Positions 1 to 64,000 of a stretch of DNA of 64,000 nt are shown in pieces; the first letter of the stretch is position 1; the number at the start of each line of letters is the position of its first letter. Both the position numbers and the translations under genes were made by a program. Source of the stretch: Deltaproteobacteria bacterium (GTDB lineage Bacteria > Myxococcota_A > UBA9160 > UBA4427); assembly GCA_029261855.1 (NCBI GenBank), contig JAJDAN010000055.1, forward strand, positions 1 to 64,000. Reading direction: 5' to 3'. Under the pieces are notes generated by a model. It was not told the origin of the DNA. It saw only the letters and a program-made list of their open reading frames with translations, and did not search any database.

Positions 1-13
1 GGGTTAGCGGGGT

Positions 14-144
14 TCGTTGCCGGGGGGCGGTGGGTGGGTTGGGCCGGCTCCTCCCGGGGGGGTGTTGTTTTCCCGGGGCGGGCATTTCTTCATGCCATCC
101 GTCGCCACCGGCCCTACCCACACTCCACCCCTCGTGATTCCGGT
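14..144. repeat. Hairpin repeat, copy 1
   Basis: First of three related non-coding elements in the window (the others are at 361-492 and 34785-34920). A left arm at 34-47 pairs with a right arm at 108-121 (13 of 14 positions), enclosing a roughly 60-base loop. The loop keeps the core CATGCCATCCGTCGCC, seen as CATGCCATACGTCGTC in the other copies. The right flank CCACCCCTCGTGATTCCGGT is nearly identical to that of copy 2. This is the most diverged copy. The function is unknown, and the orientation is undefined because the element is nearly palindromic. Confidence 0.75.
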
Positions 145-360
145 CCAGGTGCGTGCGGGTGCGCGGGTGTTCGTTGCTGTGATGGTGTCGAGCGGTGGGG
201 CGCGGTGGGCGCGGCGCGGAAGTCACGCACAGCCGCGACGCTTCAGTGGGTCCACGATGCACGACGGGTGTGTTGCTGGGTGAGTCTCGAGTCAGCAACG
301 GCCAGCGAGCCATGGAGCGCCGGGCCCACCTCGCTCCGGCGCGGGATCGTGGGACGGGGT
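145..360. other. Non-coding spacer between two hairpin repeats
   Basis: No convincing gene lies here. The short open frames that cross it have no recognisable protein content or ribosome-binding site and overlap the flanking repeats. GC-rich G-runs dominate. Apart from the flanking repeats I see no terminator or promoter that I could defend. Confidence 0.5.
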
Positions 361-492
361 TCTTGCCAGGGGGCGGGGTGTGGGTAGGGCCTGCTCCTCC
401 CTGGGCGGTCGTGCTTTCCCTCTGCCGGCTCTTCGTCATGCCATACGTCGTCACAGGCCCTACCCGCACCCCACCCCTCGTGACTCCGGTGC
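361..492. repeat. Hairpin repeat, copy 2
   Basis: The left arm 371-393 pairs with the right arm 454-476 over 23 positions, with only two non-Watson-Crick positions (one wobble-compatible in each orientation). The 60-base loop (394-453) is about 90% identical to the loop of copy 3, which is 34 kb away. The arm sequences differ between copies but stay complementary, so the fold rather than the arm sequence is conserved. The element lies about 60 bases beyond the stop of the leftward acoC-like gene, where it could also act as a transcript end. Confidence 0.85.
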
Positions 493-552
493 ATGCTGGC
501 GAACGCGAGCGCTCGTCTCCGCGAGGGGATTACCTTGGAAAAGTGCTTGTTT

Positions 553-1869
553 CTAGTGGGTTTGGAAGTGGGTCTTGAGGTGTTGGGTGAGGAGCGGCGT
601 GGCGGCGTCGATGGCGAGGGCGTGACCGCAGCCCGGCAGGGTCTCGCAGCGGGCATTGGGGATGACGGCCGCCAGGCGTTCGGCTTCCGGGGTCAGCAGG
701 TCGTCGGCGGCGGCCAGCACCAGGGTCGGCGCCTCGATCTTCTGGAGGGCGTCGGTGCGGGTTCCCGACCAGGCCCGCATACCCGCCGCGGTTCGCGCGA
801 GGGTGGTCGCCGGGATGCGCTTCAGCGATTGCGCGAGACCGCGCAGGGTCTGCTCGCGGCTCTTGTCGTCGGCGAGGAGTGCGTCGCCGAAGAGCCACGG
901 CGCCAGGAAGGCTGCGACGGTCTCGGGCGTCGCGTCGCTGGCGATGCGAACCCACGCATCGGCGACGGACAAGAGACGCGGCGTTGCGGTCGTGAACGGC
1001 GTGATCAAGGTCAGCGATCGCACCCGGTCGGGGTGGGTGAGCGCCAGCTCGAGCGCGGCGGCGGCACCGAGACTCGCGCCGACCACGTGCGCGGGCTCAG
1101 AACCCGCGAGCACCGCGGCGACGTCCTCCGCCGTGCGCGCGACGGGGTAGACCTCGTCCGCCGGTGCGTCGGAAGCGCCGACGCCGCGGGGATTGATGCC
1201 GATCACCTCGAAGTCGGAAGACAAGGCCGGCGTCAGCAACGCAAAGGACGAGACGTCGCTCCCGAAGCCGGGCAGCAGGACCACCGGGTCGCCCTCGCCT
1301 TCTCGCAACACCTCGAGACCGACACCCGGTGCGACCTCGACCAGTCTCTCCCGGGCCGTTGCTGTGGTCTCGACGTCCTGCTTCGTGACGCGCCCCCCCG
1401 GTCCGGTACCCGTGATGGACTCGACGTCGACACCGAGCTTCTTGGCGAGCGCGCGCGCTGCCGGAGCAACGGCCTTGCGCGCGCCGCCCGCGGATCGCCC
1501 CGAAACCGAAACCGAAGCCGCGGCCGCGGCCGCGGACGCACCGGACGGCGCTGTTTCTTCTTCGGCGACCGGCCCGTCCGGCAGCACGTATGCGCGCTGG
1601 AATGCGTCCGGGTCGAACTCTTCGTCCTCTTCGGCGGTGACGGCCGCCAACAAGGTGCCGCACGCGACGGTTTCGCCGGCCTCGACGAAGGCGTGGCGGA
1701 AGACGCCCGCGACCGTTGCCTCGATCTCCGACTCGGCCTTCTCGGTCTCGATCACGAGGACGATCTCACCCTTCTCGACGCGCTGGCCCAGAGGCACCGG
1801 CCATTCGACGACAGTGCCCTCTTCCATGGTCATGCCGAGCCGCGGCATGGCGATCGCGGTTGCGCTCAC
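553..1869 (-). CDS. acoC: AcoC-like E2: lipoyl domain, E3-binding domain and alpha/beta hydrolase
   Basis: A 438-residue third subunit of a 2-oxo-acid or acetoin dehydrogenase complex. Residues 1-80 form a biotinyl/lipoyl domain with the lipoylation lysine K44 in IETEKAES. An Ala-rich linker follows, and residues 130-166 form a peripheral-subunit (E3)-binding domain (PAARALAKKLGV, GTGPGGRVTKQDV). Residues about 180-438 are an alpha/beta hydrolase with nucleophile S266 (GASLG), an acid near D389/D390 and H416. No CoA acyltransferase core (HxxxDG) is present. AcoC of acetoin-cleaving systems has the same lipoyl plus hydrolase plan, as I recall without the E3-binding domain. It starts with GTG one base after the acoB-like stop. 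The substrate (acetoin or another hydroxyketone) is inferred. Confidence 0.85.
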   Translation of the reverse strand: MSATAIAMPRLGMTMEEGTVVEWPVPLGQRVEKGEIVLVIETEKAESEIEATVAGVFRHAFVEAGETVACGTLLAAVTAEEDEEFDPDAFQRAYVLPDGPVAEEETAPSGASAAAAAASVSVSGRSAGGARKAVAPAARALAKKLGVDVESITGTGPGGRVTKQDVETTATARERLVEVAPGVGLEVLREGEGDPVVLLPGFGSDVSSFALLTPALSSDFEVIGINPRGVGASDAPADEVYPVARTAEDVAAVLAGSEPAHVVGASLGAAAALELALTHPDRVRSLTLITPFTTATPRLLSVADAWVRIASDATPETVAAFLAPWLFGDALLADDKSREQTLRGLAQSLKRIPATTLARTAAGMRAWSGTRTDALQKIEAPTLVLAAADDLLTPEAERLAAVIPNARCETLPGCGHALAIDAATPLLTQHLKTHFQTH

Positions 1870-1870
1870 G

Positions 1871-2875
1871 TCAGCCCTGGGATCGCACCGCTTCGATCAC
1901 GCGGGCTGCCGTCGGCAGGTAGGCCTGCTCGAGGGGACGAGAGAAGGGAACGGGGCTGTGCGGCGCCGTAACGCGGCGCACAGGGGTCTGAAGGGAATCG
2001 AAGCCCTGGTCGACGCACAGGGCGGCGACGTCGCTGGCCACCGACGAGCGTGGCGTGCTCTCGTCGACGATCACGACGCGACCGGTCTTGGCCAGGGTCG
2101 TCAGGATCGCCTCTTCATCGAGCGGGGAGAGTGAACGCAGATCGAGGACATCGGCGTCGATGCCCTCGTCGGCGAGCTGCTTGGCGGCCTTCAGGCAGAT
2201 CGGCACCGTCCCCCCGAAGCCGATCAACGACACGTCGCTGCCCTCGCGCACCAGGTTCGCCTTGCCGATGGGCACCTCGTAATCGCCTTCGGGCACCTCG
2301 CCGGTGGCCCCGAGCACGAGCTTGGCCTCGCAGAAGATGACGGGGTTGTCGTCCCGAATGGCCGCGAGCAGCAGGCCCTTGGCGTCCGCCGGGTTCGACG
2401 GGATGACCGTCTTGAGCCCCGGGATGCCAGCAGTCATCCAGTAGAGCGACTGGCTGTGTTGCGCGGCAGCCTGCATCCCCGCGCCCGTCACGGTTCGTAC
2501 GGTCAGCGGAATGCGCGCCTTGCCGCCGAGCATGTAGCGAAGCTTCGCGGCCTGGTTCAGCAGCGGGTCGAGACAGGTCCCGAGGAAGTCGATGAACATC
2601 AGCTCGACCACGGGCCGCATGCCCGTCATGGCTGCGCCCACTGCCGTGCCCACGATGCCCATCTCGCTGATGGGCGTGTCGAGCACGCGGTCCGGAAACG
2701 ACTTGACCAGACCGCGCGTCGTCCCGAGCACGCCGCCCATCTCATCGATGCCGTCGCCCTCGCGGAGACCACCCCCCGCCACGTCCTCGCCCATCAGGAT
2801 CACATCCGGGTCGGTCTCCATCGCGATGTGGAGGGCTTCGTTCACCGCGAGCCCGAGACTCAGCTTGCGACTCAT
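1871..2875 (-). CDS. acoB: Acetoin/2-oxo-acid dehydrogenase E1 beta subunit
   Basis: A 334-residue transketolase-like beta subunit. The N-terminus (NEALHIAMETDPDVILMGED) is the pyrimidine-binding half typical of AcoB, PdhB and BkdB proteins. The C-terminal transketolase domain contains VDESTPRSS and ends with PVPFSRPLEQAYLP, the usual E1-beta ending. With the alpha subunit it should form the thiamine-diphosphate heterotetramer that passes an acyl unit to the lipoyl arm of the next gene. Its ATG (2873-2875) overlaps the alpha stop TGA by one base, so translation is probably coupled. No lipoamide dehydrogenase gene is adjacent, so E3 must come from elsewhere. Confidence 0.9.
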   Translation of the reverse strand: MSRKLSLGLAVNEALHIAMETDPDVILMGEDVAGGGLREGDGIDEMGGVLGTTRGLVKSFPDRVLDTPISEMGIVGTAVGAAMTGMRPVVELMFIDFLGTCLDPLLNQAAKLRYMLGGKARIPLTVRTVTGAGMQAAAQHSQSLYWMTAGIPGLKTVIPSNPADAKGLLLAAIRDDNPVIFCEAKLVLGATGEVPEGDYEVPIGKANLVREGSDVSLIGFGGTVPICLKAAKQLADEGIDADVLDLRSLSPLDEEAILTTLAKTGRVVIVDESTPRSSVASDVAALCVDQGFDSLQTPVRRVTAPHSPVPFSRPLEQAYLPTAARVIEAVRSQG

Positions 2876-3855
2876 CAGGCGCCCTCCCCGGCCGTGCAAT
2901 AGACGTCGGTGGTGATTTCCTCGAGGCCCGGGAACGGTGCCGCTTCGGCGGCCTCGACTGCGGCCGTCAGTTCTTCCTGTACCTCGAGATCGATGCGACG
3001 CAGGTCGTCGACGTCCACCAGGCTCGCCTCGAGGACGTGTTCCTCGAAGTTGTCGAGCGGGTCGCGATTCTGGATCCAGTCCTCCGCCTCTTCCTTCGAG
3101 CGGTACACGAGAGGATCCCCGACGAAGTGGCCCGCGAAGCGATAGGTCTTGCATTCGAGCAGGACCGGCCCCTGACCACTGCGACAGTGCTCCAGCGCCT
3201 CGCCCGTCTTCTCGTAGACGTCGAAGAAGTCCATGCCGTCGGCGATCAGGCTCTTCATCGCATAGGAGGTGGCGCGCACGGCGATGTCCTTCACCGGCAC
3301 GACGAACTCGGTGGGCGTGAACTCGCCGAAGCCGTTGTTCTCGACGACATACAGAGCGGGGAGCTTCCAGTTGGCCGCCATGTTGAGCGATTCGTGGAAG
3401 GCGCCCTGGTTGCTCGCGCCATCGCCAAAGAACGCCACGGACACACCGCCCGTCTTCTTGAGCTTCGCCGTCAGCGCGGCGCCGGTCGCAAGCGGAATTC
3501 CCGCGCCCACGATGCCGTTGGCGCCGAGCATGCCCTTGTCGACGTCCGCGATGTGCATCGAACCGCCCTTGCCCTTCGAGCAACCCGTCGCGCGACCGAA
3601 CAACTCGGCCATCATCGCCGACACGTCGACACCCTTGGCGATGCAGTGCCCATGACCGCGGTGGGTCGAGGCGACTGTGTCGACCTGCCCCAGGTGCGTG
3701 CAGACACCGACCGCGACCGCTTCTTCACCGGCGTACAGATGCATGAAGCCACCCATCTTCCCCGCCGTCACGAGGTCGCCGAGCTTCTCTTCGAAGGCCC
3801 GGATCATCCGCATCTTTCGGTAGGCTTCGAGCAGCTGCTCTCGAGTCAGGTCCAT
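2875..3855 (-). CDS. acoA: Acetoin/2-oxo-acid dehydrogenase E1 alpha subunit
   Basis: A 326-residue thiamine-diphosphate-binding subunit. The ThDP motif begins at GDGASNQGAFHESLN and ends at VVENNGFGE, the classical GDG...NN spacing. The region around STHRGHGH and KGKGGSMH is conserved in AcoA and PdhA. It is the first gene of a three-gene leftward operon (alpha, beta, hydrolase-type E2). The short length and the AcoC-type partner favour acetoin or a related ketone over pyruvate, but sequence alone does not settle the substrate. The 62-base gap to the divergent monooxygenase at 3918 probably holds both promoters. Confidence 0.88.
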   Translation of the reverse strand: MDLTREQLLEAYRKMRMIRAFEEKLGDLVTAGKMGGFMHLYAGEEAVAVGVCTHLGQVDTVASTHRGHGHCIAKGVDVSAMMAELFGRATGCSKGKGGSMHIADVDKGMLGANGIVGAGIPLATGAALTAKLKKTGGVSVAFFGDGASNQGAFHESLNMAANWKLPALYVVENNGFGEFTPTEFVVPVKDIAVRATSYAMKSLIADGMDFFDVYEKTGEALEHCRSGQGPVLLECKTYRFAGHFVGDPLVYRSKEEAEDWIQNRDPLDNFEEHVLEASLVDVDDLRRIDLEVQEELTAAVEAAEAAPFPGLEEITTDVYCTAGEGA

Positions 3856-3917
3856 GGGCTTCCTTCCGCTCTAGTGACCGGGGCGGAGAGCTAGACTACC
3901 ACGCCAGGAGCTTCCCT

Positions 3918-5414
3918 ATGAGCGAACCGGGCCTGCCGAAGCCGACACAGAATCAGCGCGAATTTCCGATCGCCATCATTGGTGCGGGCTTCGCGGGAAT
4001 CGGCACCGCCATCCAGCTGCGCAAGTCCGGCATCAACTCGTTCACCATCTTCGAACGAGCCGACGAGATCGGAGGCACCTGGCGGGACAACACGTACCCG
4101 GGCTGTGCCTGCGACGTCCCCTCCCACGTCTACTCGTTCTCCTTCGAGCCGAACCCGAACTGGAGCCGCGCCTTCGCCGAGGCCGGGGAGATCCAGGCCT
4201 ATCTGATGGGCCTCGTCGACAAGTGGAAGCTGCGACCCCATCTGCGACTGAACACCGAGATCGTCGAAGCCCGCTTCGACGAGGACGCCGGCACCTGGGC
4301 GCTGACCACCGACGACGACGCAGTCTTCCGCGCGCGCGTCGTGGTTTCCGGGGTCGGCGGCCTGGTCGATCCGGCGTTGCCGGACATCAAGGGCATCCAC
4401 AGCTTCGGAGGCGAGCTGTTTCACACAGCACGCTGGAATCACGATTTCGACATCACGGGCAAGCGGGTCGGCGTCATCGGGACGGGCGCCAGCGCCGTGC
4501 AGGTGGTGCCGAGCATCGCACCCCAGGTCGAGCAGCTCAGTGTCTTCCAGCGCAGCGCCGCCTGGGTGATGCCCAAGCGCGACCACCGCTACTCGGAAGA
4601 CACGAAGCAACGGCTGGCGCGCTTCCCCGTGCTGCTCCGCCTGAGCCGCCTGGCGAAGTACTGGCTGAGCGAATTGATGGGGCCGATGGTCTTTCTCGAC
4701 GCGCCACGCCTGTCGGGTCTCGCGCAGAAGATGTCCCTTGCCCATCTGCGCGCATCCGTCGACGACCCGGCGCTGCGCGAGAAGCTGACACCCGACTTCC
4801 AGTTCGGCTGCAAGCGCATCCTGATTTCCGACGACTACTGGGCCAGCTTCGAACGGGACAACGTCGATCTCGTCACCGAGCCCATCGAAGAGATCATGCC
4901 CGAGGGCGTTCTGACCCGCGACGGCACCCTGCACGAGCTGGACGCGCTCGTGTTGGCAACGGGCTTCGCGCTCGGCCTCGCGAACGCACCGTTCCCCATC
5001 TTCGGCCTCGGCGGCCGGTCCCTGGACGACAGCTGGCAGGAAGGCGCGGTCGCCTACAAGGGAATGAGCGTCGCCGGCTTCCCGAACTGGTTCATCCTGA
5101 TGGGCCCGAACACGGGGCCCGGCCATACGTCGGTGCTCGTCTTCACCGAGGCGCAGATCCAGCACGTGATGCAGGCCATCCGCAAGATCCGCCGGGACGG
5201 CCTCAAGTATGTCAGCGTCCAGCAGCAAGCCCAGGACGACTACAACGAGAAGATCCAGAAGCGCATGAAGTACATGGTGTGGAGCTCCGGCTGCCACAGC
5301 TGGTACCTGTCCGACGACGGCTCGAACCATTCGCTGTACCCGGGCTTCGCGGCAGAGTACGTGGCACGTGCCCAGCGCTTCAATCCTGCGGACTACGACC
5401 GGGTGAGGAGCTGA
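3918..5414 (+). CDS. Baeyer-Villiger-type flavin monooxygenase
   Basis: A 498-residue NAD(P)H- and FAD-dependent monooxygenase. The FAD Rossmann motif GAGFAG is at residues 22-27 and the NADPH motif GTGASA at 188-193. Between them lies the Baeyer-Villiger fingerprint F-x-G-x3-H-x3-W (FGGELFHTARW, residues 163-173). The motif GGTWRDNTYPGCACDVPSH is also characteristic. Such enzymes insert oxygen next to a ketone to give an ester or lactone. Its divergent placement next to a ketone-processing dehydrogenase operon and its translational overlap with a cupin gene suggest a ketone substrate, which is inference. Confidence 0.9.
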   Translation: MSEPGLPKPTQNQREFPIAIIGAGFAGIGTAIQLRKSGINSFTIFERADEIGGTWRDNTYPGCACDVPSHVYSFSFEPNPNWSRAFAEAGEIQAYLMGLVDKWKLRPHLRLNTEIVEARFDEDAGTWALTTDDDAVFRARVVVSGVGGLVDPALPDIKGIHSFGGELFHTARWNHDFDITGKRVGVIGTGASAVQVVPSIAPQVEQLSVFQRSAAWVMPKRDHRYSEDTKQRLARFPVLLRLSRLAKYWLSELMGPMVFLDAPRLSGLAQKMSLAHLRASVDDPALREKLTPDFQFGCKRILISDDYWASFERDNVDLVTEPIEEIMPEGVLTRDGTLHELDALVLATGFALGLANAPFPIFGLGGRSLDDSWQEGAVAYKGMSVAGFPNWFILMGPNTGPGHTSVLVFTEAQIQHVMQAIRKIRRDGLKYVSVQQQAQDDYNEKIQKRMKYMVWSSGCHSWYLSDDGSNHSLYPGFAAEYVARAQRFNPADYDRVRS

Positions 5415-5755
5415 TGTCCAAGACCACGTGGCGAACCTTCTCGTTGCCCCAGGAAATCGAGACCCAGCAGAGTTCGGGGTCGCCCTATCGCGAGTTCCTA
5501 CGGGTCTCGACCCTCAGCACCGGTGTCTATTCCCTGCCCGCGGGTGCCAACGACCTGCAGGCGCCGCACGACGAAGACGAGCTCTACTACGTCGTGTCCG
5601 GGAAGGCCCGGGTGCGCATCGAAGACGAGGAGAAGACCGTCGGCCCGGGCTCGATCCTGTACGTCCCCGCCAGCGCCGAGCATTCGTTCTGCGAGATCGA
5701 GGAAGACCTCACCCTGCTCGTCTTCTTCGCGTCCGGCGGCCCGGACAGCGAATAG
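5414..5755 (+). CDS. Small cupin-domain protein
   Basis: A 113-residue single cupin. The first cupin motif is represented by APHDEDELYYVVSGKARV and the second by PGSILYVPASAEHSF, supplying likely metal-ligand histidines and a glutamate. The start codon overlaps the monooxygenase stop (TGATG at 5412-5416), so the two are translationally coupled. It could be a metal-dependent isomerase, hydrolase or dioxygenase acting on the monooxygenase product, or simply a binding protein. Nothing in the sequence distinguishes these. Confidence 0.85.
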   Translation: MSKTTWRTFSLPQEIETQQSSGSPYREFLRVSTLSTGVYSLPAGANDLQAPHDEDELYYVVSGKARVRIEDEEKTVGPGSILYVPASAEHSFCEIEEDLTLLVFFASGGPDSE

Positions 5756-5772
5756 GGTCCGCCCGCTCGCGC

Positions 5773-8700
5773 TCAGCCGACGTTGCCGCTCCCGGGAGCG
5801 CCCCCGGCCATGCGCAGCGAGCCGAGGATCCGGATCACGGTGGGGAAGCCGGCCACGACGGCGGGAATCGCCGCCAAGGTCGCGTCCACCGTGCCGCGTC
5901 CGGCATAGACCGCGTAGGCGAGGACGAGCAGGAAGATCGCCGCGAGAGGGATGCGCACGAGATTCCAGTGTCCGCCGGCGGCACTGCGTTCCCAGTCCTG
6001 GAGACGGGCGGGCAGCTCGACACGGGTCGCGAAGAGAGCGAAGGATCGGCTGACCAGGCGGAAGGTGCCATCACGACAGATCAGTCCACGCCGCATCAAT
6101 CGCTCGATCATCGCCGAGTTGCGCGGGTTCAGGAGATTCCCCTCGGCGAGCTGGACGATCGCAAGCCGATCCTCAGCAGGAAGTAGCGCCCAGATGCGCC
6201 GGAAGAGCGGCTCTGCGCGTTCCGCGACCCAGTGCACGAGCTCGCGCTCGTCGATCTCGCCGCTGCGGAAGCGCGGGTCCGCCGCGATCTCGTCTCGCAG
6301 GTCCGCGAGCCACGGGGTCCAGTCACATTCCCGACGCAGCGCGGCGGAAAGGCTCGGGTGAGCTCCGGGATCGAGCGGGGGCGGATCCCAATCGATCCGG
6401 GTCGGGCGCAGGCCCGCGAGCACCTCGCCCCACCGCAAACGCTCGCGATCGAGCCGGCGCCGGGCGCCGTCGTCTCCCGGCGCGCCTTCCGCCGCGATCG
6501 TGCCGGGAACGAAGGTCGAGGTCCGGAGATAGTCGAGCGGATGCACGTCGCTGCACAGGACGACGCGTTGCTGGCCGTCGCGCTGGATCGCCTCGAGCCG
6601 TGCCAGTGCCGCTTCGCGGGACGCATCGTCGGGCAGACAAAGATGCAGGTCGGTGACGACCAGCAGCCGCTGATCACCCTGGGTGCTGGAGACCCAGGTC
6701 GACAGGGCGCCGGCGTCCACCCGCTCGACGGCGCGACCGGCGCGTTCCAGGCGTTCGCAAAGACCTCGCGCCCAGCCCGGCGGGGGGAAGAGCACCAATC
6801 GATCGCAGGCGCCAACCGCGGCGTCTGCCGGGGCGTTCTCCTGGTCGTCGCGCGGTGCGGTCAGTCGCTCGGCCCCCATGGCGTCCGGGATGCGCAGGCC
6901 GAGCACGCGGTTTCCGAGCAGCCAGAACAGCAGCACCGCGAGACCTGTCGTTCCGGCCACCCCGACGAGCACCAGCGCCCATTCGCCCGGCTCGCCCGGG
7001 ACCGGAATCGGAAGTCGCGCCGACACCATCCGGAAGCTTCCTTCGCCGTGCTGCTTGCGGTACTCGAGCTCGTCGGACGCCGCATCGCCAAAGAGTCCAG
7101 GCGTCTCCGTGTCCGCGACGGACGACCAGCACTCGCTGCGGTCGCCGGCTCCGGGGTCGAACAGCTGCCGCAGCTCGAGCGCCGTCTGGCTGACGCCGGG
7201 AAGCTGACGGGTCAGCCCGACGCTGAACGCGGCAGCGTAGGGCTCGGGATCCTCGGGGCAGCCTTCCGGCAGCACCTCGATCGCGCTGCAGATCCCTCCC
7301 GATCCGACTCCACCCCGCGCCGGGCCCGGTCCCTCACCGCTGCGAGGCGCCGCGAGGATGCCGGGCTGCACGTAGAGGCCGCGGCACGCTGCCCCCTCTT
7401 CCCGCACGACGACCAGAGCCGGGTCTTCCCGGAAGCGCTCCGGGGCGATGCGCTCGGCGTCAGCGCGCAGCCCCTCGTGCCGTTCGATGGCCGCTGCCAC
7501 CGCCGCGCGTTGTCCCAGTCGGGTAACGCGGTCGAGGGCGGCGCGCTGGACGTCCTTGAATACCGCGAGTGCGGGAAGCACGACGACGACGCCGAGCATG
7601 GCCAGCAACAACGCGAAGTACGCGATGCGATTTCCCGGCTGGTCCGAGCCTTCCTTCGCACGGGCGACCCGACGGCCGGCGTGGATGGCCAGCCCCGCCA
7701 CGACCAGCAGCACCCCGGCGCGCAGCAGGTCCACCTGGCTCCCGCCGACGACCTTGGCGATGACCACCCCTGCGCCAACGGCGCCGATCCCGAGACAGAT
7801 CCGGGCAGCGGTTCGTCCCCGACGCTCGACCCCGTTTCCCGCATACAAGGCCAGATAGACGGCACCCAATGCGGCCGGCGGCAACGTGAAGATCGGGATC
7901 AGCAGATCCGTGCCGCGCAGCCAAAGCACCGACAGGATGTCGAACAGACCGACCAGCACGACGAAGACCACCGCTCGCCGGTAGCGAGCGCGACGACGAT
8001 CCGTGGGCCACAGCCACGACCAGCGCGAGCCCGGCGTCAGCCAGGCGGCCAGCAGGGAGGCCGCGAGCAGCACGACCACGTAGATCCCGAGGTAGCTGCC
8101 GGCAGCCAGGAGCATCTCGAAGCGGAGCACGTCGTAGATGCCGGTGCGCTGGAAGACGACCAGCGTCCACGGGAGACCGCGCAGCGGGTGGACCCGGAAG
8201 CGGTGGGCTCCTTCGGTCCGGTAGCGACCCTCGAGGGTGCGGGTACGACGCTGCCCGACGAGGTTCGTGAGACGCGGGTCGGGGCCCGTTTCTGCGACGA
8301 AGTTCTCGACCAGGCTCCGGCTGTCGCTGGAATGGAAGGGCACCTCACCCGTCTCGTCGTCGATGATCGCAAAGCCGAAGCCGGGTGGCAGGACCACGGA
8401 CGTCAGGGACGCAAAGCGTCGGGTGAGCGCGACGGCGGCGGCCCCGTTGCAAACCGTACCCACGAGGCCCTCTGGGTCCGAGGCCGGCGCCGATACCGCG
8501 CTCAGGCGCCAGCCATGGTCGTAGGTCTTGATGCGCTGCAGGAAGAAGCGTTGCTCCGGCTCGGGCCCGAGCCGCCAGGTCCGGCCGTCGCGAGCCCGTT
8601 GGAAATACTCACGGCTCGCGACGCGAATCGTGCTGACCTCGCCGCTGCGGTAGTTGGCCTGCTCACCCATCTGCACGCCGCGCTCGTCGAGCACGAACGC

Positions 8701-10335
8701 GACGTCGTAGGGCGGATACACGAGCGCGTCGCCCCTCATGTCCCAGCTCGTGGGGAGACCGCTGATGCAGATCCGCTCGCGGGCCGCTTGCAAGGCGGCG
8801 AGGGTCTCGGCGAGCTCGGCCCGGAAGTCGGCCTCGATGCGATGGGACAGATCGACGGCCGTCTGGTCGAGGTGTCGCTTGAGAACGGCGCGGGACGAGA
8901 GGTCGGCGACGACGAGGGTCAGCAGTCCGATCGCGAGGGCCAGGGAAGTCACCAGCTCGAGGATCTCGCGAATGCTGATGCGCTCTCTCGGCCCGGAAAA
9001 GAGCAGCCGCAGCCAGGGCCAGGCCAGCAGCATCAGCACCAGACCCGAGATGGCGAGCGCCAGCTGCGAACGCGATGACGCGAGCGAGCCGGAACTGAAG
9101 CGTGCATCGCTCACGATCCCGACGACGAACCAGTCTCCATCCTCTGCCGTTGGCGACCGCACGGGATGCGCGAAGACCCGGTACCACGTCTCGCCGATTT
9201 CGACCTCGACCGGATGTCGTCGCGCGGCGCGAAGCACGGCGGTGGGGTCCTGGGAGCTCGCACCCGAGCCGGCCAGCTCGGCATCGTCGTCCCCCACCAG
9301 CGACCCGAGACGCGCGACGCTACCGGTTGCGCGCGCCGTACGAAGCAGCGCCGGCAGCCGATCGGCGGGCAGCAGAGGACCCCCGCGCGAGGCGTGCAGG
9401 ACCTTTCCGTTCCCGCTCACGATGACCAGCTGATCGAAGGCCGCCGCGGCCGCGGAATCGAGGGGATCCGCCAGATCCGCGAACGGGAGCCCGATCTCGA
9501 CGGTGTCCCACTCGAGGGGCTTCTCGCTGTCCAGCGCGCGACGGCAGCCCGTGGCCAGGACCCGGGTTCCGGGCGCTTGCCCGGTGACCTCGTAGATCGT
9601 CTTGGCGTCCGCCCCCGACTCGCAAGGGCCCGTCGCGGTGATCTCGATGGCGCGGTATTCGCGCGTCTTGCGAAGCCCCTCGAGGTAGCCGGACAAGCGC
9701 TTCGCGCGCGTCCTGGCGTCCTCGGCGGCTCGCAGCGCCTGCTCGGCCTCGGCTCGCGTCTGGCGGGACGGCAGCGCGGCAACGCGCACTGAGCGCGCCA
9801 TCTCGACTCCCGAGGATCGCCGGCGTTCCAGGGTCGTCGTCTGTCGCGCGATCTTCCCGATCTCCCGGTCGAGCGCGCGCGCGGCGGTCGACCCGCGCTT
9901 CGACGCCTGCCCCGCGCCGAGTAGCTTCCGCTCGTCCTCGAGAAAGCTCCTGCGCGCTTCCAGGAAATCGATCTGCGGCGCATACGCCGAGTCCGGCTGC
10001 ACGTCGCGGGACACGGTGTCCGGATCGGTGTGCTGCCCGACTCCGGCCTGTGCCAGCTCGTGCGCCTTCTCTGCGGCCTCGAGCCGATCGATCACAGATT
10101 CCGGATCGCTCGGGGTGCCCACGGGCACCAACGAGAACTTGATCAGGAAGGAGAGACGTTCGAACTGGGCCTCGAGCTCGCGACCGGTCTCGTTCAGCAC
10201 GCGCAGGTTTCGCTCGAGCATGTGCTGACGCTGGGGCTCGAGGACGGTGAAGACGAAGAACGCGATCGGTACGAGGACGAGCGCCAGCAAGATCGAGAGC
10301 GCTCCGGCCAGACCCGTACGCGAGCGCAGTCTCAT
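5773..10335 (-). CDS. Giant multi-pass membrane protein with two extracytoplasmic sensor-like regions
   Basis: A 1520-residue protein that I cannot assign to a named family. Predicted membrane segments lie near residues 8-30, 423-446, 460-480, 738-767, 788-806, 811-831, 843-862, 869-886, 903-926, 1119-1143 and a C-terminal pair at about 1463-1505. The loops 31-420 and 490-735 look like Cache/PDC-type extracytoplasmic sensor domains; the second has the typical arrangement of a long helix, then YDVAFVLDERG, then REYFQRA. Residues 1178-1330 have Walker B-like (LLVVTDLHLCLPDD) and sensor-1-like (RVVLCSDVHPLDYL) strands but no Walker A, suggesting a degenerate P-loop fold. Residues about 1385-1437 resemble a winged helix. 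No kinase, cyclase or GGDEF domain is visible. The coding frame is intact, and no partner gene is evident. Confidence 0.8.
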   Translation of the reverse strand: MRLRSRTGLAGALSILLALVLVPIAFFVFTVLEPQRQHMLERNLRVLNETGRELEAQFERLSFLIKFSLVPVGTPSDPESVIDRLEAAEKAHELAQAGVGQHTDPDTVSRDVQPDSAYAPQIDFLEARRSFLEDERKLLGAGQASKRGSTAARALDREIGKIARQTTTLERRRSSGVEMARSVRVAALPSRQTRAEAEQALRAAEDARTRAKRLSGYLEGLRKTREYRAIEITATGPCESGADAKTIYEVTGQAPGTRVLATGCRRALDSEKPLEWDTVEIGLPFADLADPLDSAAAAAFDQLVIVSGNGKVLHASRGGPLLPADRLPALLRTARATGSVARLGSLVGDDDAELAGSGASSQDPTAVLRAARRHPVEVEIGETWYRVFAHPVRSPTAEDGDWFVVGIVSDARFSSGSLASSRSQLALAISGLVLMLLAWPWLRLLFSGPRERISIREILELVTSLALAIGLLTLVVADLSSRAVLKRHLDQTAVDLSHRIEADFRAELAETLAALQAARERICISGLPTSWDMRGDALVYPPYDVAFVLDERGVQMGEQANYRSGEVSTIRVASREYFQRARDGRTWRLGPEPEQRFFLQRIKTYDHGWRLSAVSAPASDPEGLVGTVCNGAAAVALTRRFASLTSVVLPPGFGFAIIDDETGEVPFHSSDSRSLVENFVAETGPDPRLTNLVGQRRTRTLEGRYRTEGAHRFRVHPLRGLPWTLVVFQRTGIYDVLRFEMLLAAGSYLGIYVVVLLAASLLAAWLTPGSRWSWLWPTDRRRARYRRAVVFVVLVGLFDILSVLWLRGTDLLIPIFTLPPAALGAVYLALYAGNGVERRGRTAARICLGIGAVGAGVVIAKVVGGSQVDLLRAGVLLVVAGLAIHAGRRVARAKEGSDQPGNRIAYFALLLAMLGVVVVLPALAVFKDVQRAALDRVTRLGQRAAVAAAIERHEGLRADAERIAPERFREDPALVVVREEGAACRGLYVQPGILAAPRSGEGPGPARGGVGSGGICSAIEVLPEGCPEDPEPYAAAFSVGLTRQLPGVSQTALELRQLFDPGAGDRSECWSSVADTETPGLFGDAASDELEYRKQHGEGSFRMVSARLPIPVPGEPGEWALVLVGVAGTTGLAVLLFWLLGNRVLGLRIPDAMGAERLTAPRDDQENAPADAAVGACDRLVLFPPPGWARGLCERLERAGRAVERVDAGALSTWVSSTQGDQRLLVVTDLHLCLPDDASREAALARLEAIQRDGQQRVVLCSDVHPLDYLRTSTFVPGTIAAEGAPGDDGARRRLDRERLRWGEVLAGLRPTRIDWDPPPLDPGAHPSLSAALRRECDWTPWLADLRDEIAADPRFRSGEIDERELVHWVAERAEPLFRRIWALLPAEDRLAIVQLAEGNLLNPRNSAMIERLMRRGLICRDGTFRLVSRSFALFATRVELPARLQDWERSAAGGHWNLVRIPLAAIFLLVLAYAVYAGRGTVDATLAAIPAVVAGFPTVIRILGSLRMAGGAPGSGNVG

Positions 10336-10449
10336 CGACGACTCCTACCCCACTTTTCGGCGGCCCCCGGTTCGGAGTTGCGAGCGTAGGCGCGTGCCAC
10401 GGCAAGGGCAGCCCCCAGATGGGTTGCAGGGAGAACGCTCCAGTAGCGA

Positions 10450-11436
10450 TCAGGCACTCGTCGTGAAGCGGTCGAAGTGCGCCCAGAACTCGTCCTGGAT
10501 CGCGTCGCTTTCCTGCAGGATCTCGTGCATCGCCTCGGCGAGGTGGACGACCTGCAGTCGGGGATTCAAAGTCGCCAGGGCCTGGTGGCGACGCGACGAA
10601 ACGACCAGATCCCGGCCCGCGCTGGCGAGCAGCGTTGGCGTTTCGATCCGAGCCATGCGGTCCGGTCGCGCGACGAGCGCGATGCTGCGCGTCGCCTCGC
10701 GAAGCCAGCGCCAGGTGACGCCATGGGTGACGAGACCCGGTTCGTGCTGCCAGAAGGACATCGCCCGGGCGTGCCGCGCGGTGTCCGAGGTGACGCGATT
10801 TGCCGCATTCCCGGGGTCCGTCTCGCCCGTCCCCCACACGTAGCGGTCCCCCCGGCCGAGCCAGACGTGAAGCGTCGCCAGCGCGTTCATCAACCCGAGA
10901 GGAATCCGGTCGAAGCCCGCCATGGGTGCCGACAGGGCCGCTTGCTCGAAGCGCTGGGGGTATTCCTGAAGAACGCGCAGGGCGACGTTGCCGCCCATGG
11001 AATGCGCCATCAGGAGGTGCGGTCGAGGAAGGGCCTCGACCATCAGGCGGTCGTGCACGAAGACCGCCTCGGCGACGAGATCGGCAAAGTCGGTCTGGTA
11101 TCCACCCTGGCGAACCGGATGCGGGTCCGGGAGCAGGCGTTGGGACAGCCCCTGCCCGCGGTGGTCGTAGGTGACGACCGCGAAGCCGCGCGCGAGCAGG
11201 TGCTCGACCACCTCGTAGTACTTCTCGATGAATTCCGTGTAGCCATGCAACAGCAGCACGCTTCCGCGCACCGGCGACCCGAGCTGCGCGGACCAGCGCG
11301 CTACCCGCAAGCCCACACCGTCGGGGGCCTCCAGGGACAGGACTTCGGCGTTCGGAGGAGTCGGGGCATCCGGCAGCGAAATCAGCCGGTCGCGGGATCT
11401 TTCGGGGGCTCTTTCGAGGGAGGCATCGCCGGACAT
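10450..11436 (-). CDS. Alpha/beta hydrolase, monoacylglycerol-lipase/lysophospholipase type
   Basis: A 328-residue serine hydrolase with the oxyanion region LLLHGYTEF, the strand/turn YDHRGQGLS, the nucleophile S146 in AHSMGG, a likely acid in AGRDLVVS and a late histidine (AMHEIL). This pattern fits the PldB/monoacylglycerol lipase family, which cleaves monoglycerides or lysophospholipids. The frame stays open upstream to 11652, but that part overlaps the divergent flavoprotein gene and has no family similarity. The ATG at 11434-11436 is therefore chosen. It is transcribed away from the flavoprotein gene at 11528. Confidence 0.85.
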   Translation of the reverse strand: MSGDASLERAPERSRDRLISLPDAPTPPNAEVLSLEAPDGVGLRVARWSAQLGSPVRGSVLLLHGYTEFIEKYYEVVEHLLARGFAVVTYDHRGQGLSQRLLPDPHPVRQGGYQTDFADLVAEAVFVHDRLMVEALPRPHLLMAHSMGGNVALRVLQEYPQRFEQAALSAPMAGFDRIPLGLMNALATLHVWLGRGDRYVWGTGETDPGNAANRVTSDTARHARAMSFWQHEPGLVTHGVTWRWLREATRSIALVARPDRMARIETPTLLASAGRDLVVSSRRHQALATLNPRLQVVHLAEAMHEILQESDAIQDEFWAHFDRFTTSA

Positions 11437-11527
11437 CGCGCGCAGCGTATCGCAGCCCCGGCCCGGCTGACCCGAGTTCACCCGGGCTGTCTTGATGAGC
11501 GTCCTGGGGGCGGTAGCCTCCGACCCC

Positions 11528-13015
11528 ATGACCGCATCCGCGAACGAGAGCCATCCGACCCGACCCCGACGTCTCGCCGACGTCGACACGTGGTTCTTCG
11601 AGACGGACGTCGCCATCGTGGGCTTCGGCGGTGCGGGGGCCTGCGCGGCCATCGAGGCGGCTGATGGCGGCTGCCAGGTGGCGATCTTCGAGGTCGCGAG
11701 CGCCAGTGGCGGCTCGACGGCGCTATCGAGTGCCGAGGTCTACATGGGCGGCAACGGTGGCACGCGCGTGCAGCAGGCCTGCGGCTACGAAGACAGCACC
11801 GAGGATATGTTCAACTACATCATGGCCGCCCAGGGAGATCTCGCCGACGAGGCCAAGATCCGCCTCTACTGCGAAGAGAGCCGCAACCACTTCGACTGGC
11901 TCGTGTCCATGGGCGCGAAGTACAAGAACAGCGAGCACAAGGACCGCGCCATCATGGCGCTCACCGACGACTGTCTGCTCTACACCGGCAACGAAAAATC
12001 CTGGCCCTTCCGCGACATCGCGAAGCCCTGCCCCCGAGGCCACAACCTCGAGGTCGAAGGCGACAACGGCGGCCCCATGCTGATGGGCTTCCTGACCGAG
12101 CAGGTCGAGAAGCGCGGCGTACGTGTCGAGTACAACACCCGCGCCCTCACCCTCATCCAGGACGACGAGGGCATCGTCCATGGGTTGGTGGTGCGCATGG
12201 ACAACGCGGAGCGCAACGTGCGCACCCGCAAGGGTGTGTTGCTGGCCGCCGGCGGCTTCGTGATGAACGAGGAAATGCTCGCGAAATACGCACCGCGTCT
12301 CGCCCAGGGCAACATCCCCGTCGGAAACCCGGGCGACACGGGCGCGGGCATCCTGATGGGCCAGGGCGCCGGCGGCGCGCTGCTCCACATGGGCGAGGGC
12401 TTCATCAGCGTGCCCTACTACCCGCCCTCTTCCCTGACCTTCGGCATCTTCGTGAACGCCCAGGGCCAGCGCTTCATCAACGAGGACGTCTACCATTCGC
12501 GCCTGATGGACCACGCCCTCCGCCAGGTGGGCAAGGGCATCTACCTCATCGTGTCCCACGACGACTACGATCACCCGAAGTTCCTGAACGCCGAGATCGC
12601 GGGTACGGGTGAGACGATCGAAGAGATGGCCGAAGAAGTCGGACTGCCCGCGGACAACCTCCGGCACACGGTCGACTACTACAACGCCCACGCCGCTCGC
12701 GGCGACGACCCGCTGTTCCACAAGAGCGCCGAATGGCTGAAGCCCATCCGGGCGCCCTACGCCGCGCTCGACTGCACACCCGGCAGCGGTGTCATCAACC
12801 CGTACTTCACCCTCGGCGGCCTCGACACCCTACCCACTGGCGAGGTCCTGACGATGGAGAAGGAAGTCATCCAGGGGCTCTACGCCGCGGGGCGCACGGC
12901 CTGCGGCGTACCGCGACGGGCCGAGGGCTACGCCAGTGGATTGTCGGTGGGCGACGCGACCTTCTTCGGACGCGTGGCCGGAAAGCAGATGGCCCTGGCG
13001 GTCTCGCGCGACTGA
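11528..13015 (+). CDS. FAD-dependent dehydrogenase, 3-ketosteroid dehydrogenase/fumarate reductase family
   Basis: A 495-residue flavoprotein. The FAD-binding GxGxxG-type motif VGFGGAGACAAIEAA and the SASGGSTALSSAEVYMGG turn are near the N-terminus. A central segment GVLLAAGGFVMN and the C-terminal GLYAAGRTACGVPRRAEGYASG complete the FAD_binding_2 fold. This family includes 3-ketosteroid delta-1-dehydrogenases and fumarate-reductase-like enzymes. The steroid assignment is supported only by the side-chain cassette at 35337-37904. An alternative in-frame start lies at 11492. The ATG at 11528 is preferred because it leaves only a short leader before the FAD fold. Confidence 0.82.
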   Translation: MTASANESHPTRPRRLADVDTWFFETDVAIVGFGGAGACAAIEAADGGCQVAIFEVASASGGSTALSSAEVYMGGNGGTRVQQACGYEDSTEDMFNYIMAAQGDLADEAKIRLYCEESRNHFDWLVSMGAKYKNSEHKDRAIMALTDDCLLYTGNEKSWPFRDIAKPCPRGHNLEVEGDNGGPMLMGFLTEQVEKRGVRVEYNTRALTLIQDDEGIVHGLVVRMDNAERNVRTRKGVLLAAGGFVMNEEMLAKYAPRLAQGNIPVGNPGDTGAGILMGQGAGGALLHMGEGFISVPYYPPSSLTFGIFVNAQGQRFINEDVYHSRLMDHALRQVGKGIYLIVSHDDYDHPKFLNAEIAGTGETIEEMAEEVGLPADNLRHTVDYYNAHAARGDDPLFHKSAEWLKPIRAPYAALDCTPGSGVINPYFTLGGLDTLPTGEVLTMEKEVIQGLYAAGRTACGVPRRAEGYASGLSVGDATFFGRVAGKQMALAVSRD

Positions 13016-13028
13016 CGCGATCGCCGGC

Positions 13029-13667
13029 TCAGGGCTGCAATCGCGTGATCGACCAGCTGCCGCCCTCCTGCTCGCGGCGCCACACGGCCCGGTCGTGGAT
13101 GCGCCCCCGGCGACTGACCCACAGCTCGACGACGTCCGCCACGAGGGTGAAGCCGCCCCAATGGGGCGGCCGCGGGACGACGTCGCTCTCTTCGCGGGCA
13201 TCGAAGCGCTCGGCCATCGCTGCCAGCGCTTCGACCAGCACCGCCCGCGACGCTACCGGCTCGCTCTGGCGGCAGGCCCAGGCTCCGAGCCGCGCCTCGA
13301 GGGGCCGCGTCGCGAAATAGGCGTCGCAGTCTGCGTCCGGTGTCCATTCCACCTGGCCCTCGACGCGCACCTGGCGTGCGGGCCAACGGAAGGCCAGCGC
13401 CGCGCGCGGCTCGTGCGCGATCGCCCGGCCCTTTCGGGACTCGCGGTTCGTGTACATCGTGAAGGCGCCGCGTCGGCTGTCGATGGCGTTGCACAGCACC
13501 ATGCGAACGGAGGGCCGTCCGTCCGCGTCGACGGTCGCCAGCGCCACCGCGTGGGGGCTGTCCTGTGCCGGATCCTCGAAGGCCTCGGCGAGCCAGCGCT
13601 CGACGATGGGAACGGGCTCGACCGGGAGCGGGTCCTCGGCTAGCCAGGCGTCGGGCAGCGCGTTCAT
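13029..13667 (-). CDS. pdxH: Pyridoxamine 5'-phosphate oxidase
   Basis: A 212-residue FMN-dependent oxidase of vitamin B6 metabolism. Family marks are HAVALATVDADGRPSVRMVL, FTMYTNRESRKGRAI, the region RVEGQVEWTP, and the C-terminal WGGFTLVADVVELW. The ending RIHDRAVWRRE replaces the usual R-x-H-D-R motif. It converts pyridox(am)ine phosphate to pyridoxal phosphate in the cytoplasm. The ATG (13665-13667) overlaps the stop of the MmcQ-like gene by four bases (ATGA), so the two are co-translated. Confidence 0.92.
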   Translation of the reverse strand: MNALPDAWLAEDPLPVEPVPIVERWLAEAFEDPAQDSPHAVALATVDADGRPSVRMVLCNAIDSRRGAFTMYTNRESRKGRAIAHEPRAALAFRWPARQVRVEGQVEWTPDADCDAYFATRPLEARLGAWACRQSEPVASRAVLVEALAAMAERFDAREESDVVPRPPHWGGFTLVADVVELWVSRRGRIHDRAVWRREQEGGSWSITRLQP

Positions 13668-14035
13668 GCGTCGCCGTCGAGCTTCGCGAGCGCGCGCTTG
13701 GGCGCGACCATGCGGTAGCCCGATTCGAGCAGGCTCTCGATCATACCCCAATCGGCACCGCGATCGAGCCGCACGCCGATCCAACCGCTCGGGCCGACGT
13801 AAGGCGGGATGAAGAAGACCTCGTCGTTGGCCGCCACCAGATCGTCCTGGGCGTCGGCGGTCGACTTGATCCACACGGCCTGACGGGCGTCTCCGTGGTG
13901 GTTGTCGTGCAGGGTCGCGAAGGTCTTCTTGCCGCCCCACCAGGTGGGCGCGCCGTGCGAGATCTTCTCGCTCGTCTCGGGCCACTGTCCGATGATCTTG
14001 CGGAGCTTCGCGAGCGGATTCCTGGCGCGCGCCAC
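13664..14035 (-). CDS. MmcQ/YjbR-like protein
   Basis: A 123-residue protein with the MmcQ/YjbR pattern: ISHGAPTWWGGKKTFATLHD near residue 25, WIKSTADAQDDL in the middle, and the C-terminal WIGVRLDRGADWGMIESLLESGYRMVAPKR. The fold resembles a double-wing DNA-binding domain, but the biochemical role of the family is unproven. It precedes pdxH with a four-base overlap, which suggests a two-gene operon without implying a B6 role. Confidence 0.8.
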   Translation of the reverse strand: MARARNPLAKLRKIIGQWPETSEKISHGAPTWWGGKKTFATLHDNHHGDARQAVWIKSTADAQDDLVAANDEVFFIPPYVGPSGWIGVRLDRGADWGMIESLLESGYRMVAPKRALAKLDGDA

Positions 14036-14110
14036 GGCAGCCCTCCTCTGTCTCTTGGTGGCGGCAGCTTAGCTTGCGAGGCGCGGCCGCGAGGCACACC
14101 CTTGGCGGCC

Positions 14111-14689
14111 ATGCCTGCGCGCACCCCCACGCTGCCGACTCTCGCCGTCGTCACCCTCTTGCTGCTATCGAGCGTCGGCTGCGTGAACGCGCCGCCGGCG
14201 ACGCGCCACGCAAGACAGGACGCCATCCGCTTCGAGTCCCGCAGCGGCGTCGCGAAGGCCAACGGGATCTTTCACGACTGGCGGGTGGTCGACGCGCGCA
14301 TCGACCCGGCCGACCTCCCGGGCAGCCATGTGGTCATCGAGATCGACGTCGCGAGCCTCGACACGGGCTTCCCGAGACGCGACGCGCACTTGCAGGCAGC
14401 CGAGTTCTTCGACGTCGCCCAGTGGCCGAAGGCGCGCGTGCGCGTGTCCGGCGCGTCGCCCGTCGACGAGGCGGCGACCTCCTACGACGCGCGCTTCGTG
14501 GTCGCCGTGCGCGACCGCGAGGCCACCGTCTCGGGAACGTTCCGGCTGGTGGCGGAACGGCCGCGCGTGGTGGAGGGCGAGGTGCTGCTCGACCGCGCGG
14601 CCCTCGGCGTCGGCGAACCCGATCAGTGGTGGAACCCGATGTCGCCGCGCGACGAAGTGCCGGTGCGCTTCCGCCTGACGCTGGACTGA
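14111..14689 (+). CDS. YceI-family lipoprotein
   Basis: A 192-residue exported protein. Residues 1-24 are a hydrophobic signal ending at C24 (SSVGC), a weak lipobox. The mature part shows the YceI plan: SRSGVAKANGIFHDWRVVDA, then VVIEIDVASLDTGFPRRDAH, then FFDVAQWPKARV and a C-terminal FRLTLD. YceI proteins are periplasmic lipocalin-like carriers of isoprenoid or amphiphilic ligands. The ATG at 14111 is the first start that gives an N-terminal signal peptide. It converges with the metallo-hydrolase gene that ends at 14699. Confidence 0.82.
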   Translation: MPARTPTLPTLAVVTLLLLSSVGCVNAPPATRHARQDAIRFESRSGVAKANGIFHDWRVVDARIDPADLPGSHVVIEIDVASLDTGFPRRDAHLQAAEFFDVAQWPKARVRVSGASPVDEAATSYDARFVVAVRDREATVSGTFRLVAERPRVVEGEVLLDRAALGVGEPDQWWNPMSPRDEVPVRFRLTLD

Positions 14690-14698
14690 GCGAAGGGC

Positions 14699-16219
14699 CT
14701 ACTGCTTGGCTTGCATCTCACGGAAGATCCGGTCGTAGGTCTCGGCATCAACCGAGTTCTTCAACATCGGCCAGGGGTTCATCCCCTTCGGCGTCTTCTG
14801 TTCTTGGTTCAGATAGTCGGCGATGGCCGCATCGGCCGCGGCCTCGCGGGCCGCGTCGTCCCAGATCTTCTTCTGTTCGTCCGGGGGCAGGCCGTCGAAG
14901 GAGCCGGCGACCCGGTCCGCCGCGGCTCGCATCTGCGCGGTGCTGATCAGGCCCCGCTCGAGGGCGGCCTCGGCGGCTTCCACCTCGAGCTCGCGCAGCT
15001 CGGAATCCCGCTCGAAGCGCGGCGCCCAGGCGCGACGCGTCACCCGGGGGTTGCGGTTCAGTTCGCGCACCTGCTCGGGCTCGTCGGCCGCAGGTGCCCC
15101 AGCCGAACCCGCTTCCGTGTCCCCAGTCGGGGACGACGCCGGGCGCCGCGCGCCGGTCTGCGCGGCACCGGCCCGCTCCGCGCTGGGACGTCCCGGCGCG
15201 AACAGCACCACCTCGTCGTAGCGCGGCAAGGTCATGAACTTCTGGCGCGGATTCGCCGCTTCCTTCTGCTTCAGGAAGGCCAGGGCCTCGTCGCTTCCCG
15301 CCGACAGGAAGGTCGCCGCGCGCACCGGTCCGGTGAACGGCCCCTCGATGGGGCCCGTCAGGCTGTCCCAGTGGATCGGCACGATGCGGTCCGGCCGGGT
15401 GAGGTCGACGGTCTCGCGCCAGTAGCTCTCGCGGTAGTCGGCGGTCTGGCTGCCGAGTCCACCGGTCCCCAGGAAGACCACGTCGGCCTCGACGCCTTCG
15501 AGGGCGCCGTGCACGAAGCCCGCGCTCCCCACGATGAGCCACTGGCCCAGGGGATGCGCGACGTGCAGCACGTAGGCCTTCCCGACCTTGTAGTCGAACG
15601 CGCCGACGGGCGGCACGAGAGGCTCGCTGATGTCCGGGTCGCCGAGCGCTCGTTCCCGGGTCATCGCGTCCGGGAACTGGAAGTGATTCGACTCGATGGG
15701 CGTCAGGATGAAGCGCCCCAGCCGGACGGGCTCGCGGTTGGCGAGCACGCGGATCTGATTCTCGGGCAGCCCCCAGCCGCGCCCGATCTGCGCCGTGGAC
15801 TCGGACCCCAGCAGCAGCGCACCCGTGCGCCGGGCCACTTCGGGCGCGTCCATGGCGTGGTCGTAGTGCGAGTGAACGGGGAAGACGCCGGCGGCGCGCG
15901 TGACACCATTGCGCGCCAGGCCCTTCTCGATGGCGGCGACGTCGGGCTCGATCTCGCCGAACGCCAGCTCGAGGGGTCCCGGACGCGAGAACCAGCCGTC
16001 GGTCATCCAGGTGGTCTCACCGTCCGAGAAGACCAGGGTGGCGGTGCCCGTCCAACGGACGGTGACTGCACCGGGCGGGACATTCGTGCTGCCTGCCACG
16101 GCCCACGCCGGGTCGACAGCCGGCTGCTCGTAGGTCGTGATCAGGAACCCGAGATAGACCACGACGCCGACGAGCCCGACGCCGACGACGATTCCGATGC
16201 GAATGATCCACCGCAGCAC
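14699..16219 (-). CDS. Membrane-anchored metallo-beta-lactamase-fold hydrolase with C-terminal extension
   Basis: A 506-residue protein with a single N-terminal membrane anchor (residues 5-28). The fold carries HSHYDH (the HxHxDH dinuclear zinc motif). Downstream histidines in VLHVAHPLGQW and VPIHWDS are candidate further ligands. After about residue 330 comes a charged region with a Pro/Ala-rich linker and a helical tail (ELREL...DEQKKIWDDAAREAA), which is not part of the MBL fold. The substrate is unknown. The family includes UlaG-like lactonases and phosphodiesterases. Confidence 0.82.
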   Translation of the reverse strand: MLRWIIRIGIVVGVGLVGVVVYLGFLITTYEQPAVDPAWAVAGSTNVPPGAVTVRWTGTATLVFSDGETTWMTDGWFSRPGPLELAFGEIEPDVAAIEKGLARNGVTRAAGVFPVHSHYDHAMDAPEVARRTGALLLGSESTAQIGRGWGLPENQIRVLANREPVRLGRFILTPIESNHFQFPDAMTRERALGDPDISEPLVPPVGAFDYKVGKAYVLHVAHPLGQWLIVGSAGFVHGALEGVEADVVFLGTGGLGSQTADYRESYWRETVDLTRPDRIVPIHWDSLTGPIEGPFTGPVRAATFLSAGSDEALAFLKQKEAANPRQKFMTLPRYDEVVLFAPGRPSAERAGAAQTGARRPASSPTGDTEAGSAGAPAADEPEQVRELNRNPRVTRRAWAPRFERDSELRELEVEAAEAALERGLISTAQMRAAADRVAGSFDGLPPDEQKKIWDDAAREAAADAAIADYLNQEQKTPKGMNPWPMLKNSVDAETYDRIFREMQAKQ

Positions 16220-16270
16220 GACCGCCGAGGTTTAGCATGCTTCGCGGCCCGGGGTCGTGTTCGAGACCTG

Positions 16271-18055
16271 TCAGTGCGTTGCCAGTTCTCCCAGCAGCGC
16301 GCCCACCCTCGCCAGCAAGGCGTCGGGCTTGAACGGCTTCTCGAGCAGCTCCACTTCGTCTGGAACGCCACTTTCGGCGAGCACACTCGCCGTGTAGCCC
16401 GAGATCAGCAAGACGCGAACGCCCGGTCGCGCAGCCGCGGCGGCACGCGCCAGCTCGACGCCGTTCTGACCGGGCAGGATCACATCGGACACCAGCAGGT
16501 CGATCGGCGTCGACTCGGTCTCCAGCCAGTCGAGAGCGGCCTCGGCGCTGTCGACCCCGTACACCGTGTGCCCGGCGTTCGCGAGGGTTCGCTCGGTGAT
16601 GCGTCGCACGGCGGCGTCGTCCTCGCAGAGCAGGATCGTGCCGGCGACCCCTTCCCGAACCTTCGCCGGCGAGAGGTCCGCGCCCGGCGCGGGCTCGGCG
16701 ACCGCCCGCGGCAGGTAGATGCGGAAGGTGGTGCCTCCCTCGGAAGCACTCTCGACCCGAATGTGCCCGCCCGCCCGGGTGACGATCCCATGGGCCGACG
16801 CCAGCCCCAGCCCGGTTCCCCGCCCGACCCCTTTGGTGGTGAAGAACGGGTCGAAGATCTGGTCGAGGTCTTCGGGGGCGATCCCGACCCCGCTGTCGCT
16901 CACCGAGATCAGCACGTGCTCACCGGGGTGCGCGTTCGGGTCGAGAAGGGCCGCCGCGTCGTCGACCTCGACGGTCCGGGTCTCGATCGCGAGCTCGCCA
17001 CCCCGGGGCATGGCGTCGCTCGAATTCAGGACCAGATTCATCAGCACCTGGTCGAGCTGCCCGGGATCGATCCGCACCTGTGCCCCCGTCGAGCCCGGAG
17101 ACACGCGCAGGGCGACGTCCTCGCGGATGAGCCGCTGCAGCATGGGCGCGAGCCGCTCGATGGACTCGTCGGGAGCGATCTTCTCCGGCACGCCGACCTG
17201 ATGGCGGGAAAAGGCCAGCAGCTGCCGCGTGAGCCCGGCCGCGCGCTGGGCGGAGCTGCGGATCTCGGCGATCTGGCCCAGCTCCTCGCTGCTGAGCGGC
17301 CTGCCCTGAGCCGCGGACTCTTCGAGCATCTCGCTCTCGCCCACCAGCACGGTCAGGATGTTGTTGAAGTCGTGCGCAATGCCCCCGGTCAGCCGGCCCA
17401 GGGCCTCGAGCTTCTGGGCTCGGTGCAGGGACGCTTCGGTCTCGGCGCGCCTCTCCATTTCTTCTTCGAGCCGGCGGGACTTGTCGGCGGCGTCGTCGCG
17501 CGAGGCACGCATGGTGCGTACGAACATCTGCAACAGCACCGCCGACAACGCGAGCACCGAGGTCAGCGCCGCCCACACGGTGAAGCGCGTGGCCTCGATG
17601 AACGGCTGGGGCAGCAGGGCCGCGTCGCGCAGGAACTCGATTCCCGCGAGAGAAGCGGAGATGGCCACCGCCATGCCAATGGCCGCAGGTCCGCTCCACA
17701 TGATGCCCGTCAGCATGATGACGAGAACCGCCATCGACAGCTGCGGGCTGCCCACACCCCCACTGGCGAAGCTCGCCCACAGGGTCACCGCCCACCCCAG
17801 CACTGCGAAGAGCACGCCGGCCGCGTGGACGTGGCCGCTGTGAAGCACCGCGAAGATCAGCGCCACGCCCGCAAGCGACGCCAGGTACAGCGGCAGCGAA
17901 TACCGGAAGGTGGTTTCCACCAGGGGCAGCAGGGCTGCCAGCGGGGTGACCGTGACGATGACCGTGAGCGACAGGCGGTGGATCAGCGTCGCGCGGAGTT
18001 GTTGTTCGGGATCGTCGAACTCCGGCGCATGCAGCCAGCGGGGCATGGATCGCAT
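16271..18055 (-). CDS. Hybrid sensor histidine kinase with multi-pass membrane sensor and C-terminal receiver
   Basis: A 594-residue signalling protein. Residues about 25-180 hold five or six membrane helices without a recognisable extracytoplasmic domain. A short coiled coil (about 185-212) leads to the H-box with H228 (GGIAHDFNNIL). The HATPase region includes LDQVLMNLVLNSSDAMPRGG, DSGVGIAPED and GTGLGLASAHG. The receiver domain starts near residue 472, with acidic residues CEDD, phospho-acceptor D524 (LLVSDVILPG) and K573. The start at 18055 avoids overlap with the molybdo-enzyme gene; a longer start at 18088 would overlap it by 14 bases. No separate response regulator is adjacent. Confidence 0.88.
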   Translation of the reverse strand: MRSMPRWLHAPEFDDPEQQLRATLIHRLSLTVIVTVTPLAALLPLVETTFRYSLPLYLASLAGVALIFAVLHSGHVHAAGVLFAVLGWAVTLWASFASGGVGSPQLSMAVLVIMLTGIMWSGPAAIGMAVAISASLAGIEFLRDAALLPQPFIEATRFTVWAALTSVLALSAVLLQMFVRTMRASRDDAADKSRRLEEEMERRAETEASLHRAQKLEALGRLTGGIAHDFNNILTVLVGESEMLEESAAQGRPLSSEELGQIAEIRSSAQRAAGLTRQLLAFSRHQVGVPEKIAPDESIERLAPMLQRLIREDVALRVSPGSTGAQVRIDPGQLDQVLMNLVLNSSDAMPRGGELAIETRTVEVDDAAALLDPNAHPGEHVLISVSDSGVGIAPEDLDQIFDPFFTTKGVGRGTGLGLASAHGIVTRAGGHIRVESASEGGTTFRIYLPRAVAEPAPGADLSPAKVREGVAGTILLCEDDAAVRRITERTLANAGHTVYGVDSAEAALDWLETESTPIDLLVSDVILPGQNGVELARAAAAARPGVRVLLISGYTASVLAESGVPDEVELLEKPFKPDALLARVGALLGELATH

Positions 18056-18074
18056 GAGAGCGGCGGACCCGTCT

Positions 18075-20225
18075 CTAGCCCGCCACACCGTAGACGTTCA
18101 CGGGAATCGCACTCTGACGCGCGAGTCCCGTGGTCGCATCGAAGTGACGATCGTCCCGGATCAGGTGCTGAACGTTCGTGCCCTTGTCGCGGGGCCCGCC
18201 GGGGTCTGCGGGATTGCCCCAACCGAACGCGAGCGCCACGACGTCCTGGCGCAGGTCCGGCGATGCCTCGAGCACGGCCTCGACCCGACCGGCGTCGCTC
18301 TCCACGGTCACCAGCTCGCCCGCCTCGAGGCCCAGTCGTCCGATCGCATCGGGATGCATCAACAGCGGGTTGAAGGGCCGCTTGGCGCGCAGGGACGGAA
18401 GGTTGTGCCCCTGGGTGCAGTAGACCTCTTTGGTGCGGTAGGTGATCAGGCGGAACGCGAAGGCGTCGTCTTCTTCGTACGACCCCGCCCAGCTCAGCGG
18501 CTCGGCGCGCACCTCCCGCAGCTCCGTCAGCACAGCCGGATGCCCGACGGCCATGCGCTTGTCCGGGTGCCCGATCATGTTCGGGATCACGCCACCGGCA
18601 ACCATCTCGGGCTCCCCGAACACGGCTCCACTCGGGTGCCTGCGAATCTCGTCGAGCGACACCGTGCCCCGCCCGAACTGAGCCTCCAGCATCTCGTCCG
18701 AGCTGGGCATGCTGTCCGGCGTGAGTCCGCCAACACGTAGAGGCAGCCCCATGCGACCGGCGAGCCCCCAGAAGACTTGCCATTCCTCCAGGCAGCCGGC
18801 CGGCGGATCGATCAGGGCCGGCGTGTACTGGCTGAAGGGCACGGGATAGGTGGAGTCCATCAGACGCGGCAGATCCGCCCGCTCGAAGGGGTGCTTCATG
18901 GCGAAGACGTAGTCGGCGTACTCGACGGTCGCGGTCGCGAACAGGTCGTTGACGACCAGGAGCTCGAGGCTCTCGAGCGCGCGGAGCGTCGACTCCGGTT
19001 CCGACAGGACCATCGCGGGGTTGCCGCCGTTGACGATCAGCGCCCGGATCTGGTCGGCACCCGGCGTAAGGATCTCGTCGGTCAGCGTGTTCGTCGGCAT
19101 TTCCGTGTAGGCACCGAAGAGCCCGGGCAGGGCCGACACGCCGCGCACGCGCGACTTCGGCAGCTCGGGCAACGGCACGGGCCCCATGTCTTCGTCGAAG
19201 TGACGACCGAGGGGCCCCTCGGTCCGGATCATGCCCCCCTCGCGATCGTAGCGACCGCAAAGTGCGTTCAGGATCATGACGAGTTGGGTCGCGAGGTTGT
19301 GGTGCGGGGCCATGTGCATGCCCGTACCACTGGTGGCCCCGCCGGTGCGCGCCGTCGCGAAGCAGACCGCCGCCGCCTCGATTTCCGCAGCGGGAACACC
19401 ACTTCGTCGGGCCACGTAGTCGAGGTCGAAGTCCCGCAGCGCATCGCGCAGGCCGTCGACGCCGCTGACGTAGCGCGCGACGTAGTCGCGATCCATCAGG
19501 TCGCGATCCAGGATGACCCGCACCATCCCGGCGAGCAGGGTGGCATCCTCTCCGGGCCGCAGCTGCAAGTGGTGATCGGCTCGCCTGGCGACGTCCGAGC
19601 GCCGCGGATCGACGACGATGAGCTTGGCGCCACGCTGGCGCGCGTCGTTGAGCCGGGCGGTGGGATTCGATTGGGGCATGTTGAGCTGGTGGGACGCGAT
19701 CGGGTTCGAGCCGACGAACATCACGACCTCGGCGCGATCCACGTCGAGCAGGCTCGCCGGAACCGGGCCGCCGAACAGGCGGTTGCCCGCGATGGTGAGA
19801 CTGGGCGAGTCGATCGTGAAGGACGTGTACATGCGCTTCGAGCCCAGGGCCTGGACGAATCGCCGCACGAACCACGGCCCCCCAGCCGCACTCCGGTGCC
19901 CGCCGCAGCCGGTATAGACGGCGACGGAATCCGGTCCGTGCTCCGCCACGATCTCATTCAGCCGCAGGGCGACCTCGGCGAGGGCTGCGTCGGGGGCGAT
20001 GTCGACGAGACCGGCTTCCGTCCTCTTCTGGGACGAGAGCAGCCGATCCGGGTGGTGGATCCGCTCGACCTCGGCCCGGCCCTTCTGGCAGGTGTACCCC
20101 TGGGAAACCGGGTTGTCCCGGTCCCCGCGAACCGCGACCACGCGGTTGCGATCGGGATCGACGTCGACCTCGACGCCGCAAAACACGTGGCAGAAACGGC
20201 AGAATGACTTCCGGGACTCGATCAT
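18075..20225 (-). CDS. Molybdopterin-dependent oxidoreductase with N-terminal [4Fe-4S] site
   Basis: A 716-residue DMSO-reductase-family catalytic subunit. The N-terminus carries Cys-x2-Cys-x3-Cys (CRFCHVFC) and a later Cys in GYTCQKG, the ligands of a [4Fe-4S] cluster. Molybdopterin-binding segments include VMFVGSNPIASHQL, KLIVVDPRRSDVARRAD and QIRALIVNGGNPAMV. The C-terminal dinucleotide-binding domain begins near FAFRLITYRTKEVY. There is no Tat signal, so a cytoplasmic location is likely. No electron-transfer subunit is adjacent. Starting at the ATG 20223-20225 puts the cluster at the N-terminus; earlier in-frame starts overlap the divergent gene at 20338. The substrate is unknown. Confidence 0.87.
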   Translation of the reverse strand: MIESRKSFCRFCHVFCGVEVDVDPDRNRVVAVRGDRDNPVSQGYTCQKGRAEVERIHHPDRLLSSQKRTEAGLVDIAPDAALAEVALRLNEIVAEHGPDSVAVYTGCGGHRSAAGGPWFVRRFVQALGSKRMYTSFTIDSPSLTIAGNRLFGGPVPASLLDVDRAEVVMFVGSNPIASHQLNMPQSNPTARLNDARQRGAKLIVVDPRRSDVARRADHHLQLRPGEDATLLAGMVRVILDRDLMDRDYVARYVSGVDGLRDALRDFDLDYVARRSGVPAAEIEAAAVCFATARTGGATSGTGMHMAPHHNLATQLVMILNALCGRYDREGGMIRTEGPLGRHFDEDMGPVPLPELPKSRVRGVSALPGLFGAYTEMPTNTLTDEILTPGADQIRALIVNGGNPAMVLSEPESTLRALESLELLVVNDLFATATVEYADYVFAMKHPFERADLPRLMDSTYPVPFSQYTPALIDPPAGCLEEWQVFWGLAGRMGLPLRVGGLTPDSMPSSDEMLEAQFGRGTVSLDEIRRHPSGAVFGEPEMVAGGVIPNMIGHPDKRMAVGHPAVLTELREVRAEPLSWAGSYEEDDAFAFRLITYRTKEVYCTQGHNLPSLRAKRPFNPLLMHPDAIGRLGLEAGELVTVESDAGRVEAVLEASPDLRQDVVALAFGWGNPADPGGPRDKGTNVQHLIRDDRHFDATTGLARQSAIPVNVYGVAG

Positions 20226-20337
20226 CGGGGGATGATCGCACAATCCGGCCGGGCCGCAGAGCGCAGATGTGCCCCCGTATACACCCTGCGCGAGCATCCA
20301 CGGTGGATAGTCGAGGCGATGCCCCCAGCCCGCGAGG

Positions 20338-23300
20338 ATGTCACCGATGCCCCCTGAAGCAACCAGCAAGCACCTCCGGAACGCAACCGAGCTGACCCTC
20401 GTCGCAGATGTAAAGCCTGGCCTGGTCGAGGTTCGCGAGACCCGCAGCTATGCGACGCGCCTGGGGATCCTGCTCGGCACCCTGCAGGCCATCCGGCAGA
20501 AGGCGGTCGAGGCTTCGCTGCGCGAGGCACCGTACGCCGGACCGCTCGAGAAGCTGCAGGCCCTGCACTTCGTGCGCTGGACGCTGCTCGACAACGGGAC
20601 CAAGCTGATGCTCGCGGTCTCCTTCGACGGTCCCTGGGAACCCTACATGCGCCGGATCGTCGACGTGGCCGGCCCACTGCTCGACGTCATCCTGTGCAAC
20701 TGCGAGGGCTACGACGCCCACGCATCGGACCAGGGGCACACGAAGTTCGTCGAGTGGGTGCGCGCCCACCAGGTCGAAAGCCAGTTCTTCCACGCGAACG
20801 CGCCGACCCTCACCGCCGACGACCTGCGCTTCCTGTCGCTGCTCGAATCCCAGCAACGACTCGAGACCGACCTCGAGAAGTTCGACCGGCAGGCCACCGA
20901 CCTGCGCGTGCGCGACTTGTCGCGCCGCCTCGACCCGACTCCCGCGCTGTCTGGCGCGGAGCAGGAGCGGGTCCTCGAAGCCGAGATGCGCGCGCTCGGG
21001 GCGCTCCACCGGTTGAGCGCCCTGTTCCCGGCGAGCGAGCCGTCGCGGGGCGCACTGCACCTGAAGCGCACGGCCCACATGATCCTCCCGCGACTGGAGG
21101 ACGGACCCTTGCCGGACCTCCAGGAGAAGCTGCACGCGTCGGCCCTCGCCTGGTACCGCGACCTGCCCTCCCGCGCGATCGCGGTCCCTGGACCCGACCA
21201 GGTCAACGACGCAGCGATCGTCCAGGGCAATGTCCTCGAGCCCTACGTCGACAGGACCCACGGCTGCCTGCTGTTGCTCCGAATCGCCGATCGCGCGCGC
21301 GCCAGCGCGTTCTTGAGAGCGCTCGCCGGGCGGGTGACGATCGCCGCCGGCGCGGCGGGCCCGGCCTTCAACGTCGGTTTCTCCTTCGCGGGACTTCGCG
21401 CTCTCGGACTGACCGACGCCGAGCTTCAGAAGCTGCCGAAGGAGTTCCGCGAGGGCATGGAGGCGCGTGCCGGCTTCCTGGGAGACGTCGGACCGAGCCA
21501 CCCCGACTTCTGGGCACCGCCGCTGCTGGCCGACGGAACTGCCGTCGAGCTCTCCGCAGTCGACCTCGTCATCCAGGTCCAGGCCCAGGCGGACGCGAGC
21601 GACGACGACCACGTCTGGACGGACCAGCATCCGCTCTACGGGACTGTGACGACGCTGCTGACGGACTCCGGGCTCGAGCAGCTGGCGGTCGAAGTCCTGC
21701 GCCGCGACCCGCCGGACGCACGAGGCATCGTCCGCGAGCACTTCGGTTATCGCGACGGGATCAGCCAGCCGAAGCCGGGCGGGCCCGCGAACGATCCCGA
21801 CACGGTTCCCGTCGGCGAGATCCTGCTCGGCTACGCCAACGAGCGTGGAGACGACGGCAAGGTCTTCGATCTGCTGAAGGACGGGACCTTCCTCGTCATT
21901 CGCAAGCTCGAGCAGGACGTCGGCCGCTTCCGCCAGCTGCTCTCGGGCTACTCGCGCCTTCCCGCGAAGCAGGAGCAGCTCGCCGCGCGCATGATGGGTC
22001 GCTACCGCGACGGTCGGCCCGTGGTCGACCCGAACCTCGGCGCAGACGCCAACGACTTCCGCTTCGACGTCGAGAACCAGACGCCCTGCCCGCCTTCGGC
22101 CCACATCCGGCGAGCGAATCCCCGCACCGAACGTCCGCACCCCACGCCCGCCGGTACGCGCCCCGCCCCCACGCCGCGGATCATGCGCCGGGGCTTCTCG
22201 TACGGCAGCCCGTTCTCGCCGGACACCCTGACCGAGCCACGCGGACTCTTCTTCATGGCGTACAACGCCAGCATCGCCGAGCAGTTCGAGGTGATCCAGC
22301 GCTGGATCTCGGGTGGCAACAGTACGGGCGTGCTCAGCGCAGATGCCGACCCGTTCCTGGGGCTGCGCAGGCCGGGGGCTGGCCAGCGTGTCTTCCGCAG
22401 CGCGACGACGGCTTCGCCCGTAGCGGGGGCAGAGCACGGCGTCGAACGCGTCGGGCTGGGGACGGAGCCCCTCGTCTCGCTGCGCTGGGGCATGTACTTG
22501 TTCGTGCCGTCCACCGTCGCCCTGGAACAGCTGGCCGATCGCCTGTTGCAGGCACCGCGGCTGCCGGAAGGCGACCCCGCCCGCGGCCGCGTGCTGATCG
22601 CCAAGCTCGACGCCACCCTCCGGGTCCTCGCGGCGACCCAAGGCGAAGCGGCGGCGAACGCGCGCATGCGCATCGAATGGAAGAAGCTGATCGAGGACGT
22701 CTCGACGCAAGACGCCGCTCAGGACCTGTGGGCCGCTGTCCGCGACCTCGGCGGTGTGCTCCGCACCCCCTACGGCGTGCTGCTCGGCAGCGCCGAACAC
22801 GTCATGACAGCCTTCCGCGACGACGACCGCTTCTCGGTACGAGACTACTGGGAACGAATGAACGATTCACTCGGTGCGCTCTATCTCGGCATGGACCCTG
22901 CGCCCCAGGTGATGGAGGACGGCGGCGACCGCAACGACCTCGACGCGCGCTACCACGCCGAGGTTTCGAGCACGCGCTACGCCGAGGAAGCCGCCGCCCC
23001 GAACGCCTGGATCGCGGGGATCCCGCGATCGGACGCCTTCGCCCTGGCACTCGCCGAAACCAGCCGACAGCTCGCCGGCATCGCGAGCGCGCAGCCCGGC
23101 GCTCGCATCGCAATCGATCTGCGCGGCCTCGTGGGGAACGTTCTCGCCCGGCTGTCCCGGCACTGGTTCGCCCTGCCCGACGGAGACGAGATGCAGGCGG
23201 GGGGCCCCGTCGAAGCGCGGCCGGACGGTGGGGTACCGGCCCACTGCCCCGACAACTTCCTCGCGACGGCCCGCTACATCTTCTCTCCGAACCCCACCGC

Positions 23301-23961
23301 ATTCGTCGTCGCCGAAGGCCGGGCGAGGGGACACGCACTGCTCGACGCTGCGAAGCGCTACGTGCAGAACGTGGCGGATGGCGTCTCGGATCTGCCCCCC
23401 GGCACATTGTTCGCGGAACTGATGCCCACGCCGCCCAACCCGCCCGGCGCGATCGATGTCGATCGCATGGCTCGCACCCTGGTCGGCTCGGTGCATGGCT
23501 TCGTGGGGCCGTGTTTCGGCACCTTGTCCTCGGTCCTGTACTTGTGGCAGAAGACGGGGCTCTTGTGGCGAAACCAGTATGCACACCGCTGGGCGCGAGA
23601 TCGACTCGGGGAGGCTGCGGCCCTCGAGGGGCTCGAGCGTGCGCTGGTGGCCACGATGCAGCTTCGGCCCCTGCCCTACATCCTCCACCGAACCGTGACG
23701 CGCTCGACGCGTCTGGGTGGCGTGGATCTCGCGCCCGGCGACCGCGTCGTACTCGGGCTGCTGTCCGGAACGCGCCAGCGAAGGCCGGACGACGGCGAGA
23801 TTCTCTTCGGGGGCACCTATGGCGGTGACAATGCCCACGCCTGCCCCGGGCGCGAGCTGGCCATGGGCGTGATGCTGGGAACGCTGACGAGCCTGCTCGA
23901 CTTCGGTCGCTACCGGTCCGAGGCCCCGTTGTTGCTGTCCACCCTCCGGCCGGGCAGCTGA
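20338..23961 (+). CDS. Fusion of a DyP-type heme peroxidase and a cytochrome P450-like domain
   Basis: A 1207-residue single frame with three parts. Residues 1-150 form a small alpha/beta domain of unknown role (LHFVRWTLLDNG, LLDVILCNCEGY). Residues about 270-740 are a dye-decolourising peroxidase: catalytic GxxDG motif at 470-474 (FGYRDGISQP) and the likely proximal heme ligand H589 in AHIRRANPR, followed by RIMRRGFSYG. Residues about 800-1207 look like a P450: early motif LGGVLRTPYGVLLGSAEHV and the heme-thiolate loop YGGDNAHACPGREL with C1169. The P450 helix-I acid/alcohol pair and the ExxR motif are not evident (TMQLRPLP stands where ExxR is expected). There is no signal peptide. The DyP part might supply or use peroxide-derived equivalents for the P450 part, which is speculation. 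Confidence 0.88.
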   Translation: MSPMPPEATSKHLRNATELTLVADVKPGLVEVRETRSYATRLGILLGTLQAIRQKAVEASLREAPYAGPLEKLQALHFVRWTLLDNGTKLMLAVSFDGPWEPYMRRIVDVAGPLLDVILCNCEGYDAHASDQGHTKFVEWVRAHQVESQFFHANAPTLTADDLRFLSLLESQQRLETDLEKFDRQATDLRVRDLSRRLDPTPALSGAEQERVLEAEMRALGALHRLSALFPASEPSRGALHLKRTAHMILPRLEDGPLPDLQEKLHASALAWYRDLPSRAIAVPGPDQVNDAAIVQGNVLEPYVDRTHGCLLLLRIADRARASAFLRALAGRVTIAAGAAGPAFNVGFSFAGLRALGLTDAELQKLPKEFREGMEARAGFLGDVGPSHPDFWAPPLLADGTAVELSAVDLVIQVQAQADASDDDHVWTDQHPLYGTVTTLLTDSGLEQLAVEVLRRDPPDARGIVREHFGYRDGISQPKPGGPANDPDTVPVGEILLGYANERGDDGKVFDLLKDGTFLVIRKLEQDVGRFRQLLSGYSRLPAKQEQLAARMMGRYRDGRPVVDPNLGADANDFRFDVENQTPCPPSAHIRRANPRTERPHPTPAGTRPAPTPRIMRRGFSYGSPFSPDTLTEPRGLFFMAYNASIAEQFEVIQRWISGGNSTGVLSADADPFLGLRRPGAGQRVFRSATTASPVAGAEHGVERVGLGTEPLVSLRWGMYLFVPSTVALEQLADRLLQAPRLPEGDPARGRVLIAKLDATLRVLAATQGEAAANARMRIEWKKLIEDVSTQDAAQDLWAAVRDLGGVLRTPYGVLLGSAEHVMTAFRDDDRFSVRDYWERMNDSLGALYLGMDPAPQVMEDGGDRNDLDARYHAEVSSTRYAEEAAAPNAWIAGIPRSDAFALALAETSRQLAGIASAQPGARIAIDLRGLVGNVLARLSRHWFALPDGDEMQAGGPVEARPDGGVPAHCPDNFLATARYIFSPNPTAFVVAEGRARGHALLDAAKRYVQNVADGVSDLPPGTLFAELMPTPPNPPGAIDVDRMARTLVGSVHGFVGPCFGTLSSVLYLWQKTGLLWRNQYAHRWARDRLGEAAALEGLERALVATMQLRPLPYILHRTVTRSTRLGGVDLAPGDRVVLGLLSGTRQRRPDDGEILFGGTYGGDNAHACPGRELAMGVMLGTLTSLLDFGRYRSEAPLLLSTLRPGS

Positions 23962-23995
23962 CGCACGCCGACTGGAATCGGGTTCGGATTCGGAA

Positions 23996-26900
23996 TCAGG
24001 CTCGGGAAGCCGTCGCGAGCAGACGTCGGGCTTCGGCCTCGTGCCAGTCCATGTGCATGTCGGTGAACGCATTGCGTGCGCGGGTGGCGAGCTCGATCGC
24101 AACCTCGGACTGGCCGCGACCGGCGTAGAGGTCGGCGAGCCGCAAGCGGGTCATCGCCTCCTCGCGACGCGAGTCGCGCGATCGGCCGCCCTGCATGGCG
24201 CGTTCCAGATAGTATTCCGGCTCTTCGAGTCCGCTGACGCCGCGCGCCGCCAGGCGCGCCAGTCCCCGACAGGCCATGCCCTCGCCGACCCGGTCGAGCT
24301 TGTCCTGGGCGAGCACGAGGGCGTGTTTGCCGTACAGCTTGCCCAGGTCGTCCTGCCCGGCACTCGTCATGGCGTCGGCGAGCCAGCCGTAGTTCAGGCT
24401 GATGTAGAGGCACATCCCCTTCTCGACGAGCCATTCCGTGGACTCGCGGATGACCTCGATCTGACGGGCATCGCGCTCGAGCATCCAGCGCGCGTACGCG
24501 ACTTCCGAACGCGCGATCCCGAAGACGTATGGACCGTTGACCCGGGCCGCCTTCTCCTGGGCGAGGCCCGCTACCTGCATGACCTCGTCCCATCTCCCTT
24601 GCCAGATGAGGCCGACGGCCTGGAGCGCCAGCACCGAACCCTCCATCGCGAAGTTGCCGCCCCGGAGTGCCCGGATCGCGTCACTGAAGCCCTCGTTCGC
24701 CTCGTCGAAGCGACCCTGGTCCGCCAACACGAAGCTCCGGCAGGCCAGCGCGTAGGCGGATCCGATGGGAGGCGCGCCGTCCGTGGACCGCGACTGACGC
24801 TGCTTGCGGTCGAGGGCCTCATCGAGACGGCGCAATGCTTCCTCGTAGTTGCAGGCGGCCGCCTGGCTCTGGCCCAGGGTCCCGTGCAGCTGGGCGATCA
24901 GGCGCGAGTTCCCGAGCTCGTGCGCGATGGGCAGCCCGTCGTCGAAGTGGGCGATCGAATCCAGCTGCTCGCCCAGGGAGTAGTTCATGAACCCGAGCCA
25001 GTGGTGCGCGTGGGCCAGGGCGTCCAGGTCTTCCAGCTCGCGCGCATAGCCCGCCGCGCGATTCAGGATCTCCAGGCGCTCGCGCGACGGGCTGTAGACG
25101 CACGCCACGGCCCAGCGCATGCAGATGGAGATCCAGCGGCGGCGGTTCTCAGCCGTCTGCGACAGCTGATCTACCGCTCGCATGGCGACGTGATACTGCT
25201 GGCGCGCGCGGTCGAGGGTGGCCGACCCCAGAGCCTTATCCCCGGCCCGCTCCGCGTAGAACGCGGTCCGCTCGGGATCCGCAGCACCCGCATAGTGGTA
25301 GGCGAGGGATTCGAAGGGCACCTCGCCTCCATCGCTCTCCACCCGCTCCTCGAGCGCTTCGGCGACCCGACGGTGGAGTGCCTGACGCTGTCGCAGGCGC
25401 ACCGAGTTGTAGACGACGTCCCGTGTAATGCCGTGCTTGAACCGAAGGCTTCCCGGATGCTCGGCTTCGTGGATGAGGTCGGCGTTCGCAAGCGCCTCGA
25501 GCACCGAATGGCCGATCCGCCGGCCCCCGATCTGCTCGAGCAGCCAGGTCGGAATCACATTCCCGATGACGGCGGCGGCCCCCACCAGCTCGGCGAGCTC
25601 ATCGGGCAGGCGCTCCGCTCGCGCTTCGATCAGCCCGTGGAGCGTGACGGGAACTTCACTGGTCCCGCTGCCGGGAGCATCGTCCACCCATTCCGAGAGG
25701 GACTGGCATAGCTCTTCGACGAACAGTGGATTTCCGCCACTGCGTTGGTGGATGCGCGCCGCGATGCCGAGGTCGATGGGTCGCGGAACGAGCGTTTCGA
25801 TCGCGCGCGTGCACTCGTCCCGGTTGAACGGCGCGACCTCGAGGATCTCCGTCTCGCCCGCGACCACCGGGGCGACCGGATCGATGACCCGCGACGAGAT
25901 CAGGACGAGCATCGGCTCGTCGGTCAGCGAACGCGTCAGGATGTCGACGACCTTGCGCGACGCATCGTCGATCCACTGCCAATCGTCGATGAAGACCAGC
26001 ATCGGGTGTCGCCGCGCCAGGGTCAGGAAGAGATCGCTGAGTGCCGTCGCGACCGCGTCATCGCCGCCCGCGACCGGCGTAGCCACCTCGCCCGGCGCCA
26101 GCAGCGAGAGGAATTCCGACAGATGCTTCTCGAGGCCCAGCTCCCGCAGCCCCGCTTCCACCAGGGACGCCGCCTCTTCACCCGACCCGATCCCCGCCAG
26201 GTCGAACTGCTGACGGACCATCCCCAGAAAGGGCTGCAAAGGCGCCACGCCGCCGTAGCTCTCGCAGTAGCCACGCTGGACGCGGAACTCGCCCTCGACC
26301 CGGCGGATCAGTTCGTTGGCGCTGCGGGTCTTCCCCACGCCGGGGTCGCCGACGAGGGTCACGACCCGGGGCTTGCCGCGCCGCGCCTGCCGGGCGAACT
26401 CCTCCAGTCGTCGCAGCTCGAAGTCGCGACCGATGAAGGGCGTCAGCCCCTGCATCCGTCGGGCCTCGAAGCGGTTCGCGACGTCGGTGCGGTCCCGTAC
26501 CCGGTGCGCGTGGATCGGGTCGGGCTTTCCCTTCAAGGAGAGGTCGCCCAGATCCTCCGACTGGAAGAACGCACGCGCGCCGCGCAGGCTGCTCTCGCTC
26601 ACCACGAGCTCGTCGGGTCCGGCCTGGGAGCAGAGACCGGCGGCAGTGTTCACCGCGTCGCCGACCAGCTCATAACGCCCGAGCACCAGGTCGCCGACTC
26701 CTGCCATCACCAGACCGGAATGCACCCCCGAGTGCATGCGAACCGAAAAGCTGCCGGCGAGACTCGAGTCGACGACGACTTCGCGCGCCGCAGCGTGCAG
26801 GTCGAGACCCGCCTGGATGGCGCGCCGGACATCGTCTTCGTGCGGCGTCGGCAGACCGAAGACGGCGACCACGCCGTCGCCGTGAACCTGGTTGACGACA

Positions 26901-27094
26901 CCACCATGGTGACGGACGACCCGTTCCGCGGCCGACTTCACATCGTCCATGACCTCGGCCAGGATCTCCGGGTCCGAAATATGACCGAGAAAGGTGGACG
27001 CACACAGATCCGAGAACAGGATCGTGACGTGTCGCCTGATCCCCGCCGCGGACCTCCCGCTTCCCGAGTCCTGCCCATCGTCATCCGCCCGCAT
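23996..27094 (-). CDS. Class III cyclase-like domain, AAA-type ATPase and TPR regulator
   Basis: A 1032-residue soluble signalling protein. Residues about 20-200 are a class III nucleotide cyclase homology domain with metal-binding aspartates D29 (FSDLCAST) and D73 (HGDGVVAVFG). The purine/transition-state segment reads VGDAVNTAAGL, so the usual arginine of N-x3-R is glycine (G153). Residues about 220-500 are an ATPase with Walker A GDPGVGKT (249-256) and Walker B MLVFIDDWQWIDD. The rest is helical tetratricopeptide-like repeats (SYALACRSFVLADQGRFDEA, AHAHHWLGFMNYSLGEQ). This is a common layout in Actinobacteria, rhizobia and Myxococcota, though cyclase activity is doubtful here. The gene stands alone and converges with the DyP-P450 gene. 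Confidence 0.85.
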   Translation of the reverse strand: MRADDDGQDSGSGRSAAGIRRHVTILFSDLCASTFLGHISDPEILAEVMDDVKSAAERVVRHHGGVVNQVHGDGVVAVFGLPTPHEDDVRRAIQAGLDLHAAAREVVVDSSLAGSFSVRMHSGVHSGLVMAGVGDLVLGRYELVGDAVNTAAGLCSQAGPDELVVSESSLRGARAFFQSEDLGDLSLKGKPDPIHAHRVRDRTDVANRFEARRMQGLTPFIGRDFELRRLEEFARQARRGKPRVVTLVGDPGVGKTRSANELIRRVEGEFRVQRGYCESYGGVAPLQPFLGMVRQQFDLAGIGSGEEAASLVEAGLRELGLEKHLSEFLSLLAPGEVATPVAGGDDAVATALSDLFLTLARRHPMLVFIDDWQWIDDASRKVVDILTRSLTDEPMLVLISSRVIDPVAPVVAGETEILEVAPFNRDECTRAIETLVPRPIDLGIAARIHQRSGGNPLFVEELCQSLSEWVDDAPGSGTSEVPVTLHGLIEARAERLPDELAELVGAAAVIGNVIPTWLLEQIGGRRIGHSVLEALANADLIHEAEHPGSLRFKHGITRDVVYNSVRLRQRQALHRRVAEALEERVESDGGEVPFESLAYHYAGAADPERTAFYAERAGDKALGSATLDRARQQYHVAMRAVDQLSQTAENRRRWISICMRWAVACVYSPSRERLEILNRAAGYARELEDLDALAHAHHWLGFMNYSLGEQLDSIAHFDDGLPIAHELGNSRLIAQLHGTLGQSQAAACNYEEALRRLDEALDRKQRQSRSTDGAPPIGSAYALACRSFVLADQGRFDEANEGFSDAIRALRGGNFAMEGSVLALQAVGLIWQGRWDEVMQVAGLAQEKAARVNGPYVFGIARSEVAYARWMLERDARQIEVIRESTEWLVEKGMCLYISLNYGWLADAMTSAGQDDLGKLYGKHALVLAQDKLDRVGEGMACRGLARLAARGVSGLEEPEYYLERAMQGGRSRDSRREEAMTRLRLADLYAGRGQSEVAIELATRARNAFTDMHMDWHEAEARRLLATASRA

Positions 27095-27222
27095 CCCCAG
27101 AGCTTACGGACCCGTGTGACCCGGCTGCAAGTAGAGGGGAGGAGGGGGACCCGGAGTCCGCAGCGCGACATCGCAGAGGATTCACCGAGCGAGAACAGCT
27201 TGGACCCCCGACTAGCGTCCCC

Positions 27223-28014
27223 TCATCCGAGCGTCGTGCGCATTACCTGCCGGCGCATGAAGCCGGGGGCCATTGCTTTCACACGATAGGCGAACGCGAT
27301 GGCCGCTGGATGGGTGATTTCATGACGACCCCGGGCCAGCGCGCGCACGATGTGGTCCACCAGCCCTTCGACGGGTCGGGCGCCGCGACGCGCGACCGCG
27401 GGCATGCGCGCCCAGTCGTGTTCGCTGAAGAAGGGCGTCTCGATGACGCCGGGACAGACCTTGAGGACGTGGATCCCGCGCGCGTCCACCTCCATCGAGA
27501 TGGACTCGGCGAGCGCGAGCAATGCGGCCTTCGATGCGGCATAGGGAGCCTCGAGCGGCGTGGGGATGCGTCCGGCCACCGATGCGACGAACACCAGCCA
27601 ACCGCGACCGCGGGCGAGCATCCCGGGCAGCAGGGTCCGGGTGAGCGCGACGCTCGCCAGATAGTTCACGCGCATCATCCGGTCCATGTCCTCGAAGTCC
27701 CAATCCGAGAACGCGCAATGGCCGCCGTAGCCGGCGTTGTTCACGAGCAGGTCGACGCCCCCGAGCCGGTCTTCCGCCACGCGCGCAGCATCGATCGCCG
27801 CGTCCGCGTCGGCGAGATCGGCAGGTACGACCTCGGCGGAGCCGCCCTCTGCGACGATCGCCGCGGCCACGCGATCGAGCTCGTTCTCCCGACGCGCGAC
27901 CAGTGCGACGCGTGCCCCTTCCCGCGCCAGCCGGAGAGCCAGTGCCTCCCCGATCCCGCTCGAAGCGCCGGAAACCACCGCGCGAACACCTGAAAAGCTC
28001 GAAAGCCGACCCAC
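27223..28014 (-). CDS. Short-chain dehydrogenase/reductase
   Basis: A 263-residue classical SDR with the cofactor motif SGASSGIG near residue 15, NNAGYGG, the catalytic serine in VASVAGRIPTP and YAASK. The sequence ARRENE after the second strand leaves NADP(H) preference likely but unproven. The C-terminal part ends with PGFMRRQVMRT, typical of the SDR subgroup that acts on lipidic ketones or alcohols. It is divergent from the next SDR at 28063, with only about 50 bases between them for promoters. Confidence 0.88.
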   Translation of the reverse strand: MGRLSSFSGVRAVVSGASSGIGEALALRLAREGARVALVARRENELDRVAAAIVAEGGSAEVVPADLADADAAIDAARVAEDRLGGVDLLVNNAGYGGHCAFSDWDFEDMDRMMRVNYLASVALTRTLLPGMLARGRGWLVFVASVAGRIPTPLEAPYAASKAALLALAESISMEVDARGIHVLKVCPGVIETPFFSEHDWARMPAVARRGARPVEGLVDHIVRALARGRHEITHPAAIAFAYRVKAMAPGFMRRQVMRTTLG

Positions 28015-28062
28015 GGAACGACGCTAGCATCGCGAGCCACCATACGAGAGGAGACGGGTACG

Positions 28063-29028
28063 ATGAAGAGCTTCGAGGGCAAGCTGGCCGTGGTGACGGG
28101 CGGGGGTACGGGAATGGGACGCGAGCTGTGTCGCCAGCTGGCATCCGATGGCTGCCACCTGGCGCTCTGCGACGTATCCGAAGAAGCCATGCAGCAGACG
28201 AAGGGCCTGTGTGAGCAGGCAGCACCTCGCGGCATCCGCGTGAGCACCTGCGTCGCCGACGTCTCCAGCGAGGCGGAGGTCGCCGCCTTCCAACGCTCGG
28301 TCGTCGAGGCGCACGATACCGATCACATCAACCTGCTCTTCAACAACGCGGGCATCGGCGGTGGCGGCAGCTTCGTCGATTCCGAGCGCGAAGAATGGGA
28401 CAAGACCTTCGACGTCTGCTGGGGAGGCGTCTACCTGTGCTCTCGCGCCTTCATCCCGATGCTGCTCGCGAGCGAGGAAGGACACCTCATCAACACGAGC
28501 AGCGTCAACGGTTTCTGGGCGTCCCTCGGACCGCAGAGCGCGCACACCGCCTACAGCGCCGCCAAGTTCGCGGTCAAGGGCTTCACGGAAGCGCTCGTCA
28601 ACGACTTCCGCCTGAACGCACCGCACCTGAAGGTGTCCCTCGTGATGCCGGGACACATCGGCACCTCGATCATCATCAATTCCCAGCGCATGCTCGGAAA
28701 CGATCCCAAGGAAATGACAGACGACGAGCTCGAGGACGCGCGAACCCGCATGACGAGGCTCGGGCTCGAGGTCGGCGGCGCCACCAACGAGCAGATCCGC
28801 GCCGGCCTCGTGATGCTGGGTGAGACCTTCCGGGACAATGCGCCGATGAGCGCCGCTGAGGCCGCGACCGTCATTCTCGACGGAGTTCGGGAGGAACGCT
28901 GGCGCATTCTCGTCGGCGAGGACGCCAAGGCCCTCGACCGAATGGTTCGCGAGGATCCGGAGGGCGCCTACGAAGAAGCGTTCATGGACCGGCTGCGGGC
29001 GACGACCGAGTGGGCATTGGGGGCGTAG
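28063..29028 (+). CDS. Short-chain dehydrogenase/reductase
   Basis: A 321-residue SDR: TGGGTGMG cofactor loop near residue 12, CDVSEEAM (an aspartate after strand 2, favouring NAD+), NNAGIGGGG, the catalytic serine in INTSSVNGFW and YSAAK. A segment of about 60 residues after DTSIIINSQ-like sequence (IGTSIIINSQRML to MTRLGLEVGG) lengthens the C-terminal half relative to the usual 250 residues. The upstream AGGAG-type site (GAGAGGAGACGGGTACG before ATG) supports the start. The substrate is unknown. Confidence 0.88.
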   Translation: MKSFEGKLAVVTGGGTGMGRELCRQLASDGCHLALCDVSEEAMQQTKGLCEQAAPRGIRVSTCVADVSSEAEVAAFQRSVVEAHDTDHINLLFNNAGIGGGGSFVDSEREEWDKTFDVCWGGVYLCSRAFIPMLLASEEGHLINTSSVNGFWASLGPQSAHTAYSAAKFAVKGFTEALVNDFRLNAPHLKVSLVMPGHIGTSIIINSQRMLGNDPKEMTDDELEDARTRMTRLGLEVGGATNEQIRAGLVMLGETFRDNAPMSAAEAATVILDGVREERWRILVGEDAKALDRMVREDPEGAYEEAFMDRLRATTEWALGA

Positions 29029-29135
29029 ACCGCCTGACCCGGACCGTCTGACGAGCATCGACCGACCGGGTTGTGGAATACTGCTCGAACCCTCCGCCCA
29101 CAAGCCTCACGACACAGGCCCTGGAGTCCCACCGG

Positions 29136-29837
29136 ATGCGATCTTCCGTGCTCGCCGTACTCGCCCTCTTGCTGACAGCGGCGCTTCTCGCTGCGACCCC
29201 GACGACCGCCCAGGCCCAGACCTGCACGAAGCAGTTCCAGATGATGGGCTTCTCGAACCAGACCGTGAACGGCAACGCCGGTGTCTTCGGAATGACGGAG
29301 GCCTGTCAAGCGAGCTTCCCGGCCAGCCGCATGTGCACGAGCGAAGAGGTGATGAACACCGTCACCATCCCCGACCTGGACGCCCAGAACGCCTGGGTCC
29401 GACCGGCCATCAAGCCCATCGGAACCGGTGGCCTGGCGGTCATCGCCGACGCATCGGGCAGCGACAGCGCGGACGGCAACGCGAACTCCGTGCCCGGCGA
29501 TCTCACCTGCCGCGGCTGGACCCGGACGAACAACTACAACGGCCTCACCGTCAACGACAGCGGCGGCTTCATGCCCCAGTCGTGCAGCGGCGCGCGCCCG
29601 GTGGCGTGCTGCTCGTTGATCCCCGTCCCCGAGCCGCCCATGGCGGCCATCCAGGGCGGGGCAATGGCAGCGCTCGCGTCGCTTTCGGCCGTCAAGAACG
29701 CGGCCCGGGCAAAGCACACCGCCTTCGCCCGGGTCAAGCAAACCGCCTTGGCTCACGCGGCCACGCCTTCGGCGCCGGTCCTCAGCTGCGATGAAGCAGC
29801 CGATGCGGAACACGAGGAAGACGCCATCGCGTCCTGA
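29136..29837 (+). CDS. Secreted protein with PEP-CTERM-like sorting motif
   Basis: A 233-residue exported protein. Residues 1-27 form a signal peptide (AVLALLLTAALLAA, cleavage after AQA). The mature region is Cys-rich (about ten cysteines) and of unknown fold. At 164-167 is VPEP followed by a moderately hydrophobic stretch (MAALASLSA) and basic residues, resembling an exosortase (PEP-CTERM) signal. A PEP-CTERM normally ends the protein, but here about 40 further residues follow, produced in part by a 24-bp tandem duplication (29703-29750). No exosortase gene is in the window. It ends 17 bases before the next gene. Confidence 0.7.
   Translation: MRSSVLAVLALLLTAALLAATPTTAQAQTCTKQFQMMGFSNQTVNGNAGVFGMTEACQASFPASRMCTSEEVMNTVTIPDLDAQNAWVRPAIKPIGTGGLAVIADASGSDSADGNANSVPGDLTCRGWTRTNNYNGLTVNDSGGFMPQSCSGARPVACCSLIPVPEPPMAAIQGGAMAALASLSAVKNAARAKHTAFARVKQTALAHAATPSAPVLSCDEAADAEHEEDAIAS
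29703..29750 (+). repeat. 24-bp tandem duplication inside the PEP-CTERM-like gene
   Basis: Two adjacent 24-base units (29703-29726 and 29727-29750) match at about 21 of 24 positions and encode ARAKHTAF and ARVKQTAL. The unit length is a multiple of three, so the frame is kept. The duplication lies just after the basic end of the sorting-like signal and contributes to its unusual tail. Confidence 0.8.
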
Positions 29838-29853
29838 GCAGGAGCAGCCGCCC

Positions 29854-31086
29854 ATGAAGTTCGGAATCTTCTACGAGCACCAGTTCCCCCGCCCCTGGCA
29901 CGATGGCGACGAGCAGAAGCTCTTCCAGGAAGCCCTCGACCAGGTCGAGCTCGCCGACCGCCTGGGCATCGAGTACGCGTGGGAGGTCGAGCACCACTTC
30001 CTCGAGGAGTACTCGCACTCGTCGGCACCCGAGGTGTTCCTCGCGGCGTGCTCCCAGCGGACGAAGAACATCCGCCTGGGCCACGGCATCCGCCAGGTGA
30101 TCCCGGGCTACAACCACCCTGCCCGCACCGCAGAAGTCATTGCCACCCTCGACCTGGTGTCTGGCGGGCGGGTGGACTTCGGCACCGGAGAGTCCTCTGC
30201 GATTCTCGAGCTCGGCGGCTTCGGCGTCGACGTCGCCAGCAAGCGAACGGCGTACCTCGAAGCCACCGAGCAGATCTGCAACATCCTCGCGATGGATCCC
30301 TACCCCGGCTTCGAGGGCGAATTCTTCTCGATGCCCTGCCGCAACCTCGTGCCGAAGCCCGTGCAGAAGCCGCACCCGCCGGTGTGGGTCGCCTGCTCGA
30401 ACCGTGAGACGATCAAGATGGCGGCCCAGCTCGGGATCGGCGCCCTGTGCTTCGCCTTCACCGACCCGTCGGAAGCCAAGCACTGGGTCGACGAGTACTA
30501 CGACATCATCCGAAGCGACAAGTGCGTCCCCATCGGCCACTCGGTCAACGCCGAGATCGCCATGGTCACGAGCTTTTCGCTCCACCGCGACCAGGAAGAG
30601 GCGGTGCGCCGGGGCAGGCAGGGCTTCGACTTCTTCCGCTACGCGCTCGCCAATCTCTACATCTTCGGCGAGCACACGCCCGGTCGAACCAACATCTGGG
30701 AGGCCTTCGAGGCGGATCAGAACAACGCGGCGGGCTCGATGCTGCCGGAGGCTGGCCTCGGCGGGATCGGCACTCCCGAGAGGATGCGAGAACACCTGCG
30801 CGGTTTTGAGGAGACCGGCGTCGACCAGGTGATCTTCATCCAGCAGGCCGGGCGCAACCAACACGAACACATCTGCGAGTCCCTCGAGCTTTTCGGCGCC
30901 GACGTGCAGCCGGAGTTCAAGGAACGCGACCCGAAGCACGTGAGCAAGAAGCAGGAAGAGCTCGCGCCCTACATCGAGGCCGCGCTGGCGCGCAAGAACT
31001 GGATGAAGCCGCTGGCGGACGCCGACATTCCGAAGTTCCCGGCGCTGGGCCGCAACATCATCGCGTCGATGCAGAAGAAGGACTGA
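29854..31086 (+). CDS. Luciferase-like (LLM class) flavin-dependent oxidoreductase
   Basis: A 410-residue TIM-barrel monooxygenase of the bacterial luciferase-like superfamily. Family marks are MKFGIFYEHQFPRPW at the start, YAWEVEHHFLEEYSHSSAPEV, LGHGIRQVIPGYNHPAR and LDLVSGGRVDFGTGES. Such enzymes use FMNH2 or F420. A ribosome-binding site GAGCAGGAGC lies about ten bases before the ATG at 29854. It is the first of a tight series with the class II aldolase (two bases apart), the Rieske oxygenase and the ferredoxin, so a shared oxidative pathway is likely. Confidence 0.9.
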   Translation: MKFGIFYEHQFPRPWHDGDEQKLFQEALDQVELADRLGIEYAWEVEHHFLEEYSHSSAPEVFLAACSQRTKNIRLGHGIRQVIPGYNHPARTAEVIATLDLVSGGRVDFGTGESSAILELGGFGVDVASKRTAYLEATEQICNILAMDPYPGFEGEFFSMPCRNLVPKPVQKPHPPVWVACSNRETIKMAAQLGIGALCFAFTDPSEAKHWVDEYYDIIRSDKCVPIGHSVNAEIAMVTSFSLHRDQEEAVRRGRQGFDFFRYALANLYIFGEHTPGRTNIWEAFEADQNNAAGSMLPEAGLGGIGTPERMREHLRGFEETGVDQVIFIQQAGRNQHEHICESLELFGADVQPEFKERDPKHVSKKQEELAPYIEAALARKNWMKPLADADIPKFPALGRNIIASMQKKD

Positions 31087-31088
31087 CG

Positions 31089-31841
31089 GTGGCGGACGGC
31101 AGAGAGCGCAGCTCGAACGACACCGACGACCCGGCCGCCCAGCGCGAGAAGCGCAAGACCCAGCTCGCCCTCGGCTACCGCATCCTCGCCTCCCAGCGCT
31201 GGGGCGATCTCGGCGACGGGCACATCAGCGCCCGCGACCCGGAGCGCAGCGACTGCTTCTGGCTGCTGCGCTACGGCGTGTCCTACCACCTGGCGAAGGT
31301 CGAGGACCTGGTCCTGGTGGGACCGGACGGCGAGCTCGTCGAGGGCCAAGGCGCCATCAACATCGCCGCCTACTACATCCACCATCCGATCCTGGCGGCC
31401 CGCCCCGACGCCGTCAGCGCCGTGCACGTCCATACGGGCTGGGGTACGCCCTTCTCCGCCGAGATGCGCCCCATCGAACCCATCAGCCAGGAAGCGTGCA
31501 TCTTCTTCGAGGATCACGCGATCTTCGACGACGAAGAGGTCCAGGTGCAGGACACCGAGGGCGGCCGCCGCATCGCCGCCGCCCTGGGCGACAAGCGCGC
31601 CATCATCCTGCGCAATCACGGTCTGCTGACGGTGGCAAGCCGTGTGGACGAGGCCGTGGGCAGCTTCGTGCACCTGGAACGGGTCGCCGAAGTCCACATG
31701 AAGGCACGCAAGGCGGTCCCCATTTCCGCCGAGGCCGCGCGCTACGCGCAGAAGGATCTCGTGCGCTACGGAGCGGGACGCGTTGCGTTCAACAACCTCG
31801 TCGCACGCCACATCGGCGATCCGTCCGTCGTGAACCGCTGA
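31089..31841 (+). CDS. Class II aldolase/adducin family protein
   Basis: A 250-residue protein of the class II aldolase/adducin fold. The metal-binding histidines are in VHVHTGWG and in RNHGLLT; a conserved GDGHISARDPE and VLVGPDGELVEG are also present. Members cleave or epimerise hydroxylated substrates or decarboxylate them. It begins with GTG two bases after the preceding stop, so it is probably coupled to the luciferase-like enzyme. The likely role is carbon-carbon cleavage of an oxidised intermediate, which is inference from the operon. Confidence 0.85.
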   Translation: MADGRERSSNDTDDPAAQREKRKTQLALGYRILASQRWGDLGDGHISARDPERSDCFWLLRYGVSYHLAKVEDLVLVGPDGELVEGQGAINIAAYYIHHPILAARPDAVSAVHVHTGWGTPFSAEMRPIEPISQEACIFFEDHAIFDDEEVQVQDTEGGRRIAAALGDKRAIILRNHGLLTVASRVDEAVGSFVHLERVAEVHMKARKAVPISAEAARYAQKDLVRYGAGRVAFNNLVARHIGDPSVVNR

Positions 31842-31846
31842 ACCCT

Positions 31847-31915
31847 TGCCGAGACCCCTGCTGAAGCCCATGCCGAGACCCTTGCTGAAGCCCAGGCCGA
31901 GAGCCTGCTGAAGCC
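31847..31915 (+). repeat. Three 24-bp tandem repeats before the Rieske oxygenase start
   Basis: Three near-identical units (31847-31870, 31871-31894, and a 21-base third unit 31895-31915) with consensus TGCCGAGACCCTTGCTGAAG plus CCCA. The last unit ends immediately before the ATG of the Rieske oxygenase gene at 31916, so the repeats fill almost the whole intergenic gap. They contain no strong AGGAGG-type ribosome-binding site. They could influence translation or spacing, or be neutral minisatellite sequence. Confidence 0.9.
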
Positions 31916-33196
31916 ATGGCGAGCGACGTCGCCTTCGTCCCGATCCCGAAGGACCGCTACACGAGCCCGGATTTCGCTCGGCTCGAGTGGGACCACATGT
32001 GGACGAAGGTCTGGCTGTGTGCCGGGCGCGCGTCGGACGCGCCCGAGCCCGGGGACTACTTCAGCTTCGAGGTCGGTCCCGAATCGATCCTGGTCGTCCG
32101 CCAGCACGACGGCAGCCTGGCCGCCCGCTACAACGTCTGCATGCACCGGGGGAATCGCCTGCGCGAGCCCGGACGCGGTCACGCCGAGGCCTTCTCCTGC
32201 TCGTTCCACGGCTGGTGCTACGGCATCGACGGAAGACTCGAGAAGACCCTCGACCCCGAGAGCTTTCCGCAAGGCGTCGACGCCGAGAAACTGAGCCTGC
32301 GACCGCTGCGCTGCGACACCTGGGCCGGCTTCGTATTCGTGTGCATGGACCCGGACGCGGAGCCCCTGCTCGACTACCTCGGCGTCGTCCCGGAACAGCT
32401 CGCCGCCTATCGCTTCGAGGACTGGAAGGTCGCCTACGACTGCACGATCGAGATCGAGTGCAACTGGAAGACCTGTGTCGACGCCTTCAACGAGGCCTAC
32501 CACCTGTCGCAGACCCACGCCTGGACGACGGAATTCAGCGACGACGTGAACACCGTCTACGAGTGCTACGACCGACACACGCGCATGGTCCTGCCCGAGG
32601 TGCAGGCGAGCCCGCGTCATCCGGGCGCGGGAACGGTGACCCCCGGCATCCGGGATCTCTTCCTCAAGCGGGTGGGTGTCGACGTGGACCGCTTCGAAGG
32701 CGGCCCGGCGGAAGCGCGCACGGCCTTCGCCGAGGCGGTGCGTCGCCTGGCGCCGGCACTCGGAGCCGATCTCTCCCGGCTCAGCGAGTCCCAGGTCTGC
32801 GACGACTACCACTACACCGTGTTTCCGAACCTCACCTTCAACGCGCACTCGCTCTTCACGTGGGTGTTCGTGCACCGTCCCCACCCCACCGACCCGAACC
32901 GCATGTTCTTCGACTTCATCAGCCTGTCGAACGCGCCCGACCAGGACATCCCGCGCCCGGAGAAGGAGCACTACCGCACCGAAGACGGAGACACCCTCGA
33001 CGGCAAGTGCGAAGGGGGCGACCTGATGGACGAGGATCTCTACAACCTGCCGCGGATCCAGGCGGGCCTGCGGTCTCGCGCCTTCGAGAACCTCCACCTG
33101 GGCCAGCAGGAGGTGCGGATCCTCCACCACCACGAGACCCTCACCCGCTACCTCGAGGCCGGAATGAACGCCCGCGACCCGAACGAGAGTGGCTGA
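31916..33196 (+). CDS. Rieske non-heme iron ring-hydroxylating oxygenase, alpha subunit
   Basis: A 426-residue oxygenase. Rieske [2Fe-2S] ligands are C75 and H77 (CMHRGNR) and C95 and H98 (CSFHGW). The catalytic domain carries the bridging aspartate D189 and iron ligands H196 and H201 (CVDAFNEAYHLSQTH). It is closer to the phthalate/KshA-like single-component-alpha oxygenases than to naphthalene dioxygenases, because no small beta-subunit gene follows. The stop overlaps the start of a Rieske ferredoxin gene. The substrate is unknown; a steroid or aromatic ring is possible. Confidence 0.9.
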   Translation: MASDVAFVPIPKDRYTSPDFARLEWDHMWTKVWLCAGRASDAPEPGDYFSFEVGPESILVVRQHDGSLAARYNVCMHRGNRLREPGRGHAEAFSCSFHGWCYGIDGRLEKTLDPESFPQGVDAEKLSLRPLRCDTWAGFVFVCMDPDAEPLLDYLGVVPEQLAAYRFEDWKVAYDCTIEIECNWKTCVDAFNEAYHLSQTHAWTTEFSDDVNTVYECYDRHTRMVLPEVQASPRHPGAGTVTPGIRDLFLKRVGVDVDRFEGGPAEARTAFAEAVRRLAPALGADLSRLSESQVCDDYHYTVFPNLTFNAHSLFTWVFVHRPHPTDPNRMFFDFISLSNAPDQDIPRPEKEHYRTEDGDTLDGKCEGGDLMDEDLYNLPRIQAGLRSRAFENLHLGQQEVRILHHHETLTRYLEAGMNARDPNESG

Positions 33197-33521
33197 ACCG
33201 GATTCGGTCTGGGTGAGCCTCGAGGAACCCCTCCCGGAACCCGGGCACACGACGGTCGTCCGGCTGCACGATCACGATCTGCTGGTCTGCAACGCCGATG
33301 GGCGCCTCTACGTGATCGCAGACCGTTGTCCCCATGCCCGCAGCTCCCTGGCGGGCGGGGCGTTGCGGGGCAGCGTCCTCGAGTGCCCCCTCCACGGCGG
33401 GACCCTGGACGTTCGGGACGGTTCGCCCGTCGGGATGCCGATCCGTCGGCCCGCCACCTGCTATCCGGTGCGCGCCCAGGACGGCGAATGGCAGGTCGCG
33501 CTCCCGCCGACCGTTTCCTAA
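33189..33521 (+). CDS. Rieske-type ferredoxin
   Basis: A 110-residue soluble [2Fe-2S] protein with ligands C47 and H49 (CPHARS) and C66 and H69 (CPLHGG). The GTG start at 33189 overlaps the oxygenase coding end by eight bases, so the pair is co-translated and this is most likely its electron donor. No ferredoxin reductase gene is next to it; reduction probably depends on a reductase encoded elsewhere. Confidence 0.9.
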   Translation: MAEPDSVWVSLEEPLPEPGHTTVVRLHDHDLLVCNADGRLYVIADRCPHARSSLAGGALRGSVLECPLHGGTLDVRDGSPVGMPIRRPATCYPVRAQDGEWQVALPPTVS

Positions 33522-33567
33522 CCTTCCGCTTCCCTCGACCCGTCGAGATCGCCCCGACACCGACCCC

Positions 33568-33595
33568 GCGCGTTCCGAGTGAAACGCGCGATTTT
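33568..33595 (+). terminator. Candidate rho-independent terminator after the Rieske genes
   Basis: A seven-base-pair stem GCGCGTT/AACGCGC (33568-33574 with 33583-33589) with an eight-base loop, followed by GATTTTC. The stem is short and the T-run has four bases, so termination may be partial. It separates the Rieske genes from the alcohol dehydrogenase gene at 33638. Confidence 0.5.
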
Positions 33596-33637
33596 CAGGC
33601 GAATAGACGCGACACGCGAAGAAAGGAAGCCGCGGCA

Positions 33638-34711
33638 ATGAAGGCAGCAATCCTGTGGGAGCTCAACAAGGACCTGGAAGTCCGTGACGACGTCACGCTG
33701 ACCGATCTCAACGCCGGCGAGGTCCACATCAAGGTCGAGTCCAGTGGCGTCTGCCACTCGGACGTCTCGGTCCAGAACGGCACCATCCCGTTCCCCGCCC
33801 CTTGCGTGCTCGGGCACGAAGGTGCCGGCATCGTCCAGGAAGTCGGTGACGGTGTGAACGACCTCGCGGCAGGCGACCACGTGATCCTGTCCTTCACGCC
33901 CGCCTGTCGCCTGTGCAAGCCCTGCCTGCGCGGTCAGTCCTACCTGTGCTCAGACATGCTCCCCATGATGGTCCCCCACTTCATCGTCGACGGGAATCCG
34001 ATCCCGGGCATGACGGGCTGCGGCACCTTCGCAGAGGAGATGGTCGTTCCCCAGTCCGCTCTGGTGAAGATCGACAACGACGTGCCCCTCGATGTGGCGT
34101 CGCTGATCGGCTGCGGCGTCACCACCGGCGTGGGCGCCGCCATCAACACCGCGGGCGTCACCCCCGGATCCTCCGTCGTCGTGTTCGGCGCGGGCGGCGT
34201 CGGCATCGCCGCCGTCCAGGGTGCGCGCATCGCGGGTGCGGCCGAGATCCTGGTGGTCGACCTCGTGGAATCGAAGCTGGACCAGGCGAAGAACTTCGGT
34301 GCGACCCACGTGTGCACGCCGGACGCCCTCGACCAGATGAAGGCCGAGATCACGGGCGGCGAAGGCTTCGACTACGCGCTCGAATGCATCGGCAACCCGG
34401 TCACCATCCGGGCCACCTTCGACGCGGCACGCCGCGGCGGAACGGCGGTGATCGTGGGCGTCGGCCGGCTCGACCAGAAGGTCGAGTTCAACGCCTTCGA
34501 GCTCTTCTACAACGACAAGACCCTGCGCGGCTCGATGTACGGAAGCGCCCAGGTCCGGACCTTCATGCCGAAGCTGTGCCGCCTGTGGAAGGCCGGCAAG
34601 CTGGACCTCGAGAGCATGATCAGCCGTCGCATCAAGATCGAAGAGATCAATGACGCCTTCCGGGCGATGCAGGCCGGAGAAGTGATCCGCTCGGTGATCG
34701 ACTTCAAGTAG
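33638..34711 (+). CDS. Zinc-dependent alcohol dehydrogenase (MDR family)
   Basis: A 357-residue medium-chain dehydrogenase. Catalytic zinc ligands include C39 (SGVCHSD) and H60/E61 (LGHEGAG). The structural zinc is bound by C90, C93, C96 and C104 (ACRLCKPCLRGQSYLC). The NAD(H) Rossmann motif is VVFGAGGVGIAAVQ, followed by VVDLVESK. It belongs to the group containing class III/mycothiol-type and long-chain alcohol dehydrogenases. A site GAAAGGAAG lies about 13 bases before the ATG. It follows the Rieske operon after a possible terminator and is itself followed by a strong terminator. Confidence 0.9.
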   Translation: MKAAILWELNKDLEVRDDVTLTDLNAGEVHIKVESSGVCHSDVSVQNGTIPFPAPCVLGHEGAGIVQEVGDGVNDLAAGDHVILSFTPACRLCKPCLRGQSYLCSDMLPMMVPHFIVDGNPIPGMTGCGTFAEEMVVPQSALVKIDNDVPLDVASLIGCGVTTGVGAAINTAGVTPGSSVVVFGAGGVGIAAVQGARIAGAAEILVVDLVESKLDQAKNFGATHVCTPDALDQMKAEITGGEGFDYALECIGNPVTIRATFDAARRGGTAVIVGVGRLDQKVEFNAFELFYNDKTLRGSMYGSAQVRTFMPKLCRLWKAGKLDLESMISRRIKIEEINDAFRAMQAGEVIRSVIDFK

Positions 34712-34733
34712 GTCGTTCGCGCTGGAGAGATCG

Positions 34734-34767
34734 ACGGCCCGGGGATTCGTTCCCGGGCCGTTTGTCT
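34734..34767 (+). terminator. Rho-independent terminator after the alcohol dehydrogenase gene
   Basis: A perfect ten-base-pair stem ACGGCCCGGG/CCCGGGCCGT (34734-34743 with 34752-34761), an eight-base loop and the tract TTTGTCTT. It lies 23 bases after the stop codon and marks the end of the rightward transcription unit. Confidence 0.85.
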
Positions 34768-34784
34768 TGCGGGCTTGCTTTGCG

Positions 34785-34920
34785 GAGTGAGTTGCCTGGG
34801 GCGAGGCGAGGGGGAGGGTCTGCTCCTCCCTGGGCGGCGCTGCTTTCCCTTTGCCGGGTCTTCGTCATGCCATACGTCGTCTCAGACCCTCCCCCTCGCC
34901 CCGCCCCCAGTGGCTCCGTT
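34785..34920. repeat. Hairpin repeat, copy 3
   Basis: The left arm (34798-34822) and the right arm (34883-34907) pair over 25 positions with one mismatch, enclosing a 60-base loop (34823-34882). The loop differs from that of copy 2 at about six positions. Arm bases differ from copies 1 and 2 but are matched by compensating changes on the other arm. It lies just after the terminator at 34734-34767. Confidence 0.88.
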
Positions 34921-35037
34921 GCTTCTCGTCTGTGGAGGTTCGTGCTCGCTCGAGACGTCGCCCCCGAGGCTGGGAGGTGGGGGGTGGGGACAGGGTGGTG
35001 CGACGTCGCCCGTGGTCGACGCGGACGACGGCGTTCG
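34921..35037. other. Non-coding spacer between hairpin repeat and direct repeat
   Basis: No gene is supported. The stretch contains G-runs (34974-34999) and the short inverted pair GACGTCGCCC, but no terminator or promoter that I can defend. Together with the surrounding repeats it forms a gap of about 625 bases between converging genes. Confidence 0.5.
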
Positions 35038-35203
35038 CGCGAGAACGTCGATCGTGCCGTAGATCCGTGGCCCGCGGACCGGAGCGAAGCGGAGCCGTGA
35101 GGCGCAGCCTCACCGCGGAGGCCCCCGCAGCCGTACCCCCGTACGGCGAGGACGGCCGCAAGGAGCAGGTCGCGGAGATGCGGTGCGAGCGACGTTCGCA
35201 GCC
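35038..35203. repeat. Long direct repeat, unit A (166 bp)
   Basis: It starts at CGCGAGAACGTCGATCGTGC and ends at GACGTTCGCAGCC. It is almost identical to unit B at 35208-35337 except for a 36-base segment (after CCCGCGGACCGGA) that unit B lacks. That segment is flanked by GGA on both sides, as expected for slippage or recombination. The unit contains an inverted motif CCGTACCCCCGTACGG. No protein-coding evidence is seen. Confidence 0.9.
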
Positions 35204-35207
35204 GAAC

Positions 35208-35337
35208 CGCGAGAACGTCGATCGTGCCGTAGATCCGTGGCCCGCGGACTGGAGGCCCCCGCAGCCGTACCCCCGTACGGCGAGGACGGCCGCAAGGAGC
35301 AGGTCGCGGAGATGCGGTGCGAGCGACGTCCGCAGCC
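35208..35337. repeat. Long direct repeat, unit B (130 bp)
   Basis: Second copy of the adjacent unit A, lacking its internal 36 bases. It ends exactly where the leftward thiolase-like gene stops: base 35337 is the last base of that gene's TAG read on the minus strand. The duplication therefore abuts the 3' end of the Ltp2-like gene. Confidence 0.9.
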
Positions 35338-36506
35338 TAGGGCTTGCCTAGGATCAGGGCTCCGGTGGGGACTCCGACTCCGCTGGTTACGAGGACGTGG
35401 TCGACCTTGGCGGGTTGGTTGGGGGAGCTTCCTCGGATGAGCCGGGCTCCTTCGGCGATGTTGTTCACGCCGTGGATGTAGGCCTCGGAAAGGAGGCCGC
35501 CATGCGTGTTGTTGGGGAGGCGGCCGTTCACCGAGAGCGAGTCCTCGGTGACGAAGTCCTTGGCTTCTCCCCTGCCGCAGAAGCCGAAGGCCTCGAGCTG
35601 CATCAGGACTTCTGGCGTGAAGGCGTCGTAGAAGCAGGTCGCGTCGATGTCGTCGGGGCCGAGACCGGCCTGCTCGTAGACGATCTTCGCGGCCAGCTCC
35701 ATTTCCGGCAGCGACGCCAGGTCCGGGCGGTAGAAGCTCGTCATCTGCTCCTGGCCGGTGAAGGACGCCTGGGTGACCCCGCGGATGATGGCGGGCGGGT
35801 GCGGGCCGTCCTTGGCGCGCTCCGGGCTCGTGATCAGCAGCGCGCAGCCGCCGTCGTCTTCCTGGCAGCAATCGAACAGGCGCAGGGGCTCGCAGATCAG
35901 GCGGGACGCCATGTAGTCGTCCATGGTCATCGGGCGTCCGCACATGGCGGCGTTCGGGTTGTTCTGGGCGTGGGCGCGCTGGGTGATGGCGACGTGGGCG
36001 AGGTGCTCGGACGTCGCGCCGTACTGGTGCATGTAGAGCTGGGCCTGCAGGGCGATCCAGGATGCGGGCGTGAGCAACCCGAAGGGCATGTACCACGACC
36101 AGTGGATCAGATCGCTGGTGATGATCTGACCGGAGACCCCCTGCCCCATGCGCTGACCCGAGCGGCCGTTGAGCGCCCGGTAGACCACCACGTTCTTCGC
36201 CGATCCCGTGGCTACTGCCATCACGGCCTGGTGGACGAGACCCACGGCGGCGCCGCCGCCGTAGTTGATCTGGCTGAACATCGTCATCTCGCCGATGCCG
36301 ACGTTGCGTGCGACCTCGACCTCGTCGCTCGAGTCCATCGTGAAGGTCACGAGCCCGTCGACGTCCGAGGGCTGCAGGCCCGCGTCGAGGATCGCTGCGC
36401 GGACGGCCTCGGTGGCCAGGCTCAGCTCGCTGACGCCCGAGTTCTTCGAGTACTTCGTCTGGCCGATGCCGGCGATGGCGGCTTCGTTGCGGAGTGTCGT
36501 GGGCAC
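35337..36506 (-). CDS. ltp2: Thiolase-superfamily aldolase, Ltp2-like (steroid side-chain cleavage)
   Basis: A 389-residue SCP-2-type thiolase homologue. The usual thiolase nucleophilic cysteine region reads QINYGGGAAVGLVHQA, with no cysteine, so it is unlikely to be an ordinary thiolase. Tyrosines Y293 (CFYDAFTPE) and Y343 (EAYIHG) match in spacing the tyrosines that I recall as important in the steroid retro-aldolase Ltp2. It is third in a leftward set after ChsH2-like and ChsH1-like genes, the exact partners of Ltp2 in Mycobacterium, where they hydrate and cleave the three-carbon steroid side-chain CoA ester to release propionyl-CoA. The substrate in this organism could be a related isoprenoid. 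Confidence 0.82.
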   Translation of the reverse strand: MPTTLRNEAAIAGIGQTKYSKNSGVSELSLATEAVRAAILDAGLQPSDVDGLVTFTMDSSDEVEVARNVGIGEMTMFSQINYGGGAAVGLVHQAVMAVATGSAKNVVVYRALNGRSGQRMGQGVSGQIITSDLIHWSWYMPFGLLTPASWIALQAQLYMHQYGATSEHLAHVAITQRAHAQNNPNAAMCGRPMTMDDYMASRLICEPLRLFDCCQEDDGGCALLITSPERAKDGPHPPAIIRGVTQASFTGQEQMTSFYRPDLASLPEMELAAKIVYEQAGLGPDDIDATCFYDAFTPEVLMQLEAFGFCGRGEAKDFVTEDSLSVNGRLPNNTHGGLLSEAYIHGVNNIAEGARLIRGSSPNQPAKVDHVLVTSGVGVPTGALILGKP

Positions 36507-36513
36507 GCGAATC

Positions 36514-36927
36514 CTAGTCCGAGGGAAGCTCGAGTTGGAAGGTCGCGGTCACGTGGTTTCCCCACGCGTTGTTGCCCGCCACCTCGACGTCGATGCGCGG
36601 CGCAGCGACGGTCACGACCTTGCCGCGCAGCTTGAGGGTGTCGCCCGGCAGCATCGGCCCCCCCAGCTTCGTCGTGACGCTCTTCACGAGCGCGTTCGGG
36701 CCAGCCCAGTCGGTGACATAGCGCGAGCACAATCCCTGGGTGGTCAGGATGTTCATGAACACGTCGGGCAGGCCGTTGGCCACCGCCGCGCCGCGATCGT
36801 GGTGCACCGGCGTGTAGTCACGCGACGCCATGGCGCCGCCGACTACCAGGGTCGCGGTCACCGGGACGTCGACGTCGGGCAACTCGTGACCGACCTGCAC
36901 TTCGGCGGCGGAGAGGGTTCTCTGCAT
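36514..36927 (-). CDS. chsH1: MaoC-like enoyl-CoA hydratase subunit, ChsH1-like
   Basis: A 137-residue single hotdog domain. The likely catalytic pair is D37 and H42 in SRDYTPVHHD, with the same five-residue spacing as the Asp/His pair of mycobacterial ChsH1. A partner with an inactive MaoC domain is encoded directly upstream (gap of two bases), and the aldolase starts seven bases after this gene ends. Together they should form a ChsH1-ChsH2 hydratase that adds water to a 17(20)-enoyl-CoA type intermediate. The ATG at 36925-36927 gives the standard N-terminus. Confidence 0.83.
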   Translation of the reverse strand: MQRTLSAAEVQVGHELPDVDVPVTATLVVGGAMASRDYTPVHHDRGAAVANGLPDVFMNILTTQGLCSRYVTDWAGPNALVKSVTTKLGGPMLPGDTLKLRGKVVTVAAPRIDVEVAGNNAWGNHVTATFQLELPSD

Positions 36928-36929
36928 CT

Positions 36930-37904
36930 CTATCCTGCCGGCCGGAAGAAGGGGATCTTGAAGCCGTCTTCGTCTTCGTGGATGACGACGGCCACCGGCA
37001 GACCGATGCGACAGTCTTCCGGCTTGCAGTCCACCAGCGTCGAGACCATGCGCTCGCCCTCTTCGAGATCCACGATGATCGAGACCAGGGGATAGTCGTA
37101 GCCCGGGACCTGGGGATAATGGATCACCGTGAAGGTGTGCACGGTTCCGCGACCGCTCGCCGCGACGGAGTCGAAGCGCTGGGACCCGCATGCGTCACAC
37201 ATGGGCCGCGGGGGATGTCGGAGCTTCTGGCAATCCGCGCAGCGCTGGATCGGCAGCACGTCCTCGTCAGCGATCTTCTGCCACCACCACGCATTGTCGT
37301 GACCCGCCGGTGGCTTCATGCGGGTGGGGGCCGTGGAGATGGCTGCCTCGTCCCCGCTTGCGGCCGCCTGCTGGCCCGCGGGCGGCTTGAACTTCAGCAC
37401 GCGGAAGGACATCCAACCGAGGCTCTCGCCCTCCTGGTCTTCGAAGACCGTGCGCGTGGTGACGAAGTATCCGATCCCCGCGCCCGTCGCCTTCTCCTCC
37501 GAGATCTCGTCGATCGTCGTCACGGCGGTCACGACGTCGCCGAGCTTGAGGTAGCGGTCGTAGTGCTCTTCGGTGTTCGTCCCGAGCACGCCGGTGTAGC
37601 CGGCTTCGGTGAGGAGCTTGTGCAGCCGATGCTGCTCGTCGCGAGGTTCGTCGTAGCCCTCGTGCATCGCCCAGCCTTCCATGATCCAGGCCTGCAGCAT
37701 GGTGGGCGGCGCGACGACCTGGCCGTGCAGGGTCTCGCCGGCGCCCTCGTCCGAGTACGCGGGATGCGTCTCGCCCATGGCATCGCACCACTGCCGGATC
37801 ATCGGCAGGTTGACGGGGTCTCGCGCGACCACGGGCGGCCCGATCGCCTTGCCGACGTACGCTCTCAGCTCGGCCTCGAAGGCCTTCTTCTGCTCTTCGT
37901 TCAT
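36930..37904 (-). CDS. chsH2: MaoC-like plus DUF35 (OB-fold/zinc ribbon) protein, ChsH2-like
   Basis: A 324-residue two-domain protein. Residues 1-180 form a MaoC-type half-domain (NLPMIRQWCDAMGETHPAY) that lacks the D-x4-H catalytic pair. Residues about 205-324 are a DUF35 domain with zinc-ribbon cysteines C222, C225, C236 and C239 (RCADCQKL, MCDACGS) and a following OB-fold. In Mycobacterium, ChsH2 has the same fusion: its MaoC part pairs with ChsH1 and its DUF35 part binds Ltp2. Gene order chsH2-chsH1-ltp2 is kept here. It is the first gene of the leftward operon. Confidence 0.85.
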   Translation of the reverse strand: MNEEQKKAFEAELRAYVGKAIGPPVVARDPVNLPMIRQWCDAMGETHPAYSDEGAGETLHGQVVAPPTMLQAWIMEGWAMHEGYDEPRDEQHRLHKLLTEAGYTGVLGTNTEEHYDRYLKLGDVVTAVTTIDEISEEKATGAGIGYFVTTRTVFEDQEGESLGWMSFRVLKFKPPAGQQAAASGDEAAISTAPTRMKPPAGHDNAWWWQKIADEDVLPIQRCADCQKLRHPPRPMCDACGSQRFDSVAASGRGTVHTFTVIHYPQVPGYDYPLVSIIVDLEEGERMVSTLVDCKPEDCRIGLPVAVVIHEDEDGFKIPFFRPAG

Positions 37905-38033
37905 CTCGGTTCCGGCAAACGAAGCTAGCGGATCCCGTGATCACGAAGACGCGACGAAGTCGGAATCCCGTTCAGCCTCGCGGGTGCGCCTCCCGCTAGC
38001 GAGCGAGCCTTCAGCTATGGAGTGAGCCTTCCG

Positions 38034-39686
38034 CTAGCGCGTAAGCCACTCGAACTTCTGAGGCTTCCGCGTCGCCTTCGGGTCGATGGCCACGTTGACG
38101 ATCGACGGCACCTTCTGGCCGATGGCCTCCTTGAGCGCCGTCGCGAGCGCCTCGGGCGTCTCGACGAAGTAGCCCTTGCCGCCGAAGCCCTCGATCATCT
38201 TCTCGTAGCGGGCCTTCGGCGTGTAGGCGACGGGCGGCACCTTCGCGCGGTCGAAGTCGTCGAAGCCCATCCCGATGCCGTTGTTGTTCACGATCACGAA
38301 GGTGATGTTCAGCCCGTAACGGCAGGCCGTCTCGACCTCCATGCCGCTGAAGCCGAAGGCCGAGTCTCCCTCGACACAGACCACCTTGCGATCGGGATGC
38401 ACCGCTGCGGCCGCGATGGCGAAGCCGAGCCCGACGCCCATGGTGCCGAAGGTTCCGGCGTCCAGGCGTTCCCGGGCGTCGAAGTTCGGCAGCACGGTGC
38501 GACTGATGTCCATGGTGTTCGAGCCTTCGCATACCAGGATCGCGTCCCGCGGCGATTGATCTCGAATCTCCGCGAGCACGCGGTAGTAACCCATGGGAAC
38601 GCTCGCGTCGGTCTCCATCGCCTCGACGGACGCGCGGTTGCGCGCGCCCGCCGCCTCGAGCTCCTGGCGCCAGGGGGTCTCGGCGGGATAGCTCCAGGGA
38701 TCGTCGTCGAGCGCGTCGTTCAGCTGGCGCACGATGGCCTTCGCGTCACCCACCAAGCCGACTTCCGCGGGCACGTTGGTCCCGATCTCCTCCGGACAGA
38801 TGTCGACCTGGATGATCTTGACGTCCGGACGGAAGCGCGGCGGCAGACCGAAGTGAAGGATCCAGTTGAGTCGCGCACCGAGGAGCAACACGACGTCCGC
38901 GTCCTTGAGCGCGTCGGAACGCGCCGACGCCACGGACAGACGGTGATCGTCGGGGACGACTCCCTTGCCCATGGGAGACGGCAGGAAGGGAAGACGTGTG
39001 GTCTCGATGAAGTCGCGCACTTCCTGCTCGGCGCGGGCGTAGGCCGCCCCCTTCCCGACGATGACGAGGGGGCGCTCGGCGCCCTTCAGTGCGTCGAGTG
39101 CCTTCGCGATGGCTTCGGGATCGGCCTGGGTCGACGGCGGATCGGGGCAGCGTTCGCGATAGCGGACCTCGGATTCTTCGACTTCTCCGACGATGACGTC
39201 GTTCGGAAGATCGAGATAGGTCGCGCCCGGGCGCCCGTAGATGCTCGTGCGAACCGCCTGCTCGACGAAGAACGGAATCCGGTCGACGCGATCGGGGCGC
39301 GCAGCGTACTTCACGTACGGGCGCGCCGACTCGATCTGCGGCGCCTCCTGGAAGGCGCCCTGCCCGTTCTGGAACGAGTCGTTGGCGCCACCGATCAGCA
39401 CCATCGGCCAGGCGTTCGACCAGGCGTTCGCAGCGCCAGCGACGCCGTGGATCATGCCCGGTCCCGACACGCACAAGCAGGCGGCGGGTCGACCCGTCAG
39501 GTAGCCCACTGCCCCCGCCGCGTAGCTCGCGCTCTGTTCGTTGCGGAACCCGATGTACTGGATGCCTTCTTCCTGCGCCGCGAACGCGATCGGGATCACG
39601 GGAAAGCCGACGATCCCGAACATGTGCTCGACGCCCTGTTGCTTGAGGCTGCGGGCAACCAGCGTTGCGCCATCGATTCCTGCCAT
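38034..39686 (-). CDS. TPP-dependent 2-hydroxyacyl-CoA lyase/oxalyl-CoA decarboxylase-like enzyme
   Basis: A 550-residue thiamine-diphosphate enzyme. The catalytic glutamate is in FRNEQSASYAAGA. The ThDP motif runs from VEGDSAFGFSGME to VIVNNNGIGMG. The central domain (LVIVGKGAAYARAE, DVVLLLGARLNWILHFG) matches oxalyl-CoA decarboxylases and 2-hydroxyacyl-CoA lyases rather than acetolactate synthases. Oxalyl-CoA decarboxylase normally sits beside a formyl-CoA transferase, and a family III transferase is divergently encoded at 39868. Alpha-oxidation of branched or hydroxylated acyl-CoA is an equally good reading in this lipid-catabolic context. The 129 bases before chsH2 hold no clear terminator. 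Confidence 0.85.
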   Translation of the reverse strand: MAGIDGATLVARSLKQQGVEHMFGIVGFPVIPIAFAAQEEGIQYIGFRNEQSASYAAGAVGYLTGRPAACLCVSGPGMIHGVAGAANAWSNAWPMVLIGGANDSFQNGQGAFQEAPQIESARPYVKYAARPDRVDRIPFFVEQAVRTSIYGRPGATYLDLPNDVIVGEVEESEVRYRERCPDPPSTQADPEAIAKALDALKGAERPLVIVGKGAAYARAEQEVRDFIETTRLPFLPSPMGKGVVPDDHRLSVASARSDALKDADVVLLLGARLNWILHFGLPPRFRPDVKIIQVDICPEEIGTNVPAEVGLVGDAKAIVRQLNDALDDDPWSYPAETPWRQELEAAGARNRASVEAMETDASVPMGYYRVLAEIRDQSPRDAILVCEGSNTMDISRTVLPNFDARERLDAGTFGTMGVGLGFAIAAAAVHPDRKVVCVEGDSAFGFSGMEVETACRYGLNITFVIVNNNGIGMGFDDFDRAKVPPVAYTPKARYEKMIEGFGGKGYFVETPEALATALKEAIGQKVPSIVNVAIDPKATRKPQKFEWLTR

Positions 39687-39867
39687 GACCGTCTCCTAGC
39701 GGCCGGAACCGAGGGGTCCGGCTTGCTGCGGGTGCGCGGCCTTCCGCCGCGCACGCCTGGGCTTCCAGGTCGTTTCGTCACGAGTGCCTGTCGTGAAACG
39801 CTAGCGCGCCGGATGCCGGGACGGCGCACCACGGGTAGGCTTCCGCCCATCGACCGAGGAGATCAGC

Positions 39868-41058
39868 ATGGGCGCACTCGACGGCCTCCGCATCCTGGAC
39901 ATGACGCAGTACGAGGCGGGCACCTCCGCCACCCAGGCCATGGCCTGGATGGGCGCCGAGGTCGTCAAGGTCGAGCCGCCCAAGGGGGGCGACCCCGGGC
40001 GGCAGATCGGCACGGGGGACGAGTACGCGCCCTACTTCTGCAACTGGAACGCGAACAAGAAGAGTCTGACCCTCGACCTGCGCAAGCCCGAGGGACATGC
40101 CCTGTTGATGCAGCTGCTCCCGCGCTTCGATGTCTTCGTCGAGAACTACGGTCCCGGCGTCGTCGAGCGCCTGGACGTCACCTACGAACGCGTTCGCGCC
40201 GTGCATCCCTCGATCATCTACGCGCAGGTGAAGGGCTTCGGAAACTCGGGCCCCTACGCGACCTACAAGAGCTACGACATGGTGGCCCAGGCGGCGGCGG
40301 GCGCGTTCTCGGTGACAGGCTACCCGGACGGCACGCCCACCTGCCCCGGTCCGACGACGGGAGACTCCGGCACCGGCATGCAGCTGGGCATGGCGATCCT
40401 CGCCGCCTACATCCAGCGTCTGCGCACGGGCGAAGGCCAGCACATCGAAGTCTCGATGCAGGAAGCCATGACCTACTTCATGCGCACGCGGATCTCGTTC
40501 GCCGGGGAGTGGGGCAATGTCGCGGTGCCGCGCACCGGCAACGGACTGGGACCGCCCACCGAGCTCTACCCCTGCAAGCCCTTCGGTACGAACGACTACG
40601 CCTATCTGATCGTCGTCACCGCCCAGCACTGGGATGCGCTGTGCCTCGCCATCGAGCGGCCGGACCTCATCACGGACCAACGCTTCGAGGACGGCCTGGG
40701 TCGCGTCCAGAACGGCGACGCCCTGTACGAAGAGATCGCGAAATGGACGCGCGAGCGCAGCAAGCACGAGGTGATGCGCCAGCTTGGCGCCGCAGGTGTC
40801 CCCTGCTCGGCGGTCCTCGACACGAAGGACCTGTACGACGATCCGCACCTGAACGAGCGCGGCTTCATCCACGAGATCGAGCATCCCCAGCACGGAAGGG
40901 TCCGGCTGCTCGGATGGGCGCCGCGCATGTCGGGGAGCCCGACCACGATTCGACCTGCGCCGCTCCTCGGCGAGCACAGCGAGGCAGTCCTGTCCGAAGA
41001 GCTGGGCATCGACGCCGCCGGCTTCGCCGACCTGCGCAGCAAGGGCGTGGTCCTCTAG
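39868..41058 (+). CDS. Family III (CaiB/BaiF/Frc-type) CoA transferase
   Basis: A 396-residue CoA transferase. It opens with LDGLRILDMTQYEAGTSATQ, and the conserved SLTLDLRKPEG and VENYGPGVVERL follow. The likely catalytic aspartate is in PTTGDSGTGMQ (about D170), and the C-terminus contains GVPCSAVLDTKDLYDDPHL. It moves CoA between carboxylic acids, for example formyl-CoA/oxalate or bile-acid-type donors. It is divergent from the TPP lyase gene (about 180 bases apart). The stop codon lies within a hexanucleotide repeat shared with the converging gene. Confidence 0.9.
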   Translation: MGALDGLRILDMTQYEAGTSATQAMAWMGAEVVKVEPPKGGDPGRQIGTGDEYAPYFCNWNANKKSLTLDLRKPEGHALLMQLLPRFDVFVENYGPGVVERLDVTYERVRAVHPSIIYAQVKGFGNSGPYATYKSYDMVAQAAAGAFSVTGYPDGTPTCPGPTTGDSGTGMQLGMAILAAYIQRLRTGEGQHIEVSMQEAMTYFMRTRISFAGEWGNVAVPRTGNGLGPPTELYPCKPFGTNDYAYLIVVTAQHWDALCLAIERPDLITDQRFEDGLGRVQNGDALYEEIAKWTRERSKHEVMRQLGAAGVPCSAVLDTKDLYDDPHLNERGFIHEIEHPQHGRVRLLGWAPRMSGSPTTIRPAPLLGEHSEAVLSEELGIDAAGFADLRSKGVVL

Positions 41059-41112
41059 CTCTGGCTCTGGCTCTAGCCCTGGCTCTGGCCCGGACCCCGG
41101 TCCTGGCCCCCG
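41053..41112. repeat. Hexanucleotide repeat across two converging stop codons
   Basis: About ten tandem hexamers around CTCTGG (CTCTAG, CTCTGG, CTCTGG, CTCTAG, CCCTGG, CTCTGG, CCCGGA and so on). The first CTCTAG supplies the TAG stop of the CoA transferase on the plus strand. The second supplies the TAG of the lipoprotein frame on the minus strand (41073-41075). The repeat also encodes the Gly/Gln-rich tail of that frame. Repeat-number changes would leave reading frames intact but alter the tail. Confidence 0.85.
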
Positions 41113-41779
41113 CCTTCGCGGATCTCTCCGAGGTAGCCTCGCAGCTTGGTGGCGTCCAGGAAGGTTCTCCAGCCGCTGCCGCCAGAAGCCATCACCCGCT
41201 CTTCCCAGTCAGCCAGCCGGTGACGGAAGGCGCCCGGGTCCGCGTTGTCGCTGCCCAGGCGCTTCACGTTCATCGCGGCCACGTGGATGCCGCGGAACTC
41301 GTCCTTCGCCAGCTGGCGCCGGGTCCCTGGCGCGAGGTCCTCCTGCATGTCGCTGAAGACGAGCATCACGCGGGTCCCACTCGCGAGCTCGGCCAGATAC
41401 TCGCTGCCGAGCATCATGGCCCCGGGGATGTCCGTATGCGCGGCGCGCGACTCGCGCTTCGCCAGCCGGTCGAGGCTCTGGGCCATCGCCAGCTTCTGGG
41501 CGTTGGCTCTCGAGGGTCGAGGGTCACGAGCGCTGCGACGTTGTCCTTCTCGTAGCTCTCGCCGTCGATGCGGATCACCAGCAGGGTGTCCCCCGGCTCG
41601 AGGGCGGGCAACACCTCGCGCTTGAGGATCTGCACGACCTCGGCGCGCTCGTCCGCATAGGTACCCGATTCGTCGATCAGCACACACACCGCCTGGTCGT
41701 AGCGGGCGCCGTCGTCGCAGCCCGTGAGCAGAACCAGCAGTCCGAGAGCGATGGCCGCACGCAGGGAATGGGTCGTCAT
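41073..41779 (-). pseudogene. Lipoprotein gene with a 7-bp repeat frameshift
   Basis: The gene is split over two frames. The 5' part (from 41779) encodes a lipoprotein signal (ALGLLVLLTGCDDG, lipobox Cys in LLTGC) and a domain beginning AVCVLIDESGTYADERAEV, resembling the opening of a von Willebrand A-type fold. Near 41511-41524 the frame changes; the second frame continues with PSRANAQKLAMAQSLDRLAK, VMLVFSDMQEDLAPG and FLDATKLRGYLGEI. Adding one unit of the heptamer CGAGGGT (two copies present) exactly restores a continuous protein. The ATG overlaps the stop of the upstream membrane-protein gene (ATGA), so they form an operon. It may be a phase-variable locus, a recent pseudogene or a sequencing error. 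Confidence 0.8.
41511..41524. repeat. Heptanucleotide tandem repeat at the frameshift
   Basis: Two copies of CGAGGGT (ACCCTCG on the coding minus strand), flanked on one side by CT and on the other by CACG. Because seven is not a multiple of three, gain or loss of one unit switches the frame of the lipoprotein gene. Three units would put the 5' and 3' parts into one frame (VTLDPRPSRANAQKL). Confidence 0.85.
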
Positions 41780-43230
41780 GCCACGCCCTCCGTCGGCCGG
41801 GGCCCCGTCGACACGTCGCGACGCTTGCCGCCCGCCGGTGGCTTCGGGACGCCGGTGATCATCGACTCGATCCGCAACGGGATCGCGACATACACGTCAT
41901 AGAGACTGGTGAGCAAGCCGGTCGCATGCCGCGTGACGTGAGAAGCGGCACCCGCCACGGCGCCGACGGCGCGCAGAGCGAGCACGCCGGCGGACCCCAT
42001 CACGTGCCGTCCACTGTCGAGCAGCATCTCGAGGGGAACCGCTACCAGCGCCATCACCCAGGGCAGGATGAAGCCGAGCACGGCCTGTCCGATCACCGGG
42101 ATCATCGAGTCGCTCGCGGACTGGACGATGCGTCCTTCATCACCCGCCAGCGTAAGCTTCAAGACCGCGTCGGCCTCGACGATGCGTTCGCGCAGCACCG
42201 CGAGCGAGCTCTCGACGCCGGCCAGGAAGAACAGGCCCGCGAGAGCGAGCCAGAAGATCAAACGCTTGCGTGAGCGGGGCATCGTCGCGAGCTTCGGGAA
42301 CAGCTCCGTGATCCCCAGCATGTCCATCAGGAAGATGCCGAGTGCAGCCTCCATGAGGACCAGCACCATGGCGGACACGGTCGCGACCGGCATGCCGCCT
42401 ACCCGCGCCCCGGCAGGCACCAGCTCGGACATGGGCAGCGCGATCAGCTGGAAGTTGATGAATGCCGCACCGAAGGCGATGGCGAGCACGCCGCCGGAAA
42501 CCAGGAACAGCTTCACGGCCGAGAAGGTGAGCGCCCGTGCGGCCTCCTCCTGGTCGCATCTCACTTTCTCGTAGTCCTCGATGAAGGCATTGATGCGGCT
42601 CGAGCTCTCGAGGGCCAGCCCGACGGATTCCTGCATCTTCGAGAGCAGCCCGCGGATCTCCTTCCAGACGGGCAACATCGCCCCGAGGATCTTGTGTCGC
42701 TTGGTCGAGTCTGCGCGGTACGCGGCAAGTGCCTTCTTCTCGGCGTCCTCCGACGACTTGCGGATCCCGTCCAGCACCTTCTGGATGTTGGGGTCCCCCG
42801 ACATCGGGATGTTCGCGAGGGTTTCGACGGCGGCGGACCAGCCGGGCACCGAGGGCGGTGAAACACCGCCTTGCTGGTAGTCCTTCTCGAGGGCGAGCAG
42901 GCTGTCGTCGAGGCGTCGCTGCAGGCGCCCGTACTGGCCGAGCTGGTCCGAGAAGCCCTCGTCCACGCGCTGCAGCTCTCGATCGAGTCGGCCCTGGGCG
43001 TCCCGTGTGCCCGCCGCCAGCAGGACGGCGCGGGTTCGCTCGCGAAGCTCTTCGGCAGCGCGGGTGCAGCGGGTGGCCACCGCGCCGAAGCCGTCGGCCA
43101 GACCGCCGCCCAGCCCCGATAGCAGCCGCAGCATGGCACCCCGGGCAGCCCACAAAAACACCACGCTGGCGATCCACAGCACGAAGATCGAGGCCAGCGG
43201 GCTACTCGGCCACAGGTAGAAACTGCTCAT
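41776..43230 (-). CDS. Multi-pass membrane protein with cytoplasmic coiled-coil-like region
   Basis: A 484-residue protein that I do not recognise. One N-terminal membrane helix (residues about 12-32) is followed by roughly 200 mostly charged, helical residues (RRLDDSLLALEKDYQQGG, AMLPVWKEIRGLLSKMQES). There are about five more membrane segments from residue 235 onward (KLFLVSGGVLAIAFGAAFI, VSAMVLVLMEAALGIFLMDM, FWLALAGLFFLAGV, and two near the end). The C-terminus is basic. It is coupled by ATGA overlap to the downstream lipoprotein frame with a VWA-like start, so the two probably work as an envelope pair. The ATG at 43230 follows GAGGATGTG. Confidence 0.75.
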   Translation of the reverse strand: MSSFYLWPSSPLASIFVLWIASVVFLWAARGAMLRLLSGLGGGLADGFGAVATRCTRAAEELRERTRAVLLAAGTRDAQGRLDRELQRVDEGFSDQLGQYGRLQRRLDDSLLALEKDYQQGGVSPPSVPGWSAAVETLANIPMSGDPNIQKVLDGIRKSSEDAEKKALAAYRADSTKRHKILGAMLPVWKEIRGLLSKMQESVGLALESSSRINAFIEDYEKVRCDQEEAARALTFSAVKLFLVSGGVLAIAFGAAFINFQLIALPMSELVPAGARVGGMPVATVSAMVLVLMEAALGIFLMDMLGITELFPKLATMPRSRKRLIFWLALAGLFFLAGVESSLAVLRERIVEADAVLKLTLAGDEGRIVQSASDSMIPVIGQAVLGFILPWVMALVAVPLEMLLDSGRHVMGSAGVLALRAVGAVAGAASHVTRHATGLLTSLYDVYVAIPLRIESMITGVPKPPAGGKRRDVSTGPRPTEGVA

Positions 43231-43435
43231 CGACACATCCTCCCCATCCGAATGGGACTCGCCGCGAGTCGCGATCGGGCCCCGGAGGATCGGGCATCGC
43301 TCACGCAATCGCGGTGACGAGCGACACGGCAACCGACCGGAATGCGCTGACGCATCTTGTCACCCCACGGGAGGCGGATAGGCTTCCGACCCCCTCGCCT
43401 CACACGGCACGACCCATCGACTCGAGGAGTTTCCG

Positions 43436-44029
43436 ATGCCTGAAGCCGACCCCGCCGCGCTCGCCCGGCTCGCCACCCGGCGATCCGTCAAGGCGGAGCT
43501 GCTGCGCGAACCCGGCCCGGACGAAGCGACGCTGCACGCCATGCTGGATGTCGCCATGCGCGTGCCAGACCACGGCAAGCTCGGGCCCTGGCGCTTCCTC
43601 ATCTTGCGTGGCGAGGCCCGTGCCGCTGCGGGCGAGGTGCTGGCACGCTGCTTTCGGGCCCGCGAGCCCGAAGCCGACGACGCAGCGGTCGCCTTCGAGC
43701 GGGGCCGCTTCGAACGCGCTCCGGTGGTGGTGGTGGTCGTCTCGAGCCCGAACGCCAGGGCGGTGAAGATCCCGATGTGGGAACAGCAGCTGTCTTCGGG
43801 CGCAGCCTGCCAGAACCTGCTGAACGCGTCGCTCTTTGCCGGCTTCGGCGCCCAGTGGCTCACCGAGTGGTACGCGTACGACGACGACGTTGCGCGGGGC
43901 CTCGGCCTGACGGCGGACGAGCGCGTCGCGGGCTTCGTCTACATCGGCAGCGCGAGCGACGCGCCGGAAGAGCGCACGCGACCGGACTACGCGAGCCGGG
44001 TCATCGAGTGGAAGGGCGCGGGCTCCTGA
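43436..44029 (+). CDS. Nitroreductase-family protein, YdjA-like
   Basis: A 197-residue FMN-binding nitroreductase fold. Marks are RLATRRSVKAELLREPGP at the start (the FMN-binding RRS), MRVPDHGKLGPWRFLIL, WEQQLSSGAACQNLLNAS and the C-terminal GFVYIGSASDAPEERTRPD. It is short and resembles the YdjA/TM1586 subgroup. The substrate is unknown. It converges with the ABC transporter gene ending at 44040. Confidence 0.88.
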   Translation: MPEADPAALARLATRRSVKAELLREPGPDEATLHAMLDVAMRVPDHGKLGPWRFLILRGEARAAAGEVLARCFRAREPEADDAAVAFERGRFERAPVVVVVVSSPNARAVKIPMWEQQLSSGAACQNLLNASLFAGFGAQWLTEWYAYDDDVARGLGLTADERVAGFVYIGSASDAPEERTRPDYASRVIEWKGAGS

Positions 44030-44039
44030 GAGCTTCGCC

Positions 44040-45995
44040 TCAGGCGGCCGCGGAGCTCTGCAGCTCGACGAAGCGTCTGTACCGACCGCCTTCGAGCGCC
44101 ATCAGCTCTTCGTGGCTGCCGCGCTCGCGGACGCGTCCTTCTTGCAGAAAGAGGATCTGATCGGCGCTGCGGATCGTCGACAGGCGATGCGCGATCACCA
44201 CCACCAGGCGATCGCGCGCGACGGACTGCAGGGTTTCGACCAGCTGCATCTCGGTTTCCGGGTCGAGGGCCGCCGTCGGCTCATCGAGTACCAGCACCGG
44301 CGCCTCGCGCACGAGCGCGCGCGCAATCGAGAGCCGCTGCTTCTGCCCCACCGACAAGCGTCCACCGCCCCGCCCGAGCGGCGTGTCGTAGCCCTGGGGA
44401 AGGCGGTCGATGAACTCGGACGCGCCCGCGATCTCGGCGGCGCGCCGCAGCTGCTCGTCCGTCGCGTTCGGATCGCCGAAGCGGATGTTGTCGGCGACGG
44501 TCGCGTCGAAGAGGACCGGTTCCTGGAACACGAACGCGATCTGCGATCGCAGCGCTTCCCGATCGATCTGCTGCAGGTCGTTGCCATCGACGAGAATGCG
44601 ACCCTCGCTGGGCGAAAGAAAGCGCGGCAGGAGATAAGCGAGAGTCGTCTTCCCCGCTCCCGCCGGTCCGGCGATGGCCAACATCTGGCCCCGTCGCGCC
44701 TCGAAGTCGACGTCCTGCAAGGCCCGGGTTCCGTCTGGGTAGCTGTAGCCCACACCTTCGAAGCGAAAGCCTTGCCGGATCTCGTCGAGGGGTAGCGCGC
44801 CCTGGGGCTGGAGATCTGCGGGCTCGTCCATCAGCTCGAAGACCCGGCGCAGGCCGACCACGTTGTCCTGCAGATAGATCCACAGCCGTCCCGTGTTCTC
44901 GGCAGTGAAGGCGAGAACACCGAAGAAGGCGAAGATTACGCTCAGATCGCCGATCGTGAGCGAGCCTTCGAACACCCGGTCCGAGAGCAGGTAGAACAGG
45001 TAGGTGCCTGCGGTCACACCGGCGATGCCGAACACGATGAGGATGCCCCACCACAGCAGCTGGAAGTTCCGCCAGTCGGTGTACGACTTCCAGCTGTCCT
45101 CTTCGAAGCGCGCGCTCTCGTGGGCCTGTCCGCCCAGTCCTTGCACCGCCAGCACGTTCGAGACGCCCTCTTCGATGGTCGAGGTGGCGTGGGATCCGGT
45201 CTCTCGCGCGCGCAGTGAGCGACGACGCATCACATTGGTGAAGGGGAGCGTGAGCAGGAAGCTTGCGGGCGCCAGCAACAGGGCGGCGACGATGACTTCC
45301 GGGATGTCGCCGAAGGTCATCCACATCACCCAGACCGTGGCCGCCACCTGCAAGGGCGCGATCACCGGCGTCAGAACCAGCCGATAGCAGACCTCCGTCA
45401 GCTGCGGCGTGTCGTACATCAAGCGGAAGATGGCGTCCCCGATACGCTGATCGTCGAGGCGCGTCATCGGCAGTCGCTGGATCCGCTCGAAGAGGCTGCT
45501 GCGATAGTGGTGATTGAGCCCCTGGGAAATACGCAGGGTGAGCCGGTACTCCAGGTACCCGAAGAGGCCGCCCACGAAGCTGTAGCCCTGGTTCGCCTGA
45601 TTTTCCGAGCGGGTCGCAACGTCGGTCCCCTGGGCGAGTCCGGCGCCCGTCTGATCCCGCAGCTCGGTGGTGCCGGTGCCGCCGAAGACCGCGAGCAGCG
45701 CGAGCCCGACGAGCAGCATGGCGACCGCCATCTCCATGGGCGTCCGGCCCACCAGCGCATCGACGACGGGCTGGAAGAAGAAGGGGTAGCGGGTCGAGTC
45801 GATGGGAACGTCCTGGATGACGTGATCGACAAGCACCTTCGCGGGCCAGGGGAACACCATCATCGGAAGCACGCCCAGCACCATGTACGCGATCTTGCCG
45901 CTGAAGGGCACCGCAAACGGACGCAGGTAGCGGAGCGCCCGTCCGATGTCCGCGAAGGCCTGGCGATGGCTGGGAATCGAGACGGGCTCGCTCAC
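44040..45995 (-). CDS. ABC exporter half-transporter (membrane plus ATPase), second of a pair
   Basis: A 651-residue type IV ABC half-transporter. Six membrane helices lie within residues about 30-350. The nucleotide-binding domain has Walker A GPAGAGKTT, Q-loop AFVFQEP, signature LSVGQKQRLS, Walker [13 protein letters not shown] and H-loop IAHRLS. The GTG start at 45995 overlaps the stop of the preceding half-transporter (GTGA), indicating a heterodimeric exporter. No specific substrate can be deduced; such pairs export lipids, drugs or peptides. Confidence 0.88.
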   Translation of the reverse strand: MSEPVSIPSHRQAFADIGRALRYLRPFAVPFSGKIAYMVLGVLPMMVFPWPAKVLVDHVIQDVPIDSTRYPFFFQPVVDALVGRTPMEMAVAMLLVGLALLAVFGGTGTTELRDQTGAGLAQGTDVATRSENQANQGYSFVGGLFGYLEYRLTLRISQGLNHHYRSSLFERIQRLPMTRLDDQRIGDAIFRLMYDTPQLTEVCYRLVLTPVIAPLQVAATVWVMWMTFGDIPEVIVAALLLAPASFLLTLPFTNVMRRRSLRARETGSHATSTIEEGVSNVLAVQGLGGQAHESARFEEDSWKSYTDWRNFQLLWWGILIVFGIAGVTAGTYLFYLLSDRVFEGSLTIGDLSVIFAFFGVLAFTAENTGRLWIYLQDNVVGLRRVFELMDEPADLQPQGALPLDEIRQGFRFEGVGYSYPDGTRALQDVDFEARRGQMLAIAGPAGAGKTTLAYLLPRFLSPSEGRILVDGNDLQQIDREALRSQIAFVFQEPVLFDATVADNIRFGDPNATDEQLRRAAEIAGASEFIDRLPQGYDTPLGRGGGRLSVGQKQRLSIARALVREAPVLVLDEPTAALDPETEMQLVETLQSVARDRLVVVIAHRLSTIRSADQILFLQEGRVRERGSHEELMALEGGRYRRFVELQSSAAA

Positions 45996-47818
45996 GACGC
46001 TGCCCCCCGGACCGCGTTGGGATCGGACGCCGGCAGCCCCGAGGACCGTTCCAGCTCGACGAAGCGTCGATAGGCGCCGCCGGGTCGCTCCATCAACTCT
46101 GCGTGTGAGCCCGCTTCGACGACCTGCCCGTCTCGCAGGTACACGATCTGGTCCGCCCGGCGGATGGTCGAGAGCCGATGCGTGACGACGAAGATCGCCC
46201 GCCCCCTCCCCCATTCCGCCAGATTTCGCATCACCTGCAGCTCGGTCTCGGCGTCGAGGGACGCGGTCGGCTCGTCGAGGACGAGGATGCGGGGGTCCTT
46301 GATGACGGCGCGGGCGATCGAGAGCCGCTGGCGTTGGCCCGTGGAAAGGCGTGCGCCGCGCTCGCCGAGCATTGTGTCGTAGCCGTCCGGCAGCGCGTCG
46401 ATGAAGCCCCCCGCGCAAGCCACGCGCGCGGCGTCGCGCACCTGCTCGTCGCTCGCCGCCGGCACCGCATAGCGGATGTTCTCGCGGATGGACGTCGCGA
46501 AGAGCAGGTTCTCCTGCAAGGCGATCGAGACGTGGTTCCTGAGACTCTCGAGCTCGATCTTCCGCAGGTCGAGGCCGTCGATCTCGATCTCGCCCTGGTC
46601 CGGGTCGAACAGGCGCAGCAACAAGCTCACCAGGGTGCTCTTGCCCGACCCCGTCGGGCCCACGAGGGCCGTGATCGTGCCCGCGCGCGCTTCGAGATCG
46701 ACTCCGTGCAGCACGGGATGGCGGGGGTCGTAGCCGAAGTGCACGCCTCGAAACACGACGGATGCGCGAAAGTCGGGAAGCGGAACGGCGTCTTCGGCGT
46801 CCTCCACTTCCGGCCGCATGTCGACCTGGGTGAAGGCGCGCTCCATGCCGATGGCCATGTCCTGGCCGCGCCCCCACAGCCAGATGAGGCGACGCGCGCC
46901 GCGCGACCAGGACCCCACCCGCCCGAGCACATTCGCGTAGGCGCCGAGGTTCCAGGTCGCGAAGCCCACGAAGGCCAGCGCGAAGCCCGCCGCCAGGGGC
47001 TTGCCCTCGCGGGCCAACACGGACACGACGGTCGCCGTCAGCATGCCGGGCAGAGCCGACAGGATGAAGGCCAGGATCCCCATCAACGCCAGGTTGGTGC
47101 GCGCGCCATAGGCGCCGTCGAAGGCGGCCTGCGACGCCGCTTCGAAGCGGGCCTGCTCGAATGGCTCCGCACCGTAGGCCTTCACGACCTTGAGGCCGGA
47201 CAGGGTTTCCTGGATGCACGAGGTCAGGGCGCTGTTGCGTTCGCGCGCCTCCCGGAAGTTGCGGCGCAGAATCGGCGTGTAGTAGCGCGCCATCCCATAC
47301 GCGGCTGCGTAGAGTCCCAGCCAGACCAGCGACAGGCGCCAGTCGTAGACGAAGGTAAGGAAGAAGCCCGCAACGCCGGCAAAGATCGGACCGATGGGCT
47401 GGACGAGCATCCCCATCAGGTTCGTCACCATCGCGCTGTCCTGATAGGTGCGGTAGATGGAATCGCCCACTCGTGCGTTCGCATGGAAGCGCATGGACAT
47501 GGCCTGCATGTTGGCCACCATCTCGACCCGCAGGATCTGGTTGATGCGCTGGACGATGAAGAGCAGCTTCCAGGCGGCCCACAGGCCGATGGGCGTCATC
47601 ACGACGACGAAGACCAGGGCCCCGATGACGAGACGGTCCCGCAGCAACTGCCGTGCGGCGATGGACAGGGATTCGACGTGCACGAAGATCGCCGGATCGA
47701 GCAGCAGCAGCTCGGCCTCGAAGGCCGTGACCGGGTTACCGCCGAGCATCCGGTTCAGGAACAGGTCGGTTCCCAGCATGCCGGCCGGGAGACTCAGCAC
47801 CAACAGCGGCAGCCCCAC
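45992..47818 (-). CDS. ABC exporter half-transporter, first of a pair
   Basis: At least 608 residues: membrane domain, then an ATPase with Walker [11 protein letters not shown]-loop ALQENLL, signature [10 protein letters not shown], Walker [13 protein letters not shown] and VTHRLS. The given GTG at 47818 begins inside what looks like the first membrane segment. Upstream, the same frame reads [28 protein letters not shown], a typical exporter N-terminus, and stays open to about 48005. It offers no ATG or GTG there; a CTG at 47899 is one possibility. The true start is therefore uncertain. It is coupled to the following gene. Confidence 0.82.
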
Positions 47819-48073
47819 CCAGAGCAGAGGCTTCAGTTCGGCGAGATTTGGCCAGAGATACGGAAGGGTCCGGAGCGCGAGCTGGTAGACATCGCGCAGG
47901 TCGAGCCCCGTGCCGGCCTCCTCGAGATGCGGCGTCTCGCGACGCTTCGCGCCGGATTCGGTTTGCGTCGGCTCGTCCGTGGCTCGCTCCTCGCTGAGCC
48001 GTCGAGCCTACCGCCCCACCCACGCGGCCGCCCAACCGGCGGTCGTTTCCGAGCCGCGGGGAGCACGAACGAA

Positions 48074-48110
48074 GAACGCCCCGGCCAGGCGGCCGGGGCG
48101 TTCGTTCTGT
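48074..48110. terminator. Hairpin terminator between pyrophosphatase and ABC genes
   Basis: A perfect 13-base-pair stem GAACGCCCCGGCC/GGCCGGGGCGTTC (48074-48086 with 48091-48103) with a four-base loop. It lies 24 bases after the stop of hppA (minus strand), and the bases following it on that strand are TTCGTTCGT. The T-rich tract is weak on both strands, but the stem is very stable. Confidence 0.7.
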
Positions 48111-48126
48111 CTGGAGCGTGCGCTCG

Positions 48127-50229
<2,103 letters not shown>

Positions 50230-50321
50230 CGTGAGGGCATCCTGTCGATTCTCGTGTGCGCTTCGCGCGCCGGTCGGTGTGCCGGGGCGTTCGCCAAGTG
50301 AGGCTCAGTCCAATTCCGAAA

Positions 50322-50432
50322 CGAGATCTGTCTGCAGGAGCAGGGAACGGGCGCCCGGCACCCCTCCATGGACAACCCCCTCAGGGAAGGACCTGGCGGG
50401 GTGCGGAGAGCGCCGAAGGGCAGACAGACTCG
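50322..50432. other. Long imperfect hairpin, candidate structured RNA or leader upstream of hppA
   Basis: Within the 289-base gap between hppA and the P450 gene, CGAG-A-TCTGTCTGC (50322-50335) pairs with GCAGACAGA-CTCG (50420-50432) with one bulged base. Inside, GGCGC (50350-50354) pairs with GCGCC (50410-50414), and GCACCCC (50358-50364) pairs with GGGGTGC (50398-50404). The result is a rod of about 110 bases, ending about 93 bases before the hppA start on the minus strand. It matches none of the 4.5S, 6S or riboswitch consensus motifs that I checked by eye. Whether it is transcribed, and from which strand, is unknown. The rest of the gap shows nothing else. Confidence 0.4.
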
Positions 50433-50518
50433 GCCACGTGATTTAGCGACTCTGACGCCCTGGGGAAACCCGATTCGGCAGGTTTTTCGGGCTGATCCCG
50501 GCTGGAGCGTCTAGCGGG

Positions 50519-51679
50519 TCAGTCCATGCGGAGCGGCAGGGAGCCAAAACCCCGGATCACGGTGGACTGGAGGCGCGTGGGTGCGGTCTCGCCGGGCTCG
50601 AGGGTCGCGTAGCGATCCAGAAGCGCGTTCAGGGCGATCCGGCCCTCGAGCCGAGCGAGTCCGACACCGAGGCAGAAGTGCACCCCCTGACCGAAGCCCA
50701 GATGCTTCTTCTCGGCGCGTTCGGGGCGGTACTCGCCGGCCGCCGCGAAGGCCTCCGGGTCGCGATTCGCGGCCCCGTAGGAAACGATCACCCGGGAGTC
50801 CTTGGGGATGCGGGTGCCGCGCACCACTACGTCCCGGGTCGTCTGCCGGCCCAGATTCTGGACCGGCGTATCGAAGCGGACGGTCTCCTCGATGGCCAGA
50901 GGCACCAGGCTGCGGTCGTCGCGCAGTCGCTTCCACAGGTCCGGCCGCTGGGACAGGATGTGCAGCTGGTTCGAAATGAGATTCGTCGTCGTCTCGTTTC
51001 CGGCCACGAGCAATACGATGAAGAAGCCGTCGAGCTCGGCGGGCGTCAGCCGGCGACCGTCGATCTCGGCCTGCAGCAGGGCCGACACCAGATCGTCCTT
51101 CGGGTCGCGGCGGCGCTTCTCGGCGAGCTCCTTGAAGTAGCCCACCAGCTCCATCGCGCAGGCGGTCAGCTCGGGCGTGGGCTCGGACTCGAGCAGGCCG
51201 ACGAAGGCGTCCGACCACCGACGGAAGTCCGACAGGCGCTCGGGCTCGACGCCGAGCATCTCGGCGATCACGACGACGGGCAGCGGGATCGACAGCGAAG
51301 GGACGAGATCCAGCTCGCCCGTCGGCATTTCGGCGAGTAGCTCGCGCGCGATGGCTTCGATCCGCGGCTCGCTCGCGGCCACGCGCCGCGGCGTGAAGGC
51401 GCGGTTGACGAGAGCCCGCAGCTGGTCGTGATGGGGCGGGTCCGTGGCCGGAAGCGCCGCAGGAGGATTCAGGTTCGCAGACGGCGCCGGGCCTGGCCCC
51501 TGGGCGCTGCTGAAGGTCTCCGGGTCGATGAGCGCCGCGAGGACGTCGTCGAAGCGGGTCAGGACGTAGCCGCCGTAGCGCGGCTCGCGGTAGACCGGGT
51601 TCTCGCGCCGGAGCGCTTCGTAGAAGGGATACGGGTCCTCGCGGAACTCGGCGGAGAAGACATCGGGATCGGACGTCAC
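50519..51679 (-). CDS. Cytochrome P450
   Basis: A 386-residue bacterial class I P450. The helix-I motif VAGNETTTN has the acid/alcohol pair, ExxR is EETVR, and the heme-thiolate loop is FGQGVHFCLGVGLARLE. The helix-B region contains PALPATDPPHHDQLRALVNRAFTPR, the usual substrate/heme contact. The GTG start at 51679 has GAGGAG seven bases upstream and gives the standard N-terminal length; the longer in-frame start has no site. No ferredoxin is adjacent. In this lipid-catabolic context a hydrophobic substrate is likely. Confidence 0.9.
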   Translation of the reverse strand: MTSDPDVFSAEFREDPYPFYEALRRENPVYREPRYGGYVLTRFDDVLAALIDPETFSSAQGPGPAPSANLNPPAALPATDPPHHDQLRALVNRAFTPRRVAASEPRIEAIARELLAEMPTGELDLVPSLSIPLPVVVIAEMLGVEPERLSDFRRWSDAFVGLLESEPTPELTACAMELVGYFKELAEKRRRDPKDDLVSALLQAEIDGRRLTPAELDGFFIVLLVAGNETTTNLISNQLHILSQRPDLWKRLRDDRSLVPLAIEETVRFDTPVQNLGRQTTRDVVVRGTRIPKDSRVIVSYGAANRDPEAFAAAGEYRPERAEKKHLGFGQGVHFCLGVGLARLEGRIALNALLDRYATLEPGETAPTRLQSTVIRGFGSLPLRMD

Positions 51680-51805
51680 GCGTTGCTCCTCGGTTTTGGA
51701 ATGGAGTCTGGGCGGAGGAAACGGAAGCATGGCACAGCTCGCTTCGCGGTCGTGGCGCCCCATTCGCGTATCATCGAGCGTCCAGCCGCGCGAGGGAGTT
51801 CCAGA

Positions 51806-53671
51806 ATGAGCGGTGCCACGGACATGCCGCCGGCGGCGAATGCAGCGGACGAGAACCCCACGGCGGCGCGCGAAGTCCTCGCGTTCGTGTGGGGATACTG
51901 GCGTGCAGTCCCGCTCCGCTTCGCCGGCATGCTGCTCGGCACGACTCTCGGCGTGGTGCTCGAGGTCCAGATCCCGCGCCTGTCGGCGGACCTGGTGGTG
52001 GTCGTCGAACAGCTGCTGCGGGACGCGGCCGCCCCCGCCGACGCCTGGCGCACCGCGGGCTGGCTGCTCGGCGTCTTCGGCGCGGTCTTCCTCGTCAAGC
52101 AGCTCTATCTGCGCAACTGGATGTACCTGGCCTCCCAGGTGATGCAGCAACTGGTGGCCGATGGCTTTCGGCGGGTGCAGCGTTTCAGCCAGGAGTGGCA
52201 CACCAACCACTTTGCCGGATCGACTCAGCGCAAGATCACACGTGGCATGTGGGCCTACGACTCCCTCGCGGACACGCTGGTGATCGATCTGGGTCCGGCC
52301 CTGGGTCTGCTCGTGGGCTTCACCATCGCGATGGGACTTCGCGACCCCGCCCTCGGCCTCTACTTCGGAATCGCGGTCAGCGTCTTCCTGGCGGCGAGCA
52401 TCGCCATGTCGATCCACTACGTGGCACCGGCGAACGTACTGTCCAACGACGCGGACACGACGGTGGGGGGCGCCCTCGCCGATTCCATCACCTGCAACAC
52501 GGTCGTGAAGTCCTTCGGGTCCGAAGAACGCGAAGACGAGCGTTTCCACATGGCGAGCCAGGACTGGCGGCTGAAGTCGCGACGGGCCTGGCTCCGTTCG
52601 ATGGATGCGGGCGCCGTTCAGTCGGTGCTGCTGCTCTGCCTGCTCGGCGGCTTGCTCGGGATCGTCCTGTTGCGAACGGAAGCGGCCACCGATCGCGTCG
52701 AGGGAGCGGTCTACGTGATCGCCACCTATCTGGTCGTGCACAGCTACCTGCGCAACATCGGCTGGCAGGTGCGCAACGCCCAACGCGCCATCAACGAGCT
52801 CGACGATCTCGTCGAGATCGCTCGGACCGAGCCGCAGGTCGAGAACGTCCCGGCCGCGCCGTCGTTCCAGCCGGGCCCCGGTGCCATCGACTTCGACGAC
52901 GTGCGCTTCGGCTATCGAAACCAGCCCCGCCCGATCTTCGAGAAGCTCTGCGTGCACGTGCGGCCGGGGGAAAAGCTCGCCCTGGTGGGCGAGTCCGGCG
53001 CGGGCAAGAGCACCTTCGCGAAGCTCGTCCAGCGCCTCTACGACATCGACGCCGGGCGCATCTCCATCGACGGTCAGGACGTCTCGCAAGTGACCCAGGA
53101 GTCCCTGCGCACGGCGATCTCGGTGGTCCCCCAGGAGCCGATCCTGTTCCACCGCTCCCTCGCGGAGAACATCGCCTACGCGCGTCCCGGGGCGTCCCGA
53201 GACGAAGTGATTCGCGCGGCACGACAGGCCCACGCCCACGAGTTCATCGACAGGCTCGACCACGGCTACGAAACGCTGGTGGGCGAGCGCGGCGTCAAGC
53301 TGTCAGGAGGCGAACGCCAGCGGGTCGCCATCGCCCGCGCGATCCTGGCGGACGCGCCGATCCTCGTGCTCGACGAAGCGACGTCGAGTCTCGACTCGCT
53401 GACCGAGCACCTCATCCAGGAAGCGCTCACCACCTTGATGCGCGGACGCACCGCCATCGTGATCGCCCATCGGCTGTCGACGATCCGCCAGGCGGACCGG
53501 ATCCTGGTGTTCGACGACGGCCACATCATCGAAGAGGGATCCCACGACGAACTCGTGCGCCGCGCGGGCGGACGCTACCGCGAGCTCGTCCAGATGCAGG
53601 CATTCGTCGTCGACGCGCTGGAAGAACCAGAAGTAGAACCAGAGGCGCAGGACTCGAGAGAGTCCGCGTGA
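51806..53671 (+). CDS. ABC exporter half-transporter (membrane plus ATPase)
   Basis: A 621-residue half-transporter. The membrane domain covers residues about 30-340 with the coupling segment VVKSFGSEEREDERF. The ATPase has Walker A GESGAGKST, Q-loop VVPQEP, signature LSGGERQRVAIA, Walker B ILVLDEATSSLD and IAHRLS. As a single gene it should form a homodimer. The acidic C-terminal tail (EEPEVEPEAQDSRESA) is unusual for the family. It is divergent from the P450 gene and 39 bases upstream of a SnoaL-like gene. The ATG at 51806 follows GAGGGAG. Confidence 0.9.
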   Translation: MSGATDMPPAANAADENPTAAREVLAFVWGYWRAVPLRFAGMLLGTTLGVVLEVQIPRLSADLVVVVEQLLRDAAAPADAWRTAGWLLGVFGAVFLVKQLYLRNWMYLASQVMQQLVADGFRRVQRFSQEWHTNHFAGSTQRKITRGMWAYDSLADTLVIDLGPALGLLVGFTIAMGLRDPALGLYFGIAVSVFLAASIAMSIHYVAPANVLSNDADTTVGGALADSITCNTVVKSFGSEEREDERFHMASQDWRLKSRRAWLRSMDAGAVQSVLLLCLLGGLLGIVLLRTEAATDRVEGAVYVIATYLVVHSYLRNIGWQVRNAQRAINELDDLVEIARTEPQVENVPAAPSFQPGPGAIDFDDVRFGYRNQPRPIFEKLCVHVRPGEKLALVGESGAGKSTFAKLVQRLYDIDAGRISIDGQDVSQVTQESLRTAISVVPQEPILFHRSLAENIAYARPGASRDEVIRAARQAHAHEFIDRLDHGYETLVGERGVKLSGGERQRVAIARAILADAPILVLDEATSSLDSLTEHLIQEALTTLMRGRTAIVIAHRLSTIRQADRILVFDDGHIIEEGSHDELVRRAGGRYRELVQMQAFVVDALEEPEVEPEAQDSRESA

Positions 53672-53710
53672 ACGCCCCCTACTACGAGCCCTAGAGGAAG
53701 CCAGGAACCC

Positions 53711-54145
53711 ATGTCCATCGAACAGAACCGCAAGACCGTCGAGACCCTGTGGAACGCCCTGACGGCGAGCGACTGGGAAACGCTCAAGAGCTGCCTTTCC
53801 GAGGACATCCACTACGAAGACGTGCCGACCGAAGATCCCGGCGCCCGGGGCCCCGAGAACGTCGTCAAGCGCCTCGCCATCGCCTTCGACCAGCTGATCG
53901 GTCACGAGCACGAGATCCATCACATGGTGTGCGAGGGCGACGTGGTGTTCCTCGACCACACCGAAGGCTGGACCTTCAAGACGGGCGAGAAGGCGAGCCA
54001 CCAGTTCGCGACCCTGCACATCATGAAGGACGGCAAGGTCTGTCGCTGGAGCGACTACTGGGACGTCGGCGGCTTCGTCGGACAGTTCCCCCAGTGGTTC
54101 CTGGAGCACATGGCGAAGCACACCGCCGAACACTTCGCGGACTGA
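53711..54145 (+). CDS. SnoaL-like/nuclear transport factor 2-fold protein
   Basis: A 144-residue protein with the cone-shaped NTF2/SnoaL fold pattern: NRKTVETLWNALTASDWETL, IHYEDVPTEDPGARGPENVV, then MVCEGDVVFLDHTEGWTF and ATLHIMKDGKVCRWSDYWD. Relatives include limonene-1,2-epoxide hydrolases and polyketide cyclases, and candidate Asp/Arg residues are present, but the reaction cannot be named. A site AGAGGAAG lies about ten bases before the ATG, in the same direction as the ABC exporter. Confidence 0.83.
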   Translation: MSIEQNRKTVETLWNALTASDWETLKSCLSEDIHYEDVPTEDPGARGPENVVKRLAIAFDQLIGHEHEIHHMVCEGDVVFLDHTEGWTFKTGEKASHQFATLHIMKDGKVCRWSDYWDVGGFVGQFPQWFLEHMAKHTAEHFAD

Positions 54146-54173
54146 CGCGCCAGAGGTTCGCGGACGGGAAGCG

Positions 54174-56162
54174 TCAGCGCGCGTCGAGGGCGAAGGCGAC
54201 CACGTGATCGCCCAGGGTCGTCCCCGCGCGCGCGTGCCCGCCGGCGGCGATCACCACGTACTGACGCTTGCTGCCGTCCTCGAAGTTCACCGCATAGCTC
54301 ATGGGCGTCGCCTGGCCGCCGGCGGGCAGGCGACCCTTCCACAGCTCTTCCCCGCTCTCCGTGTCGAAGGCGCGCAGGTAGTCGTCCATGGCGCCGGCGA
54401 TGAAGGTGAGGCCCGACCGCGTGACGAGCGGGCCCCCGATGCCAGGAACGCCCCAGGTCAGGGGCAGCGGGACGGGCGCGACGTCGCGAACGCTGCCATG
54501 CGGGACCTGCCAGCGAATGGCCCCGGTGCGAAGATCCACCGAAGCCAGGGTGCCCCAGGGCGGCGCGACACAGGGCAGGCCCAGGGGCGACATCAGCAGG
54601 TCGCGACGAAGCCCGAACGGCGCGCCGATCTGCGGGCCGTACTCGTGGTCGGGGTCCGCGTCCCGTTCGCGCTGGAAGCTCTCTCGCGGAATCAGCCGCA
54701 CCACCCAAGGCACGTCACTGCTGCGGACGAGCGCCACCTGACGGACGGGATCCACGGCGATGCCGCCCCAGTTCGAGCCGCCCGCGTTGCCGGGGTACAT
54801 GATGGTGCCGTGCACGCTGGGCGGGGTGTACATGCCGTCGAAGCGGTACCTCTCGATCTGCTCGCGACACTTGCCGCGGTCCCACGGCGTGACGCCCCAG
54901 GCGTCGTCGGGGTCGATCGTGTCGCGCACCAGGATCGGCGTCAGCGGGAAGGGTTGCGTCGGAGAGATTACTTCGCCGGGCGCACCGCGGGTCGGCACCG
55001 GTCGCTCTTCGACGGGCAGGAGGGGCTCCCCGGTCTCGCGATCCAGCACGAAGAGCAGCCCCATCTTCGTCGCCTGTACGAGCGCCGGGCGCGGGACACC
55101 GTCGCGGGTGATCGTCGTGAGCGTCGGCTGCGCCGGCACGTCGAAGTCCCACAGGTCGTCGTGGACCGTCTGGAAGCTCCAGGCGACTTCGCCGGTCTCA
55201 CCGCGCAGCGCCACGACCGAGCTTCCGTAGTGGCTCATCGCCTGGCGGTCGCCGCGATAGTAGTCCGGCGCGGCGTTGCCCGTCGGGACGAAGACGAGCC
55301 CGAGGGCCAGATCGACGGACATCGGCCCCCACACGTTCGGCGTCCCGAGCGCATGCCCCTCGTCGCTGGTGAGTCCCGTCTCGCGATCGAAGTCCGGGGG
55401 TGCCAGGTCCCAGGCCCAGCGCTGCGCACCCGTACGCGCGTCGAAGCCCCGCACCACACCGCTCGGAGCGTCGATGCGACCGTTGTCGCTCACCGCCGAC
55501 CCGACGACGACCACGTCGCCGATCACGGCCGGGGAAGAGGTCACCTGGTACTCGCCCTTCCAGCGCTGCTCGCCGGCCGCAGGGTTGAGATCCACCTCTC
55601 CGCTCGCACCGAAACCATCACAGACAGCGCCGGTGGCCGCGTCGAGGGCGATGAGCCTGGCATCGTTGGTCGCGGTGAAGACCGTTCGCGCACACGGCGC
55701 ATCGGGCGCGGCTACTGCGTCCCGCCAGAGCGCGACGCCCCGACAGACGAGCTGGTTCGCGTAACGTCCACTGAGATCGATCTTGGGATCATGGGTCCAG
55801 CGCTCGCCGCCGGTCACGGGATCGAGGGCGATCACGCGGTTGAAGGGAGTGCACAGATAGAGCGTTCCCTGGTCGAGAATCGGTGTGTTCTCGAACGCGG
55901 TCGTGCTGGGGATGTCGCCCTCCCCGTCCGACACGTCGCCATGGCGATAGGTCCAGGCGACACCGAGCCCGGTCACGTTGCCGGGCGTGATGACATCGAG
56001 CGCCGCGTAGCGCTGGCCGCCGAGATCGCCGCCGAACGCGGGCCACTCGCTCGTCGCCACTGCGGCCGCGTCCGGTACCGCCAGGATCGGCGGAGAACAC
56101 GCGGGCAACGCGGCGGCTGCCAGAAACAGGCCCACGGCGGATGCAAACGAGCGAAGGGTCAT
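54174..56162 (-). CDS. PQQ-dependent dehydrogenase, lipoprotein type (glucose-dehydrogenase-like)
   Basis: A 662-residue quinoprotein. A lipoprotein signal ends at C22 (LPAC), placing it in the periplasm on a membrane. The eight-bladed propeller shows repeated tryptophan-docking motifs (VIALDPVTGGERWTHD, LIALDAATGAVC, VVALRGETGEVAWSFQ, FDTESGEELWKG). The sequence AFGGDLGGQRYAALDVITP at the N-terminus and HDDLWDFDVPAQPTL match membrane glucose/quinate-type dehydrogenases, but the N-terminal five-helix anchor is absent. There is no adjacent Cys-Cys disulfide as in methanol dehydrogenases. It is coupled to the TetR gene upstream (ATGA overlap). The substrate is an alcohol or sugar. Confidence 0.88.
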   Translation of the reverse strand: MTLRSFASAVGLFLAAAALPACSPPILAVPDAAAVATSEWPAFGGDLGGQRYAALDVITPGNVTGLGVAWTYRHGDVSDGEGDIPSTTAFENTPILDQGTLYLCTPFNRVIALDPVTGGERWTHDPKIDLSGRYANQLVCRGVALWRDAVAAPDAPCARTVFTATNDARLIALDAATGAVCDGFGASGEVDLNPAAGEQRWKGEYQVTSSPAVIGDVVVVGSAVSDNGRIDAPSGVVRGFDARTGAQRWAWDLAPPDFDRETGLTSDEGHALGTPNVWGPMSVDLALGLVFVPTGNAAPDYYRGDRQAMSHYGSSVVALRGETGEVAWSFQTVHDDLWDFDVPAQPTLTTITRDGVPRPALVQATKMGLLFVLDRETGEPLLPVEERPVPTRGAPGEVISPTQPFPLTPILVRDTIDPDDAWGVTPWDRGKCREQIERYRFDGMYTPPSVHGTIMYPGNAGGSNWGGIAVDPVRQVALVRSSDVPWVVRLIPRESFQRERDADPDHEYGPQIGAPFGLRRDLLMSPLGLPCVAPPWGTLASVDLRTGAIRWQVPHGSVRDVAPVPLPLTWGVPGIGGPLVTRSGLTFIAGAMDDYLRAFDTESGEELWKGRLPAGGQATPMSYAVNFEDGSKRQYVVIAAGGHARAGTTLGDHVVAFALDAR

Positions 56163-56860
56163 GGTGTGCTCCTGAGAACGGAACGAGTCAACATCGCGAT
56201 CACCGTGTCTTCGGCGACCCCGTCGTCGTCGACGCCGTCATCGAAATCACCGAAGCGGTGCCGGGTGAACCAGGCGATGGTCTCGAGCAGCAGGCGCGCC
56301 GCGACGGCAACGTCCGCCACCGGCTCGAAGTCGCCGCGCTCGATGCCCGCGAGGAGGTAGCGTTCGAGCCGGTCGAGCAGGCCGGAACGCCCGCCCCGGT
56401 AGTAGACCGCCGCCAGCTCCGGACGGTCGTTCGCGGCCGCCTCGACCAGGGCCAGGCCCTGACGGTTCTCCACCAGGAAGTCGTAGATCTCGCGCAGCAC
56501 CTCTTGAAGCTCGGTCGCGGCGCCGCCGGGCCCGGGCACGCCCCGGCGCAGGGCGGCACTCAGCGCCGGGGACCGCGCCGACGCGAGCCGCTCCCGGGCG
56601 TGGCGGACGACGTCCTCCCGCGGCGGCGTCGGGACCGGCAGGGACGGAACAGCCGCCGGTTCGGCCACGAACGCGCGCTGGAGCACCAGGTCGAAGAGCG
56701 CCTCCTTGCTCTCGACGTAGCCGTAGAGCGCTCCCGCAGAAACACCCATTTCACGTGCAATATCAGCCATTTGTGCGCGAGCGAACCCGCGGCTTGCGAA
56801 CACGGTCGCAGCGGCGCGCACCAGGTCGTCGAGCCCGTTCTCCGGTCGCTTGCGAGGCAT
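56159..56860 (-). CDS. TetR-family repressor of the PQQ dehydrogenase operon
   Basis: A 233-residue regulator. The N-terminal helix-turn-helix is ATVFASRGFARAQMADIARE followed by MGVSAGALYGYVESKEALFD, the TetR signature. The C-terminal ligand domain is unremarkable apart from an acidic stretch near the end (DFDDGVDDDGVAED). The stop overlaps the start of the PQQ dehydrogenase gene. A perfect palindrome lies 15-33 bases upstream of the start, so autorepression of the two-gene operon is likely. A GTG one codon earlier (56863) is an alternative start. Confidence 0.9.
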   Translation of the reverse strand: MPRKRPENGLDDLVRAAATVFASRGFARAQMADIAREMGVSAGALYGYVESKEALFDLVLQRAFVAEPAAVPSLPVPTPPREDVVRHARERLASARSPALSAALRRGVPGPGGAATELQEVLREIYDFLVENRQGLALVEAAANDRPELAAVYYRGGRSGLLDRLERYLLAGIERGDFEPVADVAVAARLLLETIAWFTRHRFGDFDDGVDDDGVAEDTVIAMLTRSVLRSTP

Positions 56861-56874
56861 CACCCGGGAAAGTA

Positions 56875-56893
56875 AATAACTGATTCAGTTATT
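56875..56893. promoter_or_regulatory. Perfect 19-bp palindrome, likely TetR operator
   Basis: AATAACTGA-T-TCAGTTATT: two perfect nine-base arms around one base, AT-rich in a GC-rich region. It lies just upstream of the TetR gene. It is probably the operator of that regulator and overlaps the promoter region. A shorter CAAGG-A-CCTTG palindrome follows directly at 56894-56904. Confidence 0.8.
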
Positions 56894-56914
56894 CAAGGAC
56901 CTTGTTCCGGGGCT

Positions 56915-57535
56915 CTAATCCAGGGCCGGGTTGGCGCCTCCGAGACGAAGCGAGAGATTGGCAAGCTGCTTGGCGCTCGGCGCTGCGCCCGACTGGCCCT
57001 CCAGGCTGAGCCAATCCTCGGCCCGTCCGGACCGGGTCCGCACCGAGATCTCCCGGGGCCGCAGCCCACTGTCGAGTACCGCCGCGAGAACGCTCGCCAG
57101 CAGGCCGAGCCGATCCGCCGCCGTGAGACGGAGCCCGACCGCAGCCCTCTGCCCGGCCGGCGTCAGCTCGAAGGTATCCAGTTGGATGGCTGGCTCGGCG
57201 AGGACCCGCGACGGTCGGTGGCGTGCCATCGCTTGAATGTCCAGCGATCGGACGCGGGCGCCATCCGCGACGGGTTCGACGAGCAGGGACGCCGCCCAGC
57301 GTGCACTCCCCAGGTGCCGTGCATCCACTTCCACGATGTTCACGCCGGCGGCGTGACAATGAAGCGAGAGATTCCCGCACCAGTCGAAGGGCAGCGCACC
57401 CCACAGGCGCACGCGCGAACGCATGCCTTCCATCTGCACGTCGCAGCCCGTGCGACTCGCTGGGTTCGAAGCTCGCTCGACAACGGACGCCAGCGTCAGG
57501 ACGCCGCCGTCCGACGGTCCGAAGTGCGCACTCAT
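56915..57535 (-). CDS. ACT-domain-like protein
   Basis: A 206-residue protein. The C-terminal half resembles an ACT domain (AVGLRLTAADRLGLLASVLAAVL, then REISVRTRSGRAEDWLSL), with the D-R-L-G-L-L turn that starts the first helix. The N-terminal half (LWGALPFDWCGNLSLHCHAAGVNIVEVDARHLG) may be a second, diverged copy. ACT pairs without a catalytic domain usually sense amino acids. It lies just upstream (on the minus strand) of the TetR region and converges toward the PQQ operon promoter. No ligand can be named. Confidence 0.6.
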   Translation of the reverse strand: MSAHFGPSDGGVLTLASVVERASNPASRTGCDVQMEGMRSRVRLWGALPFDWCGNLSLHCHAAGVNIVEVDARHLGSARWAASLLVEPVADGARVRSLDIQAMARHRPSRVLAEPAIQLDTFELTPAGQRAAVGLRLTAADRLGLLASVLAAVLDSGLRPREISVRTRSGRAEDWLSLEGQSGAAPSAKQLANLSLRLGGANPALD

Positions 57536-57666
57536 GTGTCCCCCAAGACCTCCGCGGGGGAAGAGAGCAAGTTCCGTACCACGTCTCGAGACGGGCGACT
57601 GCACCGCCCGGGGCCCGAGCGGGCCGGCTGGAGCACGCGGCTGCGCACGGAAGGGGCAAGACCCGC

Positions 57667-58095
57667 CTACGGCTTCGGCGACACCTGGATCTCGACGAGC
57701 ACCCCGTCCAGGGCCTCGGGGAGCCACGCGGGAACCGTGGGTCGCAGACGCGAGAACACGTCGCGGGTGTGGTCCGGGTCGTCTTCGACGGCAACGCCGT
57801 GTCCGCTGAGCGACTCGCCCAGGACCACTGCGGTCACGGGCGCTCCTCCCTCACGCAGCTCGCGCCACCAGCGACCGTCGGCCCCCGCGTAGACGCGGTC
57901 GCCCTCGCGCAGGTAGTTGACGGGGATTGTGCGTCCCGAGGGCAAGGTCAGCAGCATGACCTTCTGCGCGCGCTCACTCTGGGGCTGGCTCGTCAGCTCA
58001 TCGACCACGTGGCGGTCGGCAAGTCGGGTCCAGACGATGGCCGCGCCGAGGGCTACGAGAATGACGATGAGAGCTGCGATCCCGTACTTCCACAC
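57667..58095 (-). CDS. Membrane-anchored DUF385-like small protein
   Basis: A 142-residue protein with one N-terminal membrane helix (residues 5-24). The rest, especially KVMLLTLPSGRTIPVNYLREGDRV and VYAGADGRWWRELREGGAPV, resembles the split-barrel nitroreductase/quinone-reductase (DUF385) family, which binds deazaflavin or heme in Actinobacteria. A single anchor is unusual for that family. The assignment is tentative. It is divergent from the SDR gene at 58172. Confidence 0.6.
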   Translation of the reverse strand: MWKYGIAALIVILVALGAAIVWTRLADRHVVDELTSQPQSERAQKVMLLTLPSGRTIPVNYLREGDRVYAGADGRWWRELREGGAPVTAVVLGESLSGHGVAVEDDPDHTRDVFSRLRPTVPAWLPEALDGVLVEIQVSPKP

Positions 58096-58171
58096 TTCGG
58101 TAGGCTAGCGGACGGAGCCCAGACAGCGACGCAGTCCGGCCATCGGCCTGGCTTCGAGAAGGGAGACGACC

Positions 58172-58936
58172 TTGAGCGACGAGTTCGACCTGAGCGGCAA
58201 GGTGGCCATCGTCACGGGCGGCAGTCGTGGCCTCGGGCGGGCGATGGTCGAGGCCTTCGCGAAGCGCGGGGCCGACGTCGTGATCGCCAGCCGCAAGCTC
58301 GACGCCTGCGAGTCCCTCGCCAAACAGGTCGAAGCGGAAACCGGCCGCAAGGCCTTGGCGGTGAGTTGTCACGTCGGCAACTGGAACGACTGCGATGCGC
58401 TTGTCGAGCGGGCCTACGACCACTTCGGCAAGGTCGACGTGCTGGTCAACAACGCCGGCATGTCGCCCACCTACCGCGCGCTGACGGACATCAGCGAAGA
58501 GCTGTGGGACAAGGTGCTGAACGTCAATCTGCGCGGACCCTTCCGGCTCGCCAGCGCGGTCGGGACGCGGATGGTCGAGGGCGACGGCGGCTCGATCATC
58601 AACGTCAGCACCGTCGCCGCCGTCGCGCCGAGCCCGATCGAGGTCCCCTACGGCGCGGCGAAGGCGGGGCTCAACAACCTGACGATCTCCCTCGCACGCG
58701 CCTTCGCACCCCGGGTCCGGGTCAACTGCATCATGCCCGGCGCATTCATGACGGACATCTCGAAGGCCTGGCCCGAGGCGGCGATCGCGGCGCTCGCGAA
58801 CAGCGTCCCTCTCGGGCGGGGCGGCGAGCCGAACGAGATCGTCGGCGCCGCGCTCTACTTCGCGAGCGATGCGTCCGCGTACACCACCGGAGCCGTCCTG
58901 AAGATCGACGGCGGCATGGTGGCATCACCCGCCTGA
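58172..58936 (+). CDS. Short-chain dehydrogenase/reductase
   Basis: A 254-residue SDR with TGGSRGLG, NNAGMSPTYR, the catalytic serine in INVSTVAAVAPSP and YGAAK, ending in the FabG-like AVLKIDGGMVASPA. The arginine in TGGSRGLG and SRKLDAC favours NADP(H). The start is TTG (58172), with GAAGGGAG about eight bases upstream. Relatives act on hydroxyacyl thioesters or steroid alcohols. Confidence 0.9.
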   Translation: MSDEFDLSGKVAIVTGGSRGLGRAMVEAFAKRGADVVIASRKLDACESLAKQVEAETGRKALAVSCHVGNWNDCDALVERAYDHFGKVDVLVNNAGMSPTYRALTDISEELWDKVLNVNLRGPFRLASAVGTRMVEGDGGSIINVSTVAAVAPSPIEVPYGAAKAGLNNLTISLARAFAPRVRVNCIMPGAFMTDISKAWPEAAIAALANSVPLGRGGEPNEIVGAALYFASDASAYTTGAVLKIDGGMVASPA

Positions 58937-58952
58937 CGCGCAGCCCGTCGGG

Positions 58953-59600
58953 CTAGCGAACACCAGGAGCGACCGGGCAGCTGACGCCCGTCCCGCCGAG
59001 CCCGCAGTAGCCCCTCGGATTCTTCGCCAGGTACTGCTGGTGATAGTCCTCGGCGTAGTAGAACTTCGGCGCGTCGAGGATCTCGGTCGTGATCGTGGCG
59101 TAGCCGGCGTCGGAGAGGCCCTTCTGGAAGGCGTCGCGTGAGGCCTCGGCGAGGGTGCGTTGGGCGTCGGAGCTGACGTAGATGCCCGAGCGGTACTGGG
59201 TGCCTGCGTCGTTTCCCTGACGCATGCCCTGGGTCGGGTCGTGGTTCTCCCAGAACACCTTGAGCATCTGCTCGTAGGACGTTCTCGAGGGATCGAAGAC
59301 CACCCGTACGACCTCGTTGTGCCCCGTCTGTCCGGAGCAGACCTCTTCGTAGGACGGGTTCGGGGTGCCGCCCGCGGCGTAGCCCACGGCGGTCGTGAAG
59401 ACGCCCGAGGCTTCCCAGAACTTGCGCTCGGCTCCCCAGAAGCAGCCCATCCCGAACAACGCCAGCTCGTACGCTTCCGGGAACGGCGGCAGCAGCGGAG
59501 CGTCCAGGACCGCATGACGCCCGCCGACAGGCATCTTCGAATCGCGCCCCGGCAGGACGTCCTCGGGGCGCGGCATCTCGGCCTTCTTGCGAAAGAGCAT
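58953..59600 (-). CDS. msrA: Peptide methionine sulfoxide reductase A
   Basis: A 215-residue MsrA. The catalytic cysteine lies in [10 protein letters not shown], and the family motifs [35 protein letters not shown] and DYHQQYL follow. Additional cysteines near the C-terminus ([12 protein letters not shown]) can resolve the sulfenic acid. It repairs oxidised methionine in the cytoplasm; there is no signal peptide. The ATG at 59600 fits the usual 200-215 residue length; upstream sequence is not conserved. Confidence 0.95.
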
Positions 59601-59796
59601 GGCGATCGACCTCCAGTGGCGAAGCCTAGCGCCCCGGCAGTGAACCCGGCCGGGGAGCCGCACTGAACGGGCTTCCAAACCCGCGACGTTTCGAAGCCGG
59701 GATGCGGCTTCTACACTTGGATGCCCGTTCTGGCGCCCGGTTCTCCTCGCTCGAATCTCCTACCGGGCCTGCCAGCGGACCTTCGGAGGTGCAACG

Positions 59797-61107
59797 ATGC
59801 CCAGCTCTGGCGCCGCCCTCGAAGGCCTCGATCGCTTCCTCCTCATCACGGCGGACTCCCACGCCGGCTCGAGCCCCGAGGGCTACGGCCCGTATCTGGC
59901 GAGTCGCTGGCAGGACGACTACCGGGGCTGGCTCGCGAAGGCGGACCAGATGAAGCAGGTCATGCGCCAGGTCATGGGGAATCGCAGCATCGGCGTCGAC
60001 GGGGATCCGGACCTCGATGGCGACCGGAACTGGGACAGCGCGCGTCGCCTGCGCGAAATGGAAGCCGATGGCGTCGCCGGCGAGGTGATCTTTCCCAACA
60101 CGGCCCCGCCCTTCGCACCGACCATGCTGAGCGAGTTCGGAGAAGCGGAAGTCGGCGACGACCACGAGCGACGCTGGGCTGGCATCCAGGCGCACAACCG
60201 TTGGCTGGCGGACTTCTGCCGCGAGGCGCCCGAGCGCCGCGCGGGCATCGCCCAGATCTTTCTGCCCTTCGTCGAAGAGTCCGTCCGGGAGATCCGCTGG
60301 GCGAAGGAGAACGGGTTGCGTGGCGGCGTGCTGCTGCCGGGCGCGCCTCCCGGGTCCGGGATCGAGCCGCTCTATGCGCCGGTCTACGAACCCATCTTCG
60401 CCGTCTGCGAAGAGCTGGGCATGCCGCTCAATCATCACAGCGGCGGCGCAACGCCGGACTTCGGCCTCTACATGCCGCAAGCACTGACGATGTACATGCT
60501 GGAGGTCACGTGGTGGGCGCACCGGGCGCTCTGGCACCTGATGTTCAGCGGCGTATTCGAACGCCACCCGAATCTGCAGTTCGTGCTGACCGAGACCGGG
60601 GTCGGCTGGGCGCCGGGCACACTGCAGCAGCTCGACCACTTCTACAACCAGATGAAGTACAACGACCAGTGCAGCGAGCACATCTTCGGCGGCCCCGCCG
60701 TAGCCGACCTCTCTCTGCGGCCTTCGGAGTACTTCGCGCGCCAGTGTCACGTGGGCGCGAGCTTCCTGCCGCCGGCAGAGTGCGATCTCCGGCACCAACT
60801 CGGCATCGATCGGATTCTCTGGGGCAGCGACTACCCGCACGTCGAGGGCTCGCACCCCTATACCCGGGAGCATCTTCGCCTGACCTTCGCGGGCGTACCC
60901 GAGGACGAGATCCAACAGCTCGTTGCTCTCAATACGGCCGCGCTGTACGACTTCGACCTCGAGAAACTCGCGCCGCTGGCGGCGCGCTTCGGCCCCAGCC
61001 GAGCCGAGATCGCGGAGCCGATCTCCCTCGCCGATGTCCCCGAGGCGGCCCGCAAGTGCCCGGCCTTCGCGGCGGACCGGCAGCGCCCGCCGGAACAGAC
61101 CGCCTGA
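59797..61107 (+). CDS. Amidohydrolase-family (ACMSD-like) metal-dependent enzyme
   Basis: A 436-residue amidohydrolase of the amidohydrolase-2 group. The N-terminal metal site ITADSHAGSSPE is a variant of the usual D-x-H. A central NHHSGGATPDFGLY supplies histidines, VLTETGVGWAPGTL follows, and the late WGSDYPHVEGSHPY supplies the conserved aspartate. Members decarboxylate or hydrolyse aromatic and lipidic acids. The C-terminal 60 residues add an extension beyond the barrel. It stands alone between msrA and the bactofilin gene. Confidence 0.88.
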   Translation: MPSSGAALEGLDRFLLITADSHAGSSPEGYGPYLASRWQDDYRGWLAKADQMKQVMRQVMGNRSIGVDGDPDLDGDRNWDSARRLREMEADGVAGEVIFPNTAPPFAPTMLSEFGEAEVGDDHERRWAGIQAHNRWLADFCREAPERRAGIAQIFLPFVEESVREIRWAKENGLRGGVLLPGAPPGSGIEPLYAPVYEPIFAVCEELGMPLNHHSGGATPDFGLYMPQALTMYMLEVTWWAHRALWHLMFSGVFERHPNLQFVLTETGVGWAPGTLQQLDHFYNQMKYNDQCSEHIFGGPAVADLSLRPSEYFARQCHVGASFLPPAECDLRHQLGIDRILWGSDYPHVEGSHPYTREHLRLTFAGVPEDEIQQLVALNTAALYDFDLEKLAPLAARFGPSRAEIAEPISLADVPEAARKCPAFAADRQRPPEQTA

Positions 61108-61244
61108 AACGCCCCGCCCGCGGGACCGTTCAAGTGACGCGCGGCCTTCGCCGATGTCGATTCAGGAACCGGCAGCTCACCGGCAATTCGGGAGCCTGTC
61201 ACCGTCAAGCTCATCTCGAGAGCCCGAAGAAGGGGAGAAGTCCG

Positions 61245-61712
61245 ATGTCGAACGATGGCGTGCAGTGGGGCTGGAAGAGCGTCAAGGTAGAAGCCGAGAC
61301 CGAAGCCGCCGAGGAAACTGCAACGACCTACCACTCCGGTACCTACATCGGTTCGGGCGCGCTCTTCGAGGGCACCCTGTCCCTGTCCGGCGACTTCCGC
61401 ATCGACAGCGAGTTCCGCGGAGAGATCTGCACCGACGGCAAGATCGTGATCGGGCCGACGGGCTCGGTGGTCGGCGACCTGCGCGCGCGAGAGGTCGAGG
61501 TCCAGGGCGCCGTGGTGGGCAACGTGGCCGCACGGCGCCAGATGATCCTGCGCGCCGGCGCTCGACTGCACGGCGACATCGAGACCGCGTGCCTCGAGAT
61601 CGAACGACACGGCTTCTTCCAGGGCGGGACGAAGATGACCGAGCCCCAGGCCATCCGGCGCAGCGACACGACGGCGCGGCCTGCCGCCACCGCTTCGCCC
61701 GCGGTCGTCTAG
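61245..61712 (+). CDS. Bactofilin-like cytoskeletal protein
   Basis: A 155-residue protein whose central part (residues about 30-125) is a right-handed beta-helix with regularly spaced glycines: IGSGALFEGTLSLSGDFRID, GEICTDGKIVIGPTGSVVGD, and VVGNVAARRQMILRAGARLHG. These are the features of bactofilins (DUF583), which polymerise without nucleotide at membranes. The N- and C-terminal tails are disordered-looking and Ala/Thr-rich. The site AAGGGGAG before the ATG supports the start. Often a peptidase gene accompanies bactofilins; none is seen here. Confidence 0.9.
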   Translation: MSNDGVQWGWKSVKVEAETEAAEETATTYHSGTYIGSGALFEGTLSLSGDFRIDSEFRGEICTDGKIVIGPTGSVVGDLRAREVEVQGAVVGNVAARRQMILRAGARLHGDIETACLEIERHGFFQGGTKMTEPQAIRRSDTTARPAATASPAVV

Positions 61713-61733
61713 CGGCGTCGTCTCACTGCGGTG

Positions 61734-62399
61734 TCAGGCCGGTGCGGTCCCGCGCCGCCCGCCGAGGATCCAGCGGATCATCGGCAGGTGCTGGCGGCCG
61801 TAGAAGACTTCGTCTTCCACGACGAATGCAGGGACCTGGAACAATCCGAACTCTCGCAGCTCCGCGGCGAGGGCTTCGGCCGCGACGCGTCCCGCATGGC
61901 CGTACCAACTGCGAAAGCCGCTGCCGTCCGCGCCGAACTCCTCGACGCATGCGGCGACGACGTCGGGGTCCGCCGGGTCGAGATCCGCCGCCCAGTACGC
62001 GCGGAAGAGCTCTGTCAGGAAGTCGGGCAGGCGCGCCGGGTAGCGATCCCGCACCCACAGCCAGGCCTGATCGGCCGCCTCACCTACCGCACCGGCCCCG
62101 CCCTCCCGGTAGAAATCGCGCACGACGATCTCCTGGACGGCTGCATAGGTCTCGATCTCTCTTGCGATCGCCTGGGCGCGGTAACGACGGTGACGTGCGC
62201 CCCGGTCGTCTCCGGCCGCGGGCTCGCTCGGTGGCCGGAGACTCGGAACCCGGAGCGGCAACCAGTCGACGGCGCCTCCGAGCTCCTCCGCCAGAACCCG
62301 GGCCGGCCCCAACGCGAGATAGGCGAGCGGATGCCTCAGGTCGAGCGCAACACGGACGCGCGCGCTGCCGCCATCGACCGACGAGGTCAGTGCAGTCAC
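61734..62399 (-). CDS. DsbA/2-hydroxychromene-2-carboxylate-isomerase-like protein (second paralogue)
   Basis: A 221-residue thioredoxin-like DSBA protein. The position of the catalytic serine in the isomerase motif (D-x-x-S-P) reads DLRHPLAY, with histidine instead. The C-terminal cis-proline segment FGLFQVPAFVVEDEVFYGRQHL and WILGG are conserved. The GTG start at 62399 overlaps the stop of its paralogue (GTGA), so they are co-translated. The altered active site suggests a different reaction or a structural partner role. Confidence 0.82.
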   Translation of the reverse strand: MTALTSSVDGGSARVRVALDLRHPLAYLALGPARVLAEELGGAVDWLPLRVPSLRPPSEPAAGDDRGARHRRYRAQAIAREIETYAAVQEIVVRDFYREGGAGAVGEAADQAWLWVRDRYPARLPDFLTELFRAYWAADLDPADPDVVAACVEEFGADGSGFRSWYGHAGRVAAEALAAELREFGLFQVPAFVVEDEVFYGRQHLPMIRWILGGRRGTAPA

Positions 62400-63082
62400 G
62401 CCTCGAAGCTCCGATTCGCGACGTCGGGCGGTGCACCCGGCGAACCGGCGAGCAGCCACGCGACCCGCGGCAGATGCTCGCGCCCGAACCACATCTCGTC
62501 TCCGACGAGATAGCTGGGCACGCCGAAGACCCCCGCAGCGAACGCGGCCTCGTTGTTGTCGTCGTGAAGCCGACGCCCCTCTCCCTCGGCCCAGGCACGG
62601 AAGCCGTCGGGCTCCAGCCCCGCCTGGTGCAGGACTCCCTCGAGCACCGCCGGGTCCTCGATGTCCAGCTCGCGCCGCCAGAACGGCGGATAGGCCTCGT
62701 CGAGGAAGCGGTCGAGTCCGTCCGGCGCCTGACGCTTCGCCCACAACATGGCGATCCCCGCCAGGCTCGAGTCCCAGATCTTCTCGGTGCCGCGCAGGGT
62801 CTTCCCGCGCAGGGTCGCGTAGCGGCGCGCGTCCCGATACGCGTATCGCACCCCCGTCCACTGCTGAGGCGTCCGATTCGCGCTCGCCACCTTGCCCTTC
62901 GCGTCGAGGCGCGCGGACCCGAGATAGCTGGGGATGTCGAGGGTGAAGGGTCGCCAGTCGATCGCGACGCCCAGGGATGCGGCCATCGCCCGGGTCGGCT
63001 CGATGGCGATGAACGCGTACGGGCTCTTCAGGTCGATGTAGACGGCCAGCACGGCATCGCCGCGCAGGGTGGAGAAATCCAT
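62396..63082 (-). CDS. DsbA/2-hydroxychromene-2-carboxylate-isomerase-like protein (first paralogue)
   Basis: A 228-residue protein of the GST-kappa/HCCA isomerase group. The motif YIDLKSPYAF retains the catalytic serine. GVFGVPSYLVGDEMWFGREHL holds the cis-proline. Such enzymes isomerise aromatic or acyl intermediates with glutathione. The ATG at 63082 (MDFSTLRGD) is preferred to one 54 bases upstream because it begins the beta-alpha fold directly. It shares a co-translated junction with the second paralogue. Confidence 0.85.
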   Translation of the reverse strand: MDFSTLRGDAVLAVYIDLKSPYAFIAIEPTRAMAASLGVAIDWRPFTLDIPSYLGSARLDAKGKVASANRTPQQWTGVRYAYRDARRYATLRGKTLRGTEKIWDSSLAGIAMLWAKRQAPDGLDRFLDEAYPPFWRRELDIEDPAVLEGVLHQAGLEPDGFRAWAEGEGRRLHDDNNEAAFAAGVFGVPSYLVGDEMWFGREHLPRVAWLLAGSPGAPPDVANRSFEA

Positions 63083-63113
63083 GGAACCGGGAGCATAGTG
63101 GGTTGCCGTGTCT

Positions 63114-64000
63114 CTAGGCTCGCCCGGGATCGTCATCCTCCAGGCCGGCGAGAATCGGTCGTTGCAGGGCGCCGCCCGACGGTCTCAGCCCAAGGGTACG
63201 CAATGGCGGCGTCGCGGACGTCCTCGGGTGCACGTCCGTGACGCCGCGCAACAACCCGAGGCTGAGCAGCCGCGCAGCCGCCGAAACGCAGAAGAGAAGC
63301 GGGTAGACGGACGCATCGACGGGCGCGAACTCGAAGATCAGCACGCCGACCACACTGCCCCCTGCGATGGCCGCGGCGTTCGCCAGGTTGTAGGCCGACA
63401 GGATGCTGGTGCGGGCGTTCTCCGGGATGTGCTCGAAGAACGACAAGAGTGCCGCCAGCTCGAAGGCGCCCCAGGCGAAGCCCGATCCGAGCTGCAACGC
63501 GAGCAGCCACGGGAACGAATCGGAAACCAACCAGAGCACCGGCAGCGGCACGATTCCCAGGCTCCCGACCCACAGCACCCGCCGGGTCCCGCGCTCGCTG
63601 GCAAGTCTGCCCAGGAGCGGAAGTGCCACGATCCGCGCGAAGAAGGCCGCGCCCGTGAGCAAGGCGAACTCCCGGTAGTCGAGACCGAGAGGGCCGAGCA
63701 TGTACGGCGTGAAGAATGGCGCCGCCGTCCAGACGCTCAGCTGGAAGGCCAGCAGGTAGGCCAGCAGGCGACCGTGTCCGCCCACCCGGGCGTGCTCGCG
63801 CAGTGCCCGGGGTGCAATGCGGGTCTCACCGATGGGCACCGGGCGCGGCTCGCTCTGGCGAGCCAGAAAGCCGACGGAGACCAGGCGCGCAACCAGGGCG
63901 AACAAGAAGATCGCCGCGTATCCCTCGAGCGCGACACCGGCCTCACTGAATCGACGCAAGGCCTCTCCGGCCAGCCCCAGGGCGAGCAGCAGTGCAAACT
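63114..64000 (-). CDS. Major facilitator superfamily transporter (partial)
   Basis: The C-terminal part of an MFS permease, running off the right end of the window (5' end missing). The visible 295 residues hold about seven membrane segments, including LLAYLLAFQLSVWTAAPFF, RVLWVGSLGIVPLPVLWLV and SAYNLANAAAIAGGSVVGVL, with a cytoplasmic loop LLGRLASERGTRRV that matches the MFS G-x3-D/E-R-x-G/R-R motif. The C-terminus is hydrophilic. The substrate is unknown. It ends 32 bases from the isomerase-like gene, in the same direction, and may be co-transcribed with it. Confidence 0.85.
   Translation of the reverse strand, partial: FALLLALGLAGEALRRFSEAGVALEGYAAIFLFALVARLVSVGFLARQSEPRPVPIGETRIAPRALREHARVGGHGRLLAYLLAFQLSVWTAAPFFTPYMLGPLGLDYREFALLTGAAFFARIVALPLLGRLASERGTRRVLWVGSLGIVPLPVLWLVSDSFPWLLALQLGSGFAWGAFELAALLSFFEHIPENARTSILSAYNLANAAAIAGGSVVGVLIFEFAPVDASVYPLLFCVSAAARLLSLGLLRGVTDVHPRTSATPPLRTLGLRPSGGALQRPILAGLEDDDPGRA

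Follow-up and report, generated by a model that had tools for sequence, protein, structure and literature searches.

Domain Organization of the Fusion Protein

The analyzed window, a stretch of 64,000 nucleotides, contains a gene for a protein (P0001) that joins an N-terminal domain (N), a DyP-type peroxidase domain and a divergent P450 domain in one chain. Directly 3' of it, and tail to tail with it, lies a gene for a class III nucleotide cyclase-AAA_16-TPR protein (Table 1). The first-pass annotation had described a single uninterrupted frame of 1207 residues and one chain with two distinct heme domains. The frame proved to be intact, and the two domains were recovered by independent routes, the DyP part by NCBIfam and PDB matches and the P450 part by the family profile and the AF2 model. 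From the intact ligand residues we infer that both domains bind heme. The GC content at codon position 3 was 0.89, 0.88 and 0.85 over the three domains in order, high and even across the junctions. A gene judged by eye to be molybdopterin-type oxidoreductase-like (18075-20369, minus strand) is divergent from the fusion gene, and a second, separate P450-like frame is present elsewhere in the window (50522-53302, minus strand).

Table 1. Position and supporting evidence of the features discussed in the text. Coordinates refer to the window unless a locus (L) is given.
Feature	Position	Strand	Evidence or remark
N-DyP-P450 fusion gene (P0001)	20338..23961	+	Single open frame, 1207 aa + stop
N-terminal alpha+beta domain (ferredoxin-like, dimeric-barrel type), residues 14-154	20377..20799	+	AF2
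Helical region linking N-domain to DyP, residues 155-262 (~100 residues)	20800..21123	+	AF2 secondary structure
DyP-type peroxidase domain, about residues 270-735	21145..22542	+	TIGR01413, PDB 7anv
GxxDG motif, residues 470-474 (FGYRDGISQP; distal Asp473)	21745..21759	+	D473, G474 invariant in 9 fused proteins
Proximal heme His589 (AHIRRANPR)	22102..22104	+	Invariant in alignment
Distal RR of RRGxxYG, residues 617-618	22186..22191	+	Invariant in alignment
Divergent P450 domain, residues 746-1207	22573..23958	+	Profile to PDB P450s; AF2 pLDDT 88.7, Z 29.9
I-helix without conserved acid (P1058 at that position)	23458..23556	+	Alignment, AF2 model
K-helix MxxR (1107-1110) replacing ExxR	23656..23667	+	Alignment of fused proteins
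Heme-thiolate Cys1169 (DNAHACPGREL)	23842..23844	+	H1167, C1169 kept in all aligned
Class III nucleotide cyclase-AAA_16-TPR gene	23996..27094	-	Tail to tail with fusion gene
Reverse-order P450-N-DyP proteins, 1517-1567 aa, sphingomonads	L108:4098-8729, L109:7664-12214, L121:3556-8256
Catalase-family + N-domain + DyP cassette, plasmid/chromosomal	L075:2753-9794, L076:4801-9027, L119:6707-13696

A domain of about 150 residues had been proposed ahead of the DyP part. The domain itself was found again, its extent was not, as the N-terminal region reaches residue 262. The AF2 model of this region had a pLDDT of 76 (whole model). The best structural matches of the N-domain (Z 5-7.4) were almost all dimeric alpha+beta barrel proteins of the antibiotic-biosynthesis-monooxygenase, mutarotase and polyketide-cyclase types, a modest similarity that is suggestive only. 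The Pfam search with the N region alone gave no match, the N-domain profile matched nothing significant in the PDB and Foldseek with the N-domain model returned no match at E ≤ 0.001. Elsewhere, two tandem N-domain genes precede a DyP gene in Bradyrhizobium CB82 (L078:5641-6978), and the N-domain is duplicated inside proteins (L027).

By its motif, its heme His and distal Arg and its profile similarity, the central domain is a DyP-type peroxidase with predicted peroxidase activity. The GxxDG motif and the likely heme histidine H589 had both been pointed out in the first-pass annotation; the former is present in 14/14 aligned fused proteins with D473 and G474 invariant, and the latter is invariant in the aligned fused proteins. 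NCBIfam TIGR01413 was matched with E=4e-23 at 82.2 bits, which is under its cut-off of 100.5, and the Pfam Dyp_perox_C score of P0001 was at or just above its cut-off. The closest PDB match was an ancestral D-type DyP (7anv, E=2e-28).

The C-terminal domain was not matched by Pfam p450, neither in a search with P0001 nor with the P450 region alone. All 60 listed PDB matches of the family profile were P450s (best 1.3e-5). Foldseek with the AF2 model returned 1579 matches at E ≤ 0.001, and the 50 that were listed were all P450 chains. In the structural comparison of the same model, 1000/1000 chains had Z ≥ 8, and the top match reached Z 29.9 with an rmsd of 2.8 over 341 aligned residues. On the basis of this model, the C-terminal heme-thiolate domain is predicted to have a P450 fold, which answers the question raised earlier of whether this half of the protein is a P450 at all. 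No particular P450 subfamily was singled out by the Foldseek or structure-match lists. The thiolate loop noted earlier carries Cys1169, which is conserved in the aligned fused proteins. P450s are recognized by two signature motifs, of which ExxR is one (PMC3990721). Its Glu is absent in all 16 fused proteins, replaced by Met in 15 and by Ile in one, and we therefore refer to a divergent P450-fold domain and not to a canonical P450. The meander is shortened as well, the stretch from the K-helix strands to the Cys loop being too short for a normal one, and the fused proteins lack an acid at the position where the I-helix would activate oxygen.

Homologues and Recurrence of the Domain Pairing

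Homologues with the same domain order, as had been expected, were found: including the window, 16 loci share the order N-DyP-P450, with pairwise identities down to 28% among the 14 that were aligned. The hosts comprise the window genome and two more of its class, Sneathiellales, Pseudomonadales, Sphingomonas, Novosphingobium, Henriciella, other sphingomonads and Hyphomonadaceae. In the Pseudomonadales locus the N-part is encoded on a different contig, at its edge. One copy on a Sphingopyxis plasmid (L074:4959-10409), counted among the 16, lacks the N-part and the first half of the DyP domain, and its start is immediately adjacent to a Tn3 transposase.

The first-pass annotation had considered that a sequencing or assembly error might have joined two genes. 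This explanation is ruled out by the 16 same-order loci, which include those of the named strains Sphingomonas changbaiensis NBRC 104936 and Novosphingobium sp. B 225. The even coding GC across the domain junctions also argues against it, nothing was found in its favor, and we regard its probability as negligible. That N-DyP-P450 is a genuine three-domain fusion architecture is near certain.

In a tree of 38 DyP-domain sequences, which included 14 of the 16 fused proteins (those then known), the fused proteins formed one clade with a support of 100/100. A separate clade (100/99) was formed by three proteins in which the order is reversed, P450-N-DyP; accordingly, at least two fusion events took place, in opposite orders. 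In Pfam, the scores of the reverse-order proteins were above the cut-offs of p450 as well as of Dyp_perox_C. In many genomes N, DyP and P450 are encoded by separate neighboring genes, for example as three consecutive genes in G039. The separate and reverse-order P450s mostly retain ExxR and the meander, likewise miss the I-helix acid and, unlike P0001, match PF00067 (p450). As the modules have been joined at least twice and occur as neighboring genes elsewhere, the DyP/P450 pairing looks functional and not accidental. The pairing frequencies are not unbiased, since the queries from which the locus sample came included the P450 part.

Hyphomonadaceae also contain similarly large frames (about 1500-1620 aa) that match DyP. 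Four 'viral' contigs from IMG/VR (L070-L073), possibly bacterial DNA binned as viral, share a run of consecutive genes for N-domain, DyP and P450, which in L071 is followed by a glutaminase.

Genomic Context

The cyclase gene matched the Pfam families Guanylate_cyc (1e-17), AAA_16 (1e-24) and TPR. A cyclase-AAA-TPR gene lies directly 3' and tail to tail at 16/16 fused loci, the last two of which were examined after the pattern had already been noted. This neighbor had escaped the first-pass annotation, as had the reverse-order fusion and the split operons. Only three long homologues of the cyclase gene were found in the window genome (7 Mb), so that a chance adjacency is unlikely. Both metal-binding Asp residues are conserved in the cyclases, and the window cyclase has Gly at a position where many homologues carry the Arg expected for catalysis. 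An AAA gene of Bradyrhizobium CB82 was considered as a relative and dropped, as it is without a cyclase domain. A Crp/Fnr gene is near the fusion at 13/16 loci. None was seen beside the fusion gene of the window, where Crp-like TGTGA-N6-TCACA sites were fewer than expected by chance and none was near the fusion gene.

In a further group of N-DyP operons, a catalase-family protein takes the place of the P450. Some of these operons also carry genes for oleate hydratase, 3-hydroxyacyl-CoA dehydrogenase and thioesterase; the three cassettes in Table 1 include oleate hydratase and/or 3-hydroxyacyl-CoA dehydrogenase. These fatty-acid genes adjoin the catalase-type operons and not the fused loci. A Thr before the distal His is a hallmark of catalase-related hydroperoxide enzymes, and the partner catalases have Ala at this position. 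The catalase-partner profile found no relative in the PDB, and a link to the coral-type catalase enzymes is therefore at best putative.

Proposed Function and Alternatives

We propose that P0001 is a two-heme bacterial enzyme with a reductase-free, peroxide-driven P450 and a lipid substrate, linked to a cyclase/Crp response; we give this proposal as a whole an even chance of being correct. In the DyP domain, His589, Asp473 and the Arg pair 617-618 would serve the reaction with H2O2 or an organic hydroperoxide, and Compound I would form. The P450 domain most likely works without a reductase, for which the P0001 chain contains no domain, and would use or rearrange a (hydro)peroxide as CYP74/LDS-type P450s do. 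The argument for such an enzyme is that the ExxR Glu, the meander and the I-helix acid are lost but the Cys ligand is kept. Judged from these residues, the P450 part is most likely peroxide-dependent; their loss, together with the exchange of P450 for catalase in related operons, is indirect evidence compatible with peroxide-driven chemistry. The two hemes may act in sequence, and the order of reactions given here is likewise conjectural. The substrate would most likely be an oxidized lipid or fatty acid, and lipid (hydro)peroxides are suggested by two analogies, one to the catalase-type operons and one to the CYP74/LDS enzymes (PMC10813956, PMC13049297). The product would probably feed a response under the adjacent nucleotide cyclase and a Crp/Fnr regulator, and either the product or the peroxide state may be coupled to cyclic-nucleotide control. 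A hitherto unrecognized lipid-mediator cassette, in which the oxidized-lipid signal made by a self-sufficient diheme DyP-P450 synthase would pass through the cyclase-AAA-TPR protein as sensor and a cyclic nucleotide to Crp/Fnr, is a tentative idea and a doubtful one. If true, bacteria would have an equivalent of the way in which prostanoids and fungal oxylipins arise from a cyclooxygenase combined with a P450.

Since ExxR and the meander also serve heme binding and folding, the P450 part may instead be weakened or dead. It would then be a degenerate, non-catalytic heme- or ligand-binding module whose fold serves docking, sensing or stability, while the DyP domain alone does the work. The consistent loss of the Glu, the shortened meander and the missing Pfam match all fit this explanation. 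We nevertheless hold it to be unlikely: Cys1169 and H1167 are kept across proteins that are only 28% identical, the I-helix and the Cys loop are retained, and the pairing with DyP recurs with P450s that keep ExxR.

Two further alternatives accept a working enzyme and assign it another role. DyPs classically oxidize aromatic dyes and lignin models, and in keeping with this, P0001 might oxidize an aromatic compound or another secondary metabolite in two steps, with the DyP domain making a radical that the P450 couples or oxygenates. No result of this analysis points to aromatics, however, and with fatty-acid genes in the related operons and no core biosynthetic genes apparent among the mostly unannotated ORFs around 12 fused loci, this route appears quite improbable. 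Much the same low probability, if not slightly lower, attaches to a role in the detoxification of H2O2 or lipid hydroperoxides, controlled by cyclic nucleotides and Crp, in which the protein makes no signal or defined product. The partnership of the peroxidase module with catalase-family proteins elsewhere, the adjoining cyclase and the frequent proximity of a Crp/Fnr gene would agree with it, but for bulk detoxification a fusion with two hemes and a conserved cyclase of its own seems elaborate.

Comparison With Known Systems

To our knowledge, fusions of a heme peroxidase and a P450 are known only from the fungal cyclooxygenase-like group. No description of a DyP-P450 fusion was found in the 5.39 million open-access papers searched (subscription journals and database annotations lay outside this search), and the architecture is apparently undescribed so far. 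DyP would be a second peroxidase superfamily joined to a P450, and the fusion would include a natural P450 without the ExxR Glu. Which substrates DyPs use in nature is largely unsettled; a conserved, repeatedly evolved DyP-P450 union with a dedicated cyclase makes this question directly testable. The fusion beside a cyclase gene, conserved in at least 16 genomes, suggests a peroxide-driven enzyme or signaling system that is as yet unexplored.

P0001 shares GxxDG, the proximal His and the distal Arg with C/D-like DyP-type peroxidases, which are also its nearest PDB entries, and differs from them in being joined to a P450 and a family-specific N-domain. A second catalytic domain is likewise attached in the DyP-PFL fusions of fungi and bacteria, where DyP is joined to a pyruvate-formate-lyase-like domain (PMC5041501). 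There, however, the DyP belongs to type B and has a glycyl-radical domain as its partner.

On the side of the P450, the CYP152 fatty-acid peroxygenases (P450BSbeta) are peroxide-driven P450s without the acid-alcohol pair. They were among the top Foldseek matches of the P0001 P450, as were many others; membership in CYP152 is not supported, as the I-helix has Gly1057-Pro1058 instead of the CYP152 Arg-Pro. Enzymes of the CYP74 clan dispense with both O2 and redox partners, act on fatty-acid hydroperoxides and have an I-helix region that differs from that of monooxygenases (PMC10813956). A likeness of the P0001 P450 to the CYP74 clan (AOS, HPL, DES, EAS) is suggested by the lost O2-activation residues and the gene neighbors, not by sequence membership; the ERR triad, whose Glu is missing in P0001, is present and catalytically important in CYP74.

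A loose parallel in architecture is found in the fungal dioxygenase-P450 fusions, which have been termed diheme proteins (PMC13049297). The likeness in principle to the LDS/Ppo fusions, recognized in the first-pass annotation together with the non-DyP nature of their peroxidase, is borne out. In LDS, PpoA and other DOX-CYP proteins, as in P0001, a heme peroxidase-type domain is followed by a heme-thiolate P450 in one chain. The fungal N-part is a cyclooxygenase-like animal-type peroxidase, whereas that of the bacterial P0001 consists of an unrelated DyP and an extra alpha+beta domain, and its P450 is without the ExxR Glu.
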